A DNA stretch of 64,000 bases from Candidatus Moanabacter tarae (GTDB lineage Bacteria > Verrucomicrobiota > Verrucomicrobiia > Opitutales > UBA2987): the NCBI GenBank assembly GCA_003226295.1, contig CP029803.1:1731477-1795476 (forward strand), in the 5' to 3' direction. Each line of letters starts with the position of its first letter. The stretch's first letter is position 1. The notes beneath the pieces were generated by a model that was not told the DNA's origin, did not search any database, and saw only the letters and a list, made by a program, of their open reading frames with translations. Made by a program: the position numbers and the translations under genes. Below are positions 1 to 64,000 of the stretch, piece by piece.

Positions 1-525
1 ACTCTCGCTGAAGCAATAAAACGGTTTGTCGACTCTGCGGAACTTTGCCGAAAAAATGGAATTTCAGTCGATATCTTGAGTTGTGGAGGAACTGGAACCT
101 ACTGGATTAGCGCGGTACAACCTGGGATCACAGAGATCGAAGCTGGTGGAGGGATTTTTTGTGACATCCAATACCACAAAAATTTTGGTGTGGCGCACGA
201 TTACGCCCTGACTGTATACTCGACGGTCACCAGTCGGCCCACGCCTACTCGACTCATCTGCGACTCCGGAAGGAAAACCATGAGCACCGATGCCGGCACC
301 CCTAAACCATTAGGTATGCCTGAAGTCACCTCGGTCAGCCTTTCAGCCGAACACGGAATTGTTCAATTCGCTGAACCAACCTCTAAACCGACAGTCGGCG
401 ATCGTATTGAATTCGTCGTCGGATACTCCGACACCACCACCTTTCTCCACGACTACATCTACGGTATCCGCAACGGTATCGTCGAAACTGCCTGGCCCCT
501 ATTGGGAAGAGGGAAATTGCAGTAA
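1..525 (+). CDS. D-threonine aldolase / D-serine dehydratase-like PLP enzyme, C-terminal part (5' end outside window)
   Basis: The frame is open from the first base and ends at a TAA, so this is the last 174 or so residues of a longer gene. The opening Cys-Gly-Gly-Thr-Gly-Thr-Tyr block and the later Asp-Ser-Gly-Arg-Lys stretch belong to fold-type III PLP enzymes of the alanine-racemase/D-threonine-aldolase group. The C-terminal beta domain follows (SAEHG, then GDRIEF and FLHDYIYGIRNG). In characterised D-threonine aldolases and D-serine dehydratases an HxC or HxD pair there binds a metal. The aligned residues here appear to be YSD, so the His ligand may be replaced. Family members cleave beta-hydroxy D-amino acids to glycine and an aldehyde or deaminate D-serine; the real substrate is unknown. 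Confidence 0.8.
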   Translation, partial: TLAEAIKRFVDSAELCRKNGISVDILSCGGTGTYWISAVQPGITEIEAGGGIFCDIQYHKNFGVAHDYALTVYSTVTSRPTPTRLICDSGRKTMSTDAGTPKPLGMPEVTSVSLSAEHGIVQFAEPTSKPTVGDRIEFVVGYSDTTTFLHDYIYGIRNGIVETAWPLLGRGKLQ

Positions 526-857
526 AAGCGTTAATCGGCGGCAAGTTCATGGGTCGAATATCCCCGTTAGTAAAATACGGTTCTTAACATTCGTAGACCA
601 GCCCCCGGAAATTTTAGGCCACGATATCAGTAAAAGATTCGCTGGTAACTGGATCAAAAGGGACAATAGGTGCCACAAGATAAATAATGAAACCCCCAGC
701 TATTTCGAATCTATCCCGGTTAACTGGTTAATCAATCTGCCAAATAAAAACACCATATCTATTAATCCCCCGATTGAGCGCACTAATGGCAGCATCTCAG
801 GAATACTTTTATGTTCCTATAAGGAATAAATCAGCCCACAACTAAAAGCTGAAACAG
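526..857. other. non-coding gap between convergent genes
   Basis: About 330 bases between the stop of the aldolase-like gene and the palindrome at the end of the opposing dehydrogenase gene. One plus-strand frame stays open through part of it, but the reading overlaps the aldolase-like gene out of frame, is rich in Asn, Ser and Ile and matches nothing I know. I see no RNA gene or repeat. Confidence 0.5.
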
Positions 858-889
858 CTTTTGGTCCATAGGATCCTATGGACCAAAAG
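858..889. terminator. 32-bp perfect palindrome overlapping a stop codon (candidate bidirectional terminator)
   Basis: A perfect inverted repeat with half-site CTTTTGGTCCATAGGA and no spacer. It lies between two convergent genes and contains the TAG stop of the minus-strand dehydrogenase. As RNA either strand could form a long hairpin with a small loop, flanked by A-rich and T-rich arms, so a shared terminator is the simplest reading. A protein-binding site is the alternative. Confidence 0.55.
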
Positions 890-1907
890 AGTAGCCCAAC
901 TTAATCGAGAATTCAGGATTCTCTGCCATTCTCAAGTATCCCTCCATAATGTTTTCCACCGGTACAGGATCCGACACAATCCCAACTCCCGTAATACAGC
1001 CGGAAACAATAAACCGATGACTGGTTTCGAGAATCCGGATCTCACTCCATCGTGGATGATCACGGGATGGATCACTGCAGGCTCGCGAAAATATTATATT
1101 CGGTCGGTTTATGTGGGCCTCAGCGCCAAAATCTAGACCAGCTTCGTAAGGAGTCGGGGAAGCACCACAAACCACGGTTCCACCGAAAGCAACGCCACGG
1201 AGGGCATCCTGCAAAGCACTATGCTTTCCACTATATTCGATAACAACATCAGCTCCGCGCTTTGCACAGATTTTTTTTATCTCCTTCCCCGCATCGATTC
1301 GCGTTGGATCTAAAACATGGGTTGCACCCAGATTTTCCGCCACCTTGCGTCGATTTTCGAGTGGATCTACGGCAACAATCGGATGTGCACCTGCCAATCG
1401 AGCAATCTGTAAACCCATAAGGGATATCGCACCTAACCCGAAAAATGCTACTGCATCCCCAATACGGATATGCCCATCACGAATCGCTCCCAAAGAAAAA
1501 TTAGCCGGATCAAGACAAACCCCCGACTGCCAAGGCACTTCTTTCGGTAGCAGCCAGACGCGGGTTTCGGGGACCGTATGCACCCGTTTTATTCCTCCAT
1601 AGGCGAGAACTCGATCGTCTATGGAGAACTTTCTCACCTCTGCGCCGAGTTCGATTATTCGCCCTACTACCATGTTTCCAATCCTCATAGGTTCACTTAC
1701 AGAATCCTTGTTGTGATCGAAAACACTAAGATTAGGATCCATTTTGCCCCGAAAGGCGGTGCCACCTTTGAACCTCGAAAGTTCCGTTCCATGCTTTGCT
1801 GCTCCGAATTGCGCTTCGATGCGCACATCTCTAGGAGCTAACTTTGGTATATCGTAATCACGCCACTCGATCGTGTGGGGTGCCGTACATACTGCTTCTC
1901 TAAGCAT
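876..1907 (-). CDS. medium-chain dehydrogenase/reductase lacking the catalytic zinc cysteine
   Basis: A 343-residue MDR-type oxidoreductase. The N-terminal GroES-like half carries AKHGTE (residues 37-42) where zinc alcohol dehydrogenases have CxxCGTD, so the catalytic zinc ligand is absent. The Rossmann half has FFGLGAIS (155-162) and an acidic residue, Asp181, after the second strand, which favours NAD(H). Length is normal for the family. Substrate is unknown; zinc-independent MDR proteins act on varied aldehydes, enones or sugar derivatives. The ATG is not preceded by a clear ribosome binding site. The gene stands alone, convergent with the aldolase-like gene, and its stop codon lies inside a long palindrome. 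Confidence 0.82.
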   Translation of the reverse strand: MLREAVCTAPHTIEWRDYDIPKLAPRDVRIEAQFGAAKHGTELSRFKGGTAFRGKMDPNLSVFDHNKDSVSEPMRIGNMVVGRIIELGAEVRKFSIDDRVLAYGGIKRVHTVPETRVWLLPKEVPWQSGVCLDPANFSLGAIRDGHIRIGDAVAFFGLGAISLMGLQIARLAGAHPIVAVDPLENRRKVAENLGATHVLDPTRIDAGKEIKKICAKRGADVVIEYSGKHSALQDALRGVAFGGTVVCGASPTPYEAGLDFGAEAHINRPNIIFSRACSDPSRDHPRWSEIRILETSHRFIVSGCITGVGIVSDPVPVENIMEGYLRMAENPEFSIKLGYSFGP

Positions 1908-2237
1908 GAAATAGAGAGAATTATTTTTTCTGACTTATGCGAGATCCATCTGAGGTAATTATGAATCTTTGGGGAACTTAAAGTCTGATAACATCTTAAC
2001 CAAAATTAACCCAACTGTCGATGGTGTGGGACAAACATTTAATTCTCCATTTATACTGCTTTAGATGTTCAGACTTATCAGGGGTCGGGATCGAAAGCCA
2101 AAAGATATTGCTGCAAACAGTCTTGGACTAGTCTTTTGTACCCTTGCTGAAATACTTGAGATTCCAGAGGTCAGTCTTTATCAATTTGCCCCTATAAAGC
2201 TCACGGAAAAATGCTATAGACGAGGGAAACTAGTCTA
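1908..2237. other. divergent intergenic region
   Basis: 330 bases between the divergent MDR and hydroxyacid dehydrogenase genes. It must hold both promoters, but I cannot pick out a convincing -35/-10 pair. I see no palindrome of note and no RNA gene. Confidence 0.4.
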
Positions 2238-3242
2238 GTGAATACTTTAAAAACAGCCTGTGTCGCCTGGGACGCTGAAGAAATTCCCGAATGGGTGCCA
2301 CCCCAAATTGAAGCGGCCGGGGTCAAATTCGAAGCTCTACAATGTCAGACTGCTAGTGAGGCTCTGTTGTTCGCACGTAACGCCGATATAATATGGGTTA
2401 TGGGTGGCTCTAACTTGATCACGAGGGAGATTATACCACAACTGGATTCCTGTGGAGCCATAATTCGGAGCGGCAGTGGAACAGACAATATTCCTGTAGA
2501 CCTTGCTACCGAATATGGCATCATCGTTGCAAACACACCAGATGCTACGACTGTCCCTGTAGCTGAACACACCATAGGACTACTCCTTTCGGTAGTGCGA
2601 CGCATCCCCATCCACGATCGTCTTGTACGACAGGGTGAGTGGAATGACTCTAAATCAACACCCCGTTTTTTACTCCAGGGAAGTACAGTTGGATTGATAG
2701 GTTTCGGTAGAATCGCACGCTGTGTTGCGGATCGGCTCGCTCCCTTCGGGGTAAAACTAATTTTAGTCTATGATCCCTTTGTCGATGCTGAGGCGATAGT
2801 AAAAGGCAACGTCAAGAATGTCGATCTCCCGCAACTACTATCTGAATCAGACTTTATCTCCATTCATACTCCACTTCTCGAAGAGACACATCATCTGATC
2901 AGTGAAGTCGAGATTTCCCAAATGAAATCGACTTGTGTGGTTATCAACACCTCCAGAGGATCCGTTGTTGATAACAAAGCGCTCGCCAACGCTTTGAGAG
3001 AGGGAAGAGTTTGGGGTGCAGGCCTTGATGTGTTAGAAAGCGAACCGCCAGATGAAGACGATTTGCTACTGCAATTGGATAATGTCGTCCTGACATCACA
3101 CATCGGCGCGCGGCACGAGGGCCACTTGGACGGATTCTGGCAGCTTTCCGTTGAGACGATCATTGACTTGTCTCGCGGGAAGTGGCCGGTGTCTTACGTG
3201 AATCCAGGAGTAAAACCTCGATGGAAATTAACGGAAAGATAG
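2238..3242 (+). CDS. D-2-hydroxyacid dehydrogenase (NAD-dependent, PGDH/hydroxypyruvate reductase type)
   Basis: A 334-residue member of the D-isomer-specific 2-hydroxyacid dehydrogenase family, which interconverts 2-oxo acids and D-2-hydroxy acids. The nucleotide-binding motif GFGRIA is at 155-160, and Asp179 after the second strand points to NAD. The catalytic triad is complete: Arg240 (NTSRG), Glu269 (LESEPP) and His288 (TSHIG). The GTDNIPVDLA segment (81-90) is the usual substrate-loop region. Translation most likely starts at a GTG, with GAGGG about 11 bases upstream. It reads alone and is convergent with a second, only distantly similar, dehydrogenase of the same family, so the pair is not a recent duplication. 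Confidence 0.9.
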   Translation: MNTLKTACVAWDAEEIPEWVPPQIEAAGVKFEALQCQTASEALLFARNADIIWVMGGSNLITREIIPQLDSCGAIIRSGSGTDNIPVDLATEYGIIVANTPDATTVPVAEHTIGLLLSVVRRIPIHDRLVRQGEWNDSKSTPRFLLQGSTVGLIGFGRIARCVADRLAPFGVKLILVYDPFVDAEAIVKGNVKNVDLPQLLSESDFISIHTPLLEETHHLISEVEISQMKSTCVVINTSRGSVVDNKALANALREGRVWGAGLDVLESEPPDEDDLLLQLDNVVLTSHIGARHEGHLDGFWQLSVETIIDLSRGKWPVSYVNPGVKPRWKLTER

Positions 3243-3404
3243 AAAAAGCCGGGGATCTTTGACTTGAGGACTCGAATTTGAGGATAACGCTTACACCCTC
3301 ACAAAAAACTTAAAGAAACTTAGATCTGATTTCCTTTAGGATAGGAGTTCTTGGACATTATTTCAGTCCCCGAGGCATATATTTTGAAGACTGAAATGAG
3401 TGAT

Positions 3405-4373
3405 TCAACGCAACAGCGTAGTCACCAGATTTATTGGCGGTTTACCCTCCGCGATACGAACTACATTCTCAGCTGCCGCCCCAAAGCGGCGACGTGGTGT
3501 CCCTGGTGTGTAAGCAGAGCTATGGGGTGTGGCAATTACGTTGTCCATCCTTAACAATGGACTATTCGGATCCAATGGTTCATGAGAAAAAACGTCCAAC
3601 CCCGCACCTTTTATCTGCCCAGTCTTCAAGGCCTGGATAAGAGCCGCCTCATCAATCAGTCCTCCTCGCGCGATATTAATTAATACCGCTGTGGGTTTCA
3701 TCAACTCTAGGGCCCGCTGATCTATCAAATGCCTAGTTTCGGAATTAAGATGAAGATGAAGAGAGAGATAATCTGATCTAGCTAACACGCTATCCAAATC
3801 AGATGGTTTACCAATAAAATCAAGGTGATATTTGTCTTGGTCCTCCTTAGAAACATCAGAGATTTCCGTGGCAATAATACGCATGCCAAGCGGCCAAACT
3901 CTTTCAGCAACAGCCCGTGCGCTTGCCCCAAATCCAATCAGCCCCACCGTTCGTCCCGCTAACTCTTCGCATAGAGTTGGTTTCCAATCTTGAGCACGAT
4001 TAAGGTGGAGGTTCTTAGTGAAGCAAAGAATTACCATTAGAACATGCTCTGCCAATGGAACCGCGCTAAGCGGCCCCGGAGAATTGGCCAAAGCCAACTC
4101 TCGTTCAAGGAAGAAGGCAACGTCTACATGCTCGGTGCCATTGGTTGTGACTTGCCAAAGTTTTACCCCAGCGCCCACCGCAGTATTAATAAGATCACGG
4201 CTTCCAAACTGTCCCCCAGGATCAACTACTACTTCGATGCCTTTAAACTGCTCTACAATACTTTGCTCCGGATCGAAAATCTGAATGGGAAAGCGTCCGT
4301 CAATCGCTTTTTCAAAATACCCAAAATTACGACGATCCACCCCATCCTCGCCTCGTAAATATAGAATCTTCAT
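3405..4373 (-). CDS. D-2-hydroxyacid dehydrogenase family protein
   Basis: A 322-residue NAD-dependent 2-hydroxyacid dehydrogenase. GFGASA (147-152) is the dinucleotide motif, with Glu170 (IIATE) after the second strand indicating NAD. Arg236 (NIARGG), Glu265 (SHEPLD) and His284 (TPHSS) form the expected catalytic set. It follows the HpcH/HpaI aldolase gene on the same strand after a gap of only 15 bases, so the two are almost certainly cotranscribed. That pairing suggests reduction of, or supply of, a 2-oxo acid handled by the aldolase; the substrate is not predictable. It is quite diverged from the dehydrogenase encoded convergently next door. Confidence 0.9.
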   Translation of the reverse strand: MKILYLRGEDGVDRRNFGYFEKAIDGRFPIQIFDPEQSIVEQFKGIEVVVDPGGQFGSRDLINTAVGAGVKLWQVTTNGTEHVDVAFFLERELALANSPGPLSAVPLAEHVLMVILCFTKNLHLNRAQDWKPTLCEELAGRTVGLIGFGASARAVAERVWPLGMRIIATEISDVSKEDQDKYHLDFIGKPSDLDSVLARSDYLSLHLHLNSETRHLIDQRALELMKPTAVLINIARGGLIDEAALIQALKTGQIKGAGLDVFSHEPLDPNSPLLRMDNVIATPHSSAYTPGTPRRRFGAAAENVVRIAEGKPPINLVTTLLR

Positions 4374-4388
4374 TGCAAAAACGATTGC

Positions 4389-5108
4389 TCAGGAATTAGA
4401 CGGCTCCTCGATAAAAATGGTAACGCCAAGATCGGCGTATTTTTGTCGATTGTTCGGACTCGTTCTGTAGCAAACCGCAACGCTACAGTCAGCAAGCTGC
4501 TCGACCACGTGCCGCACACATTCATCGACAGATTTAAACGGATAGTGTGGATGCATATCGAGACTGAAATCTAAATCGTTGGGACCAAAGGAGAGACAAT
4601 CTACTCCCTTCTTAGCCAATTGACTCGCATTAGTTACTGCATCCACTGACTCCAATTGCAGTATTAACACTCCAAACTCGCTCCACCAATGGGCGTACTC
4701 GATCCGATCAGTTGGAACATCAGAACCCTTACGAGGCTCCCCCCAACTTCGATTACCAATGGGCAAATAGTACATTCCTGCAATAGCTTCATCGACCGTT
4801 GACTTCAACTCCACCTGGGGAACCTCAATTCCGGAGGGACCCAGATCAAGATAATTGCCCGCGAGAAAGGCATTTCGCGTATGTTCAATCCTCAAAAGAA
4901 TCGGAATACCAAGCTCATCGAGTGCTTCGCAGAAAGTGAATAACTCTTTTTCATCAAAAGGAGAATGCTGACCATCAACATGAATAAAATCGTAAGTTTG
5001 CTTATCGAGGATTCCTTTGACATGATCCGGTTCCGATGAAATTGGGACCTGCATTCCTACAATGGTATCCCCTTTGTGGATACGCTGTTTCAAATTTAAT
5101 TGGTTCAT
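4389..5108 (-). CDS. HpcH/HpaI-family class II aldolase
   Basis: A 239-residue HpcH/HpaI-type pyruvate-dependent aldolase, the family that cleaves 4-hydroxy-2-oxo acids to pyruvate and an aldehyde using a divalent metal. Family features are present: catalytic-type His48 in DGQHSP (45-50), Arg73 in LLRIE, metal ligand Glu153 in QLESVDAV, and the acidic GPNDLDFS block with Asp178. GIEVPQV (93-99) matches the substrate-binding strand. The family's usual DLEH is DGQH here. First gene of a two-gene unit with the downstream hydroxyacid dehydrogenase. A role at the end of an acid-sugar or hydroxy-acid breakdown route is inferred from family and context. Confidence 0.87.
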   Translation of the reverse strand: MNQLNLKQRIHKGDTIVGMQVPISSEPDHVKGILDKQTYDFIHVDGQHSPFDEKELFTFCEALDELGIPILLRIEHTRNAFLAGNYLDLGPSGIEVPQVELKSTVDEAIAGMYYLPIGNRSWGEPRKGSDVPTDRIEYAHWWSEFGVLILQLESVDAVTNASQLAKKGVDCLSFGPNDLDFSLDMHPHYPFKSVDECVRHVVEQLADCSVAVCYRTSPNNRQKYADLGVTIFIEEPSNS

Positions 5109-5419
5109 GGTTTTGGGATATGCCTAGACTCAGAAGATTATCTTGAGGACCGTCAAAGCAAATGAACACCATGGAATCCTGTTTATCATCAACACGGTCG
5201 CAGAGTTGCGAGTTCTTGTTCCGAATATTCACGGAAATCTCACTCGACTAAATCGCCTTTCGGTATGAAAAAGCTTTAGAATTGTGACAAATACTCTCCT
5301 CGAGAACTCGGTGTTGTCTATCTGGAAAGCGTTTTGATCGATAAAAATCTCTACAAATACCAATAGGGAAAATCCCCATCACCAGCTCCCATAAATTAAT
5401 CAGTAAAGGTGCAGATCCT
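5109..5419. other. intergenic region upstream of the aldolase gene
   Basis: 311 bases between the PhyH stop and the aldolase start on the same strand. Open frames here run into the PhyH gene out of frame and look spurious. No hairpin terminator or strong promoter stands out. Confidence 0.4.
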
Positions 5420-6307
5420 CTAGCCAACAAAGTGCCGATAGAGCGGTTTAACCTCTTCAGGGAGAGATTCGTAGACTCTGCGATCAATGGGAGGATTTTC
5501 GTAATTTTTGGTTTCCCTTTCGACAACCATCATGTCGTGTTCCGGACGCCCCTTCATCGTAGGGTTCAAATTTAACCACCAAGGAGCATAGCGAACAAGA
5601 ATTGCTACTCTTGGATGATCAGATTGATTTGGGGCCACTGCATGCCAAAGTCGGCTATCATAAAGGAGTACACTTCCCGCTTCTCCAGTTGCTTGGACTT
5701 CGGTTGGGTACGGACTGTCGGTCTCAAATCCAGGTAGAGGGTCCGCCGATTCAGCGGAGTCGGTTCGGTTCCGTTCGAGCACAGCTCGAACGGAAGGATT
5801 TTGGTTCATACGGTGACTTCCAGGTAGAAGAAAAGTTCCCCCGTTTTCCTCGGTAAAATCTGATAACATCCAGATCGTGGCAAGATGTAGGAGTGTGTCC
5901 GGATAAGGAGCTCTGATATGAGAAGAATTGGTTTGGTTATAGGGCCAATCAGCATGCCAGTAGCCGCGTTCGTTTCCGGGATAATTAATCACGCAACTCG
6001 TACTTGAAATCCGGCTCCAAGGTCCGAAAAATGCTTCCGCAACATCAAGGATTTGGCTATTAGCGAGATAAGGAGCAAACGCCTGTGTCTCATTGATTAC
6101 CTGAAGCATGTTGCCCACGCCTTTCACTCCAATCCGATGACCCCGAGCCCGAATCGCATTCTGTTCTGCCGCGGATTCGGCATCATGGCGGGCTTGGGCA
6201 CTAACAACACTATCACGTACTCCAGAGACCTCACTATTCGGTATGATCCCTTGCAAAATACTGAATCCGTTCAATCGGATCTCTAGGAGATTTTCTTCTA
6301 ACGCCAT
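5420..6307 (-). CDS. phytanoyl-CoA dioxygenase (PhyH) family protein
   Basis: A 295-residue Fe(II)/2-oxoglutarate-dependent oxygenase of the PhyH family. The facial triad is clear: His118 and Asp120 in YWHADWPY, and the distal His222 in SRLWHAVAPN, with Arg233 eleven residues on as the 2-oxoglutarate carboxylate anchor. GGTFLLPGSH (157-165) is the typical PhyH strand. Such enzymes hydroxylate unactivated carbons; bacterial members act on many substrates and the one here is unknown. It lies upstream of the aldolase-dehydrogenase pair and downstream of an RraA-like gene, all on the minus strand with gaps of 200-300 bases, so one transcript is possible but not shown. Confidence 0.9.
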   Translation of the reverse strand: MALEENLLEIRLNGFSILQGIIPNSEVSGVRDSVVSAQARHDAESAAEQNAIRARGHRIGVKGVGNMLQVINETQAFAPYLANSQILDVAEAFFGPWSRISSTSCVINYPGNERGYWHADWPYNQTNSSHIRAPYPDTLLHLATIWMLSDFTEENGGTFLLPGSHRMNQNPSVRAVLERNRTDSAESADPLPGFETDSPYPTEVQATGEAGSVLLYDSRLWHAVAPNQSDHPRVAILVRYAPWWLNLNPTMKGRPEHDMMVVERETKNYENPPIDRRVYESLPEEVKPLYRHFVG

Positions 6308-6500
6308 TGATAGATATTATTAAGGATTACTGTTGTCTTATCGAAAAACAGAAAAGAATGCCACCTAGAGGTTTGCCAACGCACTCCGTCGGGGAATACA
6401 CGAAAATGTTGTTTTCAGCCGTTACAGAAATTTAAACCGGTTATCTCCCCCAGTGCAGCTCTAATTCTCAAAGCACGATCCAAGCTCCATCCATAGGGTT

Positions 6501-7409
6501 CTACCAAGTTCGTTCCTTTAGATAGTCTTGAATAGCGTGTTTTGGCACCGGCAATTCATCTAGATGGTCTTCCAGCCAAGTCGAAAAGTCTTTCTCAATT
6601 TTCTCACTCCAGCGACCGTCAATTTCTCCTGGCAGGTAGACCCCTTCCTCCAGACGGCTCTTACCAAATATGTCTCTAAGATGCACGATCTCCGCCTGTT
6701 TAACCGTATTCTCAGCAAGGTGAGGAGGAATGAATACTACGGCATCTTCTTTGCCCAAGACAACGTCTCCGGGCATCGCAGTAACCCCACCAATTCGGGT
6801 GGGGCAGTTAAGGCCTGTCAACATGATGGTGGGAGCAGCAACCGATGGGTGCCAACCCCTTACGAAACAAGCAAAATCAGGCAGCTCTTTAATTCCCGCT
6901 ATATCCCGAACCGAATTATTGTGGACCACTCCGTTGCCTGTCTTCGCCTTGATCGATGCAGCTAGATTGTCACCTATAACAGCACCATGATCAATTTTCC
7001 CGTAGACATCCGCTACGTAGATATCTCCCTGCACCAAGGCGTTTATAGGCCAATGAATATGATCTCCTTCGTGGCTACCCTCCTCACCCTGTTTATCTAG
7101 GGCCTGACGCACATCCGGCCGTCTCGGCATAAAAGTAGCCGTCAAGGCCCGACCGCAAAGAACCCCCTCTGGATGCGTGCAAGTAAACCCGTTTTCAAAC
7201 TGATACTCGTATTCAGCTCCTTTGCAACTAGACCAAGCCTGGGTCAAAGTAACACCCTTCATTCGCTCAATGATATCATCTGGCACCTTAGGGCGTCCGT
7301 CTGGAAAGCGCTCCCCTTTCCAATCAGATGTGTATTCGATTAGATGTTCCTTCGTAAAGGTTCCAATCGGGCTCCGTTTGTAGATCTCAGCGTTTCCTTC
7401 GGTCGACAT
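6501..7409 (-). CDS. RraA-like / 4-hydroxy-4-methyl-2-oxoglutarate aldolase-type protein, extended form
   Basis: A 302-residue protein with an RraA-type core from about residue 45 to 240. The core has IGDNLAASIKAKTGNGVV (145-162) followed by the signature Arg168-Asp169 pair, matching the GD...GxxG...RD pattern that binds metal and substrate in HMG/CHA aldolases. N- and C-terminal extensions make it longer than the roughly 160-230 residue RraA proteins. Members include aldolases for 4-hydroxy-4-methyl-2-oxoglutarate, oxaloacetate decarboxylases and RNase E inhibitors; with these neighbours an enzymatic role is more likely. A shorter relative lies near 27.5 kb. Confidence 0.82.
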   Translation of the reverse strand: MSTEGNAEIYKRSPIGTFTKEHLIEYTSDWKGERFPDGRPKVPDDIIERMKGVTLTQAWSSCKGAEYEYQFENGFTCTHPEGVLCGRALTATFMPRRPDVRQALDKQGEEGSHEGDHIHWPINALVQGDIYVADVYGKIDHGAVIGDNLAASIKAKTGNGVVHNNSVRDIAGIKELPDFACFVRGWHPSVAAPTIMLTGLNCPTRIGGVTAMPGDVVLGKEDAVVFIPPHLAENTVKQAEIVHLRDIFGKSRLEEGVYLPGEIDGRWSEKIEKDFSTWLEDHLDELPVPKHAIQDYLKERTW

Positions 7410-7819
7410 ACTTCCAATCTCCTTGTTCCATCGCCAATTGCAAAATTGCGAAAATTAATTTAATCTGGATAAAGTTGGAGATCTTAGAGTCCAAGGTCGA
7501 GATGATATTGAAATTTCCAATCAAAACGATACAGAATTCATGCCCGGAACTTTGACGAAACCAACTATTCTTAATAGGTATGGCCCTATTATGCTCCCTT
7601 ACCCAATTATACCGCTACCTGATCTGTGAAGAAAGTGAGGCTTCTCCTCAGACCACCGGCCAAAATGATCCTCTCCAACAATCTCGACGAAATTTTCTAA
7701 ACCTTCCCTTCACACAAAAGTTGTAGTTATAGTCAGTATTCAAACCAAGAATGTAAAATCCGCGGTTGATTATCTAATAAGATTAAGAATACTCGTTGGT
7801 TCTAAAACCGCCTAGTTCT
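7410..7819. other. divergent intergenic region
   Basis: About 410 bases between the divergent RraA-like and PhyH genes. AT-rich near the plus-strand gene. An upstream in-frame TTG at 7796 could extend the PhyH gene slightly. I see no convincing promoter, palindrome or RNA. Confidence 0.4.
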
Positions 7820-8794
7820 ATGCAATCAAATCTGAAAACACCACAGCTTTCATTCGGAGGACAACCATTGGACATGGCCCCCGAATCAATGGGGCAATTA
7901 CGCAGCTCCATCGATGCGATTGACGATCGGGATGAATTGCACCGCAGGGTAGCATTAGACGGCTACCTGTTTCTTCCAGGTTATCTCGACCGCAAAGAAG
8001 TCAAGATTGCTCGGCAGAGTTCTCTCCAGAAACTAAACGAAAAGGGAATCTTTCAGGAGGGATACGATCTTGACGAAGCCATTCTTAAGCCTGGCCAGGT
8101 TCTGCGTTCATCTCAGGAAGTACCCATCGGCAACGAGCCTCTTTTGAAGCTTCTCTACAGCGGCCGTATGATCGAGTTCTATAGTTTCTTTTTAGGCGGT
8201 CCTGTAATCCATTTTGACTACACATGGTTCCGTTCGAAGTCGTCTGCTGATTCAGCAGTCTCGAATCCCCACTGCGATATTGTCTATATGTCACGAGGCT
8301 CAACAAGAAACCGTTATACATCGTGGACCCCGCTTGGCGATATTCCCTTGGTAATGGGAGGCCTAATGATTCTGGAGGGTTCCCACCTCCAGGAAGAACT
8401 TAAGGCAACCTACGGACGGAGCGATGTTGATCTCTATTGCGAGAATATCGGTGAAGCGGCTGAGATTATGGCGCGGGCAAAAGCCGAAAATCGTGACCTT
8501 ACTGAGGAAGAAAAGCAGGGAATCACTTGGACAACTATGGGAGCCTACTGTGAAAGTGCCGTCGAAGCCCGTAAAACAATCGGGGGCCGCTGGCTAACTT
8601 CCGAATATAAAATGGGTGACTTACTCATTTTTACAATGTTTACAATGCACGCTGGAAACGACAATCAAACCAATCGACTTCGTATCTCAACAGATACCCG
8701 CTATCAACCTGCCTCCGATTCAATTGATAAACGCTGGGTCGGAGATACTGTCGGGAATTGGGATATCCGCGATAAACAGGGAATGATTTGCTAG
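7820..8794 (+). CDS. phytanoyl-CoA dioxygenase (PhyH) family protein, module 1
   Basis: A 324-residue PhyH oxygenase. Iron ligands are His151 and Asp153 (PHCDIVY) and His277 (MHAGN), with an Arg at 286 or 288 for 2-oxoglutarate; GGLMILEGSH (180-189) is the family strand. I chose the ATG because the residues after it (SFGGQPLDMAPES then GQLRSSIDAI) resemble N-termini of relatives. A TTG further in, at 7868, follows a GGAGG with ideal spacing and is a serious alternative. The distal His is preceded by GRWLTSEYKMGD, a feature shared with the PhyH near 32 kb. It heads a run with two enolase-superfamily genes. Confidence 0.9.
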   Translation: MQSNLKTPQLSFGGQPLDMAPESMGQLRSSIDAIDDRDELHRRVALDGYLFLPGYLDRKEVKIARQSSLQKLNEKGIFQEGYDLDEAILKPGQVLRSSQEVPIGNEPLLKLLYSGRMIEFYSFFLGGPVIHFDYTWFRSKSSADSAVSNPHCDIVYMSRGSTRNRYTSWTPLGDIPLVMGGLMILEGSHLQEELKATYGRSDVDLYCENIGEAAEIMARAKAENRDLTEEEKQGITWTTMGAYCESAVEARKTIGGRWLTSEYKMGDLLIFTMFTMHAGNDNQTNRLRISTDTRYQPASDSIDKRWVGDTVGNWDIRDKQGMIC

Positions 8795-8923
8795 AATTTT
8801 TCTGATTTACCTCGCTCGAAAAGATTTTGGCTGAGAAACCTAAAAGCGGAAGTTTTACACAAAATGGGTAAAAAGTGACCGAATATATTGCAATTTTTAT
8901 AATTCGCCCACCAGAATCTCAGA

Positions 8924-9952
8924 ATGCGTATTTCTGATCTCCAAATCCACCTACCCGTCGGCCTTCTGCGCCTCAGAACTGATACGGACTTAGAGGGTTG
9001 GTGCTTAGGTGTAGATGAAGGGAGTGCAGAACGTATCCATAAACAGTACCGGGAAATCCTAATCGGCGCAGACCCCATGGAACGGGAGCGCCTTTGGAAC
9101 AAACTAGTCAGCCTAGACCGTTTCGGTTACCTTCCCCATTCGGTACGAGGATACGTTGACGTTGCCCTCTGGGATCTAATCGCCAAAGCTTGCGGAGTGC
9201 CTGTCTACCAAATGATTGGCGGCTTCCGAGATCGTATTCCTGCGTATAAAATGGGGCCCAACTTCCCTTCCGTTGAAGAGTTCGTTCAAGCCGCTGTCAC
9301 AGCTAAAGAAGAGGGATTTTTCGGTTATAAGGATCACTGCTACCACGGCCCAGATACAATGATGGAAGTAGCTCGTCAGGCTCGGAGTGCTGTGGGCCCT
9401 GACTTCCATCTCATGCACGACAGCGTGCAAACCTACACCTATACCCAGGCTCTTTCCGTCGGCCGGGTTCTGGAGGAAGAGGATTACTTCTGGTTCGAAG
9501 AACCATTACGGGATTATGATCTTATGGGACTTAAGAAGCTGGCTGATGCTCTCGATGTCCCCATCGCTGCGGCCGAGTACCTCCCGGGTTCTGCCTTTTC
9601 AACCTCCCAACTACTTGCAAGTCATGCAGTTGATATTGTGAGAGCTAGCGTCCCGTGGCGAGGTGGCATAACGGATATGCTCAAAATCGCAAGACTTGCT
9701 GAGAGTTTTGGAGTCAATTGCGAAATCACATCAATAGGGACTGGATTTGGTTTTGTCCACGCTCATGTTATTGGTGCAATTCGCAATTGTACCTACTTTG
9801 AGGCCACCGCGATTGGTTCCCTAGGAGGTGAGCCACTCATCAAAAATCCACTCCAGATCAATAACGGTCATCTTTCGGTACCCCAGGGGCTGGGCCTGGG
9901 GATGGACCTCGATTGGGCCGAAATCGAAAAACAAACCTCAAAAATCTTGTGA
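8924..9952 (+). CDS. mandelate racemase/muconate lactonizing enzyme family protein (KDH type)
   Basis: A 342-residue enolase-superfamily enzyme: N-terminal capping domain, then a (beta/alpha)7-beta barrel from about residue 100. Metal ligands are Asp166 (LMHDSV), Glu192 (WFEEPL) and Glu218 (AAAEYL). At the end of the second barrel strand the usual KxK base motif is K136-D137-H138, followed by CYHG. The superfamily abstracts the proton alpha to a carboxylate, giving racemisation, epimerisation or dehydration of acid sugars and similar compounds; this substitution prevents a confident assignment. Second gene of a plus-strand run after the PhyH gene, and 27 bases before another member. Confidence 0.92.
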   Translation: MRISDLQIHLPVGLLRLRTDTDLEGWCLGVDEGSAERIHKQYREILIGADPMERERLWNKLVSLDRFGYLPHSVRGYVDVALWDLIAKACGVPVYQMIGGFRDRIPAYKMGPNFPSVEEFVQAAVTAKEEGFFGYKDHCYHGPDTMMEVARQARSAVGPDFHLMHDSVQTYTYTQALSVGRVLEEEDYFWFEEPLRDYDLMGLKKLADALDVPIAAAEYLPGSAFSTSQLLASHAVDIVRASVPWRGGITDMLKIARLAESFGVNCEITSIGTGFGFVHAHVIGAIRNCTYFEATAIGSLGGEPLIKNPLQINNGHLSVPQGLGLGMDLDWAEIEKQTSKIL

Positions 9953-9979
9953 AGTTGAAAGACTGAAAAACTCCTTGCC

Positions 9980-11170
9980 ATGCAGATAACAGACGTGCGC
10001 ATCTATATACTGCCGGGGGAACCGAAGCAACGCTCGGTAGACCACCGTGGTGGGATCGATAAAGTTCCACAGGGGCGGTCCAATATGTTTACCCATGCCT
10101 CGGGATTCGGCCCATCAAGTGATTTGCCCGATGGCTGGCTCGAAGCGTGTCAGGATCCCACCGAATACCCTACCTTTGAAGCTACATTGCGACTGGAAAC
10201 AGACGGCCCCTTAGATGCTTACGGTACCTTTAACACAGGGTTTCATAAAGAAGAATTGGTCCATCGGGCTCAGGAATTTAAAATCCACCTAGGGTCCCTA
10301 TTGATGGGGGTAGATGCTTTTGATCGCGAATTTGTCTGGCAGAGATTGTGGTTTGCTCAACGTTTCTACTATACGGGTCGCGTATTTCTTGATATGGTTG
10401 ACAGGATGCTGTGGGACCTGGCCAGCCGCCATGCTGCCCAGCCAATCTACCGCCTTCTCGGAGCCTGTCGCGAGAAAGTACCGGCTTATAAGAACCACGG
10501 TGGCACAACCATCGATGACATGATAGCGGCTGCGCTGAAAGTTAAAGAGGACGGATACGTCGGAACGAAGGATCATTCCTATCGCGGCGTCAAGGGCAAT
10601 ACTGATCTGGCAAGAGAGTTGCGCGCCGCTGTGGGAGATGATTTTCTCCTTATGCACGACCCTGTTTGGTCCTATACTTATGACGAGGCAGTAAAGATTG
10701 GTCGTGTTCTTGAAAAGTACAACTATCGGTGGATCGAAGAGCCCCTCCAAGATTACGATATGTGGGGAATGAAAAAACTCTGTGACACTCTTGACCTACC
10801 TGTACTCGGGTTGGAATGGATCGGCGCCATAGGTGGTCAACCTTATCAGACGTCTGCCTTCCTAGCTATGCAAGCGGTAGACATTGCTCGCCAGCGAGGA
10901 ATCGGTATCACTGGTCAAGTTAAGCAAGCCCAATTGGGCGAAGCATTCGGAATCGATGTACATGGGGGAGATCCGCACGTGATCCTCTCAGTTCCGAACG
11001 ACCCGATTTATGAAACAGTCGGAATAGGTCCGCGTCCATCCCCTGATGAAATCACCTGCCGCGGTATACCCTTTTACGAAAACGGGTACATGAGTATTGC
11101 CTGGAATGATCGAGTTCCTGAGGAACCGGATTGGGATGAGATGGAACGAAACTCTGTTGCCGTAGTTTGA
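9980..11170 (+). CDS. mandelate racemase/muconate lactonizing enzyme family protein (KDH type)
   Basis: A 396-residue enolase-superfamily enzyme, longer than its upstream partner because of an N-terminal insert (roughly residues 15-65). Ligands: Asp227 (LMHDPV), Glu253 (WIEEPL), Glu279 (GLEWIG). The second-strand motif is K197-D198-H199 followed by SYRG, the same variant seen in three other proteins of the window. His328 in DVHGGDPH is a candidate second acid/base. It starts 27 bases after the preceding gene and is surely cotranscribed. The two are only moderately alike, so they may work on different substrates or successive steps rather than being redundant. Confidence 0.92.
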   Translation: MQITDVRIYILPGEPKQRSVDHRGGIDKVPQGRSNMFTHASGFGPSSDLPDGWLEACQDPTEYPTFEATLRLETDGPLDAYGTFNTGFHKEELVHRAQEFKIHLGSLLMGVDAFDREFVWQRLWFAQRFYYTGRVFLDMVDRMLWDLASRHAAQPIYRLLGACREKVPAYKNHGGTTIDDMIAAALKVKEDGYVGTKDHSYRGVKGNTDLARELRAAVGDDFLLMHDPVWSYTYDEAVKIGRVLEKYNYRWIEEPLQDYDMWGMKKLCDTLDLPVLGLEWIGAIGGQPYQTSAFLAMQAVDIARQRGIGITGQVKQAQLGEAFGIDVHGGDPHVILSVPNDPIYETVGIGPRPSPDEITCRGIPFYENGYMSIAWNDRVPEEPDWDEMERNSVAVV

Positions 11171-11495
11171 GCAGGATCCTCAATGTGCCTCCCTCCTTCC
11201 GGTGTTTGTCGTGGTTTAGATGGGAAAAGCATCCTGCCGTGGTAGCACAGGCCCTTGGCAATTTAGCTGAACTCATCGAAATCCGGACAGAATGGCATCG
11301 CCTCCAAAGAAATCTCGAAAGAGTATCGGAGAAACTACGAAGGTGTCATTTGTAATAATCTGGGAGTAAGAGTCAGTCTGCTATCTCTAGCATCAATGGG
11401 GAACAAATCTCCCACGTAACCTGCAGATCTGCCTGCCAAAAACGTGATTTATCCAGTAACTATACGTAGATTGTGCCCGCACCAATATGAAACTA
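11171..11495. other. intergenic region before the SDR tandem repeat
   Basis: About 325 bases. A 62-codon frame starting at a TTG overlaps the stop of the previous gene, but it resembles nothing known and has no ribosome binding site. No terminator hairpin recognised. The region has no counterpart upstream of the second SDR copy. Confidence 0.4.
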
Positions 11496-12306
11496 AATTT
11501 TAGAAAACATGACCCCTGACTTATCTTCTTCTTGCCACCTAAATGGCTCAATTGCCGTTGTTACTGGCGCCGCCCAAGGACTAGGACTAGGAATCGTCGA
11601 GAAATTGGCTCGAAGTGGTGCAACCGCGATCATTGCCGATCTGCAGGAGGCAACAGCAAGAGTAGAAGCAGAAAAGTTGCGAACACAGGGTCTTAGCGTG
11701 GACGCAGCCTATCTCGATGTCACGGATAGCACCGCAGTCAGGACTTTCTTCACGGACCTAGTAGCTCAACACGGGCACCTTGACATCCTAGTTAACAATG
11801 CAGGAGTCGGGCAGAAAGTAGATCCCATTGTCGAAACAACTGATCAGGAGTGGGACCGGGTAATCAGCGCCACCCTAACCAGTGCATTCTACTGTAGCCG
11901 TGCTGCAGGCGGGATAATGGAGGACCAGGAATCAGGATGTATCGTCAATATTTCATCCATAAATGGTCAAAATCCAGCAGCTTTGGTTGGAGCCTACAAC
12001 GTAGCCAAAGCCGGGATCATTAGCCTGACTCAAACTCTGGCGATCGAGCTTGCGGCCTACAGTGTTCGGGTCAATGCGATCTGTCCTGGACCCGTTTACA
12101 CAGATTTCAATAAATCGAATATGGCCCAACGATGTCAGACTCTCAATATAACAGAAGAGGAAATGATTGAACGCATCCGAAGCGCCATCCCGCTAGGCCG
12201 CTGGGGAGAACCAATCGATATCGCTCAAGCTGTCGCTTTTCTCTGCAGTGCCGCAGCCTCCTGGATCACCGGCGAAGTTCTCCGAGTAAGCGGCGGTTTG
12301 GCTGGG
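11496..12306. repeat. direct repeat copy 1 (811 bp, identical to copy 2)
   Basis: This stretch, from 13 bases before the first SDR start codon to near its 3' end, is identical base for base to copy 2 by line-by-line comparison. The period is 879 bp. Beyond it the similarity continues for about 70 bases but with around ten substitutions. Confidence 0.97.
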
Positions 12307-12345
12307 GTCTCAGCTACACCGCCTAAGCGGATCAAGACAAGATAA
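11509..12345 (+). CDS. SDR-family NAD(P)-dependent oxidoreductase, copy 1
   Basis: A 278-residue classical short-chain dehydrogenase/reductase. It has the cofactor motif TGAAQGLGLG near residue 20, LVNNAG, the catalytic Ser in NISSINGQ, and YxxxK as YNVAK, all in order. An Asp just after the second strand (IIADLQ) favours NAD over NADP. SDRs of this type oxidise or reduce secondary alcohols, ketones or sugars; the substrate is unknown. The next gene encodes the same protein, differing only in the last residues (LAGVSATPPKR here). It could be cotranscribed with the preceding enolase-superfamily genes, though about 340 bases separate them. Confidence 0.93.
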   Translation: MTPDLSSSCHLNGSIAVVTGAAQGLGLGIVEKLARSGATAIIADLQEATARVEAEKLRTQGLSVDAAYLDVTDSTAVRTFFTDLVAQHGHLDILVNNAGVGQKVDPIVETTDQEWDRVISATLTSAFYCSRAAGGIMEDQESGCIVNISSINGQNPAALVGAYNVAKAGIISLTQTLAIELAAYSVRVNAICPGPVYTDFNKSNMAQRCQTLNITEEEMIERIRSAIPLGRWGEPIDIAQAVAFLCSAAASWITGEVLRVSGGLAGVSATPPKRIKTR

Positions 12346-12374
12346 CGGTTCTCTGGCGACTGGGGTCCTGAAAG

Positions 12375-13185
12375 AATTTTAGAAAACATGACCCCTGACT
12401 TATCTTCTTCTTGCCACCTAAATGGCTCAATTGCCGTTGTTACTGGCGCCGCCCAAGGACTAGGACTAGGAATCGTCGAGAAATTGGCTCGAAGTGGTGC
12501 AACCGCGATCATTGCCGATCTGCAGGAGGCAACAGCAAGAGTAGAAGCAGAAAAGTTGCGAACACAGGGTCTTAGCGTGGACGCAGCCTATCTCGATGTC
12601 ACGGATAGCACCGCAGTCAGGACTTTCTTCACGGACCTAGTAGCTCAACACGGGCACCTTGACATCCTAGTTAACAATGCAGGAGTCGGGCAGAAAGTAG
12701 ATCCCATTGTCGAAACAACTGATCAGGAGTGGGACCGGGTAATCAGCGCCACCCTAACCAGTGCATTCTACTGTAGCCGTGCTGCAGGCGGGATAATGGA
12801 GGACCAGGAATCAGGATGTATCGTCAATATTTCATCCATAAATGGTCAAAATCCAGCAGCTTTGGTTGGAGCCTACAACGTAGCCAAAGCCGGGATCATT
12901 AGCCTGACTCAAACTCTGGCGATCGAGCTTGCGGCCTACAGTGTTCGGGTCAATGCGATCTGTCCTGGACCCGTTTACACAGATTTCAATAAATCGAATA
13001 TGGCCCAACGATGTCAGACTCTCAATATAACAGAAGAGGAAATGATTGAACGCATCCGAAGCGCCATCCCGCTAGGCCGCTGGGGAGAACCAATCGATAT
13101 CGCTCAAGCTGTCGCTTTTCTCTGCAGTGCCGCAGCCTCCTGGATCACCGGCGAAGTTCTCCGAGTAAGCGGCGGTTTGGCTGGG
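12375..13185. repeat. direct repeat copy 2 (811 bp, identical to copy 1)
   Basis: Second copy of the tandem unit, offset by 879 bp from the first. Identity begins at the same AATTTTAGAAAACATG block and is unbroken until 13185. The following 3' tail, including the end of the gene and bases after the stop, is homologous to copy 1 but visibly diverged. Confidence 0.97.
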
Positions 13186-13224
13186 TTCCCGGCTACACTG
13201 CCTGAGCAGATCAAGACAAGATAA
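12388..13224 (+). CDS. SDR-family NAD(P)-dependent oxidoreductase, copy 2
   Basis: The same 278-residue short-chain dehydrogenase as the preceding gene, with all catalytic motifs intact (TGxxxGxG, NNAG, Ser, YNVAK). Only the extreme C-terminus differs (LAGFPATLPEQ here). Just 42 bases separate the first stop from this start, so the two are probably one transcript. Both copies look functional. The lack of any synonymous difference over 811 bp means either very recent duplication, recent gene conversion, or an assembly artefact. Confidence 0.93.
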   Translation: MTPDLSSSCHLNGSIAVVTGAAQGLGLGIVEKLARSGATAIIADLQEATARVEAEKLRTQGLSVDAAYLDVTDSTAVRTFFTDLVAQHGHLDILVNNAGVGQKVDPIVETTDQEWDRVISATLTSAFYCSRAAGGIMEDQESGCIVNISSINGQNPAALVGAYNVAKAGIISLTQTLAIELAAYSVRVNAICPGPVYTDFNKSNMAQRCQTLNITEEEMIERIRSAIPLGRWGEPIDIAQAVAFLCSAAASWITGEVLRVSGGLAGFPATLPEQIKTR

Positions 13225-13332
13225 CGACTCTCTGGCGACTGGGGCCCTGAAAGAATCTAGTCGATTTCTTCCCAATCTCCCCTAAAGCCTCAATAACGGA
13301 GAGTTTCTCCCATGCCATCTCCAATGTTTTGG

Positions 13333-13830
13333 CTATTCGTCGTCTGCGAAACACCGCTCCATCTGAAAGTGACCTCTTCCGTTTTTTCCCACTATTCGGT
13401 ATCCCCGCTTTACATAGACTCGAAGGGCTTTGAGATTTTCAGGATAGCAAGTTAAACAAATGCCAGGAACTTTTCTCGCACGCGCTTCTTCCTCTATCCT
13501 CAGCATCAACTTTTGGCCAATTCTTGCGTTCTGTAGTTCATCAATAACAGCGATACCCAGGACCGGATACTCATTCTGTCCCGAAGGCATGTACCAGACA
13601 TGCCCCACCATTCGCCTCTGTCCATCACCCGACTCAAAGGCACCCAAATGGAAACAATCATCTCGGCCAAGCTGGCCCCCAATTAGTGCTACCGCATCCC
13701 CATCGAAATCATAGGGATGGTAAAAATATCGACTCTTCTCACCAAGACCTGCGAAGAATGCCGGAATCTTCGACAGATCTCTTGGTTCCAATGAACGAAT
13801 GTCGATAAATGCTTGGGCTGAGGACTTCAT
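13333..13830 (-). CDS. GNAT-family N-acetyltransferase
   Basis: A 165-residue acetyl-CoA-dependent acyltransferase. The core from about residue 70 to 155 has VLGIAVIDELQNARIGQKLM (89-108), matching the GNAT acetyl-CoA loop pattern (Q/RxxGxG/A), followed by ICLTCYPENLKALRVYVKRGY, the usual beta5-alpha4 segment with the Asn-x-x-A-x-x-x-Y pattern. The acceptor is unknown; it could be an amine metabolite, a peptide or an antibiotic-like amine. It is transcribed alone, converging on the SDR pair. A 24-bp palindrome lies about 18 bases upstream of its start codon. Confidence 0.88.
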   Translation of the reverse strand: MKSSAQAFIDIRSLEPRDLSKIPAFFAGLGEKSRYFYHPYDFDGDAVALIGGQLGRDDCFHLGAFESGDGQRRMVGHVWYMPSGQNEYPVLGIAVIDELQNARIGQKLMLRIEEEARARKVPGICLTCYPENLKALRVYVKRGYRIVGKNGRGHFQMERCFADDE

Positions 13831-13847
13831 CGTGACTCCTTAATCTT

Positions 13848-13871
13848 AGGATCTTCTCTAGAGAAGATCCT
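13848..13871. promoter_or_regulatory. 24-bp perfect palindrome upstream of the GNAT gene
   Basis: A perfect inverted repeat with half-site AGGATCTTCTCT and no spacer, 17 bases upstream of the GNAT start codon in a divergent promoter region. Placement suits an operator or a 5' UTR hairpin rather than a terminator. Half-site GATCTT recurs in the hairpin at 17781-17798. Confidence 0.4.
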
Positions 13872-14272
13872 TAACCTGCCACCCTCGTCCTTTCCCCAGA
13901 ACCGAACTGAGAGTTCCAAAACGCAAAGACTCAGATTTCCAGTATCGCAGCTATCGGCTGATATCTTGTTCACCTTAAATAAAAGACGATGCCACTATAA
14001 CTGGGGTGTCAACTTCCATTAATCTAGTTCATCGAAATACCGTCATTCACAACTTAACCTGTAAAAACGCAGCATCGGTGATTGCATAGTTCTCATGTCT
14101 GGTGTTTTTTCTGAATGGAGGTAGAATAATCGTTACACGCAATTCGTAATTGCTTTCATTGTCCCTCTTTCTCGATGACTGACACTTGGCTCTTTTTTAT
14201 TCGTTAGGGAACGATTGATTCTATTCATAAAAATCGAATGCCCAGTCACATCCACCCTAAATAGAATACAAT
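13872..14272. other. divergent intergenic region
   Basis: About 400 AT-rich bases between the GNAT gene and the next enolase-superfamily gene. It must carry the promoter of the latter, but no consensus pair is clear. No RNA gene or repeat seen. Confidence 0.4.
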
Positions 14273-15457
14273 ATGAAAATCACCGCAATTAAGATGCTCA
14301 CCCTCGAGCTACCTGAAGAAGGTAGTCCTGGCCATCTTCCTCAGCTCTCTGAGGTTCCCAACCTACGACGAATTCAATACCGGGGCGGCCGAGATCCCCA
14401 TCGCAGACCAATTAAGACACCACCATCCAAACCGCAGGAGAGGTTTCTAGAAGTGGAGACCGATGAAGGTATTACCGGGCGGGTCACATCATCAACCCTG
14501 GATATGTCCCATGTAGGAATCATCCGATCGATGGCCTTGGGGGAAAATCCCTTACATCGCGAACGGTTCTATCAAATGTTTCAAAAAGGAACGCGGTGGG
14601 TGGCGGTACTGAATAGCACAAGACAACCGGGGTGGTTTGGCGATTTCGACAACTGCCTTTGGGATATTGCGGGTAAGGCGGCAGGACTTCCAGTACATAC
14701 CCTCATAGGGAAGGTACGCGACTCTTTCCCATGCTATGTGACCGGAGGTGACATGGATGTAGAGGGGTATCTCGACAGTATCGAAAAAAGCAAACAGTTC
14801 GGAATTAACGCTTACAAATTTCATACCTACAAAGGCGGGAAGGCCGATATTCCAATATTTCATAAAGTTCGCGAGACCGTTGGACCGGATTACGAGCTCC
14901 TTAACGACCCTGTTTGCTCTTACGACCTACGCGAAGCAATTGAGGTCGGACACGTTATGGAAGAACTCGGTTTTATCTGGTTGGAAGAACCATTTCATGA
15001 GTATAAGCTTCATCACTACCAGGAATTATGTCGGGAACTAGATATTCCGGTAATGGCAAACGAAACTCTAATGAACGACATAGGCATTTCTACCCAGTGG
15101 CTCCTCCAGGGAGGAACCGATCTCCTCAGGGCCAATGCCCGCCACGGTACAACCCAAGTTCTGAAAATGGCCCATTTCGCCGAATTATACGACACCAATA
15201 TCGAGATGAACGCAATGGGGGGCCTCTACGGCCACATTCATGCTACATTAGGTTGCTGCATCGATAACACTGGTTTTTATGAATACAATGGGGGAGCCGA
15301 AGGGGGAGCCAGCGGTCTAAGAAAAGCCGGTGAACCCTGGGGCATGGTGAATGCTCCATTAATTGCAAATGGACGACTGGCTCCTTCTGACCTGCCCGGT
15401 TGGGGAGCTGAATGGGATGAGAAGCGGTTCCAATCGCTGATAGTCTCAGAAGATTAA
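14273..15457 (+). CDS. mandelate racemase/muconate lactonizing enzyme family protein (KFH type)
   Basis: A 394-residue enolase-superfamily enzyme with capping domain and barrel. Metal ligands are Asp212 (LLNDPV), Glu238 (WLEEPF) and Glu264 (MANETL). The second-strand motif is K182-F183-H184 followed by TYKG, related to the KDH variants elsewhere in the window but with Phe in the middle. Residues 20-60 form a longer, basic N-terminal insert (RGGRDPHRRPIK). GGLYGHIHATLG (316-327) contains two His that could serve as barrel acid/base. Reaction is probably dehydration or epimerisation of a sugar acid. A cupin gene follows on the same strand after about 220 bases. Confidence 0.9.
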   Translation: MKITAIKMLTLELPEEGSPGHLPQLSEVPNLRRIQYRGGRDPHRRPIKTPPSKPQERFLEVETDEGITGRVTSSTLDMSHVGIIRSMALGENPLHRERFYQMFQKGTRWVAVLNSTRQPGWFGDFDNCLWDIAGKAAGLPVHTLIGKVRDSFPCYVTGGDMDVEGYLDSIEKSKQFGINAYKFHTYKGGKADIPIFHKVRETVGPDYELLNDPVCSYDLREAIEVGHVMEELGFIWLEEPFHEYKLHHYQELCRELDIPVMANETLMNDIGISTQWLLQGGTDLLRANARHGTTQVLKMAHFAELYDTNIEMNAMGGLYGHIHATLGCCIDNTGFYEYNGGAEGGASGLRKAGEPWGMVNAPLIANGRLAPSDLPGWGAEWDEKRFQSLIVSED

Positions 15458-15678
15458 TTCCCCTCTGTTTTATCCTCAACTCCAGTCATAACCAAAAGGC
15501 CGTGTTAGGGTAGGCCGAGACTTACGAAAAGGATTTGAATGGAGATCGAGCAATCGTGTGGAAGGTGATTTACGTCTAGCCCCCCAACCTACTGCATCCG
15601 TTGGAACAACAATTCGCTTGACGCTCATGCTCACCATTCCGTTAGTGCTAAGATACTACCTGGAACGACGCAAAACAA

Positions 15679-16398
15679 ATGTACTACAGCGGAAATTTAA
15701 TCGTCAAAAACAACGAAGGAGTTCGGGAAAACCACAACTGGGGCGTGTTAAATAAGCTCCTGTGTAGGGAAACTACGAAGGACGAAGAATTCACGTTTGG
15801 CGAAATGACTTGCCGACCTGGTGGTGTGCGTGGACCGGCTACAGGGGACGAAGCCTTTCACTGCCTGCGGGGCGAAGGACTTTTCCGCGCTTGGCCGAAA
15901 AATGTTCCAGATAAGGAACCCATTGAAGTTCGTATTCGACCAGGTAGTGAGTACTACGTAAGGCATGATATTCCGAGAACAATTGAGAATACGGGTTCGG
16001 AACCACTTTTTGGAATATTCATGTTCTGTCATGTCGAACGTCCCTGCCATGCCCATCCTTTGTACATAGCTCCAGGAAAAGGGAACGAGATCCACCAACA
16101 TGGTCCTGAAAAATTGCCTGAACTTCTAAAGCAGGACTTCGTAGAAGCGATGTACCTGGTCGACGGTCCGGGATGGGTATCATTAGCGGATCCTAGTAAT
16201 ATGGTCATTACGGATCACGCTATCGAGAGGGGAAGTGCGGTTTACCATCCACTCAACAGCCTTCACCGACAGTTTACCCCTTCTGACTCGAAAGATACTG
16301 TCTTCTGGATACATGCAGGCTACTACCACGGGCGTGGAAGAATATTTGCAGGGGTCTTCGACGATCCAGAATTTACCTTTTGGCATAAAGACCGGTGA
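15679..16398 (+). CDS. cupin-fold protein, probable bicupin
   Basis: A 239-residue protein with double-stranded beta-helix character. The first half has FHCLRGEGLFRAWP (60-73), then RPGSEYYVRHDIPRTIENTGSEPL (87-110), the standard two cupin motifs with a His before the Pro-x-x-x-x-N segment. The second half (about 150-225) repeats the pattern more loosely (DGPGWVSL, then SAVYHPLNSLHRQF). No catalytic assignment is possible; bicupins include isomerases, dioxygenases and sugar-binding proteins. The position after an enolase-superfamily gene on the same strand suggests work on the same compound. The ATG was chosen as the first in frame; no strong ribosome site precedes it. Confidence 0.75.
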   Translation: MYYSGNLIVKNNEGVRENHNWGVLNKLLCRETTKDEEFTFGEMTCRPGGVRGPATGDEAFHCLRGEGLFRAWPKNVPDKEPIEVRIRPGSEYYVRHDIPRTIENTGSEPLFGIFMFCHVERPCHAHPLYIAPGKGNEIHQHGPEKLPELLKQDFVEAMYLVDGPGWVSLADPSNMVITDHAIERGSAVYHPLNSLHRQFTPSDSKDTVFWIHAGYYHGRGRIFAGVFDDPEFTFWHKDR

Positions 16399-16622
16399 TC
16401 ACTGAAGCTCAGTGTAACAATATCGACGAACCAAGATAGACCGCGAGCGGTGCGACCTAAGAGTAGTTAAAGAGTCTACAACAAGCGGGTCCTTTGCTCT
16501 TAATGCGAAGATAGTGTGATACCCGATAATTTGGCAAAACTCCTGCTAGAGAGATATGATCTGAGAGACCAAATTCGACATGGGACCCGAAATAACTAAG
16601 GATGAGGCAGTGCCATTTCCCC

Positions 16623-17534
16623 TTATCCCGCCTTTTCCAACTCTTTGAAAATCTTTAATGGCCGCTCCAAACAAGCTCTCAAATCAGGCCTATCCACCTT
16701 TTCTTGATCGCCGCTCGATTGACCGTAACCCCACGCCGTTAGATTGAAAATCTCTTGGGTGGTAAATGGCATGTAGAAAGCCAGGTAGCCTTCGTACTTG
16801 ATGTCTTTCAGTGCTTTAATAATTGCCCGATAATCAGCGTGGCCGGTTCCATGTTCCCGGTGATTGGTCTCATTCATGTGGAAGTGTTTGACGTAGCCGC
16901 CTGCAGCCCGGATGGCTTTGGGGATAGATCCCTCCCCAACGTTCATGTGGAAGACATCCGGTTGAATCCCAAGATTCGGCGCCCCAGATTCTTTGATGAT
17001 ATCCATAGCTTCGCTTAGAGTAGTCAGAACGCCCGGATAGCCTTCGTAGCAATTCAGGGGCTCAAATAATATTGATATCCCACGCTGCTCGGCATAGGGC
17101 AATATCTCCTGCATAGCGCCGATAAAATTTCTTTTCAGAGTTCCGATTGGAAGTTTAGGGAAAGGAACCTCGTAGACAGGGGGCTGGGCCGCGCAAATCT
17201 GAAAGAAAGTTGCATCCAATTTAGCTGCATAATCAATCGCTTTCCTAGCGTAGTTAATTCCTCTTCTTCGGGCCGCCTCATTATTACCCGCCAAATCTCG
17301 ATCTTCACCGCCGTGGAAATAAGCCCAGGCCCCCAGTACTTCAGGAACCTCAAGCCCCAAGGAATCCACCAGCTCTCGAAGCTTCTTAGGATCCGCTCTG
17401 TCCGGTGCCCCCGGGAGATCCACACCGTCATAACCAACATCCTTGATTGCCGTTAAAACTTCTTCGGGCTCCTCCAAAACATCGTAGCCAATGAACCCCA
17501 AAGTATCGCAGACGACTGTGTATTTGAATGGCAT
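16623..17534 (-). CDS. sugar phosphate isomerase/epimerase, D-tagatose 3-epimerase-like TIM barrel
   Basis: A 303-residue xylose-isomerase-like TIM barrel. Three of four metal ligands expected for ketose 3-epimerases are present: Glu158 (ILFEPL), Asp193 (QPDVFH) and His219 (KHFHMN). The fourth, normally Glu in an MEPF-like strand, is replaced: the sequence reads YMPF (254-257). The HFHMNETNHREHGTGHADY block is typical of the subfamily. The start is supported by an AAAGGA seven bases upstream. It is divergent from the unrecognised gene that follows. Without the last ligand the enzyme may bind metal differently or use another residue. Confidence 0.85.
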   Translation of the reverse strand: MPFKYTVVCDTLGFIGYDVLEEPEEVLTAIKDVGYDGVDLPGAPDRADPKKLRELVDSLGLEVPEVLGAWAYFHGGEDRDLAGNNEAARRRGINYARKAIDYAAKLDATFFQICAAQPPVYEVPFPKLPIGTLKRNFIGAMQEILPYAEQRGISILFEPLNCYEGYPGVLTTLSEAMDIIKESGAPNLGIQPDVFHMNVGEGSIPKAIRAAGGYVKHFHMNETNHREHGTGHADYRAIIKALKDIKYEGYLAFYMPFTTQEIFNLTAWGYGQSSGDQEKVDRPDLRACLERPLKIFKELEKAG

Positions 17535-17868
17535 GCGATAAGTCCTTTTTTCAGTATATCTTAATTGAAGTAATCGTTGATTTAATTTTCTAGTCCTGTT
17601 GCCCTCCTAGCTCAATGCCAAAGATGCTGCCAGCCAGTATTATGCTTCCGAGTTTAACGCCTAAATCCTTTGCAAAAGTGTACTAAATAGATCAGGAATC
17701 TTTCCCCTGATCATGGATCACTAATTGGGTGACAAATTGGGAGGGCTATTGCCGTAACCACCGGTAAAACTTACCGATTCAGATCTTTCCCAAGATCTGC
17801 CGAATAGAATCCCTGTCATTTCGATACGATAAATCATATAAAGAATAACATGCCTGAAAGGATTTCCA
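17535..17868. other. divergent intergenic region with two small hairpins
   Basis: 334 bases between a TIM-barrel gene and an unrecognised gene. It holds the two hairpin sequences listed separately, and an AAAGGA ribosome site just before the plus-strand gene. Confidence 0.5.
17762..17798. promoter_or_regulatory. two adjacent perfect inverted repeats (candidate operator or leader hairpins)
   Basis: CGGTAA-AAC-TTACCG is followed four bases later by AGATCTT-TCCC-AAGATCT. Both are perfect, and the pair lies about 70 bases upstream of the plus-strand start codon in a divergent region, so regulation of either gene is possible. Each is short enough to arise by chance; the pairing is what is notable. 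Confidence 0.3.
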
Positions 17869-18708
17869 ATGACATTTAAGAAAACCCCGTCTCCTCCTCT
17901 ACTCCAAGGCTCCCTCGGTCCAGCTACAGTTACTGTTTTGGGAGCGAATGGCCTGCGTTTGACAGGGCTAAAAAGCTTTCACCTCGACGAAGGCCCAGAT
18001 TATGCATGGCTCAATATTTATCGGACTCTAGCCGATAGACAACAACTCGAAATCACCCGGGATCGGGATCCCAGTAATTTTGGTGTATCTGGTAATGCAG
18101 TTGAAGTTCGTTGGGCACCTAATGATAGAATTCGTGGCTCGCTGTGGGCCCGCTACGAGATTGTCGATGAAGAAGATGCTATCGACGTAACTTTCGGTGC
18201 TGATCTTCAGGCAGCTTATGGAGATTTCGAACTTTTTATCGCCAACTATTTTACTCCCTACCATGTACCCCGCTTTGCCATAAGCGACAATCGAACTCAT
18301 CCCGAAGGTAATATTTGGTATGAAAAACAATGGAATGGTGAAGGGGAAAATGAATCCTGGGCGCGAGACGAACAAGCGGAAAAAATTTTTCGGGATGGTC
18401 GCTGGCTGACAGGACACTCTCTCAACTGGCGCCGTGGACCTTTCTATACTCATCCTATCATGATTCAGGAGCACCGCTACGGTGGACACGCCATTGTCCT
18501 AATGGCCCGACGCCAAGACTGCTTCGGGATATCAGGATACAATTCTTATCACAATTCTCAGTACCTCCATCTGTGGGGCCGAGACGTTGCTGCTGGCGAA
18601 CAGGTCTCAGTAACTGTACGGCTTTTACTCATAACTGAGTGGGAGGATCTACAGCGAGAAGCGATGATTCGATATGAGAAATGGCTGGAAAACTTCTGTC
18701 CTGACTAG
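17869..18708 (+). CDS. protein of unknown function, beta-rich
   Basis: A 279-residue protein that I do not recognise. It is probably cytoplasmic, as there is no signal peptide or membrane segment. It is rich in aromatic residues and alternating beta-strand patterns (RYEIVDEEDAIDVTF near 103-117, FELFIANYFTPYHVPRF near 125-142) and ends in a helix (EREAMIRYEKWLENF-like). The strand pattern and clusters of Trp, His and Tyr (HSLNWRRGPFYTHPIM) resemble carbohydrate-active or mutarotase-like beta-sandwich proteins, but that is only an impression. A good ribosome site (AAAGGA, six-base spacing) supports the start. It stands alone between divergent and convergent neighbours. Confidence 0.7.
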   Translation: MTFKKTPSPPLLQGSLGPATVTVLGANGLRLTGLKSFHLDEGPDYAWLNIYRTLADRQQLEITRDRDPSNFGVSGNAVEVRWAPNDRIRGSLWARYEIVDEEDAIDVTFGADLQAAYGDFELFIANYFTPYHVPRFAISDNRTHPEGNIWYEKQWNGEGENESWARDEQAEKIFRDGRWLTGHSLNWRRGPFYTHPIMIQEHRYGGHAIVLMARRQDCFGISGYNSYHNSQYLHLWGRDVAAGEQVSVTVRLLLITEWEDLQREAMIRYEKWLENFCPD

Positions 18709-18849
18709 CAAGTCTCGAATTTCATCTTGTATTATCTGATCCTTTTAAAAGCTCCTATTTGAAGGACTATTCCACACGGAACTTACGTGCACCTAATTAA
18801 CAAACCGTCTCGAAGGTGACCCAATAATTTTATGGGGCGGGCGATTTGG

Positions 18850-19644
18850 CTAGTCACGGTAGATCTCGATATCCATCATCGCTCCTTCCCGCAATAGGTC
18901 ATATTCGCTGAGCCTGAAACGTCCGAACAACTGGATGCCTCGGTCCCTCAATCTTTTATACTCCTCACTCGTCTTGGGATAGATGGCAGGCTCTACCGCT
19001 ACGCCGTTGGCCAGAGCAATCTTGGTCACCCGCTCCATCGACCTTATGACTTCGGGATGTTCCCACTCCCCATGGAACCCGAGGTCTGCTGCCAAATCAC
19101 CCGGTCCAAATACCACGGCATCCACCCAGTCGTTGGACAGCATGATTTCAGCATTCTGCACACCTAATCCAGATTCGATTTTAAGGATGAGTAGAGTCGC
19201 TTCATTTGCCTCCCTACAATAGCGTTCAGCGTCTTCATGCTGGTAATCGGCATTAGCTCCCATGGCCAATCCCCGTTCCCCTACCGGTGGATACTTCATC
19301 CACTGCACGAGCTCCCCCAACTGTTCAGGCGTTTCGGCATGGGACAGGCAAATCCCCAAAGCTCCTGAATCCAGAACGCGCGATACAAAAGGCCTACTCG
19401 GAACAATGGTCGTAACGATCGGGCAAAGTCCATTGTCTCGGGCCATGACTAGGAAATTCGTAAAAGTTTCCTCATTGTGCATGACATGTTCCGTCTCTAC
19501 CAAAATCGTGTTATATCCAGCCTGAGATATAATCTTCAGAACCGAAGGACGGAGTGACTCAAAAACATTGAACCCTAAAATAGTATTCCCGTTCTTCAGG
19601 TCCTTTTTAACCTGGTTAGCTATAATGGGTTGTTCAATTGACAT
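18850..19644 (-). CDS. HpcH/HpaI-family class II aldolase
   Basis: A 264-residue HpcH/HpaI aldolase. His53 in ETEHVMH, Glu157 in LKIESGLG and Asp183 in FGPGDLAADLG are the catalytic and metal residues of the family; the last block is canonical. I chose the ATG giving MSIEQPII because an AGAGAG lies just upstream; a TTG eight codons earlier is possible but less likely. It is better conserved at the key motifs than the aldolase near 4.7 kb. Expected reaction: metal-dependent cleavage of a 4-hydroxy-2-oxo acid to pyruvate or a related 2-oxo acid plus an aldehyde. It is monocistronic here, divergent from a flavoprotein oxidase gene. Confidence 0.88.
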   Translation of the reverse strand: MSIEQPIIANQVKKDLKNGNTILGFNVFESLRPSVLKIISQAGYNTILVETEHVMHNEETFTNFLVMARDNGLCPIVTTIVPSRPFVSRVLDSGALGICLSHAETPEQLGELVQWMKYPPVGERGLAMGANADYQHEDAERYCREANEATLLILKIESGLGVQNAEIMLSNDWVDAVVFGPGDLAADLGFHGEWEHPEVIRSMERVTKIALANGVAVEPAIYPKTSEEYKRLRDRGIQLFGRFRLSEYDLLREGAMMDIEIYRD

Positions 19645-19984
19645 TTCTACTCTCTTACAAACGGGCAACTGCCAATGGGTATCGACGCTCTAACAGGAAA
19701 CATCTAACAAAGCATTAATGTTAGGACAAGATCCAAATGATATGATCAGTCTAGGCTAAGAATTGAAAATTAGGGAGGAAGGAAAACGTAGATCCGTTGC
19801 CTACCCTAATAGCTCTGGCCATGGGCTCCCATCTATTAAGACTTTTGTAGAATAAATTTTGCACTATTTCTATTCTCGGATCGGGCAAACGCGTTAGCTA
19901 AAAATCTGTTCTTGCATTCCATGAAATGCTGAAACAATGCGGATTGAGTTTTATGAGATCCTTCGGTAATCATCCTCTTGTTCT
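19645..19984. other. divergent intergenic region
   Basis: 340 bases separating the aldolase and the flavoprotein oxidase. It contains only the aldolase ribosome site next to its start and no other element I can defend. Confidence 0.4.
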
Positions 19985-21112
19985 ATGAAAGTTGGGATAG
20001 TCGGCGCCGGTATATTTGGGATGGCAGCAGCACTAGAATCGATGCGCCGTGGCCATGAGACAACTCTATTTGAGTCCGGCCGTATACCTAATCCCAACGG
20101 ATCCAGTACCGATGTTTCAAAGGCCATTCGACGTACCGGCTATGCTCATGAATCCTACATAGAACTGGTTATGAGGGCCGCTAAACAATGGCGCGAATGG
20201 AACAATCGTCTTGGTGATTCGATCTACTATCAGACAGGAACATTCATCATCCAAAATGGCTTCGATGAAGAAAATTTATTCCCATCTGGATGGGGAATGT
20301 TAGGTCAAATTGCCGAAGATGTATCCCAACTTACCCTATCCCAAGCCATGGATCGATTTCCCCAATTTGACGTAAGGCATGATGACAAGTTGTTTTTCGA
20401 TCCTTGGGGCGGGTATCTAAGAAGCGGTGAGGCGCTTAAGAAATTGTCCGCAATTGCTCGTGAGGGTGGTGTAGTCGTTCGCGAGAATACAATGGTAACA
20501 GGAATAGAAGAAACCGCTTCTGGCGTTCGCATTATATGGGATTCCGAATCTTCTACTTTCGACCATGCTATCATAGCAACCGGACCTTGGGTGGCTAATC
20601 TCCTGCCACAAATCAAGGCTCGGATCCGTCTAACGCTGCAGCAAATGGCTTTCTTCCTACCAAAAGATGTATCTTCCTTCAATCGGGAAAAATTCCCGGT
20701 TTGGTCGGTTCACCATCCTGGCAACATATGGTACGGTTTTCCTTATCTACACGAGGGTTACTTAAAAGTAGCCGAAGATAATAAAGTAGTCGACACCACA
20801 GTTGATGTCGAACGGGAACCAACAGATGAATTTCTGAAACAGGCTTGGGAAATTGTTGCTGATCGTATTCCAAAGCTCTGTAATGGAAAGCTAATTGGTG
20901 GTCGATCCTGCCTTTACACCAACACCGAAGACGAACATTTTATTATAGATTGGGCTCCAGAACATGAGCGAGTATTGCTCGCCGGATGCGGATGCGGTCA
21001 TGGCTTCAAATTCGGCGGCTCTATTGGACCTGTCATCATCGATGCTCTTGAAAATAAAGAAAACACTCTCGGAGATCTATTCAGAATTGGAGATCGGTTC
21101 GGCCCTATTTAA
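19985..21112 (+). CDS. FAD-dependent amine oxidoreductase, monomeric sarcosine oxidase-like
   Basis: A 375-residue flavoprotein of the DAO/MSOX family. The ADP-binding motif GIVGAGIFG (4-12) is followed by Glu30 at the end of the second strand. SKAIRRTGY (45-53) holds the Arg pair expected near the flavin. GGRSCLYTNTEDEHFIID (305-322) matches the segment whose Cys (here Cys309) covalently binds FAD in monomeric sarcosine oxidase and N-methyltryptophan oxidase. GCGCGHGFKFG (335-345) is the conserved C-terminal loop. Family members oxidise secondary amines or amino acids, releasing hydrogen peroxide. A 7-base-loop hairpin follows the stop. Confidence 0.9.
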   Translation: MKVGIVGAGIFGMAAALESMRRGHETTLFESGRIPNPNGSSTDVSKAIRRTGYAHESYIELVMRAAKQWREWNNRLGDSIYYQTGTFIIQNGFDEENLFPSGWGMLGQIAEDVSQLTLSQAMDRFPQFDVRHDDKLFFDPWGGYLRSGEALKKLSAIAREGGVVVRENTMVTGIEETASGVRIIWDSESSTFDHAIIATGPWVANLLPQIKARIRLTLQQMAFFLPKDVSSFNREKFPVWSVHHPGNIWYGFPYLHEGYLKVAEDNKVVDTTVDVEREPTDEFLKQAWEIVADRIPKLCNGKLIGGRSCLYTNTEDEHFIIDWAPEHERVLLAGCGCGHGFKFGGSIGPVIIDALENKENTLGDLFRIGDRFGPI

Positions 21113-21118
21113 TGCTTA

Positions 21119-21141
21119 AACTTTCTGAGTAGTAGAAAGTT
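21119..21141 (+). terminator. hairpin after the flavoprotein oxidase gene
   Basis: AACTTTCT and AGAAAGTT form a perfect 8-bp stem around a 7-base loop, six bases after the stop codon. No T-run follows, so an intrinsic terminator is plausible but weak. Confidence 0.4.
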
Positions 21142-21336
21142 CGGTGGAATCGGGAGCAGCAGAATGATTTAACAGAAACTGGGAAACAAAACCCCGTTCG
21201 AATCCGGCCTCAAACTTAATGCCATTAGAAAACCTTATTGTGTAAAGGAGCTCCACTTTTACCGTCTTTTGAACCAAATCCATTTAACGGATTATCTGTG
21301 ACACACCTCCTCTGGAGGGGATTAAGGATGCTCAGG

Positions 21337-22563
21337 CTATGCAATCCATAAATCATGAGTAAGGAGCTCTTCCGATGTAAGTATTTCGGCACCCGTTGCT
21401 GTCACCAGCACAATAGCCTCTAGCCCAAATTTCTCCTCCGCTTCCCAGAAAGGATAGACTCCATTGAGAGTCACGAAGGGTTCCACAGCCAATACCATAT
21501 TTTCTTGAATAAGCTCCTCGTTTCCAGCACTGAGTCCAGGGCTTTCGTGAATATCAAGCCCCACGCTGTGACCAATCGCTGACCATCCGAAGTCGAGACA
21601 CCATTTAGAAAAATCGGAATAGCCAGACGCATCGTTGACGTCGAATGCCGCTCTCAGCGGCGCACTAAACGGGACCCCTGGTTTAACCATATCTATGGCG
21701 GCCTCGAATCCGGATTTGGCCAGCTCGAAGTGACGCTGTTGATCAGCACGTGGATTACCGATAACTGCCATTCGCTTGAAATCGCACCAATATCCCTCGT
21801 AGACACAACCCCCATCGAACTGAACTAAATCACCCTCGCGTATACAATAATCGGTCGGCATCCCGTCCGCCCACATAGCCCGAGGACCGGCATAAAGCGC
21901 GTTGAATCTCAGTTCACTGGCACCTTCTGCACACATTACACTAGTCGCAAGATTCACAACCTGCTTCTCTGTCATCCCAGGTTTCAGTCCTTCGAACCCA
22001 CTCTTTAGACCAACTGCAGAGATGCGGGCCGCTTCACGCAAACGGCCAATTTCTGCTTCTGACTTGATACTGCGTGCACTCCAGACTGCCTCGCTTCCAT
22101 CTACAATCCTTGCTTGATGTAAGCCTTCCCGCAACTCATTGAAATGATCTTGCCCCATATTGAGCTGCATGTCTCCGCTAAGCTCCATACCAACTGTGGA
22201 ACGGTCTAGATTCCTCTCTTTAAGGACATCTAAAACAAGAGAAACAGCATTAGATTTTCGGTCCATGTAAAACTGTTTCGACCAGGGCCAGAAACGCACA
22301 TCTTCAATCCAGCATTGTTTAACAAGGTGCTCAAAGCCGTGTCCAACCATCAATACAGGTGAACCTTCGACAGGAAGTAGTATCAGGAAATAGAAGTGAT
22401 AGGCATCCCAAGCACCGTCTCTTAAACCTGCGAAATAGCGTAAGTTTGAACGATTGGTAAGGAGCAGGGCATCCATACCCTTATCCCTTAATATCCGCTG
22501 AATCCGCTCGTATCGTTGCCCATATTCAGTTCGCGGAAAATCAGGAAATGCCAGTTTCTTCAT
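21337..22563 (-). CDS. M24-family metallopeptidase / creatinase-like (Xaa-Pro peptidase family)
   Basis: A 408-residue pita-bread-fold protein: an N-terminal creatinase-type domain (about 1-165) and a C-terminal M24 domain. All five metal ligands are visible: Asp250 and Asp261 (QFDGG, CDFKR), His332 (IGHSVGLDIHE), Glu361 (AVEPF) and Glu382 (LEAIV). Family members are Xaa-Pro dipeptidases, creatinase and C-N hydrolases of small amidino or amide compounds. The catabolic setting next to a DapA-like lyase keeps a creatinase-like role open. A GGAAGGA four bases before the ATG gives a strong start. It is last in a minus-strand run of four genes. Confidence 0.9.
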   Translation of the reverse strand: MKKLAFPDFPRTEYGQRYERIQRILRDKGMDALLLTNRSNLRYFAGLRDGAWDAYHFYFLILLPVEGSPVLMVGHGFEHLVKQCWIEDVRFWPWSKQFYMDRKSNAVSLVLDVLKERNLDRSTVGMELSGDMQLNMGQDHFNELREGLHQARIVDGSEAVWSARSIKSEAEIGRLREAARISAVGLKSGFEGLKPGMTEKQVVNLATSVMCAEGASELRFNALYAGPRAMWADGMPTDYCIREGDLVQFDGGCVYEGYWCDFKRMAVIGNPRADQQRHFELAKSGFEAAIDMVKPGVPFSAPLRAAFDVNDASGYSDFSKWCLDFGWSAIGHSVGLDIHESPGLSAGNEELIQENMVLAVEPFVTLNGVYPFWEAEEKFGLEAIVLVTATGAEILTSEELLTHDLWIA

Positions 22564-22780
22564 TTATCCTTCCCTATTAGTGACTTTCTAATATGCCTCG
22601 AGATGAGTATTTCGCTGATAATCTTAAAGCAAATCAAGTCGGGTCAGGCCTTTTATCGAAGCATTCATTAGGAGTTTGTCTTCATATCACAGGGCATTCT
22701 AGTATTTCCCCATTTGGCGGGATTGCGATCAATCCACGTGCAAAGCTGATTTCTTCACAGAACATTTGTGAAGGAAACAA

Positions 22781-23671
22781 TCATGCTTGCTCAAAGTACC
22801 CTGTGTTTTCCAAATTTTTACGCAGCTGGATCTTCTCGTCATCTTCCAGCTCACGAAGAGGTGTCCTCGGCACTCCGCATTCAAGCCCTATCCAAGCCAT
22901 CATCTGCTTTGCAGCGGCTATCAGGTTAAAATTCAATAATATGGAGATGCACTTATTGATCTTCTTCTGCAACTCAGCGGCCTCAGCCATATTTCCACCC
23001 TGAACAGCATCCCAAAGTTGAACAAACCAACGAGGCATCAGATTATAGGTCAACCCAATCCCTCCACAAGCTCCCGCAATCAGTCCCCCTAATAATACGG
23101 TATCCTCGCCATTAAAAAGGGTGGCCTCAGGTCGCTGAGCAATGAACTTTCCGATTGCAAATAGATCTCCGGTAGAATCCTTCATTCCGATTATTTCGTC
23201 GATATTGAGTAGGTCTTCATAAAGTTTCGTGGTCATCGTCACCCCAGTGCGGGCAGGAATATTGTAGATTAACAGTGGAAGAGCCGCTGCTTCCGCTAGT
23301 TTTCTGTAGTAATGTACAATCTCCTTTTCATCGGGTGTGTAAAAATAAGCTGGCGGTAATGCCGAAATAGCGTCCACTCCAGCATTCCGCGCATCTTCTG
23401 CTCGGCCCAGAGCACCATCCGTTTGGAATGCACCAACATGACTAATTACCGGAACCTTGCCCCCTACTTCGTCAATCACAGTCTCAACGACTGCTCTATG
23501 TTCCTCCCGCTTCAGGAGCAGTCCCTCTCCCGTTCCACCGCAAAGATAAAATCCATGCACACCCGCTCTCAACTGGTAGCCGATAACCTTACGCATTGCC
23601 ACCGGATCGAAGGTGCCGCTCTTGCCATAGGGTGTTACAGTAGCTGGGAATATACCACGAAGATTACTCAT
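22781..23671 (-). CDS. dihydrodipicolinate synthase / N-acetylneuraminate lyase family protein
   Basis: A 296-residue class I aldolase of the DapA/NanA family. The carboxylate-binding loop GGTGEG is at 45-50, Tyr136 (IYNIPARTG) is the proton relay, and Lys164 (IGMKDSTGD) is the Schiff-base lysine. Arg141 after the Tyr motif is typical of DapA-like members. Biosynthetic DapA is possible, but the surroundings and sequence style suggest a catabolic lyase acting on a 2-keto-3-deoxy acid or sialic-acid-like substrate releasing pyruvate. It lies between the M24 gene and the interrupted PhyH gene, same strand, gaps of about 170-220 bases. Confidence 0.9.
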   Translation of the reverse strand: MSNLRGIFPATVTPYGKSGTFDPVAMRKVIGYQLRAGVHGFYLCGGTGEGLLLKREEHRAVVETVIDEVGGKVPVISHVGAFQTDGALGRAEDARNAGVDAISALPPAYFYTPDEKEIVHYYRKLAEAAALPLLIYNIPARTGVTMTTKLYEDLLNIDEIIGMKDSTGDLFAIGKFIAQRPEATLFNGEDTVLLGGLIAGACGGIGLTYNLMPRWFVQLWDAVQGGNMAEAAELQKKINKCISILLNFNLIAAAKQMMAWIGLECGVPRTPLRELEDDEKIQLRKNLENTGYFEQA

Positions 23672-23844
23672 TTGTTAGGACGATTAGATTACATTGCATT
23701 TATGTCAATTCGTCCCCTCCCTCTGAGCTGAATACCAATCTTTCTGCACCTGTTCCAGATCAATTTGAGTCAACCTAAATTGGAGCGATTGGTTCACCTA
23801 TTCTAGGTGAAAGATGAATCCATGGACAGAATAAAGTGTGCTGA

Positions 23845-24762
23845 TTACTGAATTTGTTTGTCTGGATCGACTTCAAAAAAAGGGTTTGCTGCACCTTTCT
23901 GGGCCTCGTATATTCCTGTAGAACCGGCCGGGGGTGGCAGCGGAATGCGAACCGGAACTTTTTCAAGACGTGGTTCAACCGTTGGATTTCCGGCTATCAT
24001 CCGAGCATTGTAGGTTTCCAAATTAGGGATGAGTGGTTTAGTATAAGTACCACAAAGTGGCCAGGCGTCGGCGGCAGTGAGTTCATAGTAAAGCACTCGT
24101 CGGGAACGCTGTGAGCGATTGATGTCTGATCCGTGCACGATACGAGCGGGAAAGAGAACGAGAGACCCACTAGGAGCAGTCAGTTGTACCGCATTGGTGA
24201 AGTTCAAACCACTTGTCTCAAGGTTGATAGCACCAGAGAATCGACCAGCATTGTGATGGTCAAAAACAGGACCTTTATGCGAGCCAGGGAATACCATCAG
24301 CGCTCCGTTGTCTTTGACGATATCGTCGATCAATACTCCACTGACCAAGACATCATCATTACTGTGCGGATAGAAAGCCCAATCCTAGTGCCACTGGACT
24401 GGGGCACCAAACCCAGCCATTTTAAAATTGATCTTGGCGAAGTGCAACCGGATGTTCGGTCCGATCAGATGACTCACGACTTTGACGTATTTCGGTTTCC
24501 TTACAAAATCTCGAAAGATAGGGTGTTGATCATCCGGCCGAATGATTCGCCGAATGCGAGGCTGTTCCGGTGTGTGGGTATCCTTATCCTCTAGTTCTAT
24601 TACTCCGTCGCTTTCTGTCATCATCTTGCCACGCTCGAGAAACTCATTCAGCACTTCCTTTAGTTCCCCAATCTCGGTCTCTGAGAAAAGCCTCTCAACA
24701 ATGAGATATCCTTCAGATTTATAAAACTCCACTTGCTCTTCACTTATCACTGTTCGCGGCAT
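23845..24762 (-). pseudogene. phytanoyl-CoA dioxygenase (PhyH) gene interrupted by an in-frame TAG in the HxD motif
   Basis: Read straight through, this is a normal 305-codon PhyH gene in one frame. The only fault is a TAG at 24385-24387, which falls between His125 (PVQWH) and Asp127 (DWAFYPH), the residue X of the iron-binding HxD motif. Downstream features are intact: NGALMVFPGSH, then the distal His in RIVHGSDINRSQRSRR. Relatives commonly have Gln (CAG) at X, one base from TAG. An AAAGGA five bases upstream of the ATG is preserved and the start is 10 bases after the previous gene. It is a recent nonsense pseudogene, a strain polymorphism or sequencing error, or less likely a readthrough codon. 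Confidence 0.85.
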
Positions 24763-24772
24763 TAGTTCCTTT

Positions 24773-25606
24773 CTAAAGACTTAGAAGATAGTCGCGAAAG
24801 AGGACCGTTTCACTGAGATTATCCACCATGTTACACCTGGCCCAGGCTGTCCAGACATACTCCAAACCAAGATACCCGCGATAACCAGTCTTTTTCATCA
24901 CTGCCACAATTCGCGCAAAATCGACTGTGTTATTCTCGAATGAAGCCTGAAGCCAACCTCTACAAGCACCGCGCACATGGAAATGGCTGGCGAAAGCAAT
25001 CAACGGCTCAACCTCCGAATCGGGTATACCCTGGCATGCAAAGTGACCGTAGTCGAGCGTATAGGTCAGACCCGGGACAGTTTGGATAAACCGTAAGGCT
25101 GATTTAGGTCGCGAGACAAACGACCCGAGATGTGGTTCTACTCCCAGAACAATCTTGTAAGATTTGGCGCGCTCAACCCGCCAGGCCAACTCTTCTCGGG
25201 CGAGGGATAAGGATCCAGCTTTAGAATGTTTATCAAAAAAAACACCAGGCGTCGTCGTGACGTGTTTAGATTCGCAGATGGAAGCATATTCAAGCGTCCG
25301 TTCGAACCAATCTCTTGCCTTACGTCGGCGTGAAGGTTGCGGATGATTGACGGCGAAGGAGGCTAAATCTTCGTCTGCAATCAGAAAAATATCTGCCGCT
25401 TTTAGACCACGGCTATCAAGCTTTTTCTTCAGTTTACGACCCGACCGACCAACATTTTTGAATTGGTCCGAGGGTTGTAAATGTGATCGATTTTCGAATA
25501 ATCCAATGTCGACACTTCCCAATCCAAGAGTCGAAATCAGGCTTAAAGCATCGTCATGTTGAAGTAAGGGGAAAGTGAAATCAGCACAGGCAATTTTGCG
25601 TTTCAT
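24773..25606 (-). CDS. sugar phosphate isomerase/epimerase family TIM barrel
   Basis: A 277-residue xylose-isomerase-like barrel protein with a full metal set: Glu157 (GVEPHLG), Asp185 (TLDYGHF), His210 (HFHVRG) and Glu249 (GLEYVW). The family includes ketose epimerases, hydroxypyruvate isomerase, myo-inosose dehydratase and endonuclease IV. I prefer the ATG giving MKRKIACADF because TIM-barrel homologues begin with the first strand at this point; a frame extension of 16 codons upstream is unlikely. It is the first gene of the minus-strand set that continues with the interrupted PhyH gene only 10 bases away, so cotranscription is likely. Confidence 0.85.
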   Translation of the reverse strand: MKRKIACADFTFPLLQHDDALSLISTLGLGSVDIGLFENRSHLQPSDQFKNVGRSGRKLKKKLDSRGLKAADIFLIADEDLASFAVNHPQPSRRRKARDWFERTLEYASICESKHVTTTPGVFFDKHSKAGSLSLAREELAWRVERAKSYKIVLGVEPHLGSFVSRPKSALRFIQTVPGLTYTLDYGHFACQGIPDSEVEPLIAFASHFHVRGACRGWLQASFENNTVDFARIVAVMKKTGYRGYLGLEYVWTAWARCNMVDNLSETVLFRDYLLSL

Positions 25607-25769
25607 AGAGTTCTTTTTACTTAAAGCCAAACCGCTATGGAGCGATTTTCTCACCCTACCTTCCAGTTCTTGTTTTTGACCAGTAAAAAAATTCGAGGCC
25701 TTGCAAAACCGTACTGGAAATGTAGATTAATTACACTGTAGGAACGATCGTTTATTAGAAATACATATT

Positions 25770-26867
25770 GTGACCGGAGAAAATGAGATCAAATCGGGGG
25801 TGTTTATAATGCCTTTTCACCCTCCAGATAAACCGCTGGCTCAATGCTACGATGAAGACATAGAATTCGTGGTACGAGCTGAAGAGCTCGGCTTAGACGA
25901 ATTCTGGATAGGTGAGCACCATACAATGAAGTATGAAACAGTGGTCATGCCAGAGGTTTTCATCGGACGGGTCCTTGGCGAGACCAAGCATATCCGTTTG
26001 GGGCCCGCACCAATATGCCTTAATCTCCACCACCCTGCACAAGTAGCTAGCCGGCTTGCTTTTCTCGACCACCTATCGAAAGGGCGGCTTAACCTCTGCT
26101 TGGGTCCTAGCGGGACCATCTCTGACTACGAACTCTACGGACTGGACCCTAAAAGTGGTGGGTCGATGACAATTGAAGCTATCGAAGTCATTTTGAAATT
26201 GTGGGCATCCGAACCTCCCTACGAACATAAGGGCACCCATTGGCAATTCAAACTCGAAGAACATGTCAGCGAGGCAACTCAAATTGGATTTATTCATAAA
26301 CCTTATCAACAGCCCCATCCGCCTATTCTTATGCCCGGCGTCAGTCCTAACTCTCACAGCCTCAGGATGGCTGGACAATTTGGATTCTCTCCGTTTTCCG
26401 CTGCCCTTTCCGCCGGAAACGTCCTCGCCGATAACTGGGCAACCTACGAAAATGCTGCCATCCAAGCAGGGAACAAACCGGACCGATCAAACTGGAGAGT
26501 GGCACGTCAAATATTCCTCGCAGACACTACGAAAGAAGCAGTCGAACGGGTTCGCAATAATGTAGTCGGCCAGAATTTCCAGTATCTCGCTACCCTAATG
26601 GATGAAGGTCCCGGCCGTGGGTTTTTGAAACGCGACATGGATATGCCAGACTCCGAATGTAACCTAGACTATTGGATGACCGAACAAATCATTGCCGGAG
26701 ATGTCGATGAGGTGCTCCGACGGTTACTCAAATTGATCGAGGAATGTGGTACTTTCGGTACCCTAGTAATGATGGGGTTTGACTGGGATGATAAGCCGAG
26801 TTGGCTTCGCCACCTCGAACTATTCGCCACGGAACTCATGCCGGCGCTTAATAAAGCGGTAGCATGA
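25770..26867 (+). CDS. LLM-class flavin-dependent oxidoreductase (luciferase-like)
   Basis: A 365-residue bacterial-luciferase-like protein. Typical segments are FIMPFHPPD near residue 12, EELGLDEFWIGEHH (38-51), LNLHHPAQVASRLAFLDHLSKGRL in the middle of the barrel, and GGSMTIEAIEVILKLW. These flavin-reductase-dependent monooxygenases or F420-dependent enzymes attack alkanes, sulfonates, amines or secondary alcohols. No partner flavin reductase is encoded nearby. The start is a GTG without a strong ribosome site, and a GTG ten codons further in is a possible alternative. It is divergent from the TIM-barrel gene and stands alone. Confidence 0.88.
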   Translation: MTGENEIKSGVFIMPFHPPDKPLAQCYDEDIEFVVRAEELGLDEFWIGEHHTMKYETVVMPEVFIGRVLGETKHIRLGPAPICLNLHHPAQVASRLAFLDHLSKGRLNLCLGPSGTISDYELYGLDPKSGGSMTIEAIEVILKLWASEPPYEHKGTHWQFKLEEHVSEATQIGFIHKPYQQPHPPILMPGVSPNSHSLRMAGQFGFSPFSAALSAGNVLADNWATYENAAIQAGNKPDRSNWRVARQIFLADTTKEAVERVRNNVVGQNFQYLATLMDEGPGRGFLKRDMDMPDSECNLDYWMTEQIIAGDVDEVLRRLLKLIEECGTFGTLVMMGFDWDDKPSWLRHLELFATELMPALNKAVA

Positions 26868-27067
26868 CTAGCTGTGGATTATCCCAGCCTAGTTCATCAT
26901 CTCATTTTACCCCAGATAAGATAAACTGGACCCCGGGGGATGGCGAGGAGCACAGTTTAGAAAGTCGGGAACCCAAGAGACCTCTAACTATCGGCCAGCC
27001 AAGGTAAGTTATACCAATGGGAATGTATGGTGCAGACGCGGCTTAATTTCAACCGCTATCAATCTTT

Positions 27068-27856
27068 CTACTCCAAATTTTCCTTTTTTTTCTGCTCTAC
27101 TAGCCACTCTTGGTACTCTCGCTTTCCCTGCTCATCGAAAGGATAGTAACTTCTTAACGCCCCTCCTTGTTGTAATTTCAGGCGTGCGAAAACCTCGTGT
27201 TCTTCGCGCTCGCCCGCAATTTCTAGGACCTTAGGAATGAGGACAGGGGGTACGACAATGGCTCCGCCATCGTCTGCCATAATGATGTCACCGGGATTAA
27301 CCAGAACCTTACCACATCCGATGGGAAGATTCACATCTGCCGGGAAGAGGTTCATATGCCCAGCGCCCCCAGTGGTTACCCCTACAGACCAAACCGGTAC
27401 CTTTTGGTCATTGAAAATCTGTGCCGAATCCCTGATCGCAGCATCGATTACTACTCCTTCTCCACCCTGGGCTTTAAAGTAGATCATGAGCATCTCCCCA
27501 AAGCAACCAGTGGCGAGATCGCCTCGGCCATCGACCACAATGACGTCGCCGGATTTCACATGATCAAAAACTTCCCACAACGCAGAGCGCACTTCCCCCG
27601 CTTCCTCGCCTTCAGTCTTTGATTCTTCCGGTGAACCTCCTGGAATCTTATAACCACGCATCTGGTCTTCCCGTTGCGGAACAAATCGAAGAGTCAGTGC
27701 TGGTCCTACGATTTTACTGCCAGGCACACGGGCGACTGGACCTTCGATGAAGGTACGGCGTACCCCCAACAGATCCATTGTTGAGGTAACCGCATCCGTT
27801 CCAAGTTCACGGAGAGCTTCAATGACATCAGGTGAGGGTCGTTTGATTTCTTTCAT
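27068..27856 (-). CDS. RraA-like family protein (HMG/CHA aldolase type)
   Basis: A 262-residue RraA-fold protein. GCFGEMLMIYFKAQGGEGVV (117-136) followed by IDAAIRDS, with Arg142-Asp143, is the signature loop of class II HMG/CHA aldolases and RraA. NPGDIIMADDGGAIVVPP is the conserved strand after it. Expected activities are aldol cleavage of 4-hydroxy-4-methyl-2-oxoglutarate-like compounds or oxaloacetate decarboxylation with a divalent metal; RNase E inhibition is unlikely here. An AGGA precedes the ATG. It is downstream of the methylaspartate ammonia-lyase gene on the same strand, 251 bases away. It is shorter than, and quite different from, the RraA-like protein near 7 kb. Confidence 0.85.
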   Translation of the reverse strand: MKEIKRPSPDVIEALRELGTDAVTSTMDLLGVRRTFIEGPVARVPGSKIVGPALTLRFVPQREDQMRGYKIPGGSPEESKTEGEEAGEVRSALWEVFDHVKSGDVIVVDGRGDLATGCFGEMLMIYFKAQGGEGVVIDAAIRDSAQIFNDQKVPVWSVGVTTGGAGHMNLFPADVNLPIGCGKVLVNPGDIIMADDGGAIVVPPVLIPKVLEIAGEREEHEVFARLKLQQGGALRSYYPFDEQGKREYQEWLVEQKKKENLE

Positions 27857-28107
27857 AGTCCTGTTTTAAGTAAGTTAGTGAAGTTTTAATAGGAGACCGA
27901 CGGCCAAATATTCGGATAACACCCCGGGAGTCTCTTAACAATGATTGAATCAGTCAATCCGCGTTAGACTGGAATCGTCGGAATTTATCTCTATCTTTCG
28001 ACGTTGTAAAAATACTCTTTGGTCACAGCAACCATAAATTACTAAGATTCTGAAACCATGTAATACGAGTCATGATTTCTTCTCTGGTTTGTACACATTC
28101 GGATAGC

Positions 28108-29340
28108 TCATCTTCGAGCTTCGATGATCGCCAGAGTCCGAACCATCTCATTGTAGACTATCTGCATCCCTTCATCAACACCGAGTCCGGGTCGGGCCAT
28201 AACCCAAGCGGGCCTGGCAGCCAAGGCAACGTGGGCAATCATTCGGGCTGATTGATCGGTTTCGGCACAGGATCCTCCAAGTATGGGGCGAACATTTCCG
28301 GACCAACATTCTCTTATTGCCCGAGCCGTATTGGCAATCGATCCTAGATCCGGACTCTTCACATTGATCATGTCTACTACTCCGGCCTTAATAAATTCGC
28401 GAATGTCACCTAGCCCGTTAGCGTGTTCATCCACTACGAGATTCACAGGCGATCCCCTCTCAGAGATGGCGTACTTTATTTTTCCCAACATATCGATTTG
28501 AGCTTGGCGGGTTTCCATAATCACCGGTGTTTCGATACATAAATCCAGAGGTGAAGCAACTTTGTGGAGTTCCGATAGGTAATCTGCTATTTGATCCGGG
28601 TCATGCTCGAAAACTTTTCCGGGAAGGCCGTATACATCGAGATGGATCTCAGGATTGTAACCCTCCTCTCCGAATTTCTCAATCCTCTCAACAATCCAAC
28701 CGATATATTCCTTTAGCAATTCTCCTTCGCACCCGAAAGTCGTTTCCACGTCGTTAATCACGCCGTGAGGCAAAGTGTCGGCCTGTTTCAGGATCCCCTT
28801 ATCTACTACATTTTTACGATCATCCGACTGGATATAGATTGGAATTTTCGCGTCAGGCGCTTCTACCCCTAACTCTTTCGCAACAACCTCAGCTGGAGTC
28901 ATCTTCTGACTGAGCGCGCACGCCTCTAACAATGCCTGTGAAATACCATACATGACCGCCGGAAGATGGAGACGCGAATCAAAGTCCTGCTCCTCAAGGT
29001 TGTCTGACATTTCAAAAAATCCACTTACGTCCCATCCCTGAAGCAACTCGCAGATATCCGATAGAAACGGCAGCTGTTCTTCCACATCAAATCGGCCTCG
29101 CCGCCCACCAGCCGAAGCATAGCAGACACTAGTGGCATCGCCCCAGACGGTATGACCGGAGTCTAGTAACAACACGAAACAGGCAGCATCATTCGGCTCA
29201 CGTATGGATCGGAATCCCGGACTACAAGGATCTCCCAGATAAACAAACCCATCCTTTTCCGCTCCAGCTCGGATGGCTTCAAGATCATCATTGTAATATC
29301 CCCCCATTCCGTGGACAACGATCGCTTTTTCAATCTTCAT
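28108..29340 (-). CDS. 3-methylaspartate ammonia-lyase
   Basis: A 410-residue enolase-superfamily protein of the methylaspartate ammonia-lyase family (EC 4.3.1.2), which converts threo-3-methylaspartate to mesaconate and ammonia. Catalytic residues line up with the clostridial enzyme (413 residues; His194, Asp238, Glu273, Asp307, Lys331): here His192 (LPHGVIND), Asp235 (HLDVYG), Glu270 (CIETPV), Asp304 (VVDEHANG) and Lys328 (NVKSPDLG), an almost constant offset. Segments QSDDRKNVVDKGILKQAD also fit. The glutamate mutase genes usually found with it in glutamate fermentation or the methylaspartate cycle are absent from the window, so the pathway is unclear; action on a related amino acid is possible. 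Confidence 0.9.
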   Translation of the reverse strand: MKIEKAIVVHGMGGYYNDDLEAIRAGAEKDGFVYLGDPCSPGFRSIREPNDAACFVLLLDSGHTVWGDATSVCYASAGGRRGRFDVEEQLPFLSDICELLQGWDVSGFFEMSDNLEEQDFDSRLHLPAVMYGISQALLEACALSQKMTPAEVVAKELGVEAPDAKIPIYIQSDDRKNVVDKGILKQADTLPHGVINDVETTFGCEGELLKEYIGWIVERIEKFGEEGYNPEIHLDVYGLPGKVFEHDPDQIADYLSELHKVASPLDLCIETPVIMETRQAQIDMLGKIKYAISERGSPVNLVVDEHANGLGDIREFIKAGVVDMINVKSPDLGSIANTARAIRECWSGNVRPILGGSCAETDQSARMIAHVALAARPAWVMARPGLGVDEGMQIVYNEMVRTLAIIEARR

Positions 29341-29559
29341 TCCTAGCTTCTATATACGGGGTACAAAAATTCGAATATTTTATAAGGTGCTGTTAGCACT
29401 CCCATATCTCTGGAAGTATTTTGATTGAGGAACAAGAAATCCAACCGTAAGCCTTCAATAATCCCAGCTAAACTGGACCAGATCCATGGAAAAAATATCG
29501 TTACTCCAATTAATCTTGATACCCTTGACATACTCGATCTAGTAAAGCGAGATGGTTGA

Positions 29560-30765
29560 GTGGCCAGCAAAAGTAAGGAATATTCAGAAGCCCAGCAGTT
29601 ACTTGACGAGGGGTTTTTCATCGTAAATGAGGTTATACCTCCTTCCGAACTGGAAACGGTAAGAAGCAGCTGCGAGAAACTAGTCGAACGACAGCGAGAA
29701 ATCTGGGAGCAAGAGCGTGGTGAAAATGAACCACCGGGTGGGCGTTGGGCAACTGAACGACAACCCCGTCTTGGGGATTACGAGCAATTTATAGACTCTG
29801 AAACGGTAGCTGCGATAGAGTTTCTCTATGGCAACAAGACATTAGGAACCTGCCTCCGCATTATGGGCGCGCCTGATGCCTCTCCAACCTCCTTCATGCT
29901 GATGTGCAACCCGGTCGAGGACCATGGCCCAGCCGAGTGGCACCGTGACATCCACCCGATCGACCAGGCACCCCTCTGCGGCTTGGAGCAGGATCTACAA
30001 GCCAACGGTCCCTGTTATCTGCAGTGGAATATTCCTCTCTATGACGACAATGTTCTTTGGGTGGTACCGGGCAGTCACCGACGTCCGAATACCTCAGAGG
30101 AAAATGAGCAACTCCACCGCGACCGAAAAGTCCCTCTTCCAGGGAGCATTCCCGTAGATCTTAAGGCGGGTGACGGCGTGGTGTACACAAATACCATCTT
30201 ACATTGGGGCAGCAATTACAGCAGCAAGCTGCGGCGGACTGTTCACCTCGGATACCGGTCATATGGAGGGAAGCTTTTCCCTTACGTACCACAAATGCGC
30301 CGCGAAGCGAGGTACGAGTCCTTTCTGAATGATGAGTGTGCTGCGTTATGTAGTCGCCATCAATTGCTCTACGACGAAGAATGCAACCGCATCGAGGCCT
30401 TCTATCGCGCCATCCTAGCTAAGGACAAGGGATTGTTTTACGCGGGTCTTGAAACCTTTCACCCCGGTGAAAACAATAGGATTGTCGCACTAATTTTATT
30501 TTCCAAACTGGCTTATAAGATCTGTATAGGTTCGCACCCCAATCGGGAAAGCTATGGCAACGATTGGTCACAAGATATGGTCATTGGGCCGCGATTCTCC
30601 AAAAAGGAAAAGGAGTTGCTGTGGTCTCGGTTTGAATCCCTAGACCATCGTCTTCAAGCTGATGAGGAACAATTCGTCCCTGGCTTTCAGTCCGGACCCA
30701 TGCACTATTTTTTTGAAGAGATTCCGGAAGGGCTTGATGTAGACTCATTTGTCGCCAACTGGTAA
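29560..30765 (+). CDS. phytanoyl-CoA dioxygenase (PhyH) family protein, long form
   Basis: A 401-residue PhyH oxygenase, longer than usual because of about 130 extra residues at the C-terminus. His128 and Asp130 (AEWHRDIHP) with distal His215 (ILHWGSNY) form the iron site, and Arg225 or 226 (LRRTVHLGYRS) is the 2-oxoglutarate anchor. LWVVPGSHRR is the usual family strand. The C-terminal part (from about 260) is helical, contains no known domain I recognise, and ends with FEEIPEGLDVDSFVANW. The start appears to be a GTG. It is divergent from the ammonia-lyase gene, with a cupin gene next on the same strand. Confidence 0.88.
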   Translation: MASKSKEYSEAQQLLDEGFFIVNEVIPPSELETVRSSCEKLVERQREIWEQERGENEPPGGRWATERQPRLGDYEQFIDSETVAAIEFLYGNKTLGTCLRIMGAPDASPTSFMLMCNPVEDHGPAEWHRDIHPIDQAPLCGLEQDLQANGPCYLQWNIPLYDDNVLWVVPGSHRRPNTSEENEQLHRDRKVPLPGSIPVDLKAGDGVVYTNTILHWGSNYSSKLRRTVHLGYRSYGGKLFPYVPQMRREARYESFLNDECAALCSRHQLLYDEECNRIEAFYRAILAKDKGLFYAGLETFHPGENNRIVALILFSKLAYKICIGSHPNRESYGNDWSQDMVIGPRFSKKEKELLWSRFESLDHRLQADEEQFVPGFQSGPMHYFFEEIPEGLDVDSFVANW

Positions 30766-30897
30766 TTAAATTGCCTTATCAGGAATCTTGTAAGCGTTCT
30801 CAGTTCAATTTAGGATATGAGAATTCGAGTACTCAGTACCCGTTCGGGTTCCCCTACTTTTAAAAAAGCTCTGTGAAGTATTGAAATCTAAAGGACC

Positions 30898-31749
30898 ATG
30901 CCATCTCTTTCTCCCATCCCCTCAAATAGAGAAGTTGGTATCGAAATTGATAATTACATTGGCCATCCGAGCCAATCCCCTGAAATCACTTCTCACGAGT
31001 ATATAATAACGCAAAGGATCCTGAGCGGGGGAGATCCAAATACCCCGAGCAAGCCTGGTGCTGTTCTCATGTGTTATACGGAAGTAGCTACGGCAAATCT
31101 TGAAGAGAATACGCAAACGCCATTGATCAAATTAGGGAAACAGCAACTCTTCTATGTCGAACAAGGAAGGGGAAAAATCGATGACGGAAATCACTTCTGG
31201 GATCTCAAACCTGGAACTGGAGTTTTAATTGCTCCAGAAACCGCTCACCGTTTTACGAGCACAACTGAAGAACCCCTACAAATGATTCTGACATCCTGGT
31301 ATCAGAAAGATGGAGTGCAACCGATCTACCCAATTCGTGTCAGAAACATCGACCAAATCCCAAGCGAAAAAGCAGCACATTGGGACGCCTACATAGGGAA
31401 AGAACTCTTCGGACCAGGCGATGGTCTGCACCCCAATGAACAATTCTCAATCGTACATGTCCCGCCGATGATGATGGGCGACCCTCACGCTCATGATGTT
31501 GGCTTTGAGGAAGTCTGGTTGAAATTAGGACCAGACGACGCCTATATGCTGCTAGGCAGTAGCCTTCGCGAAATGCCAATGCACACTGCCTATCTCTGTC
31601 CACCTAACGGCAAATCGGTACACAGTAACTTAAACCTGCTATCGGACAAAACACAGCAATGGTTTTACTTCGCTCGTTTTCCCTACCCTCTAACCAATAA
31701 TCCAGATAGACCGATTCAAGAGTCTAAACCCTTGAATCATCATTCTTGA
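30898..31749 (+). CDS. cupin-domain protein, probable bicupin
   Basis: A 283-residue protein with cupin folds. In the first half QQLFYVEQGRGKIDDG (81-96) and PGTGVLIAPETAHRFTSTTEEPLQMI (106-131) form the classic two cupin motifs, with His at the PETAH position. The second half has GDPHAHDVGFEEVWLKLGP, matching a HxH...E cupin motif 1, and ends with PPNGKSVHSNLN, the motif 2 part. It therefore looks like a two-domain cupin able to bind metal in the C-terminal domain. Function is unknown; it follows the long PhyH gene after 132 bases on the same strand and may act on the same compound. Confidence 0.8.
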   Translation: MPSLSPIPSNREVGIEIDNYIGHPSQSPEITSHEYIITQRILSGGDPNTPSKPGAVLMCYTEVATANLEENTQTPLIKLGKQQLFYVEQGRGKIDDGNHFWDLKPGTGVLIAPETAHRFTSTTEEPLQMILTSWYQKDGVQPIYPIRVRNIDQIPSEKAAHWDAYIGKELFGPGDGLHPNEQFSIVHVPPMMMGDPHAHDVGFEEVWLKLGPDDAYMLLGSSLREMPMHTAYLCPPNGKSVHSNLNLLSDKTQQWFYFARFPYPLTNNPDRPIQESKPLNHHS

Positions 31750-31913
31750 ATTATCCTCGATCTTAATTCCCGTAGGATTGGCTTGTGATTGGCCAGATTC
31801 TTGGAGATAGCAAGAGTTTAGGGCTATAGTTTGTCCCAACCATATAGCAACACGCCGCAGGTCACCTAAAATCTGACAGGAAGCACCCAAACAACCCTAT
31901 CTTTATCCTGGTC

Positions 31914-32894
31914 TTAGCAAAGACTCTTTTCCAATTTTAAGATTAAATCCCGGCTCGGGTCTTCTCCCTGCTTCATAGCCTCAATTGCTATCTCCTCAAA
32001 GAGATCATCCTTTATTCCCTCAGCGGCACAAAGTTCCTTTAATTGATCTCTAAAAATCTGCAATTCAGGTTGGGTACGTTCGGCTTGCCACATTATCGGC
32101 ATCCTCGCCGGATAAGTTATGGAGTTGAGAGCAAGTCTTGCGAGACTGCTATTATTAGGCAAAGAACGGTGAACAGCACAGCAATGGAACATTAGGATAT
32201 CCCCTATTTCATACGACGAAGAAGCCCATTCTCCGTGGACATCCTCTTCGGGTACGCCTTTCTGAACCCGCCCTTTTAGATGATAGGAATAGACTCCATC
32301 AAATTCCACATGATCCCGAAGGCCGTATTTATGAGATCCAGATGCGATGGCCAATCCACCATTGACAATTTCCAAGTCCATCAAAGGGATCCAAATCATG
32401 CGAAATTGGTCGTGCTCTCGGACGTAAAAATAGTCCTGATGAGAGGGAGTCAAATAAGCATCATCGGTTGGCATGGCGTAACGGATTCCTAGAGATCGTG
32501 AGATATGTGCCCTCTCTCCATAGGCGATATCGAGAGTCGCTTGGAGCTCCGGAGAAGCAATAATCTCCTGGATGGAGCTCAAATTGTGGAAGGGGGCATC
32601 GTCGACTTCAATTACGGAAGTGCCAGGCTTGATGATGGGATCTGTTGAATCTCCCTTAACTACTCCTTGGTCTCGAAGAGTTTTTGTCAGATCCTCCTTT
32701 GCCTTGAGGATCTGCTCCCTGTTTAGAACATTCTTGAAAAACAGATACCCATTTTCGTTGAAGGAATTTCGAATTTCGGCCGGAGTATCCCTCGCGATTC
32801 GGACTTCGTGGAAAGGAGATAGGGAACTTTTACTTTGCATAGGCGAAATGTCATTCACGGCATTTGCTTCTTCAAGAAGAGAAAAGCCACACAT
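31914..32894 (-). CDS. phytanoyl-CoA dioxygenase (PhyH) family protein, module 2
   Basis: A 326-residue PhyH oxygenase. Iron ligands: His152 and Asp154 (PSHQDYFY) and His242 (AVHRSLPN); Arg253 is eleven residues on, as expected for binding 2-oxoglutarate. GGLAIASGSHKYG (179-191) is the family strand. GEWASSSYEIGDILMFH before the distal His parallels GRWLTSEYKMGDLLIFT in the PhyH of module 1, which marks the two as the same subtype. An N-terminal stretch of about 30 residues precedes the core; an internal ATG at residue 19 is a possible alternative start. Last gene in a minus-strand run with two enolase-superfamily genes and an M19-like gene. Confidence 0.9.
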   Translation of the reverse strand: MCGFSLLEEANAVNDISPMQSKSSLSPFHEVRIARDTPAEIRNSFNENGYLFFKNVLNREQILKAKEDLTKTLRDQGVVKGDSTDPIIKPGTSVIEVDDAPFHNLSSIQEIIASPELQATLDIAYGERAHISRSLGIRYAMPTDDAYLTPSHQDYFYVREHDQFRMIWIPLMDLEIVNGGLAIASGSHKYGLRDHVEFDGVYSYHLKGRVQKGVPEEDVHGEWASSSYEIGDILMFHCCAVHRSLPNNSSLARLALNSITYPARMPIMWQAERTQPELQIFRDQLKELCAAEGIKDDLFEEIAIEAMKQGEDPSRDLILKLEKSLC

Positions 32895-32989
32895 AAAACC
32901 CTAAAATACCAAAGCAATTAGTTTAGCCCCAATTAAATGGGCTAAGATACTGAAGGTATCTGGGCTAATCAATAAAGCCCGATGGCCCC

Positions 32990-34126
32990 CTACTCAACTA
33001 CCTCCTCAGTAAGATCCTCAATAATATCCCAGTCAAGATCGACCCCGAGTCCCGGACCTTCCGGCATATGGACGTATCCGTCCTTCAATTTTAAGGGATT
33101 TCTAATTGCCTCGTTCGTATGGAATTCGAAAGGCGGATGCACTTCGAGTAATACTGTGTTCTCAATAGCTCCGTTCGCTTGAACCGATGAAAATCCCCAC
33201 ATGTGGTCGTGGGCCGACACATGCATCGAAGCACCTAACGCATGGGTGAGGTTGGCAAGCTTTACAATTTCCGTTATGCCGCCAGTATGAATCATGGGCT
33301 TAATAGCGTCGGCCGCGCCGAGAGCTAACATTTGCGCATAACTATTAAAATGGTGAGGGAAGTACTCACCCGTTACAATCGGGATATCTAGTACATCACA
33401 GATCTGTTTTAAACCGCGAAAATCGTGATCTCTTAATGGTTCCTCGTACCAGAGGTAACCTTGTTCCTCGAGAGCACGCCCTACGCGGATGGCTTCTTTC
33501 AAATTGTAATACCCAACAGCATCGTGCATGAGGTAGAAATCGGGGCCTACCGCCTCCCGCAATTCACCAGCCAGCTCAATCATAAACTTTGGCCCAGCAT
33601 AGCAGTGGTCCTTACTGCCTAGATACCCCTGTTCCTTGACCATAAGTGCGAATTCAAGGAAATGATCTTTTTGTAATCCTTCGGGGCCCATAGTGCCAGA
33701 TTGCGTTCGGTAAGCTCCCACCTTATCACAGCAGCCTCCCAACAATTTCCATACTGGAATGCCCAACCGTTTACCCGCAATGTCCCATAAAGCGATGTCA
33801 ATTGCACCTCGCAGTCCTTTGGGCGGCCATGTTAGCCGTTCCAGCATGAACATATCGTGCCAGATTCGCTCCCGTGCCATTGCATCTCGTCCGATCAGGT
33901 GTTCACGAAATTTCTCTGTGATGAACCTAGCCGTTACAGGGTCGATCATATTACTCCAACCCTCAATCCCATCCTCTGTAATAATTCGAAGGAGACCATC
34001 CTTCTTATCGGCCAAAGAACCACCTTCCTTTAGCATGTGGATTTTAATATCAGTAATACGAAGTGGTTCATACCCTTCGTATTCCTCTTCCTGCCAAGGA
34101 CCCGCACTTCTATTATCCATTACCAT
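32990..34126 (-). CDS. mandelate racemase/muconate lactonizing enzyme family protein (KDH type)
   Basis: A 378-residue enolase-superfamily enzyme. Ligands Asp202 (LMHDAV), Glu228 (WYEEPL) and Glu254 (VTGEYF) are present, and the second-strand motif is K172-D173-H174 followed by CYAG. HVSAHDHMWGF (302-312) offers candidate His residues on the opposite face. The N-terminus (MVMDNRSAGPWQ) is shared in pattern with the paralogue at 35.5-36.7 kb. Probable acid-sugar or hydroxy-acid dehydratase, racemase or epimerase; the substrate is not predictable. Located 95 bases upstream of the PhyH gene on the same strand. Confidence 0.92.
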   Translation of the reverse strand: MVMDNRSAGPWQEEEYEGYEPLRITDIKIHMLKEGGSLADKKDGLLRIITEDGIEGWSNMIDPVTARFITEKFREHLIGRDAMARERIWHDMFMLERLTWPPKGLRGAIDIALWDIAGKRLGIPVWKLLGGCCDKVGAYRTQSGTMGPEGLQKDHFLEFALMVKEQGYLGSKDHCYAGPKFMIELAGELREAVGPDFYLMHDAVGYYNLKEAIRVGRALEEQGYLWYEEPLRDHDFRGLKQICDVLDIPIVTGEYFPHHFNSYAQMLALGAADAIKPMIHTGGITEIVKLANLTHALGASMHVSAHDHMWGFSSVQANGAIENTVLLEVHPPFEFHTNEAIRNPLKLKDGYVHMPEGPGLGVDLDWDIIEDLTEEVVE

Positions 34127-34309
34127 AGTGTCAGCTAATTTAGCCCTTCTGCAGTACTTGGCAAGGATTTCGCACCTTATCTAGTCTAGTAATTCTAATT
34201 CCAATCTCCTAATCAGGAAAGCAACGGAGATCATTCGTTTTGATAATCCCTTTAATTATTGCTGATATCGCTCAGAAATCTAAAACAAATTTGTAAGAAC
34301 CAAATCATA

Positions 34310-35326
34310 TTACTCAGCCCAAACCCTCCGTAGCAAATTAAGCCAGTTCTCTCCTAGAATCTTTCGAATGTCTTCTTCTTCGTACCCCCAATTCGATAAA
34401 ACATCAGGGATTCCAGGAAACTTGCACGGAGTCTCGAGACCTTTGGGAGAATGAGCTAATTTGTGGTAATTCTTCTGACTTTCGAAGAAGGTTGATGGCA
34501 ATTTCGTCCCTTGTTGGGATCCTATATAGTCCCAGAACTCCTGAGTCTGATCTTGAGTGAAATCAGTTCCGATGCCTACATGATCGATACCTACTCGCTG
34601 AACTAGATCGTCAATGGCAGCTCCGAAATCCTCAATCGTCGAACCTCGACCAGAAGGTAAAAATCGATTGAAGGCAGGAGTTCCGACAACGCCGCCTCTT
34701 TCGGCCAGAAGTCTAAGGGCCTCGTCAGTCTTGTTACGGGCGATTTCACAATAGCTCCGGGCGTGCGCGTGCGTAAAAGCAACCGGCTTACTCGACATCT
34801 CGATAGCTTCGATAGTGGTCCTTTCTCCGCAGTGCGAAAGGTCAATAAGGATACCGAGACGGTTCATCTCCCGTACAGCATCAATCCCAAAATTGCTTAA
34901 TCCCTCATCAGATCGTTCATAACAACCATTACCAATGAAGTTGCGTTCGTGGAAAGTGAGCTGCATAATCATTATGCCCAGAGACCGAAACAACTCTATC
35001 CGCCTCAGATCGTTTTCAATAGGCGTTGAGTTCTGCCATCCAAGGATAATTCCTACTCTTCCATCCTTTTTAGCCTGCAGGATGTCACTAACCGAACGAA
35101 TTTGTGTAATTACTTTCCGCCGCTCGTGAAATCTCAACTTCCAGTTTGCGATATGATCCATTGCCTGCTGAAAATTCTCCCACGTGACGAGGGTAGCGTT
35201 AATCGCGGTAAGGCGCCCTGCCTGTAAACTCTCGAAGACAGCAGGGCTGTCCCAATTGCTTACGTTGAGAGCATCTATGACAATAGCATCATCATAGATA
35301 TTTTGTACGATCGAATTCGTTGACAT
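34310..35326 (-). CDS. M19 (renal dipeptidase-like) family protein with altered metal site
   Basis: A 338-residue amidohydrolase-fold protein of the M19 membrane-dipeptidase family. His165 (LSHCGERT), His186 (FTHAHAR) and Asp255 (GIGTDF) match conserved positions. The usual N-terminal HxD metal motif (IDGHNDLP) is IDALNVSN here (17-24) and the bridging Glu appears to be Gln98 (GWQNS), so the standard dinuclear zinc site is not complete. No signal peptide is apparent, so it is probably cytoplasmic. I start at MSTNSIVQ; about 20 upstream codons are open. It sits between two paralogous enolase-superfamily genes on the same strand. It may hydrolyse a different bond, use one metal, or be non-catalytic. 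Confidence 0.85.
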   Translation of the reverse strand: MSTNSIVQNIYDDAIVIDALNVSNWDSPAVFESLQAGRLTAINATLVTWENFQQAMDHIANWKLRFHERRKVITQIRSVSDILQAKKDGRVGIILGWQNSTPIENDLRRIELFRSLGIMIMQLTFHERNFIGNGCYERSDEGLSNFGIDAVREMNRLGILIDLSHCGERTTIEAIEMSSKPVAFTHAHARSYCEIARNKTDEALRLLAERGGVVGTPAFNRFLPSGRGSTIEDFGAAIDDLVQRVGIDHVGIGTDFTQDQTQEFWDYIGSQQGTKLPSTFFESQKNYHKLAHSPKGLETPCKFPGIPDVLSNWGYEEEDIRKILGENWLNLLRRVWAE

Positions 35327-35547
35327 AGTAATAAACTCTAAGAAATTTTTTCGACTTACTATTGATGGGCCCAGACTTGAGGGCAAAACACTCCTAATGC
35401 TGAGTACACTGGGCTAGACCATTCCTCCAACAGAATGGATAAACCGCTGAGAATCCGCTCTCACCTGTGATAAATAAAGTTTTACTGGAAATGCAAACAA
35501 GGGGGAATTCCGGAATCATAAATTCAAAAGGCAACAGCTCTCACAGG

Positions 35548-36690
35548 TCACTCGATAATCTCGATTGTATCTTCCTGAACCATGTCCCAATCAAGATCGA
35601 TCCCTAATCCTGGGCCTTCCGGCATACGGACATAGCCATCGATCTGCCTGAGAGGATTTTTGATGGGAGGATAGATGCGACTAGCACGATTTTCATGTAC
35701 CTCGAGCATCACCAAGTTCTCGATACCACCATTGGCATGAATCGTTGCGAATCCCCACATCGATCCTCCCAATTGGACATGAATATCTGCTCCAAACGCG
35801 TTGGTGAGATCTGCCAACTTTTGAGTTTCAGTAATTCCTCCACTCACCACCGACGGCTTAATCCCATCGACTGCTCCCATCGCTAACATCTGTCCGTAAC
35901 TGTGAATATGATGCGGGAAATTTTCTCCTGCTACCACGGGAATTCCAACAGCCTCACGCAACTTCTTGAGAGAACGAAAATCTTGATCCCTGACAGGTTC
36001 TTCGAACCAGGTGAACCCGTTTTCCTCCAAAGCTTTTCCTACACGGATTGCTTCGTTAAGATCATAATACTGTACCGCATCATGCATTAGATGGAAATCG
36101 GGGCCAACCTCATCGCGCAATATCTCTGCGAGTTTAATCATAAAATCCGGTCCTGCGTAGCAATGGTCCTTGCTCCCCAAGTATCCATCGGCTTGGGCCT
36201 GAAGTGCGTGATTAACGAAGTGTTCAATCGTTTTGCCTTCCGGACCCATTGTTCCACCCTGAGTCCGATAGGCCGGGACCTTATCACGACAAGCACCTAA
36301 AAGTCTCCATATCGGAAGTCCGAGGTGCTTTCCCGCTATATCCCAAAGTGCAATATCAACCGAGCCGCGCAGTTCTTTAGGTGGCCAAGCCATTCGCAAC
36401 CACATTAGCATATCATGCCAGATGCGCTCTCTGTCCAGCGCATCGCGACCGATCAAATGTTCGCGGAACTCTTTAACAATAACAATGGCCGTATCAACCG
36501 AAATGCCATTGCACCACCCTTCAATCCCATCTTCGGTGATGATGCGAAGCAATCCGTCTGAAGGACGGCCGTTCTGCATACCCGATAGCCTGCCCAACAT
36601 ATTAACTTTCAGATCGACAATAGGAAGTGGGGCGTATCCTTCGTAATCTAAAGCCTGCCAAGGCCCATCACTGCGAGTGTCCGTAACCAT
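35548..36690 (-). CDS. mandelate racemase/muconate lactonizing enzyme family protein (KDH type)
   Basis: A 380-residue enolase-superfamily enzyme, clearly paralogous to the one at 33.0-34.1 kb: the same N-terminal pattern (RSDGPWQ, then YEGYAPLPIVDLK), the same LGSKDHCYAGP block, and matching C-termini with GPGLGIDLDWD. Metal ligands are Asp204, Glu230 and Glu256; the base motif is K174-D175-H176. Enough divergence exists that separate substrates or stereochemistries are likely. First gene of the minus-strand run that continues with the M19-like gene; divergent from another, less similar, enolase-superfamily gene. Confidence 0.92.
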   Translation of the reverse strand: MVTDTRSDGPWQALDYEGYAPLPIVDLKVNMLGRLSGMQNGRPSDGLLRIITEDGIEGWCNGISVDTAIVIVKEFREHLIGRDALDRERIWHDMLMWLRMAWPPKELRGSVDIALWDIAGKHLGLPIWRLLGACRDKVPAYRTQGGTMGPEGKTIEHFVNHALQAQADGYLGSKDHCYAGPDFMIKLAEILRDEVGPDFHLMHDAVQYYDLNEAIRVGKALEENGFTWFEEPVRDQDFRSLKKLREAVGIPVVAGENFPHHIHSYGQMLAMGAVDGIKPSVVSGGITETQKLADLTNAFGADIHVQLGGSMWGFATIHANGGIENLVMLEVHENRASRIYPPIKNPLRQIDGYVRMPEGPGLGIDLDWDMVQEDTIEIIE

Positions 36691-36841
36691 ATTGATTGAA
36701 ATGCTACTAATTGTACAGGATCTGGCAAGCGTTTCGGTATATTATTAAGAAGTTAAAGAAGTCTAAAATTATAATCTACTTGCGAGGGTCGGACGAAAAG
36801 GTTGCCCTTTATTAATCAGCAAAAATCCAAAAGACAGAATC

Positions 36842-38110
36842 ATGAAAGTTGTAGATATAGAACGCATAGTCGTTGACGTACCCTTTACCCCCCGACAACA
36901 GGAAATCACGAAGGCTTCAGTCCACGAATGGTCAATATTCGAGCTTTGCAAGGTGACAACAGACAGCGGCCATATAGGCTGGGGAGAAACGGTGATTCAC
37001 TATACCTATGGCCGGGTCAGCGATGACTCCGTGGCTCGCGTTATGGGCCAGAACCCAGCTGCATGCTTAAACGAAGACAACCTAGGGGCAGGACTTCAGA
37101 TGGCGCTTTTTGACGTAGTAGGTAAGATTTTAGAATTGCCGGTCCACCAGCTCCTAGGCTCAAAGGTCCGCGACAGGACTCCGATATCCTGGTGGTCGGC
37201 TTATGCAAGCCCAGAATTGTGGGCTGCTGAAGCTGCTGATGCTGTCGCGAATGGCTACACCAGTTTTAAAAATAAGCCGCGCCCTTGGCATGACATAGTC
37301 GCCCAAGTTGATGCAATATCGAAGGTGGTCCCCCCCCACTTTCATCTCGACCTCGACCCCAACGGCAGTTGGGGGAATGCAGCTAACGCCGTCCCACTCA
37401 TGAAACGTTTGGAGCAAAATAAAAATGTAGCTATGTTCGAAACCCCTATCCCCCAATATGATATACTCGGGAATCGCCAAATTCGTCAGTCTGTAGATCG
37501 ACCAATTGCAATGCATTTCGGTGTTCCATCCTTTACGACCGTCGTAAGAGAGGAGGTTTGCGACGGATTCGTTATAGCAGGCGGCCAATCTGAAGTTATG
37601 CGCCAAGGCCAACTCGCTGCCGAAGTCTCGATGCCATTCTGGTTGCAAATAGTCGGAAACGGTCTGACTACGACTTGGGGTGCGCACCTCGGCTCGGTAC
37701 TTACTCACGCGAGCTGGCCAGCAATCAGTTGCATCAATCTCTATTCCCACCACCTCCTCACAGAACCAATTCAGATAGTCAACGGTCACCAGCACGTTCC
37801 AGACGGTCCCGGCCTCGGAGTCGAGGTCGACCAGGAAGCAGTGGAAAGATTTAGGATTCCACAAAATTTGCTCGCTGAATTCAGCGAGCAAGGAAAACTC
37901 TATACAAAACCTGAACCAAAGCTAATTCACACTGTCATCTATCCAGATGAAACATGCGTCCATGCGAAATCTGTCCGTAACGCTGAAAGCGTCAACCTTC
38001 CTGGCACCTACGTAGAGGGAGTACGTAGCGAAATCTGGGAAGATGATGGATCCCAAGAATGGAAAAAACTTTACGAACAAATAAGCAAAAATCCGATATG
38101 GACTAAGTGA
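36842..38110 (+). CDS. enolase-superfamily protein with KNK motif and altered third metal ligand
   Basis: A 422-residue MR/MLE-type protein. It has a normal K143-N144-K145 base motif (TSFKNKPRP), unlike its neighbours. An Asp ligand is at 170 or 172 (HLDLDPNG) and Glu200 (MFETPI) is the second; where the third Glu is expected the sequence reads AMHFGV, with His225. The last 70 residues (from about 350) extend beyond the barrel. The capping domain carries WGETVIHY (47-54). It may be an enzyme with His as metal ligand or a variant with reduced metal binding. Divergent from the 35.5 kb paralogue. A 24-bp palindrome lies within the coding sequence near the 3' end. Confidence 0.85.
   Translation: MKVVDIERIVVDVPFTPRQQEITKASVHEWSIFELCKVTTDSGHIGWGETVIHYTYGRVSDDSVARVMGQNPAACLNEDNLGAGLQMALFDVVGKILELPVHQLLGSKVRDRTPISWWSAYASPELWAAEAADAVANGYTSFKNKPRPWHDIVAQVDAISKVVPPHFHLDLDPNGSWGNAANAVPLMKRLEQNKNVAMFETPIPQYDILGNRQIRQSVDRPIAMHFGVPSFTTVVREEVCDGFVIAGGQSEVMRQGQLAAEVSMPFWLQIVGNGLTTTWGAHLGSVLTHASWPAISCINLYSHHLLTEPIQIVNGHQHVPDGPGLGVEVDQEAVERFRIPQNLLAEFSEQGKLYTKPEPKLIHTVIYPDETCVHAKSVRNAESVNLPGTYVEGVRSEIWEDDGSQEWKKLYEQISKNPIWTK
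37868..37891. repeat. 24-bp perfect palindrome inside a coding sequence
   Basis: A perfect inverted repeat with half-site TTGCTCGCTGAA and no spacer, coding in frame for Leu-Leu-Ala-Glu-Phe-Ser-Glu-Gln in the C-terminal extension of the enolase-superfamily gene. It has no obvious role; a protein-binding site, an mRNA hairpin or chance are all possible. Confidence 0.6.
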
Positions 38111-38317
38111 AGGAGTCGTTAATCCTTAGTCTTCTCGATAAGCAATATCTCCACACTCTTTCCCAACGGGATTGCCTGCGCCAGGGATTAGATTAGATGT
38201 GGCTTCTTACCCCAACTCAATCGGGTATCGAATTTGGCTGATGTCGTGCTTTATTCATGCTGGGGAACTAGAATCAGTAAGGAATCCCAAGAAAGGCCAC
38301 TCATTTCCAGGCTATGG

Positions 38318-39652
38318 CTAGGCTGTCACTTCAAGTAATGCCTTGCCCAACGCTTCGACTGTTATATCGATGTCTTCTTCGCTATGAGCCGCCGATATGG
38401 AGCACTGTTTCGTGGCAACCGGAAAGAAATAAATACCCCGACGGATCATAGAACGGCGCATAGCCAAATCTAATGAAAAATTGTGATGGACAGCCAAGTC
38501 GTGCCAGTCCTTTGGTGCATGATCCATAAAATAGATGCAGAAAGCGGAGCCTTGCCTAACGACAACTGCTTCCAAACCAAGGGATTCGATAATTGATTCA
38601 ATTCCATCCTGAGCCTTCTGGCCAAGACTTTCCAGTTGCTTGTATACCACCCCTTCGTTCTCAAGCAGACGCTCCAGAGTTGCAATTGCTGCCCCCATAC
38701 TGATTGGATGACCGGCATAGGTCCCAGCAACCATCACTGATCTGGCTGAATCTGGATGAGCACAATAGTCCATCAACTCCGCCTTCCCGCCCACGACCGA
38801 AATGGGGTAGCCATTGGCAATCGCCTTAGCGAAGTAGGCAATATCGGGATTGATCCCTTTTAACTGGCTGTAGCCGCCAACACAGTAACGGAATCCAGTC
38901 TTAACTTCATCAAACACAAGGACAAATCCATAATGGTCGGCCATATCCCGTAAGCCTTCCAAGTACCCGGGCACTGGCTTAACCAAACCTATGTTCTGGA
39001 GGATCGGCTCAGTGATCAAGGCTGCCACCGAATAGCGCTCACACACATATCGAACCGAATCAAGATCATTAAAATTGATATTGTGAACTAAATCTTTGTG
39101 TACCTCTGGGACCCCGGCCCCCAGAGAGACGTAGGGGTATTCACCTGGAGACACCCGGGGACCAATTTTGTCTAAAGGTGTTAGAACATTGCATGCCACA
39201 TCATTATGAGCTCCGTTGTAGCCCCCTTGCATAACAATTACATGATCACGTTTGGTGGCGGCTCGTGCGATCCGCACAGCCGCCATGCTGGCCTCTGTAC
39301 CTGTATTACAAAACTCAACTTTATCCAATGCCTCGACCTGTGTGCAAAGAATCTGAGCCAACTTCCCCTCAAGCTCATTCGTTCCCGTCCCATAAAGACT
39401 AACTCCACTCCTAATCACTTTCTCTACCGCTTCGGTAACGTACCCATCACAATGGCCCAATAAGTGCGGGGCAAAAGCCGCATGGTAGTCTACATAACGA
39501 TTGCCGTCCACGTCCCATATATAGGCTCCTTTGCCCCTGGCGAAGGCTAGTTCGGGCTCGACTCTGCGAATACTAGAAACTACCCCCCCAGGAATATATC
39601 TTTCATTACGCCGGAATACGGCAGATGACTTCAGTCGATTAACGCTTTTCAT
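38318..39652 (-). CDS. class III aminotransferase, glutamate-1-semialdehyde 2,1-aminomutase-like
   Basis: A 444-residue fold-type I PLP enzyme. Key positions: NTGTEA (116-121) phosphate loop, Asp248 (VFDEVKTGFR) contacting the pyridine nitrogen, and Lys276 (YFAKAIANGYP) as Schiff-base lysine; the C-terminal GTYAGHPISMGAA block completes the cofactor site. The overall layout follows HemL, but there are no haem biosynthesis genes nearby, and HemL-like paralogues commonly act as catabolic aminotransferases or aminomutases. AAAGG before the ATG supports the start. Only 49 bases separate this gene from the divergent PhoX-like gene. Confidence 0.9.
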   Translation of the reverse strand: MKSVNRLKSSAVFRRNERYIPGGVVSSIRRVEPELAFARGKGAYIWDVDGNRYVDYHAAFAPHLLGHCDGYVTEAVEKVIRSGVSLYGTGTNELEGKLAQILCTQVEALDKVEFCNTGTEASMAAVRIARAATKRDHVIVMQGGYNGAHNDVACNVLTPLDKIGPRVSPGEYPYVSLGAGVPEVHKDLVHNINFNDLDSVRYVCERYSVAALITEPILQNIGLVKPVPGYLEGLRDMADHYGFVLVFDEVKTGFRYCVGGYSQLKGINPDIAYFAKAIANGYPISVVGGKAELMDYCAHPDSARSVMVAGTYAGHPISMGAAIATLERLLENEGVVYKQLESLGQKAQDGIESIIESLGLEAVVVRQGSAFCIYFMDHAPKDWHDLAVHHNFSLDLAMRRSMIRRGIYFFPVATKQCSISAAHSEEDIDITVEALGKALLEVTA

Positions 39653-39701
39653 AAGCTTGCCTTTCTATTGCATGATCAAGACAATAAATCAATTAGGATA
39701 A

Positions 39702-41111
39702 ATGACCCCAAAATTAAAATTTTCACGTCGCGACTTTATTAGAAACTCAACCTACGTCACAGTTGGTTTCTTGGGTCTTCGGTATTTCCTCCATTCTTCA
39801 GCAAAAGGACAATCATATTTCAACGAAGTCCTGGGATATGGGCCACTCCTGGATGATCCTCAACAGATCATCGACTTACCCCGTGGTTTTAGCTACAAAG
39901 TATTGTCACAAACAGGTGACTTTATGGATGACGGGTTTCGAATTCCGGGTGCTCCCGACGGTATGGCCGCATTCTCCGAACCTAGCGGCCAAACAATTAT
40001 CGTCTGCAACCACGAACTTTCGCAAGAGAGTACAAACGTAGGTCCGTACGGCCCCGAGAATGAACTATTTCATCAAATTGATCGCAGCAAGGTCTACGAT
40101 CCCGGTATTGAGGGCATGCCTGCCCTCGGTGGAACATCAACAATTCTCTATGATTGCAAGAAAGGTCAAATTTCGAGTCAATTTCTAAGCCTCGCCGGTA
40201 CAGTGCGTAACTGTGCGGGAGGTCCTACTCCTTGGGGCTCTTGGATAACCTGTGAAGAAACTACCCTAACTGCTGGAGATTCTCTGACCAAAGACCATGG
40301 TTTCAATTTTGAGGTCCCGGCCACTTCTAACCCGTACCTTGCAAATCCTGTTCCACTTGTTCAGATGGGAAGGTTTAAGCATGAGGCTGTTGCAGTAGAT
40401 CCGAATAGCGGAATTATTTTTCAGACTGAAGATGTCAACGATGGGCTCATTTACCGTTTCATTCCAAATGTGCCGGAAGATCTAGCAAGGGGAGGTCATT
40501 TACAGGCTCTCGGAATAAAAAACTATAGCTCGATCGATACACGGAATTGGCCAACAGTCGAGAGTCCTTCCGTCCCAATTCAGAAGCCAATGGAAGTCTC
40601 TTGGTTCGATCTCGATGATGTTCTCTCGCCAAACGACGACCTGCGTTATCAAGGTTATGATAAGGGAGCCGCGCGATTCGCACGGACTGAGGGAATGTGG
40701 TACGGAAATGGAGCAATCTATTTTGCTTCTACCAACGGCGGAAAGAATTTCGCAGGCCAAATTTGGAAGTACACTCCTAGCCCTTACGAAGGGACCAAAA
40801 AGGAACTTGATCAACCAGGACAGCTGGAACTTTATTTGGAACCCAACAATAATCAACTATTGGAACACTGTGATAATCTCACCGTCGCTCCATGGGGAGA
40901 TCTAATAGTTTGTGAAGATGGTTTAGCAGATCAATATCTAAGAGGCATAACCCCTGAAGGGAAAATCTACACCCTGGCACATAATAGCTATGCCGGGAAT
41001 TCGGAATTCTGCGGTGCCTGTTTCGCCCCCAATCACCCTACTCTCTTCGTTAATATTCAATCGCCCGGAATTACATTGGCCATTACAGGGCCGTGGGAGA
41101 GTCTTTCCTAA
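39702..41111 (+). CDS. PhoX/DUF839-family exported protein (Tat signal)
   Basis: A 469-residue protein beginning with a twin-arginine signal (SRRDFIRNS at 8-16, then a hydrophobic stretch to about 30), so it is exported folded to the periplasm. The core is a PhoX-type beta-propeller: IIVCNHELS (99-107), RNCAGGPTPWGSWITCEET (169-187) with Cys171 corresponding to the iron-ligating Cys of PhoX, HEAVAVDP, and ARTEGMWY. PhoX enzymes are calcium- and iron-dependent alkaline phosphatases; many DUF839 relatives are uncharacterised, so phosphatase activity is likely but unproven. AGGA lies three bases before the ATG. No Pho regulon genes are visible around it. Confidence 0.87.
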   Translation: MTPKLKFSRRDFIRNSTYVTVGFLGLRYFLHSSAKGQSYFNEVLGYGPLLDDPQQIIDLPRGFSYKVLSQTGDFMDDGFRIPGAPDGMAAFSEPSGQTIIVCNHELSQESTNVGPYGPENELFHQIDRSKVYDPGIEGMPALGGTSTILYDCKKGQISSQFLSLAGTVRNCAGGPTPWGSWITCEETTLTAGDSLTKDHGFNFEVPATSNPYLANPVPLVQMGRFKHEAVAVDPNSGIIFQTEDVNDGLIYRFIPNVPEDLARGGHLQALGIKNYSSIDTRNWPTVESPSVPIQKPMEVSWFDLDDVLSPNDDLRYQGYDKGAARFARTEGMWYGNGAIYFASTNGGKNFAGQIWKYTPSPYEGTKKELDQPGQLELYLEPNNNQLLEHCDNLTVAPWGDLIVCEDGLADQYLRGITPEGKIYTLAHNSYAGNSEFCGACFAPNHPTLFVNIQSPGITLAITGPWESLS

Positions 41112-41316
41112 ACAGGTTCCTCTTCTACTTTAACGTCTGAAATTCGTTTGCCGAAATCGAAACATGTTATCGATTTCATCCGTCCGGAAGGATTACGTAA
41201 CGAATTCTGTATAAGCGACTTGAGTTTTATTCCACCCTAAGACCATTATTAAAAAGAAGAAATCCGAAGGTCCGAAATTGAAGAACCTATTGTTCACTAA
41301 CCATGATGGTTGAGAA

Positions 41317-42186
41317 TCAGTTTTTTTCGGAGGAAGCAGCAAATACTTCGAGATATCCCTGATCCCGCATCCAATCAATATTGCGTTGACGTTTAGGCTT
41401 TTTATCTGGATTAGACAACCAGTCCGGATGGTACTCAGGACCCGGGTTGGGAAATGTATTCCGAGCGCGTCTATCCCGATTTTTTTTTGTCATTTGTACC
41501 AACTCAGATACCGCTTCTTTTTCCTCGGGAGAAACAGGATCCTTGATAAACATATTCGAAATAAAGCGCCGATCAAACTCACCTCCAGTACTGGCATGCC
41601 AGATGCGGAAATTAAAGACAATGACATCTCCCGGAGTCACACTGCAGATTTGTGCGGGGACATCTTTAATTTCAAGGCTGTTCTCGATAAGGTAAGGACT
41701 GCTCGGGAGGGGTTTGTTTCCAAAATCAGCCAACAATCCGATCGCATGCAGCTCATCGTGATAGGGATTGAGATGTGATCCCGGTATGACACGCAAGGCA
41801 CCGTTATCACCATTGAGTGGCTCCAGATAAATGACGACCTTGATACCATGAAGCTGAAAATGATCGGAGTCCGGATGCCAGGGGGTGTCTTCAATAAAGC
41901 TGGTAGCATTAGAGGATACACCGAAAACCTCATCTTCAAATAAGGCCTCCGGGATCTCGTAAATACGTGGATCTTCGAGCAAGGAACTGGTAAAAGGTGA
42001 ATCCGGATTTGAATTAGACCAGCTGCAATGAATCGGTTTCCCCCCGTTCGCTTTCCCGCGAAATGTTGTTTCCAATTTAGCGTCAATCTCTGCGTTTAAT
42101 CTATCAATGTCTTTGGCGCTGAGAACATTTCTCAGAATGAGACATCCGAATGTATGGTAATGATCAATCTGTTCCCGTGTCAGCAC
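41317..42186 (-). CDS. phytanoyl-CoA dioxygenase (PhyH) family protein
   Basis: A 289-residue PhyH oxygenase. His104 and Asp106 (TPWHPDSDH), distal His197 (RIWHASTGGEFDRR) and Arg206 or 207 make the iron/2-oxoglutarate site; GALRVIPGSHL (129-139) is the family strand. The C-terminus is basic (KKPKRQRNIDWMRDQGY). Translation begins at a GTG that follows a perfect AGGAGG (42194-42199) at seven-base spacing, one of the best ribosome sites in the window. It is the downstream member of a minus-strand series with an aminotransferase, an SDR and an Ldh_2 gene, with gaps of 100-250 bases. Confidence 0.9.
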   Translation of the reverse strand: MLTREQIDHYHTFGCLILRNVLSAKDIDRLNAEIDAKLETTFRGKANGGKPIHCSWSNSNPDSPFTSSLLEDPRIYEIPEALFEDEVFGVSSNATSFIEDTPWHPDSDHFQLHGIKVVIYLEPLNGDNGALRVIPGSHLNPYHDELHAIGLLADFGNKPLPSSPYLIENSLEIKDVPAQICSVTPGDVIVFNFRIWHASTGGEFDRRFISNMFIKDPVSPEEKEAVSELVQMTKKNRDRRARNTFPNPGPEYHPDWLSNPDKKPKRQRNIDWMRDQGYLEVFAASSEKN

Positions 42187-42286
42187 CAGTTATCCTCCTA
42201 TATATTAAATAAGTTCAAGCGGCCTGAGGGGAAATAAACTCGTGGTCATGTACAGCTCCCTTCGTTGGCTGCTACAATGCTTTGTG

Positions 42287-43213
42287 TCAGCCTTCTTTCA
42301 AATGGACCATATATTGGCTTACGAAATCAAAATTGACGTTTTTGGCAAACGCATCTGTCAGTCTTTGCGTCGTAGGACCTGTGATGGCATCATGTGGTAC
42401 CAATTTCGTGTTGAACGAACGTACCGGACATATGCAGAAACTTGTCGAAGTGATAAAGGCTTCATCCGCCCGATATGCATCCGCTGGCGTAAGATCATTC
42501 TCAATGACTTCAATATCCATCTTCTCAGCTAATTCGATAACCGTTTTTCGGCTTATTCCTTCCAGGACATATTCCGCCTTCGGAGTAAATAGGACACCCT
42601 CCTTAACCAAGAACAAATTACTCCCCATTCCCTCGGCCAGAAAGCCCCGAGTGTCGAGAAGGATCGCCCACGCCCCAGGACTATGGCTGCGGACTTCCAA
42701 ATCCGCCAATATCAGATTTAAGTATTGGTGGACTTTCACATTTGGACTGAAACAATCCGGTGGCGTCCTTCGAATTGATGGGAAGAAAACCTCGATACCA
42801 TCCCGGTAAAATGGCGCTCGAGCTTTCAAAGGTAATGGAGTGCATTCGATGATCACATTCGGTTCGGAACAATCCTGAATATCTCCTTCGGGGATGTTCA
42901 CACCTCTTGAAATTCGTTGGGAAACCCAATGGTCGGAGTTGGGCTTTAGAAGCGGAAGATTCCTCTCGGAAACTTCCTCGGATAACTGAGTAATCTCCTT
43001 TGGTGAGAGCCCCGGATCAATCCCGACATAGTTGAGAGAATCAAAAAGACGCTCAATGTGTTCACCTAATTTGAAAATTTGTCCCCCAAAAGTTCGCGCC
43101 GCATCAAACACCCCATCACCATATTTAAAACTCCGATCACGAAATGGAACTAACACCTCGCTTTCGGGTACAATCTCTCCATTGAAGTAAGCTACTCGTT
43201 CTTTCATACCCAT
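42287..43213 (-). CDS. class IV aminotransferase (branched-chain / D-amino acid type)
   Basis: A 308-residue fold-type IV PLP enzyme. Lys160 (SPNVKVHQYLN) is the Schiff-base lysine and Glu194 (LAEGMGSNLFLV) the pyridine-nitrogen contact; YGDGVFDAARTFGGQIF (31-47) and HIERLFDS carry the usual N-terminal motifs. BCAT, D-amino acid aminotransferase and aminodeoxychorismate lyase share this scaffold and cannot be separated with confidence; YGDGVFDAAR is most like BCAT-type or (R)-amine-type transaminases. The catabolic setting makes a role in amino-group removal plausible. Located between an SDR gene and a PhyH gene on the same strand. Confidence 0.88.
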   Translation of the reverse strand: MGMKERVAYFNGEIVPESEVLVPFRDRSFKYGDGVFDAARTFGGQIFKLGEHIERLFDSLNYVGIDPGLSPKEITQLSEEVSERNLPLLKPNSDHWVSQRISRGVNIPEGDIQDCSEPNVIIECTPLPLKARAPFYRDGIEVFFPSIRRTPPDCFSPNVKVHQYLNLILADLEVRSHSPGAWAILLDTRGFLAEGMGSNLFLVKEGVLFTPKAEYVLEGISRKTVIELAEKMDIEVIENDLTPADAYRADEAFITSTSFCICPVRSFNTKLVPHDAITGPTTQRLTDAFAKNVNFDFVSQYMVHLKEG

Positions 43214-43352
43214 TAAAAACGTTCCAGTTAAACAATTTGCCCTACAAACTTACCTGTGAGACTCTCTGAGTCGATGCATTTCAGGGATTGAGATTAGAAA
43301 ACCATCGAATCGATACACAAGAAACCTAACTCAAAGACAAGATCCTTCTTCC

Positions 43353-44183
43353 CTACAAATCCGGAACGTAGCCTTGCCCCCATTGTTCTTTCCGATCCTC
43401 CCTGAAATCTCCCGTCAAAGGCATGATTGAGAGCTGCCCACCATCAACAACAAAAGTTTGCCCGACAATATATCGCGCCTCTTCGGAAGCAAGAAACAGG
43501 GCTAGTTTGCCAATATCTGTCGGTTCTCCGATAATACCTGCTGGAATTCCGGAAGCGGCCGATTCGCGATCGAAGTCCTTCAACACCGAAAGATGATTCT
43601 CGACGAGAATCCAACCCGGAGCGATGGCATTCACTCGAATGCCCTTTTGCGCAAGTTCCAAAGCCAGGACGCGCGTGAAAGATACAATAGCTCCTTTGGT
43701 TCCGGCATAAACAGTATGTTCTGTCATTCCGGCATAAGCGTGGACAGAAGTCAGGTTGATTACTGCGCCACCTCCTTCCTCTATCATGTTAGGCACCATG
43801 AATTGGGTTAGGAAAAACATTCCCCTTATGTTGACATTGTAGAGAACGTTAAACTGTTCTGGCGTAACTTCGAGAAAGGGCTTGTTCATAGTAATGCCAG
43901 AATTGTTTATCAGCACATCAATTCCTCCCAAGTATTCGAGAACCCCCGAGGCAAGATCCTGACATTCATCAATATCCCCAAGATCAGCTTTGAATGCTTT
44001 CGCTTTCCCTCCATTCTTCTCGATCTCAACTGCCGCGCTACGACACCCATCTTCACTATGCGCGTAATGAAGCGCGACCGTTGCTCCTGCTTTGGAAAAC
44101 TCCAACGCTACGCCGCGGCCGATTCCGGTACCCGAGCCCGTGACGAGAACTCTTTTATGGTCCATCTTTCTTTCTTCACTCAT
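43353..44183 (-). CDS. SDR-family oxidoreductase (3-oxoacyl-ACP reductase/glucose dehydrogenase type)
   Basis: A 276-residue classical short-chain dehydrogenase. TGSGTGIG (15-22), LINNSG (91-96; NNSG instead of NNAG), Ser146 (LTSVHA), Tyr159 and Lys163 (YAGTK) form the cofactor and catalytic set; VRVNAIAPGW follows. HYAHSE after the second strand lacks the Asp that selects NAD, so NADP may be preferred. A 25-residue tail after the usual GG-Q end (IMPLTGDFREDRKEQWGQGY) is unusual and may shape the active site or oligomer. The substrate is unknown. It is not closely related to the tandem SDRs near 12 kb. Confidence 0.92.
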   Translation of the reverse strand: MSEERKMDHKRVLVTGSGTGIGRGVALEFSKAGATVALHYAHSEDGCRSAAVEIEKNGGKAKAFKADLGDIDECQDLASGVLEYLGGIDVLINNSGITMNKPFLEVTPEQFNVLYNVNIRGMFFLTQFMVPNMIEEGGGAVINLTSVHAYAGMTEHTVYAGTKGAIVSFTRVLALELAQKGIRVNAIAPGWILVENHLSVLKDFDRESAASGIPAGIIGEPTDIGKLALFLASEEARYIVGQTFVVDGGQLSIMPLTGDFREDRKEQWGQGYVPDL

Positions 44184-44433
44184 ATGTCTGATTGTTTAAA
44201 GATGGCTAATGCTAACCGGATAGAGGGCATTTTAAAAGCGTGCCTAAGTCTACCTGTCACTGAAAGTTGGCAATGTTCCTAGCATTGGATACAAAGCTTC
44301 AGTTATTAGCTCGTCCGAAATTATTAACATAATAGTTAAATTTCTCAACCCGAACCCTTGGAGAAAACAACCAGAATTAAATCAACAATGACTTTAGAAA
44401 TCGCTTGGGCCAACAATGCTTACCGATTTCCGT

Positions 44434-45438
44434 TCAAAACCGGGATTCCTCATACTGTCCAAAAGGAGCTTCCAGCTCAATTTCTGCTGCCAGTTTCTCC
44501 AATTTCTGTTGATGCTCCCGATCTACCGGAATTCCATTATCGCGATTTTCCTTTTCCCAAATCCACTCCATGCCACCAGCCAATTCTGCCCTCTCAGTCC
44601 CAGGGAGAGGCTGGGTGCTACGCGCTTCATGTATGTAACGGTCCATCTCCTTTTTGAAAGGAACTAACTCCTGAAATCGTTTGACGTCAAAAACGGCTAC
44701 AAAGGCACCCTGATGCGGCGCGGCGCCTTCACCTGTCCCCGGATAGCAAAACCCTTCATTGTACATTCCCGCCAGGATGCCTCCAATCGCCTGAAATATA
44801 GAGGCTAGCCCAAGGGCCTTGAAGAAGGCTGTGGGATAATTCAGAACCAGTTCGTCTTGCTGCGGCAAAAAGGAAGCCGACATATCGAGAACCAATGGTG
44901 GCTCATTACCTGTAGGGATCGCTATGCTCATTGGCGAACCCCCTGAAGCGCTCATCACGGTAGCCTGAGGATTAGGATGATATCGATGCGATGAAATGGC
45001 CATCCCAATACAATCCTTGGTGAGAGCCATCCGTGAATAGTTGCCTGCAGCGCCAAAATGAAAATGGTTTCGCGTTGTCGCAGCTGCTACACCCACATCT
45101 AGCGCTTTCTCTATCGCCATCTTTGTCCCACGATGGGCAGGGAAATACCCCAGGCCACCATCACCGTCTAGAACCACTGTAGCCGATGATTCGGAAACAA
45201 CCCTAACAACCGGACTTGAATTAGTATGGCCACCCAGCATCTGGCGTACATATGCATCAGCTTGAATCGTTCCATGACTGAAAACACATCTAAGATCATT
45301 CGCTACCAGAGTGATAGCCATATGTGCCGCCTGATCATCCGGCACTTTAACCTTACTGAAAAGGGCTCCAATAAACTTACGCATGGCATCTGCGGGTACG
45401 CGGATACCATGCTCTGGGGGAATGTTATGACGTGGCAT
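44434..45438 (-). CDS. Ldh_2 family NAD(P)-dependent oxidoreductase (malate/L-lactate dehydrogenase type)
   Basis: A 334-residue member of the Ldh_2 (YlbC/ComC, ureidoglycolate/sulfolactate/malate dehydrogenase) family, which is unrelated to classical LDH. The N-terminal helix bundle with RCVFSHG (50-56), LDGDGGLGYFP (90-100) and TRNHFHFGAAGNYSRMA (122-138) are family hallmarks; the SHG His and the second His pair serve catalysis and cofactor binding. The C-terminus LPGTERAELAGGMEW fits. These enzymes oxidise 2-hydroxy acids or reduce 2-oxo acids. A paralogue of equal length lies at 55.8-56.8 kb. No ribosome site is apparent before the ATG. Confidence 0.92.
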   Translation of the reverse strand: MPRHNIPPEHGIRVPADAMRKFIGALFSKVKVPDDQAAHMAITLVANDLRCVFSHGTIQADAYVRQMLGGHTNSSPVVRVVSESSATVVLDGDGGLGYFPAHRGTKMAIEKALDVGVAAATTRNHFHFGAAGNYSRMALTKDCIGMAISSHRYHPNPQATVMSASGGSPMSIAIPTGNEPPLVLDMSASFLPQQDELVLNYPTAFFKALGLASIFQAIGGILAGMYNEGFCYPGTGEGAAPHQGAFVAVFDVKRFQELVPFKKEMDRYIHEARSTQPLPGTERAELAGGMEWIWEKENRDNGIPVDREHQQKLEKLAAEIELEAPFGQYEESRF

Positions 45439-45595
45439 GGTGGAAGCATTATGTTTAAATTCTCTACCTGAAGTCCATCTTCTAGTTTCTAAATTATTAT
45501 GCCAATTGACACACGAAACTTCCAGTAGAGTTTCGGCTGCACAAAATCCTAACTAGGATAAATTAACGCAACCCTTGCGGAACCTATTTCGGCAA

Positions 45596-46480
45596 TTATC
45601 CCTTGGTACCGGAAAGCAACAGCCCTTGAACAAAATACCGCTGCGCCAGGAAAAAAAGTAGGACGAGAGGTGCTAGAGCAGTGAGACTCGCCGCCATGAG
45701 AAGATTAATCCAGGAGCCTTCTAGTGAATTATAAAGATCCAGACCAACGCTAATGGGAAACTTGTCCATGTCGTTTATGTAGATAAGGGGATTCATAAAA
45801 TCTTTCCAGTGTTGAATCAGACTCATAACAGCAACCGTAGCAATAACTGGCTTAGCATTCGGCATGAAAATATGCCAATAAATTTGCCAGGTAGTGGCAC
45901 CATCCAAGGTAGCAGCTTCTTCGAGGCTTTGGGGTATCGCCTTGAAGAATTGTCGGAACAAAAAAATGAAGAATGCGCTCTCCCCTAACCAATATGGAAC
46001 GATGAGAGGCTTGTAGGTGTTGATCCACCCGAGTGCATCGTAAAGGACATAGCGAGGAATCAGAAGAACTAGCCCAGGCAACATCATAGTTGCCAGTAAA
46101 ACCACAAACCAAAATCCCTGTCCTCGCCACCGCAATCTAGCAAAAGCGAACCCGACTAGCGAGCAGGATAAAACCTGCCCGACAGTAGCGGAGAGGCAAA
46201 TCACCACTGTATTGAGCATGAAATTCAGGAAAGGTAACTTTCTCAAAGCCTCAGGGTAGTTGGACCAGCGCCACTCGCTCACCCAAATCGTGGGCGGGAA
46301 TTCATAAACAGCTCCCAGCGACTTAAGGGACGAACTAATAGCCCAAAGGATTGGAAAGAGAAATGTCAGAGCTATTGCGGAAAGCAAGAGATACATCCCG
46401 CTTTTCAATAGGACTTGGCGTATCTTAATCCTACCAGAAAAATAAAGGTCTCCCTCAGCCGTAGCATCCATCTTCATCAT
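45596..46480 (-). CDS. carbohydrate ABC transporter permease (MalG type)
   Basis: A membrane protein of about 294 residues with six predicted transmembrane segments, the first near residues 25-48. The cytoplasmic EAA loop reads EEAATLDGATTWQIYWHIFMP, the contact site for the ATPase. Its ATG overlaps the stop of the MalF-type permease gene as ATGA, so the two are translationally coupled, and an AGGGGAAG before it supports this start over an earlier in-frame codon. It is the last gene of a three-gene importer operon. The matching ATPase is not in the window and may be shared, as is common for CUT1 sugar importers. Confidence 0.93.
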   Translation of the reverse strand: MMKMDATAEGDLYFSGRIKIRQVLLKSGMYLLLSAIALTFLFPILWAISSSLKSLGAVYEFPPTIWVSEWRWSNYPEALRKLPFLNFMLNTVVICLSATVGQVLSCSLVGFAFARLRWRGQGFWFVVLLATMMLPGLVLLIPRYVLYDALGWINTYKPLIVPYWLGESAFFIFLFRQFFKAIPQSLEEAATLDGATTWQIYWHIFMPNAKPVIATVAVMSLIQHWKDFMNPLIYINDMDKFPISVGLDLYNSLEGSWINLLMAASLTALAPLVLLFFLAQRYFVQGLLLSGTKG

Positions 46481-47406
46481 TCTTCCCCTTGATAATGAAC
46501 CCAAAGATTACTAGACTTAACCATACAAAGCGTTAGGCCCAGAATGATAACAAAAAGGATCCACGCTAGGGCGCTCGCATATCCCATTTCAAAGTCGATA
46601 AAACCCTTGTTGTAAAGGTAGAGGACAAAAAACAGAGTTGAATCGTTAGGGCCACCCGAAGTCATTATGAATGCCTCATTAAACACTTGGAATGAGCCGA
46701 TGACGCCCATGACTAAATTGAAGAAAATAGCCGGCGAAATCTGAGGGACCGTTACATGTCGAAATCGCTGAATACGCCCTGCTCCATCAATTTGGGCTGA
46801 CTCATAGAGCTGAGGAGGAACATTCTGAAGAGCGGCAAGAAAGATGAGCGCAGGCCCGCCAGCACCCCACCAGCTCATCATAATCAAAGCCGGCTTAGCC
46901 CACCTTTCGTCGTAAATCCATCCTGGGGGCTTCCAATCACCTGAGAGAATTCCAATACTCTCGAGAGCTGAACCAATCGCACGCAGGATTAGGTTCAACA
47001 ATCCAAAGTCGGGATTGAACAACTGAAGCCACATCATGATCGTGGCAATGCCTCCAATAATGTAAGGCATGAAATAGATCGTTCGAAAGATGGTGATTCC
47101 CTTCAATTTCTGGTTCAAGAGAACCGCTATCATTAGGGAAACTATAACTCCACCGGGAACCGCTAACAGGCTGTAAAACACCGTATTCCTTAGGGCGGTA
47201 TGTACAAACGGATCCGCCATCGCCTTTTGATACTGATCAAAACCAACCCACTCCAGCCGAGACCAACTCATGCCATCCCACTCCGAAAAGGACAGGAGGA
47301 GCGAACCCAGAAGGGGAAAAAATGTCAGAAGGAAGAAACCCGTCAGCCAAGGTGATGCGAACCAATACCCTATTCCATCCTTCGAAGCTTTGGAGAAATT
47401 TTTCAT
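46477..47406 (-). CDS. carbohydrate ABC transporter permease (MalF type)
   Basis: A roughly 309-residue inner-membrane permease with six predicted helices, opening with the short-N-terminus form (GYWFASPWLTGFFLLTFFPLL). The EAA loop is YESAQIDGAGRIQRFRHVTVPQISP. Its ATG overlaps the stop codon of the binding-protein gene (ATGA), so I prefer it to the TTG six codons upstream. The partner of the MalG-type permease downstream. Together they form the membrane pore of a CUT1-type importer for an oligosaccharide, glycerol phosphate or similar polyol; the specificity lies in the binding protein. Confidence 0.93.
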   Translation of the reverse strand: MKNFSKASKDGIGYWFASPWLTGFFLLTFFPLLGSLLLSFSEWDGMSWSRLEWVGFDQYQKAMADPFVHTALRNTVFYSLLAVPGGVIVSLMIAVLLNQKLKGITIFRTIYFMPYIIGGIATIMMWLQLFNPDFGLLNLILRAIGSALESIGILSGDWKPPGWIYDERWAKPALIMMSWWGAGGPALIFLAALQNVPPQLYESAQIDGAGRIQRFRHVTVPQISPAIFFNLVMGVIGSFQVFNEAFIMTSGGPNDSTLFFVLYLYNKGFIDFEMGYASALAWILFVIILGLTLCMVKSSNLWVHYQGEE

Positions 47407-48875
47407 TCGCTCATCGCCTTCCAAACCGACCTGTATCTTTCAACAGCAGCAACAGGATCAACAGGGGGTATTTTCTCCAACAGTTCTGGAGTTTCAAAAA
47501 GATAGCGGGCTATAGCCTGCCGAGGAGTTAAACGAGAATTTTCATCCTCTGAAACAAGTGCAGCCATAGATTTTGCAACCGCTCTCTGCATGAGCCCATA
47601 GTGAACGTTAATTGGCTGACGCCTGGCATAGGTCCTGGCTGCTTCTGTAAACTTATAAATATCCACGTTCTGCCCCGTTTTTGGTGCTCGCTCTGCATTC
47701 ATGAAATAGGGTTCAGATTCCATCAAGCTCGGGAGGGAAACCTGATAGTTAGCCAGTATCTTCTGTCCTGCAAGTGATGTCAGAAAATCCAGAAACTGCC
47801 AGGCTTCTTTCTTATGTTGCGACCCTCTGCTCATGGCCATACCCTCCCAGAAAAACCGCGTGAAGCGTCGTCCTCCCTCACCTCTTGGAAAATGTAGGAT
47901 GTCATAATCAATTCCTGACGCATTAAGATAAATTAAGCCGTAGGTGCCTGTGTTAAGGATTGAAACCATCCCTGTGAAGAAAGCGGTATTAAGGTTCAAG
48001 GCGCCAAAGTCAGAGGCTTCAGGCATCACTTTGAACTTCAGGCGCATATCCCTAAGTAAAGTCAACGAGGCTTCACACTCCGGCCCATAGAAGGTGGTTT
48101 TAGTAAAGGTTTCTTCGTCCAGCCAACTCGCACCCAAAGCCCAATGAAATGGTAACCAATTCACAGCTCCCGTCGGCTGCAGAGCATATTGATCGGTCCG
48201 TCCATCTCCATCCAAGTCCATGGTCAACCGAATACAGACCTCAATAAATTCATCCAACGTCCACTTGTTATCATTTACGTACCACCATCCATCATCTGAT
48301 TTTTCCAGTCCAGGCATGTTGGGAGAATTGCTCACCTGAATGCGGGCTCGATTCCAATTCGCCTTGTTGTAGAAAAGTAAATTACATCCTCCCCAAACCG
48401 GCATGCCCCATTGCTTCCACTCTCCAGATTCTAAATCGTACTTGCCGAATTCTCTTACAGCCGTCCCCCAGTATTGTCCCTTCACCACTTCCCCATTTTC
48501 CCCCCACCGATTCTTGGCCTTGAGATAAGGGGAGAGATCCGCAAGCTTGCCCGAAGCCATTAGATGGGGAAACGGTTCATCTTGTATCATGAACAGATCT
48601 GGAGCAGTGTCAGAAACAATCTGTTGTTGGATTTTTTGGTGATACCGTGTTGATGGGAGGTGACGTCTTTCGACTCTTATATCTGGGTGTTTTTGACGAA
48701 ATGCCTCGAAAATCTCACTCCACATTTGGTAGTCGATATGATCACCCCAATGGGCAATAACCATGGGTTGATCTTCCGCAGTTTGGCTATAACGTAAAAA
48801 TGTATGGCCAAACATCCAGTAGAGAGACACACAACCGGCTATAAAGATGAGACTAATTCGAATCGGGAAAGTCAT
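47403..48875 (-). CDS. extracellular solute-binding protein, family 1 (sugar ABC importer)
   Basis: A 490-residue periplasmic binding protein. The N-terminus has a hydrophobic segment with IAGC at 12-15, a possible lipobox, though hydrophobicity continues to about residue 28, so an uncleaved anchor is also possible. The fold-1 signature VIAHWGDH...FRQKHPDIRVERR and later APDLFMIQDEPFP are typical. DLDGDGRTD within the mid region resembles a calcium-binding loop. It is first in the operon, translationally coupled to the permeases through an ATGA overlap. The ligand is unknown. It is somewhat longer than the usual 400-450 residues. Confidence 0.92.
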   Translation of the reverse strand: MTFPIRISLIFIAGCVSLYWMFGHTFLRYSQTAEDQPMVIAHWGDHIDYQMWSEIFEAFRQKHPDIRVERRHLPSTRYHQKIQQQIVSDTAPDLFMIQDEPFPHLMASGKLADLSPYLKAKNRWGENGEVVKGQYWGTAVREFGKYDLESGEWKQWGMPVWGGCNLLFYNKANWNRARIQVSNSPNMPGLEKSDDGWWYVNDNKWTLDEFIEVCIRLTMDLDGDGRTDQYALQPTGAVNWLPFHWALGASWLDEETFTKTTFYGPECEASLTLLRDMRLKFKVMPEASDFGALNLNTAFFTGMVSILNTGTYGLIYLNASGIDYDILHFPRGEGGRRFTRFFWEGMAMSRGSQHKKEAWQFLDFLTSLAGQKILANYQVSLPSLMESEPYFMNAERAPKTGQNVDIYKFTEAARTYARRQPINVHYGLMQRAVAKSMAALVSEDENSRLTPRQAIARYLFETPELLEKIPPVDPVAAVERYRSVWKAMSE

Positions 48876-48900
48876 GATTTAGAAATTTGCCAGGCCCCTC

Positions 48901-48914
48901 CCCCGAGCTCGGGG
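48901..48914. promoter_or_regulatory. 14-bp GC-rich palindrome upstream of the binding-protein gene
   Basis: CCCCGAGCTCGGGG, a perfect inverted repeat 25 bases upstream of the binding-protein start codon. Its position suits an operator overlapping the promoter or leader of the importer operon. Confidence 0.4.
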
Positions 48915-49089
48915 AATTCATGTCAACTCTCAGTCCTAATCTCGGTATAAATTCCACAGTTTTCATCCAAAAAATTCAACAAATTTCTAGACGGCCACAA
49001 AACCACTTTTGAAAGTATCCGGCTTTAAGAGAGTTACCTGAATGTCAAATTATATCTCATCTAACTTTTGAGGTAATAAAATTATTTGG

Positions 49090-49101
49090 ATCAAATTTGA
49101 T
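49090..49101. promoter_or_regulatory. 12-bp AT-rich palindrome in the divergent region
   Basis: ATCAAATTTGAT, a perfect inverted repeat midway between the importer operon and the divergent PhyH gene. A regulator site is possible, but such short AT-rich palindromes also occur by chance. Confidence 0.25.
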
Positions 49102-49293
49102 TTCTAGGACAGATCTCCCATAAATCCTGGGAAATAATCGAGCTATCCACAATGACATAACCCACACCTTTTGAAAGCAAAGACTGGAGGCTAAAAAGGG
49201 GGATTTTGCTGGATTTCTAAACGGATGGGCATGAGAATAATATGGAGGCAAATAAACTTCAATTAATTTGAACTTCTGCATCAAGCTATAACT

Positions 49294-50037
49294 ATGTCCA
49301 ATATGGCCGAACAGCTTGGATTCTTCGCCAAAAACGGTTATCTTTTGATCCCTGATGCACTGTCAATGGCCGAAGTTGAACTCGCCAATGCAACCATCGA
49401 CCAGGATCTAGATGAAAACGAAACTCTTTGGCGGCACCGTTCAAACGGACGATCACAATCAGTTAATATCTTACTCGCCCAGCCGGATCTTGATTTTACA
49501 ATGCGGCCAACTTCTGTTCTTCCGCTCATGGAGTCCATTATGGGACCTGATATCTGCGCCGATGAACACTCCGTTATGATTCGGGAGGCGAATCCAACAG
49601 GACCAACCGAATGCATCTGGCACCGGGATTCGTGCGGCGGTGGAACCAAACCACCGTATTTCACGCGATATCTCTCAATTGTTTTTTATTTGACCGATGT
49701 CGACGAAACGACTCATACCTTCAGCGTCGTCCCGGGGAGCGCCCAGACCTCCCAACCGAAAGGAATTGATGAATACGACTTGACCAAAGCTCATCACATC
49801 GAAGGCAATGCGGGAACTGCAATACTCTTCAATGCCTATACGATTCATGCCGGGAATGTCAGAAATACCACGGCTGAACGACGAACTATACACCTTTATT
49901 GTGGGCACATAAGCGATCGGTTTGTTAGCAATTTTACCATTTTCCCCCGCCGACTTTGGGAAAATAAAGATGACGCCACAAAAAAGTACTACAGCCGTCT
50001 CAACCCAATCAGTCGGTTGATCGCGGATCGATTTTGA
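49294..50037 (+). CDS. phytanoyl-CoA dioxygenase (PhyH) family protein, short form
   Basis: A 247-residue PhyH oxygenase, the shortest here. His110 and Asp112 (CIWHRDSCGG), distal His185 (YTIHAGNVRN) and Arg196 or 197 (AERRTIHLYCGH) complete the iron/2-oxoglutarate site; HTFSVVPGSAQ replaces the usual PGSH, with Ala instead of His. An in-frame ATG three codons in is an equally good start; no ribosome site discriminates. It is divergent from the ABC importer operon and upstream of an aldo/keto reductase on the same strand, which suggests a linked pathway for an imported compound. Confidence 0.88.
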   Translation: MSNMAEQLGFFAKNGYLLIPDALSMAEVELANATIDQDLDENETLWRHRSNGRSQSVNILLAQPDLDFTMRPTSVLPLMESIMGPDICADEHSVMIREANPTGPTECIWHRDSCGGGTKPPYFTRYLSIVFYLTDVDETTHTFSVVPGSAQTSQPKGIDEYDLTKAHHIEGNAGTAILFNAYTIHAGNVRNTTAERRTIHLYCGHISDRFVSNFTIFPRRLWENKDDATKKYYSRLNPISRLIADRF

Positions 50038-50158
50038 GTTCCTTGTTGACCTAGTTTACTAAGATTAAACGAAATCGTGGGTTATTTGTCACAGTGATCG
50101 CCAGCCAATCCTTTCTTTGCCCTGTCTTATTAATCGAATTTCCTCAATATACCATACC

Positions 50159-51085
50159 ATGAACTACACACGTTTTGGAAACACCGGTCTTACAGTCTCT
50201 CGTTTATGCCTGGGAACCGCATTTCGGGAAACCCGAGATGAAGCTGTCGCAACTAACACAATCGAGTATGCCATCGATCAAGGCATCAACTTCATAGACT
50301 GCGCCAATGTCTACGGCCAAGGCTGGTCTGAGACCGTTTTGGGAAAAGCAATTAAGGGACATCGAGACGATCTTGTACTTACGACCAAGGTGCGTAGCCC
50401 AATGGGAGAATTACCTAACGACCAGGGGTCCTCTGCATATAATATAATGAGGGAAATCGAGCGAAGCCTGAAGCGTCTCCAAACCGATCACATCGATCTT
50501 TACCTCCTTCATAGCTGGGATCAAGAAACCCCACTTGATGAAACCCTAAGAGCACTTGATAGTCTTGTAAATCAGGGCAAGGTGCGCTACATTGGTTGCT
50601 GTAATTTTGCTGCCTGGCAAATCTGTAAGGGTCTTTGGACCAGCGATCGGGCCAATCTTACACCTTTCCTTGGAATTCAGCATTACTACAATCTTCTCCA
50701 TCGGTCCCTGGAGTATGAGCATTTTGCTCTGGCAGAGGAAGAGGGCCTTGGCCTTATGACCTATAGTCCCATTGCCGTCGGCCTCCTCCTTGGTCGTCAA
50801 CCGAAAGAAAAGCCTGTACAAAAGGAGATATTTGGAGGACCAAATGTCACTAATGTACTAGCAACCGTGAATGAAATTGGCAAAGAAACCGGAAAGACTG
50901 CAGCTCAAGTATCAATCGCATGGGTTCTGTCTCATCCTCAGATTTCTTCGGCTATGACAGGCCCCGATTCTCCTGAGCAGCTTGAAGAAAATCTGGGTGG
51001 CGTTCAGTGGGAATTAGGGGATGAAGAATGTCAGCGTCTCAATGACGTATCTGCTTGGGCGATAGGGAATGGAGTTTTTAGGTGA
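50159..51085 (+). CDS. aldo/keto reductase
   Basis: A 308-residue NAD(P)H-dependent aldo/keto reductase. The tetrad is intact: Asp47 (FIDCAN), Tyr52 (VYGQGWSE), Lys77 (TTKVRS) and His118 (LLHSWD). MNYTRFGNTGLTVSRLCLGT is the standard opening, so I start at that ATG rather than at an upstream in-frame codon. The C-terminus contains the STAMTGPDSPEQLEENL-like cofactor motif (SSAMTGPDSPEQLEEN). Family members reduce sugar or steroid carbonyls, including inosose and fucose-type dehydrogenases. Its TGA overlaps the start of the next gene, so translation is coupled to the beta-propeller protein. Confidence 0.93.
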   Translation: MNYTRFGNTGLTVSRLCLGTAFRETRDEAVATNTIEYAIDQGINFIDCANVYGQGWSETVLGKAIKGHRDDLVLTTKVRSPMGELPNDQGSSAYNIMREIERSLKRLQTDHIDLYLLHSWDQETPLDETLRALDSLVNQGKVRYIGCCNFAAWQICKGLWTSDRANLTPFLGIQHYYNLLHRSLEYEHFALAEEEGLGLMTYSPIAVGLLLGRQPKEKPVQKEIFGGPNVTNVLATVNEIGKETGKTAAQVSIAWVLSHPQISSAMTGPDSPEQLEENLGGVQWELGDEECQRLNDVSAWAIGNGVFR

Positions 51086-52668
51086 TGACCATGAAACAAA
51101 AAAGCGTTAAATCAAAAAAAATTGCTACCCCTCGTATTCCCAGAATTCGTCTCAATTCCGGCGCCTGGAGTCCCCTGGTTGATATGATCGATGTCTTTCC
51201 TGGACACCGCGGATCCAGTCGAGAAGGTGAGCTTGAACTCTACGACGCACCTATTGGAATCCGTTTCGAGATCGAAGTGGCAAAGAAATCCGAGCCACTG
51301 TTGGAGGCAGAGTGTGTTTGGGAGAAGAGCATAGCTCCTCTTTGCATATGGCAGGAAGCAGGGCGATATCATATGATATACACCGCTTCTGGAGGACACT
51401 GTTATGCTATTAGCGATGACGCCTACAATTGGAATCGACCTGAACTCAGTGAGGTTGAATACAACGGTTTGAAGAAAAATAATTTGATCTCTAGTCCAGC
51501 TGAAGGAGCCACCGGCACTTTTGAAGATCTTAGCGCTCCGCCTGAGGAACGCTTTAAGGCTATAGGGGGGCGGATGTACTGGAGTGATCCTGAGACGGGT
51601 GAAGAATTGAACGGAGAAGAGGCGAATTTACGAATGGAAGCCGAGCAGCAGACGGAATGCTACACGGGACCAAAGGCCGAGATAAGAGGTCACACGCTTG
51701 CGTGGACCTCACCCGACCGCATCCATTGGAATCCGGTCGAAAACCCATTGGCTTACCGGCCGGTTAACGGTGGTATTTCAGCCCGTTACGACCCTCATCG
51801 GGGAGATTACTTCTGTTATATTCAGCTTATGGGCTACCCGGCTGAGGTTCTAGATGGAATCGGCGTCAGTCGACTGGAACAAGGAATGCAGATTCGGACC
51901 ATCGGGTTTTCGCGCACCAAAAATTTCTTCGAATGGCCGGCTCCTAAGTTGATTCACCATCCTGACACAGAGGACGATCCGGATATTTCTTTCTACGGCG
52001 CCAATTATTTTGCTTACCCGGGACGCGATGATCTTCACGGGATGTTTATCCCCATCTACCACCAAATTGCCAGTACTATCGACGGTCAGATTGCATTCAG
52101 CCGTGATGGGCTCTACTGGTCACGCCCTGAACGCAGAGCCATACTCCCCTTGGGAAAAGAAGGAGATGGAGATGAGTGTATAGCGCACTTCTGGCGCAGT
52201 GGAATCGTTGAGCTCCCCGACGGCAACTGGGCCTGTCCTTACACAGGAAACTCTGTTATTCACGACCTTCCCGACAGCAAGATCCCGGTTTTATTTCCAC
52301 AACGAAGGCCGAATCAAATTCGATGGGCCCTTTGGCGACCGCATCGCTTTTGTGGCATTCGGGCCGACTCGAAAGGTGAATTTACTCTACCTTCCCTATA
52401 CAGAGCTCACAATGAATTACATCTCAACTACCGCTGCGAACCAGGTGGATGGATACAAGTCGAGCTGCTGGAGAAAATCCCGTCATTGGTATTTCCGGAT
52501 ACTGACCCAGTACCTGGATTCAGCTTTGAAGATTGTGACCGCCTAACCGGCGACGCTGAAGATCGAGTGGTAACCTGGAGAGGAAACAACGATATTTCCG
52601 TAGTTGGAGAAGCAGTTGGAATCCGTGTTCGGATGTTCGGAGCCAAACTATTTGCCTATCGCGTGTAA
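51082..52668 (+). CDS. five-bladed beta-propeller glycosidase-like protein
   Basis: A 528-residue protein with repeated patterns typical of GH32/GH43/GH130-like five-bladed propellers: RYHMIYTASGGHCYAISDDAYNWNRPE near 98-124, HTLAWTSPDRIHWNPVENP, and QIAFSRDGLYWSRPERRAILP. A C-terminal beta-sandwich follows (about 415-528). It has no signal peptide, so it is likely cytoplasmic. Assignment to one GH family is not possible by eye, and the catalytic acids are not certain. Several starts are possible: the GTG at 51082 overlaps the TGA of the aldo/keto reductase, and ATGs occur one and three codons later. Coupling implies the two proteins act on the same sugar compound. Confidence 0.75.
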   Translation: MMTMKQKSVKSKKIATPRIPRIRLNSGAWSPLVDMIDVFPGHRGSSREGELELYDAPIGIRFEIEVAKKSEPLLEAECVWEKSIAPLCIWQEAGRYHMIYTASGGHCYAISDDAYNWNRPELSEVEYNGLKKNNLISSPAEGATGTFEDLSAPPEERFKAIGGRMYWSDPETGEELNGEEANLRMEAEQQTECYTGPKAEIRGHTLAWTSPDRIHWNPVENPLAYRPVNGGISARYDPHRGDYFCYIQLMGYPAEVLDGIGVSRLEQGMQIRTIGFSRTKNFFEWPAPKLIHHPDTEDDPDISFYGANYFAYPGRDDLHGMFIPIYHQIASTIDGQIAFSRDGLYWSRPERRAILPLGKEGDGDECIAHFWRSGIVELPDGNWACPYTGNSVIHDLPDSKIPVLFPQRRPNQIRWALWRPHRFCGIRADSKGEFTLPSLYRAHNELHLNYRCEPGGWIQVELLEKIPSLVFPDTDPVPGFSFEDCDRLTGDAEDRVVTWRGNNDISVVGEAVGIRVRMFGAKLFAYRV

Positions 52669-52940
52669 AAGGATCATCTGTGAAGAACAGCGCGTGAGAA
52701 ATCACACGAGAATAAAAGAATTCTCCGATCGGTTCCACGACCTGGCTTACCGCTCAGTAATTCTTTAAGGTTCCTAGGTTGCACAACCGTTTCATGCAAC
52801 CGCTTGAAGTTTAAAAGGGTTCTGCCTCGACTTGACATAAAACTAGAGAGGTACTTGATGATAAATAGTAGTTCGCCATAATAATCAACCAGGTAGCTAC
52901 AAGAGGAAAATTCGCAACGATAAGAACAACCGAAGACAAA

Positions 52941-53804
52941 ATGAAATTAGGAATTGTGGGAATGTTAAGTGAAGACTTTCGTACCTTTCGGTCCGATCAT
53001 ATGCATCCGATTCGTGCCCTTGGTTTTACCGGTTTCGGGTTTCATCTTAATGGGAACGATATTTTCGAGATCACAGATGAAGATTGCGTCAAATTCCGAA
53101 AATTTCTGGCGCCCGAGGAACTCGATCTGGCGCAATTTGCCATTCAATACAACGAATGCCTCTTTCACCCTGATCAAGCTGTACGCGATGCTGTCACTGC
53201 CAAAATCAACCGGGGCACTGAAATTTCCGCAGAGTTGGAAGCACAGGTTTTTCTACTCCGTCCCGGTAGCCTCAATCCGGATGGTCCTTGGACACCTCAT
53301 CGAGACAACCACCTGCCTGAGCAGACGGGAAGGCTTGTTGAGACACTAAAGCCAATTGCGAGGAAAGCAGAGCAAGAGGGAGTTATCCTAGCCTTGGAAA
53401 CTCATGCCGTATCCATTATGGACCCGCCGGGAAAATGCCGAGAAATAGTTGAATTAGTTGGGTCGAAACACCTGAGATTAATCCTGGATGCCGTAAACCA
53501 TTTTCAGAGCCTCCAACAAGTTTATCAGAGCAGCGACTGGGTAAATTGTATTTTTGATGAGACTGGCTCGATTTCCCCAATCGCCCACATCAAGGATCTC
53601 AAAATCTCCAATGGTCTTGTCCTTCAAATCGATCAGGAAATTCCCGGCGAAGGAGAACTCGACCTGGCTCTTGTTCTCAAGCGCTTTCACGCCTTTCATC
53701 CTGATGGCTATGGCCTCATCGAGCACTTAGGCCCAGACAAAATTCCCCAGGCCGCAACTAATGTTCGAAGAATTGCAAAGGAAAACGGAGTTAGTATCTA
53801 CTGA
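52941..53804 (+). CDS. sugar phosphate isomerase/epimerase family TIM barrel
   Basis: A 287-residue xylose-isomerase-like barrel with Glu153 (ALETHA), Asp183 (ILDAVNHF), His216 (IAHIKDL) and Glu261 (LIEHLG) as metal ligands. PGEGELDLALVLKRF (235-249) is typical of the inosose/ketose epimerase subfamilies. It shares sequence throughout with the convergent gene at 54.1-54.9 kb, including LRPGSLNPDG/LIRTGSLNPDG and NHFQSLQQVY. The ATG has no strong ribosome site. It begins 270 bases after the beta-propeller gene and may belong to the same catabolic set. Confidence 0.9.
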   Translation: MKLGIVGMLSEDFRTFRSDHMHPIRALGFTGFGFHLNGNDIFEITDEDCVKFRKFLAPEELDLAQFAIQYNECLFHPDQAVRDAVTAKINRGTEISAELEAQVFLLRPGSLNPDGPWTPHRDNHLPEQTGRLVETLKPIARKAEQEGVILALETHAVSIMDPPGKCREIVELVGSKHLRLILDAVNHFQSLQQVYQSSDWVNCIFDETGSISPIAHIKDLKISNGLVLQIDQEIPGEGELDLALVLKRFHAFHPDGYGLIEHLGPDKIPQAATNVRRIAKENGVSIY

Positions 53805-54068
53805 TGCACAGTATCTGAATGCATTCAGTTTTTCGGATGAAGTTCCATCTATTTTTTCATCCCCTGTTGCCCAAGATAGAAAGCAGTCTCGTAAGCTAAT
53901 AGCATTACAAATAGGATCATTAAGAAATGCTTATGCAAGGCCACCCATTCTCGGAATTTTGAAGCATTTCTTCTTTTGCCCGGATACTTGGACACATGTC
54001 TTTATAGGAGGTAAATCCTTTCAGAAATCCTCTACCGCTTGTTACCTTCAAGCCTGTCATAAATATTA

Positions 54069-54932
54069 CTAATGGATCTCAATGCCGGCCGCTGCACAGA
54101 TGCCTTGGACATTTGCCGCTGCTTGAGGATAAAAATCGGCACTCAAATGCTCTAGTAGCATGTAACCGTCAGAATAGAGATTGTCCCAGCGTCTGAGAGC
54201 GGTCTCAAGATCAAGCTCGCCTTCTCCAGGCATGGCCTCGTCAAGGTGTACAACAAGACCTGAACGAACGCGAATATCCTTGCAGTGCCCTACCGGAGCG
54301 ATCTCTCCCATTAAATCGAAAATGTGGTTAAGCCGATCAGTGCTATTGTAAACCTGCTGCAGTGATTGGAAGTGGTTGACATAATCCATGACCACTCCCA
54401 TGTGGCTGGAGCCAACCTCTGTAACAACTTCCTTATTGATCTCAGGTGTACCCATGATAGTGAGTGCATGAGTTTCGATAACTATCGGGACACCCTCTTC
54501 TTCAGCCTTGGAAGCAATCTCTCGAAGGCTTTCAATAAGTCTATCTTTTGAATCCGGCTTGAAATTCTCTCGACAGGGAGTGTAGGAACCATCCGGATTT
54601 AGGCTACCCGTTCGGATTAAACAAGTCTGAGCATTGAGTTCGCGAGCAATCTCGATCCCCCGTTTTATCTTATGAAGCACATGAGCCCTAACTTCGGGAT
54701 CGTAATCGAAAAGGCACTCACTGAAGCCAATTCCAAACTGGGGAAGATCCATGCCGACTTTAGCGTAAACCTTTTTAACCTTTTCGCATTCCGCCGCTTG
54801 AACACCAAACAGCTCCTCCCCGGGGGCATGAAACGCTGCACCAGAAAGGTTAAGATCCTGTATTGCCTCTAAATGCCCCGACCCGATTTTTCGAAAGTCA
54901 GCTGGCAGCATGCCAACAACTCCAAGTCGCAT
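54069..54932 (-). CDS. sugar phosphate isomerase/epimerase family TIM barrel (paralogue)
   Basis: A 287-residue barrel protein, exactly the length of its convergent paralogue. Metal ligands: Glu153 (VIETHA), Asp183 (VMDYVNHF), His216 (VGHCKD) and Glu261 (LLEHLS). Conserved shared blocks (GSLNPDG, NHFQSLQQVY, MPGEGELDLE) show common descent, but side residues differ widely, so the split is old. The substrate is probably related, perhaps the other epimer of the same ketose or inosose. Monocistronic as far as visible, converging on the first paralogue with a 264-base gap that contains no gene. Confidence 0.9.
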   Translation of the reverse strand: MRLGVVGMLPADFRKIGSGHLEAIQDLNLSGAAFHAPGEELFGVQAAECEKVKKVYAKVGMDLPQFGIGFSECLFDYDPEVRAHVLHKIKRGIEIARELNAQTCLIRTGSLNPDGSYTPCRENFKPDSKDRLIESLREIASKAEEEGVPIVIETHALTIMGTPEINKEVVTEVGSSHMGVVMDYVNHFQSLQQVYNSTDRLNHIFDLMGEIAPVGHCKDIRVRSGLVVHLDEAMPGEGELDLETALRRWDNLYSDGYMLLEHLSADFYPQAAANVQGICAAAGIEIH

Positions 54933-55171
54933 AATTTATTCCTCGAGTATATATAATCCAATTAGGAAACGTCATCTCAAGACTCGTGGAAATTGGCTGC
55001 GCGAGCAAGTTATAAAATCCTCTTCAAATATTTTTTTCGAGAACACTGATGCAATCGATAGCTTTGGGAATCATCGACAAGCCCTGAGACCAATACCTTT
55101 TCTAGAAGAAGTATCCATTGTTGTGAATTGATTCATTGCAAAATATAGCCAAATCAACATAGGTCCGATAT

Positions 55172-55765
55172 ATGAATTCTACTGGTAGAGAAGAGAAAAT
55201 CAGAAGTAATGTTATCGAAACCCTTCCAGAGCTAGATGAGATACATGACGGATTTTTGCGCGGCCAAGTGATTGAAGCCTGGGTCTACAGCCTGAGCAAT
55301 AGCTCATTCAATTCGATTGATGAAATTCGGGCCAGCGGAAATGCCGACTCCCCTGCCATGAAGTGCGGTACGCAGACCGACCATATTCGGGGTGTCACAA
55401 GAATCGCTATGGTCCTAGGTGACGATATGATTAAACAATTTCCCCAACTACCCATAAATCGGGATCTACTCATCGCTTGCGCAATCTGCCATGATGTTGG
55501 GAAGCCATACGAGTTTGATCCGAAAAATCAGAAACGATGGAAAGAGGATAGCACTGGCACCGGCTATCCAGCAATCAGACATCCGCAGTACGGTACCCAC
55601 ACCTGTCTGACTGTAGGTTTACCAGAGGAGGTTTGTCATGCTGCTGGATGCCACTCCGGGGAAGGGGAGCTGGTTCAGAGATCTCTTCATGTAACAATCG
55701 TCCATCACGCCGATTACGTTTGGTGGGACACCCTGAAAGCTGGCGACCAGATGGAATTAGAATAA
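55172..55765 (+). CDS. HD-domain metal-dependent protein (PhnZ/MIOX-like ligand layout)
   Basis: A 197-residue HD-domain protein. Metal-binding candidates in order are His71 (TDHIRG), His107-Asp108 (CHDVGKP), His137 or 143 (RHPQYGTH), His156 or 161 and Asp181 (HHADY). This H...HD...H...H...D set is that of two-metal HD proteins, which include phosphohydrolases and also the mixed-valent di-iron oxygenases PhnZ and myo-inositol oxygenase, both of similar size. Sequence alone does not choose between them. It is convergent with an Ldh_2 gene, only 17 bases between the stops, an association that suggests a shared pathway. Confidence 0.82.
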   Translation: MNSTGREEKIRSNVIETLPELDEIHDGFLRGQVIEAWVYSLSNSSFNSIDEIRASGNADSPAMKCGTQTDHIRGVTRIAMVLGDDMIKQFPQLPINRDLLIACAICHDVGKPYEFDPKNQKRWKEDSTGTGYPAIRHPQYGTHTCLTVGLPEEVCHAAGCHSGEGELVQRSLHVTIVHHADYVWWDTLKAGDQMELE

Positions 55766-55782
55766 TATATTCATCGCCTTAA

Positions 55783-56790
55783 CTAAAACCGTGTATTTTC
55801 GTACCTCCCAAAGGAAGTCATCACTCCAAGTTGTTCAGCTTCTTCCTGCAAAGAATTAACGTGCTCGTCACTGAGAGGAATCCCTTTTTCACGGTTTTCC
55901 TGTTCCCAGTACCATTCATTGCCTCCCGCTAATTCAGCTTGATTCATACCCGGCAATGGTCGGCACTTACGAGCATCGGAAATAAATCGATCCATCTCCA
56001 CTTTTAATTCTTCAACTGGCATGAAGTGCGCAACATTAACAATGACGATAAAAGAGCCCTGATTTGATTCCCATCTAGACTCTATTATTTCCTCACGGAA
56101 AATCCCTGCGAGGACTCCCCCAAGCGCCTTAATAACGGCACTCAACGCCATATTTTTGAGTAAAGCCTTTGGCAACCGGAGAAAAAGATCCTCTTCGAAT
56201 GGGAGAAGGCTACCTCCCATATCCATGACCAGCGGCGGCTCTTCTCCAGCAGGAACTGCAATACTGATAGGAGACGCATTAATGATATTTGCAATCGAAT
56301 TTTCCGGCCTTAAATAGTTACGGCTATCGGATAGGGCAATGCCGATACAGTCATGTTTAATGGCAAGTCGTGTATAATTACCAGCAGAGCCAAAGTGGTG
56401 GTGATTAAAGGTAGTCAGAACTGCCGCTCCTCCTTCTTTTGATTTTTCGATGATCTTTTCCGTACCAGCCCAACAAGGAAAGTACCCCAAGCCCCCGTCA
56501 CCATCCAATACCAATGAGGCCGGCGCCTCTCTGATCACAGACACCTTTGGTTGAGGATTGATTTTCCCTGCTCTCAATTCCTCGAGGTAATGAGACAACT
56601 GTCCGGTGCCGTGGCTGTAAATACACCGCTGGTTATTACGGGTAAGGATCGTGGCAAGCAAATCAGCGTTCCCCTTCGTCATATTGACTTTTTCGAAGAT
56701 ACGGAGAAGCAGACCATGCAGCTCATCAAAGGGCACCCGAATTCCGTGTTTTGGAAGATAATTGCGTCTGTCAAGATTTAGGTGTTTCAT
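55783..56790 (-). CDS. Ldh_2 family NAD(P)-dependent oxidoreductase (paralogue)
   Basis: The ATG giving MKHLNLDRRNYLPKHG yields 335 residues, nearly the length of the paralogue at 44.4-45.4 kb, so I prefer it to an upstream in-frame start 39 codons earlier. Family marks: RCIYSHG, LDGDGGLGYFPC, TFNHHHFGSAGNYTRLA and LPGMNQAELAGGNEW. It likely oxidises a 2-hydroxy acid or reduces a 2-oxo acid such as malate, lactate, sulfolactate or ureidoglycolate. The two paralogues share the C-terminal FGRYENTRF/FGQYEESRF ending. Divergent from a zinc alcohol dehydrogenase gene. Confidence 0.9.
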   Translation of the reverse strand: MKHLNLDRRNYLPKHGIRVPFDELHGLLLRIFEKVNMTKGNADLLATILTRNNQRCIYSHGTGQLSHYLEELRAGKINPQPKVSVIREAPASLVLDGDGGLGYFPCWAGTEKIIEKSKEGGAAVLTTFNHHHFGSAGNYTRLAIKHDCIGIALSDSRNYLRPENSIANIINASPISIAVPAGEEPPLVMDMGGSLLPFEEDLFLRLPKALLKNMALSAVIKALGGVLAGIFREEIIESRWESNQGSFIVIVNVAHFMPVEELKVEMDRFISDARKCRPLPGMNQAELAGGNEWYWEQENREKGIPLSDEHVNSLQEEAEQLGVMTSFGRYENTRF

Positions 56791-57087
56791 GTCGGCGTTC
56801 AACAGGGCAATTGCAATAAATGGGGTACATTCATACCTAGAATTATGATTAACTAAAATTTGTCTCCAATCAGATTCTGAATCTAATTGGAACGGACCGT
56901 TAGTCAACTTTCCCAGTTTGCTAACAGTCCGTTCTGGTTATTCTTGAAACAGTGTCAGCTCCATTAAATCGAAAGATTCTCAGATAAAAACAATGAGAAG
57001 GAGAAATTGATTGGAGATTATACGGAAAGAACACCGGTTGACAGCTGACGAAGTTTTGTTAAGTGTCCCGGGGGAACTTAGGGCTAT

Positions 57088-58170
57088 ATGAGAGCACCCA
57101 CATTAAGGAATAAACAATTTATCATCGAGGAATTGCCAGATCCCATACCCTCGGAAGGTCAAATCCTTGTTAAGACTCGAGCATGCGGTATCTGTGGCAC
57201 TGATCTTCACGCCCGTCTTTACGGTCAGAAACTTAGAGAATCCGCAGCTCGGACCAATGGCTTTGGTGCCAACTTCTGTGATGGCGTTGTCTTGGGTCAT
57301 GAGTTTTGTGCTGAAGTGGTTGATCATGGGCCGAGGACATCGAAACGTCTAAAACCTGGGACTCTCGTTTGTTCTCTTCCTCGCCTTGTTGAGGACAACC
57401 GAAGGTTCGGCATTGGCTGGTCCCTAAAGGGAACCGGCGGGTACGGGGAATATATGAAACTTACAGAAGGTTTCAGTTTTCCAGTTCCAAATGGACTCTC
57501 GGCTGATCATGCAGCTTTAACCGAGCCGATGGCAATCGGATATCATGCTGTGAAGAAAGCTCGATTGGGAAAAAGAGATGTTCCGCTAGTGATCGGATGC
57601 GGACCTGTTGGGCTTGCCGTAATAGCCTCCCTTAAACTCATGGAGGCAAGACCAATTGTCGCAGCCGACTTCTCGCCACGCCGCCGCAAATTCGCCGAGA
57701 GCCTTGGCGCTGATGTGATTGTTAATCCTGCGGAAACCTCGCCTTATGAACGATGGGCCGATGTCGCAGCAATTGATCCTCCAGATGAAACTCCTAATCC
57801 GCAGACATGGTTTCAACCTCCAACCCACAACCCTGCGGTTGTATTCGAATGTGTGGGAGTACCCGGAATACTGAACCAGGTAATTTCTACTGTTCCCCGT
57901 GACACACGAGTTGTGGTAGTAGGATATTGTATGGAAACAGACCACCTAGACCCTATTTTCGCCCTAGATAAAGAACTTAATCTTCAGTACGTAATGGGCT
58001 ATAATCCCAATGAATTCAACGCTACTCTGCACCATATTGCGGACGGCAGAATCCCAGTCGAAGAACTTATTACGACCAAGGTCGGGTTAGGAGGTATCGC
58101 ACAAGCCTTCGAAGACTTAGCCTCCCCCGAGAGGCACGGGAAGATAATTATCGAACCCTCAATTTCCTAA
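57088..58170 (+). CDS. zinc-dependent medium-chain alcohol dehydrogenase
   Basis: A 360-residue MDR protein with an intact catalytic zinc site: Cys36 in CGICGTDLH (33-41), His71-Glu72 (LGHEFC) and Glu146 (LTEPM). The cluster of four structural-zinc cysteines of classical ADH is absent. The Rossmann motif VIGCGPVGLAVI (168-179) with Asp194 after the next strand indicates NAD. A 14-residue insert after residue 45 (QKLRESAARTNGFG) is unusual. These proteins oxidise alcohols, sugars or polyols. An AGGG four bases before the ATG fits the start. Separate from the zinc-less MDR at 0.9-1.9 kb. Confidence 0.9.
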   Translation: MRAPTLRNKQFIIEELPDPIPSEGQILVKTRACGICGTDLHARLYGQKLRESAARTNGFGANFCDGVVLGHEFCAEVVDHGPRTSKRLKPGTLVCSLPRLVEDNRRFGIGWSLKGTGGYGEYMKLTEGFSFPVPNGLSADHAALTEPMAIGYHAVKKARLGKRDVPLVIGCGPVGLAVIASLKLMEARPIVAADFSPRRRKFAESLGADVIVNPAETSPYERWADVAAIDPPDETPNPQTWFQPPTHNPAVVFECVGVPGILNQVISTVPRDTRVVVVGYCMETDHLDPIFALDKELNLQYVMGYNPNEFNATLHHIADGRIPVEELITTKVGLGGIAQAFEDLASPERHGKIIIEPSIS

Positions 58171-58425
58171 CCGAGGATAGGCGGCAAACCAACCGTCCCG
58201 TACCAGCCCCACACAAAAAAGGATCTCAACCCTTTTTATCTAATCTTTTTGAAAACCAAAAAGTTGTGGGACTTTGACAAGCCCGCGGTTTTAGACCTTA
58301 ACGCAGATCGCGGATGAAAACTATGGGGAAGGCCTTCAAGCACTTTAATAAGAAGAATTCCAGTGCTCATTTCTGTCAACTTGCCCTAATATTGGATTCG
58401 AACTAGCCGAGACCCCCCTCTACCC

Positions 58426-59127
58426 TTAATTCGATTCAAATCCTGATGGTTTGAGAACAACGATTGTAGACATTCCCAAATCAGATTGAGGCAAGGGAAA
58501 TGAAACGGTATGATGTCGAACAAGGTAGGCCGGATTCTGATCACGGTGTTCCAGAAACTTGTCGATGTTACTCATTTCAAATGTGAGCGGAGGCATACCG
58601 TAGTGCATTGGCACGATCCACTTGGGCTGCAAGAATTCGAACATCGGATCAAGATCATCATGGGACGGCGTCAAATTTTCGCCCGTTAACGCCATTAGTA
58701 CGTCGCAGTGGTTGGCGAATGGGGTGAGATCCTCATCACTTAACCGATAGCCAAGGTCACCCATATGCATGAACCAAATATCCCCGACTTTAAACGCATA
58801 AAGGGCATTATCCTGGGGGCCTCTCGGATGGTTGGGATCCTCGGCCGCAGCGACCGTGATCAGTGTTTCGCCATTGATCGCAACTTCTTCTTTCCCTTGG
58901 GCTACATCCAGGGCGTTAATCACTCGAGGATTTCCCCGCACCAGCCCAAGATTGGCATGTGCCGCATCTGTTAAAGAACTCGCAATGATCGTATCAGCAT
59001 CAAGTTGGGCTCCTCTGTCAGGGACGCCAAGTACGTCCGGAGCATAGGGATCTGTGACGATGATGGGCCTGCCGTCTTGCCAGATTCGAAAACAAGCGTG
59101 GCCTACAAATTCAAGTTGTATGGACAT
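58426..59127 (-). CDS. metallo-beta-lactamase-fold protein with degenerate HxHxDH motif
   Basis: A 233-residue MBL-fold protein of the UlaG/YtnP-like group: IQLEFVGHACFRI opening, VTDPYAPD strand, FMHMGDLGYRLSD (about 118-130) and PMHYGMPPLTF. Where functional enzymes have HxHxDH, this protein reads LTDAAH (52-57), so only the last His is kept; the later Asp (MGDLG) and His (MHYG) remain. Metal binding is therefore doubtful, or uses other residues. It could be an inactive or binding-only member. It is monocistronic, converging on the alcohol dehydrogenase. Confidence 0.8.
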   Translation of the reverse strand: MSIQLEFVGHACFRIWQDGRPIIVTDPYAPDVLGVPDRGAQLDADTIIASSLTDAAHANLGLVRGNPRVINALDVAQGKEEVAINGETLITVAAAEDPNHPRGPQDNALYAFKVGDIWFMHMGDLGYRLSDEDLTPFANHCDVLMALTGENLTPSHDDLDPMFEFLQPKWIVPMHYGMPPLTFEMSNIDKFLEHRDQNPAYLVRHHTVSFPLPQSDLGMSTIVVLKPSGFESN

Positions 59128-59192
59128 GACTTTCCCTTTCTCTCTAATAAAACTTTAAATAGACACTGCAATGTTTTGGCACCTTAGTCGAT

Positions 59193-60170
59193 TCAAACCT
59201 CATTATTATACTCCCACCAGAGACGTCCAGTCGGTCGTTCGATTATCATCGGTTTGATGAACGCCGCCGCTTTCAGTAGACCCTCCTCCACTTCCATGTA
59301 ATCGCTCTCCATTTCTAAAGAGAGAATGCCGCTGTAGCCAATAAACCGTAAGGCAGTTATAAGTTCGCGCCAGGTCTGTTCATCATGGCCCCACCCAGGT
59401 AGGGTGAAAGTCCAGGACCGATCTCTGTACTCGCCTGGACTTGTCGGATCAAATCTTCCTCTTATACGGAGATTAGGACCGTGATAGAGGGTGTCCTTCA
59501 GGTGGACGTTTTCAATCATATCTCTCAAACAAAACAAAGCCTCAAACGGATCGATATCCTGGACCCACATGTGAGAAATATCATAATTACAGGCTACCAC
59601 TGGACCAAGTTCCTCACGGAGTCGACGTAGTTGAAGTGGAGTGTGAACCATCTGAAGAATCTGCATCTCGAAACAGAGGGTGATACCGTGATCCGTTGCG
59701 ATTTTCGCATGCTCCTTCCAGTAGGGTATGAGGCGTCTTTCCCACTGCCATTTAAGGGCGTCCTTTAGAACATCGGAATCAGTGTTAACAATCCACGCCG
59801 GGAGTCTATCTCCCTCAGCGCCTTCCGGCAAACCAGAAACCACAATCATCCTCGAGGAACCAATCTTGCCCATCAATTCGCAGGTTTTGCGAAACTTTAT
59901 ATTGTATTCTTCAGCTGCCTTCCGATCCGGCGTCAATGGTTCCCCATGAGCACTGAACGAATAAATCTCCATGCCATAACTCGAGTAGATATCAAGCCAA
60001 CGGTTTAGCTCACCTCGATCACCCAGAAGAGTGTCAAGGTCGCAATATTTCTTGGCCGCAGGACTGATTGTGCCAACTTCAACTGCCGTCACACCTATAT
60101 CCCGAGAAAATCTAAGTCCCTCTTCAAACTCAAATTTCATTATGAATCCAGTGTTAATACCAAGTTTCAT
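59193..60170 (-). CDS. sugar phosphate isomerase/epimerase family TIM barrel
   Basis: A 325-residue xylose-isomerase-like barrel with all metal ligands: Glu168 (LCFEMQ), Asp197 (NYDISH), His223 (NVHLKD) and Glu286 (LSLEME). The loop DTLYHGPNLRIRGRFDPTSPGEYRDRSWTFTLPGWGHD (about 227-264) is longer than in average members and lies after the His strand. AAAGGA seven bases before the ATG is a good ribosome site. The family covers ketose and inosose isomerases and epimerases; the substrate is unknown. It belongs to the minus-strand side with the MBL protein downstream. Confidence 0.92.
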   Translation of the reverse strand: MKLGINTGFIMKFEFEEGLRFSRDIGVTAVEVGTISPAAKKYCDLDTLLGDRGELNRWLDIYSSYGMEIYSFSAHGEPLTPDRKAAEEYNIKFRKTCELMGKIGSSRMIVVSGLPEGAEGDRLPAWIVNTDSDVLKDALKWQWERRLIPYWKEHAKIATDHGITLCFEMQILQMVHTPLQLRRLREELGPVVACNYDISHMWVQDIDPFEALFCLRDMIENVHLKDTLYHGPNLRIRGRFDPTSPGEYRDRSWTFTLPGWGHDEQTWRELITALRFIGYSGILSLEMESDYMEVEEGLLKAAAFIKPMIIERPTGRLWWEYNNEV

Positions 60171-60454
60171 TTCGTTATCCTTTTAGCGCTGATTCTTTGA
60201 TCCTGTTGGCAGACCTTTCGCATCCAGCAGACCATACTTAAGACAACCCTGAGAAAGGAAGCCAAAAGCTAGGGATCTACTAATCATTGGTTTTGAGTAC
60301 GTCGGCAAAACGTCGCCAGAAACAATCACGGAACAACGTAATGCAAACGAATCTGTGGTTCTGAACAAGATGACACTCAACTATCTGGGAACTCGTACCC
60401 TGCTCTTGAACCGATGTACCCTCACAAGATTCGCCTTCGTTATCCAACCACACC

Positions 60455-61618
60455 CTACGGTTGATTATCCAACCGTGGATTTAAGTCCAAAGCGAGTTCT
60501 CTGAAGTTTCGAACCTGGTGAAGCGTAATCAGATTGGTATCGTGTTGGTTCCTGCCTCCCTGTGAAGTACGCGCCAGAATAAGCAAATCGTCGCCAAATA
60601 TAAGTTGCGATGCATAACTGAATGAATTGCAGGGATGCCCATCAATCGCAACACACCCCGCCTGGAGCCAATTTAGTGCGTCCTTGCTGTACATAAGCAT
60701 TAGAATTCGTCTCTCGTTGCCAGGTGGACCTTGAAAGCCAATCTCTCGTAAAGGCTCCCGATCTTGCCAAGTATCGGTTGGAATCGTCACCGTGGTCCAA
60801 AAAAGTCCCACAATAGGATCCTGCACAATGTGGAATTTACACTGAGCTCCAGGCATCGGGTAGAACTGTAGAAAACAATATTTTAATTCGAACCCATCAT
60901 CCTTAAGTCTACAAACGGCAGCCAACCCAGCCGTCGAGTGCCCATCAATAATGGTCCTCAATACAACCCGAAATTCACCATTTACCTCGATGACATTTCC
61001 CTCCAACCAGCTATCATGGGGGATCTTGTCTTCATTACTTGCCTGGTATTTACCCTGAGTCAAAACGGCAGGCACTTTAGGGAACCCTAGCTTATTCGAC
61101 ATCCTCCATGAAGAAGTGGCTAGCAGGTCTCCGGAAAGATCTCCCGCCACCACCAACGATTTCCATTCAGATCGCACACCCATGCATGTTTCGAAGGCAC
61201 GGTAGACAATCCCAGAACGGAGCAACACATGAGTCGGAGCACCATGAAAGCGTCCTTGAAACAGGGTAACTATATCAGTCCAGCTTTCACCCCCATCCGA
61301 GGATCTCGCAATACAAATGTCACGGCTTTTCCGTCGGTTTCCGATAATGTAAAGGACATCACCGACAATAAATAAGGATGCCCATATGAAATCCACAGCC
61401 GCGACCTTTCGCCAAGTCGTAGCCCCGTCATCACTGACGAGAATCTCTGTCTGATTCAAAATTTCCTCCTTGAGAGGTTTGGGCCGAAACCACTCGTAAC
61501 TAGCCACTAAACGTCCATTAGGCAAATTGGCCAAAGAGGGCGAACCCGTATACAAATTCTCAGGATCGGATGACCTTGCAAGTATACTATAGTTTTCGGA
61601 CAAAATCATACACACCAT
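60455..61618 (-). CDS. sialidase / BNR-repeat family protein
   Basis: A 387-residue protein with sialidase-type Asp boxes: VSDDGATTW (about 61-69) and RSSDGGESW (about 104-112), each fitting S/TxDxGxxW. The repeated strand pattern (LVASYEWFRP, IVYRAFETCMG, NEFRVVLRT-like) supports a six-bladed propeller. No signal peptide or anchor is visible, so extracellular action on glycans is unlikely unless exported otherwise. Arg residues that would form the sialic-acid triad are not certain. It may be an exo-sialidase or another glycosidase-like propeller. An ATG three codons in is an alternative start. Confidence 0.8.
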   Translation of the reverse strand: MVCMILSENYSILARSSDPENLYTGSPSLANLPNGRLVASYEWFRPKPLKEEILNQTEILVSDDGATTWRKVAAVDFIWASLFIVGDVLYIIGNRRKSRDICIARSSDGGESWTDIVTLFQGRFHGAPTHVLLRSGIVYRAFETCMGVRSEWKSLVVAGDLSGDLLATSSWRMSNKLGFPKVPAVLTQGKYQASNEDKIPHDSWLEGNVIEVNGEFRVVLRTIIDGHSTAGLAAVCRLKDDGFELKYCFLQFYPMPGAQCKFHIVQDPIVGLFWTTVTIPTDTWQDREPLREIGFQGPPGNERRILMLMYSKDALNWLQAGCVAIDGHPCNSFSYASQLIFGDDLLILARTSQGGRNQHDTNLITLHQVRNFRELALDLNPRLDNQP

Positions 61619-61725
61619 TCTACACCACTAGTCGCTCACACCTAACCTCATCACATTTTAAATCATGTCCTGGGGTCAGATCACCTGTTAGCTCCATTAT
61701 TTTAACAGCGAATAGGAGTTTTGTC

Positions 61726-62217
61726 TTAGACCTTGGAACAACCCCCTAATCCTCCCATCTTACACACGGTATCGAAATGCGTTTTCGTAACGGGTTGGAT
61801 TGATAACCGCTGCCACCTTTGCACCACCCGCATCTTTGCTAGGGAACCTCGCGCCTTTATGTCAGAGAGACTTACATATTTTCTAAAGGCTTTTTTCCAC
61901 TGGACATCCACAGAGTACCATCTCGGTTTATCCGGAGTAGATTCTTCATCGTAGTAATTACTATCGGGATCGAAGGCGTATGGATCAGGATAGGCCTCTT
62001 TCACAACCTCGGCAATTCCTGGAATGCCTGGCGATTTACAATTCGACTGGTAGAACAGAACAAGGTCGCCCTTTTTCATTTCATCCCGGATGAAGTTTCG
62101 AGCCTGATAATTGCGTACCCCCCTCCACTTGCCGGTACTATTAGGTCGGTCGGTCTTGAGCTCGTCAAAGGAACACTCTTCCAACTCACATTTCATTAAC
62201 CAATACTGCCTCGCCAT
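61726..62217 (-). CDS. EVE domain-containing protein
   Basis: A 163-residue protein made of one EVE (PUA-like) domain, closest to the human THYN1 type. Recognised by YWLMKCELEECSFDEL at the start, GKWRGVRNYQARNFIRD (29-45), KKGDLVLFYQSNCKSPGIPGIAEVV (48-72) and PRWYSVDVQWKKAF. EVE domains bind modified bases in DNA or RNA (for example methyl- or hydroxymethyl-cytosine), and some act with restriction enzymes. No nuclease or methylase gene lies nearby, so it is a stand-alone reader. It is the one clearly non-metabolic gene in the window. Confidence 0.93.
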   Translation of the reverse strand: MARQYWLMKCELEECSFDELKTDRPNSTGKWRGVRNYQARNFIRDEMKKGDLVLFYQSNCKSPGIPGIAEVVKEAYPDPYAFDPDSNYYDEESTPDKPRWYSVDVQWKKAFRKYVSLSDIKARGSLAKMRVVQRWQRLSIQPVTKTHFDTVCKMGGLGGCSKV

Positions 62218-62370
62218 AACCTCCTTATTCTTCCAGATTATATCACATATAAAAATCCCTACAGGCCATCAAATTTTTGTCATTCCCAAAATCAGGCCAA
62301 ATCAAAAATATGCTTCCACTTCGAGTACTTAAGCACTGGCACTAAAACGCAAGTACAGTATCCGACGAGG

Positions 62371-62511
62371 ATGGAGCCGTGGCTTAAACTGATTACAGGA
62401 CACCGTTATCTCGCAAAAGATCGGGATGGAAATGCAGTGGAGACGGGCAAATTGAAAGTACATTTTTATTGGAAACTTAATCCCAAAAAGGTCAGGGCAA
62501 TAAAGAAATTC
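62371..62511 (+). other. possible relic of a class II ribonucleotide reductase N-terminus
   Basis: A short plus-strand frame reads GHRYLAKDRDGNAVET, which resembles the segment RYLxKDxxGxVVETPE near the start of adenosylcobalamin-dependent ribonucleotide reductases. The rest of that gene is missing and the frame then runs antisense into the HAD gene. Either a decayed fragment or a chance match; low confidence. Confidence 0.2.
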
Positions 62512-63336
62512 TCAACTAGTCCAAATCTCCACAGCTTCGGCAAACCCATCTCTATCGTAGCCCGCAACTACTGTAAATCTTCTGCGCAACTCTGCCGGAG
62601 CATTCGCTACAACAACAGAACGGTGGCTCCACTCGAGGAGATCCAGATCGTTGTAATCATTACCTACGGCGAAGGATGATCTTCGCTCCATTCCCAGATA
62701 CCGAGAAAGCCAGTCAGCAGCTTTGGCCTTCGAAACCAAAGGAGGGAAAATTTCTATCCAGCAAGAACGTTGATCTAATGGCGAAGTCGTCCGTATTACA
62801 GAGAGTTTCGGAAATAGATCCTGAAATACACGATGCTGGTATTCGGGATCCTTATCAGGCGTTACCACGATGAGAAATTGCGAGGCTTTCTTGCTTCCAG
62901 AATGATTCGGGTCCAATGGTGAACAAAAATCTCTGTACCTTTCGCAACGACTTGAAAAATCGTGATTCTCGCCTCCACTCCTATGGAATACAAAATTATG
63001 ATTATCCGGAACCGGTGCGTGGACCATGAAGTCGACTTTCAGGGAAAGGAGGAGTTCAATGGCTGCGGCTGTTGTTTCTTGAGAAAGGTAATATGAGGTG
63101 ATCAATTCACCTGATCTGAAATCGAAAATCCCGGCACCGTTAGAAGTAATAAGATATTCTAGCGGAAATCCCTTTTTAAGTGCCTGTTGTGCTGAAAAGA
63201 GGCTCCGTCCCGTCACCGCCACTCTCAGGAAACCACGGTGACCGAGGTTCCACAGCGCCTTTCTGTTTCTCCAGCTCAACTTAGAATCTCTATCGAGAAG
63301 GGTCCCATCAAGATCCGTGAACAGTATTGATTTCAC
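62512..63336 (-). CDS. HAD-superfamily hydrolase, Cof/mannosyl-3-phosphoglycerate phosphatase type
   Basis: A 274-residue HAD phosphatase with C2 cap. Motif I is TDLDGTLLD, with nucleophile Asp8 and acid Asp10; the motif II Thr is in AVTGRS; motif III Lys is probably in KAKAADWL; motif IV is VGNDYNDLDLL (about 223-233). The cap spans roughly residues 85-190. The overall arrangement is that of Cof-type sugar phosphatases or mannosyl-3-phosphoglycerate phosphatase. It is upstream of, but over 290 bases from, the EVE gene. It likely dephosphorylates a sugar phosphate or a sugar-phosphoglycerate. Confidence 0.9.
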   Translation of the reverse strand: MKSILFTDLDGTLLDRDSKLSWRNRKALWNLGHRGFLRVAVTGRSLFSAQQALKKGFPLEYLITSNGAGIFDFRSGELITSYYLSQETTAAAIELLLSLKVDFMVHAPVPDNHNFVFHRSGGENHDFSSRCERYRDFCSPLDPNHSGSKKASQFLIVVTPDKDPEYQHRVFQDLFPKLSVIRTTSPLDQRSCWIEIFPPLVSKAKAADWLSRYLGMERRSSFAVGNDYNDLDLLEWSHRSVVVANAPAELRRRFTVVAGYDRDGFAEAVEIWTS

Positions 63337-63626
63337 GACCTAAGAGTTTAATGGACCTGCCATTAGCCCGTTTATGAGGCACCAATCTAGGCTCAACAAA
63401 CTCCTAGCCTCCAATTGTGGAAGGTTAGTCTTTGTTAAGGTAATTCCTCCTCTACCAACTGGAAAGTGATAGAGAAATGTTGGTACAGGAAACAGTTTCA
63501 AAGTGATGAGGATTCCTAGTAACAAACTTAGTCAAAATCTGAATCCAATACTGTTTCTTGGACTTTTAAAAATTTCCCTTTTTATGAAGCAATTTCAAAC
63601 CAAAGACAAAAAATTCTTAGGGAAGC

Positions 63627-64000
63627 TCACACTATTGTAACCAGGGCTTCACTTATAGGTCCTTGTAAAATTCCGTCGATGTAAACCTCTGCAGTTATGA
63701 GCCTACGCTGAGAGTCGGAATCATTAGGGGCCTCTCCCTTAAGACTCAACTTACCGTCCTCGCCGGGCTCCAACTCGATCGATTCGAGGGATTCAGAGAC
63801 CTTCCATCCGGGAGGGGGAATTAGACGAGCAGAAAACCTTGCCGTACGCTCAACATTATTGCGCAAAAGAACAGTAAATTCAATCGACCCTCCAGCCTCA
63901 ACGGTGGAAATATAAGGAAGAAGACGGACCCAAAAGAGGTCAACAAAATGATCGGTAGGTTTATCCACCAGGTTCCGAATTACCCTCTCTTTGCGATCTA
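63627..64000 (-). CDS. C-terminal part of a larger protein ending in an Ig-like beta-sandwich (5' end outside window)
   Basis: The frame is open to the window edge (DRKERVIRNL continues upstream of the first possible start codon), so this is the 3' end of a longer gene. The last 90 or so residues have the repeating strands of an Ig-like or NPCBM/alpha-galactosidase-associated-type domain: GSIEFTVLLRNNVERTARF, PPGWKVSES, then RRLITAEVYIDG. DLFWVRLLPY at the start may link to a catalytic domain that lies outside the window. Function cannot be stated. Confidence 0.7.
   Translation of the reverse strand, partial: DRKERVIRNLVDKPTDHFVDLFWVRLLPYISTVEAGGSIEFTVLLRNNVERTARFSARLIPPPGWKVSESLESIELEPGEDGKLSLKGEAPNDSDSQRRLITAEVYIDGILQGPISEALVTIV

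Follow-up and report, generated by a model that had tools for sequence, protein, structure and literature searches.

An isolated in-frame TAG in the HxD iron motif of a PhyH-family dioxygenase gene of Candidatus Moanabacter tarae

Introduction

Does a TAG codon placed exactly where a metal-binding motif expects one residue mark a broken gene, or a gene that is read in an unusual way? This question is raised by a PhyH-family dioxygenase gene in the window, the whole stretch of 64,000 nucleotides of Candidatus Moanabacter tarae DNA that was analysed here. According to the account by Belinky et al. (2021), in-frame stops are widespread in bacterial genes, many of them under purifying selection, and tend to be short-lived, on the scale of population polymorphism (PMC7918605). 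For the PhyH gene described below, which is otherwise intact, we conclude that the stop is very probably an isolated and recent nonsense codon, real or apparent (a mutation, the allele of one strain or an error in the consensus).

Results

A single TAG interrupts an open PhyH frame

From ATG 24762 to the stop codon ending at 23845, the PhyH frame contains no stop other than the TAG at codon 126 (24387..24385), with GAPVQWH encoded before it and DWAFYPH after it, so the frame is indeed open on both sides of a single TAG lying exactly between the His and Asp of the iron motif, as the first-pass annotation had described. With X put at the stop, Pfam returns a PF05721 match of 109.7 bits (cut-off 22) over residues 14-223. 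Residues H125, D127 and H210, which we take to be the iron ligands by homology and from what is familiar of the PhyH family, are thus encoded in a single frame in which the TAG stands for the x of HxD, and a frame for the whole enzyme is interrupted at this one codon. The coordinates are collected in Table 1.

Table 1. Features of the interrupted PhyH gene and its surroundings
Feature	Position	Strand	Remarks
Interrupted PhyH-family (PF05721) dioxygenase gene	23845..24762	minus	305 codons and a terminal stop, interrupted by one TAG
In-frame TAG, codon 126	24385..24387	minus	flanked by His125 and Asp127, the H and D of the iron motif
His125 codon, first HxD residue	24388..24390	minus	alignment with solved PhyH enzymes
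Asp127 codon of HxD, directly 3' of the TAG	24382..24384	minus	alignment with solved PhyH enzymes
His210 codon, distal His of VHGS	24133..24135	minus	invariant in 23/23 aligned sequences (window gene and 22 relatives); H209 when the first Met is left out of the numbering
Part translated if the TAG terminates	24385..24762	minus	125 aa, last residue is the first of HxD
Conserved part downstream of the TAG	23845..24384	minus	179 codons plus terminal stop
Ribosome-binding-site-like AAAGGA upstream of ATG 24762	24767..24772	minus	found by eye
Upstream neighbour, xylose-isomerase-like TIM barrel (PF01261)	24773..25654	minus	ends 10 bases before the PhyH start; own stop is TAG
Downstream neighbour, dihydrodipicolinate-synthase family (PF00701)	22781..23671	minus	Pfam

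The gene shares PF05721, across the stop, with Fe(II)/2-oxoglutarate dioxygenases of known structure (human PHYH, the ectoine hydroxylase EctD, proline hydroxylase H11 and GriE), and sequence matches to these chains were obtained; in the phmmer alignment, human phytanoyl-CoA dioxygenase (2a1x) has H-Q-D opposite the H-x-D of the window gene. The structure predicted for the read-through protein from 23 aligned sequences (mean pLDDT 77.5, pTM 0.81) shares the fold of proline hydroxylase H11, GriE, human PHYH and EctD (Foldseek E-values from 2.5e-17 to 2.3e-16, TMq near 0.6). The HxD motif and the distal His are encoded here as in the known enzymes, but the window gene has a TAG between the H and the D, and its identity to the aligned relatives does not exceed 49%.

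Relatives carry glutamine at the interrupted position

Across 50 homologues, seven of them paralogues from the same genome, the column of the TAG holds Gln in 49 (45 CAG, 4 CAA) and Ala in the remaining one, a distant paralogue, so that all 50 have a sense codon and none a stop, which bears out the expectation that relatives usually carry Gln (CAG) at this site. Three further loci beyond this alignment also read HQD. One locus (L102) had been considered as a second relative with an internal TAG and was rejected, since on translation the TAG proves to be the codon that terminates this gene, which has HQD as its motif; in another (L014), a stop lies close to the end of the fetched match, 292 codons in.

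In a scan of genome contigs seeded by short exact peptide patterns, 34 loci came up, at most 48% identical, of which 27 bear names of Alphaproteobacteria, a class that we presume for loci labelled with a genus alone. Whole-genome searches with the PhyH protein covered genome sets that overlap, with the own genome counted each time. At E 1e-40, 5 of 87 relatives had a match; at 1e-60, matches were present in 6 of 384 genomes at the level of the class and in 13 of 372 at that of the order. The three genomes from the same family gave none at E 1e-40. All 11 plasmid records with relatives of the gene are below 60% identity, and no viral relative was confirmed in one scan.

The genome itself (2.63 Mb) holds large expansions of paralogues, with 66 matches to MR_MLE_C, 51 to adh_short and 33 to the window PhyH protein; the enolase expansion resembles one described for SAR202 groups I and II (PMC6946804). 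Two short-chain dehydrogenase genes of the window, 11509-12345 and 12388-13224, lie in tandem and are near-identical (6 mismatches between 837-base ORFs). Three more such pairs occur elsewhere in the genome, one of PhyH genes (L104) and two of the enolase superfamily (L105 and L106), whose members differ by 10-12 mismatches in about 870-1200 bases. These pairs would be either recent tandem duplications or assembly duplicates. Four ORFs of the window have no Pfam match at E 1e-5: 15679-16398 (239 aa), 17869-18708 (279 aa), 51082-52668 (528 aa) and 60455-61618 (387 aa).

The gene shows one lesion and no strong decay

Beyond the TAG, neither a stop nor a frameshift was detected in the PhyH gene, so that it bears little resemblance to a gene long in decay. 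From this absence, neutral divergence since the TAG arose has a 95% upper bound of about 0.03-0.10 substitutions per site, a value that varies with the assumed indel rate. The codon usage score of the downstream half (-1.148) is close to the mean of the window genes (-1.120, sd 0.035), and the other two frames of this half contain 6 and 13 stops. Along with the Pfam match, these values mark the frame as genuinely coding. Third-position GC is 0.512 before and 0.425 after the TAG, with a range of 0.400-0.550 for 50 window genes.

Against 43 relatives, the window gene departs at 2 of 16 columns before and 6 of 46 after the TAG when columns at least 95% conserved are considered, at 4 of 21 and 6 of 57 when the threshold is 90%, and at 0 of 12 and 3 of 26 fully invariant columns. 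Its total at the 95% threshold is the highest of the 44 sequences (8/62; next 7/70), close to the most divergent relatives, the three foremost of which (L041, L044 and L045) depart at 1 of 17 columns before and 6 of 53 after the site. The mean identity of the window gene to its relatives (0.367 before the TAG, 0.492 after it) is slightly lower in both halves than that of eight other members (0.383-0.452 and 0.498-0.568). In tip branch length the window gene ranks second in the trees (0.74 before, 0.54 after), and its root-to-tip distance lies outside the 12 highest. The adjacent family residues His 204-205 are replaced by Phe-Pro; His 205 is invariant among relatives with a letter there and His 204 is at least 95% conserved, with Phe at 204 also in L037.

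On these alignments, the part downstream of the TAG is conserved to much the same degree as in divergent intact relatives, and PGSH and H210 are present in it, so the conserved downstream reading noted earlier (DWAFYPH, PGSH, distal His) stands at that level. Because the gene has the most departures, lower identity, a long tip branch and Phe-Pro at 204-205, its constraint may be slightly relaxed or its function changed.

A consensus error is a possible source of the TAG

Part of our preferred explanation is that the TAG may be only apparent, that is, a sequencing or assembly consensus error, or the base of a minority strain, while the gene of the living population is intact. We consider this sub-case, whose probability is contained in that of the isolated nonsense codon as a whole, possible but unlikely; it is somewhat more likely that the TAG is real, as a recent mutation or a polymorphism. 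The error would agree with a PhyH gene that has neither a second lesion nor strong decay. It would also agree with the lack of stops in the other matches that three families have in the genome: stops within matches of the own genome number 1 of 33 for PhyH (the window gene), 0 of 51 for adh_short and 0 of 66 for MR_MLE_C, 1 of 150 in total, counted over matched stretches alone, with frameshifts left out and some genes contributing two matches. However, an error-rich assembly should show more stops, and these same stretches, again with frameshifts uncounted, have none in the 149 other matches. Cytosine methylation can be a source of mutation or of base-calling error. A methylation-linked artefact was rejected as unsupported because no PF00145 cytosine methyltransferase was found in the genome, with a model that gives a match in 10 of 14 control genomes.

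Low-level misreading by tRNA-Gln is improbable as a function

If the TAG is real, a near-cognate tRNA-Gln could at times read it, restore the residue of the family and make a little active enzyme, the allele being kept as a form of low expression. The two tRNA-Gln genes of the genome (CUG and UUG) would provide the means, insertion of Gln at misread UAG is described for E. coli (PMC9481147, PMC8954436), and the purifying selection argued by Belinky et al. for many bacterial in-frame stops (PMC7918605) would provide a precedent. The rates given in one of these sources are low, however: in two Pseudomonas species, UAG is read through at 0.01% or less (0.01% in one and 1 in 20,000 in the other), and E. 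coli has a UAG readthrough about 500x below the 12% of UGA (PMC9481147), so basal misreading would yield only traces of enzyme. Moreover, no homologue examined shares the TAG, and there is thus no sign of long-term maintenance. We therefore regard functional readthrough as improbable. Slightly less probable still is the more specific idea of the TAG as a low-expression switch, in which misreading by tRNA-Gln restores the residue between the iron ligands, traces of product are active and the allele flips back easily. If readthrough were shown, the gene would be a clean case of basal misreading restoring the family residue at an active site.

Dedicated recoding and a split enzyme are very improbable

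The TAG takes the place of a single expected residue, and the frame goes on behind it, as it would if pyrrolysine or a suppressor tRNA inserted an amino acid there. Against such recoding, TAG is in regular use as a stop: the 50 Pfam-supported genes of the window end in TAG (15), TGA (20) or TAA (15), and the two genes that the first-pass annotation had cited as examples of ordinary TAG stops, 876-1907 and 2238-3242, do end in this codon. RF1 is present at 458.7 bits (cut-off 423.25); its best matches are the 4v4r chains (348 bits), slightly above 5j30 and 2b3t (336 bits), chains which we take to be from Thermus and E. coli. With RF1 retained and TAG not avoided as a stop, reassignment of the code is as unlikely as had been proposed.

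The search for pyrrolysine or suppressor tRNA genes that had been suggested gave a negative answer in its first part, since the best of four matches to the PylS model reaches 25.3 bits (cut-off 178.15), none attains the cut-off, and 13 of 14 control genomes likewise give PylS matches solely below it. In its second part, the search found the CUA anticodon in 0 of 43 detected tRNAs (genes by Rfam model, one anticodon for each by ARAGORN), a list that is incomplete because tRNA-Ile(GAU) and tRNA-Ala(UGC) are absent from it; a pattern search of the genome for tRNA-Ile(GAU) found nothing. A search of the own genome (one contig, 98% complete) for 16S rRNA also found nothing, with a method that detected the gene in just 9 of 14 controls; the rRNA operon may have been withheld, missed or be missing. 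Together with the stop-free state of the other family matches, the PylS scores and the anticodons of this incomplete tRNA list speak against the suppression that had been held possible, and we consider dedicated recoding very improbable.

Weakest of all, and hardly credible, is that the two halves are made separately and assemble into a split enzyme: a same-frame ORF of 167 aa does begin at TTG 24348, but this start lies after Asp127, which would be missing, and by eye it has no ribosome-binding-site-like sequence before it, in contrast to the AAAGGA before ATG 24762.

Discussion

The preferred explanation, an isolated nonsense codon of recent origin, has the marks of a young pseudogene: a single disabling lesion, the rest of the sequence intact, and sense codons at the site in relatives. 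In this explanation, RF1 would terminate at codon 126 and release a 125-residue fragment with one of the three putative iron ligands. Because this product would end after His125, no iron site would be formed, and in this assembly the gene would be inactive save for traces of chance readthrough. Most likely, the TAG involves no novel mode of decoding.

The case fits the known kind of bacterial in-frame stop described by Belinky et al., with a single TAG where relatives have CAG and a frame that is otherwise conserved, like their TAG/CAG example from Paenibacillus (PMC7918605). It differs in that the stop of the window gene occurs in one genome only and is common to no relative examined. Its importance lies mainly in annotation, where 1 of 33 PhyH-matching places in this genome would be called a pseudogene or be split in two.
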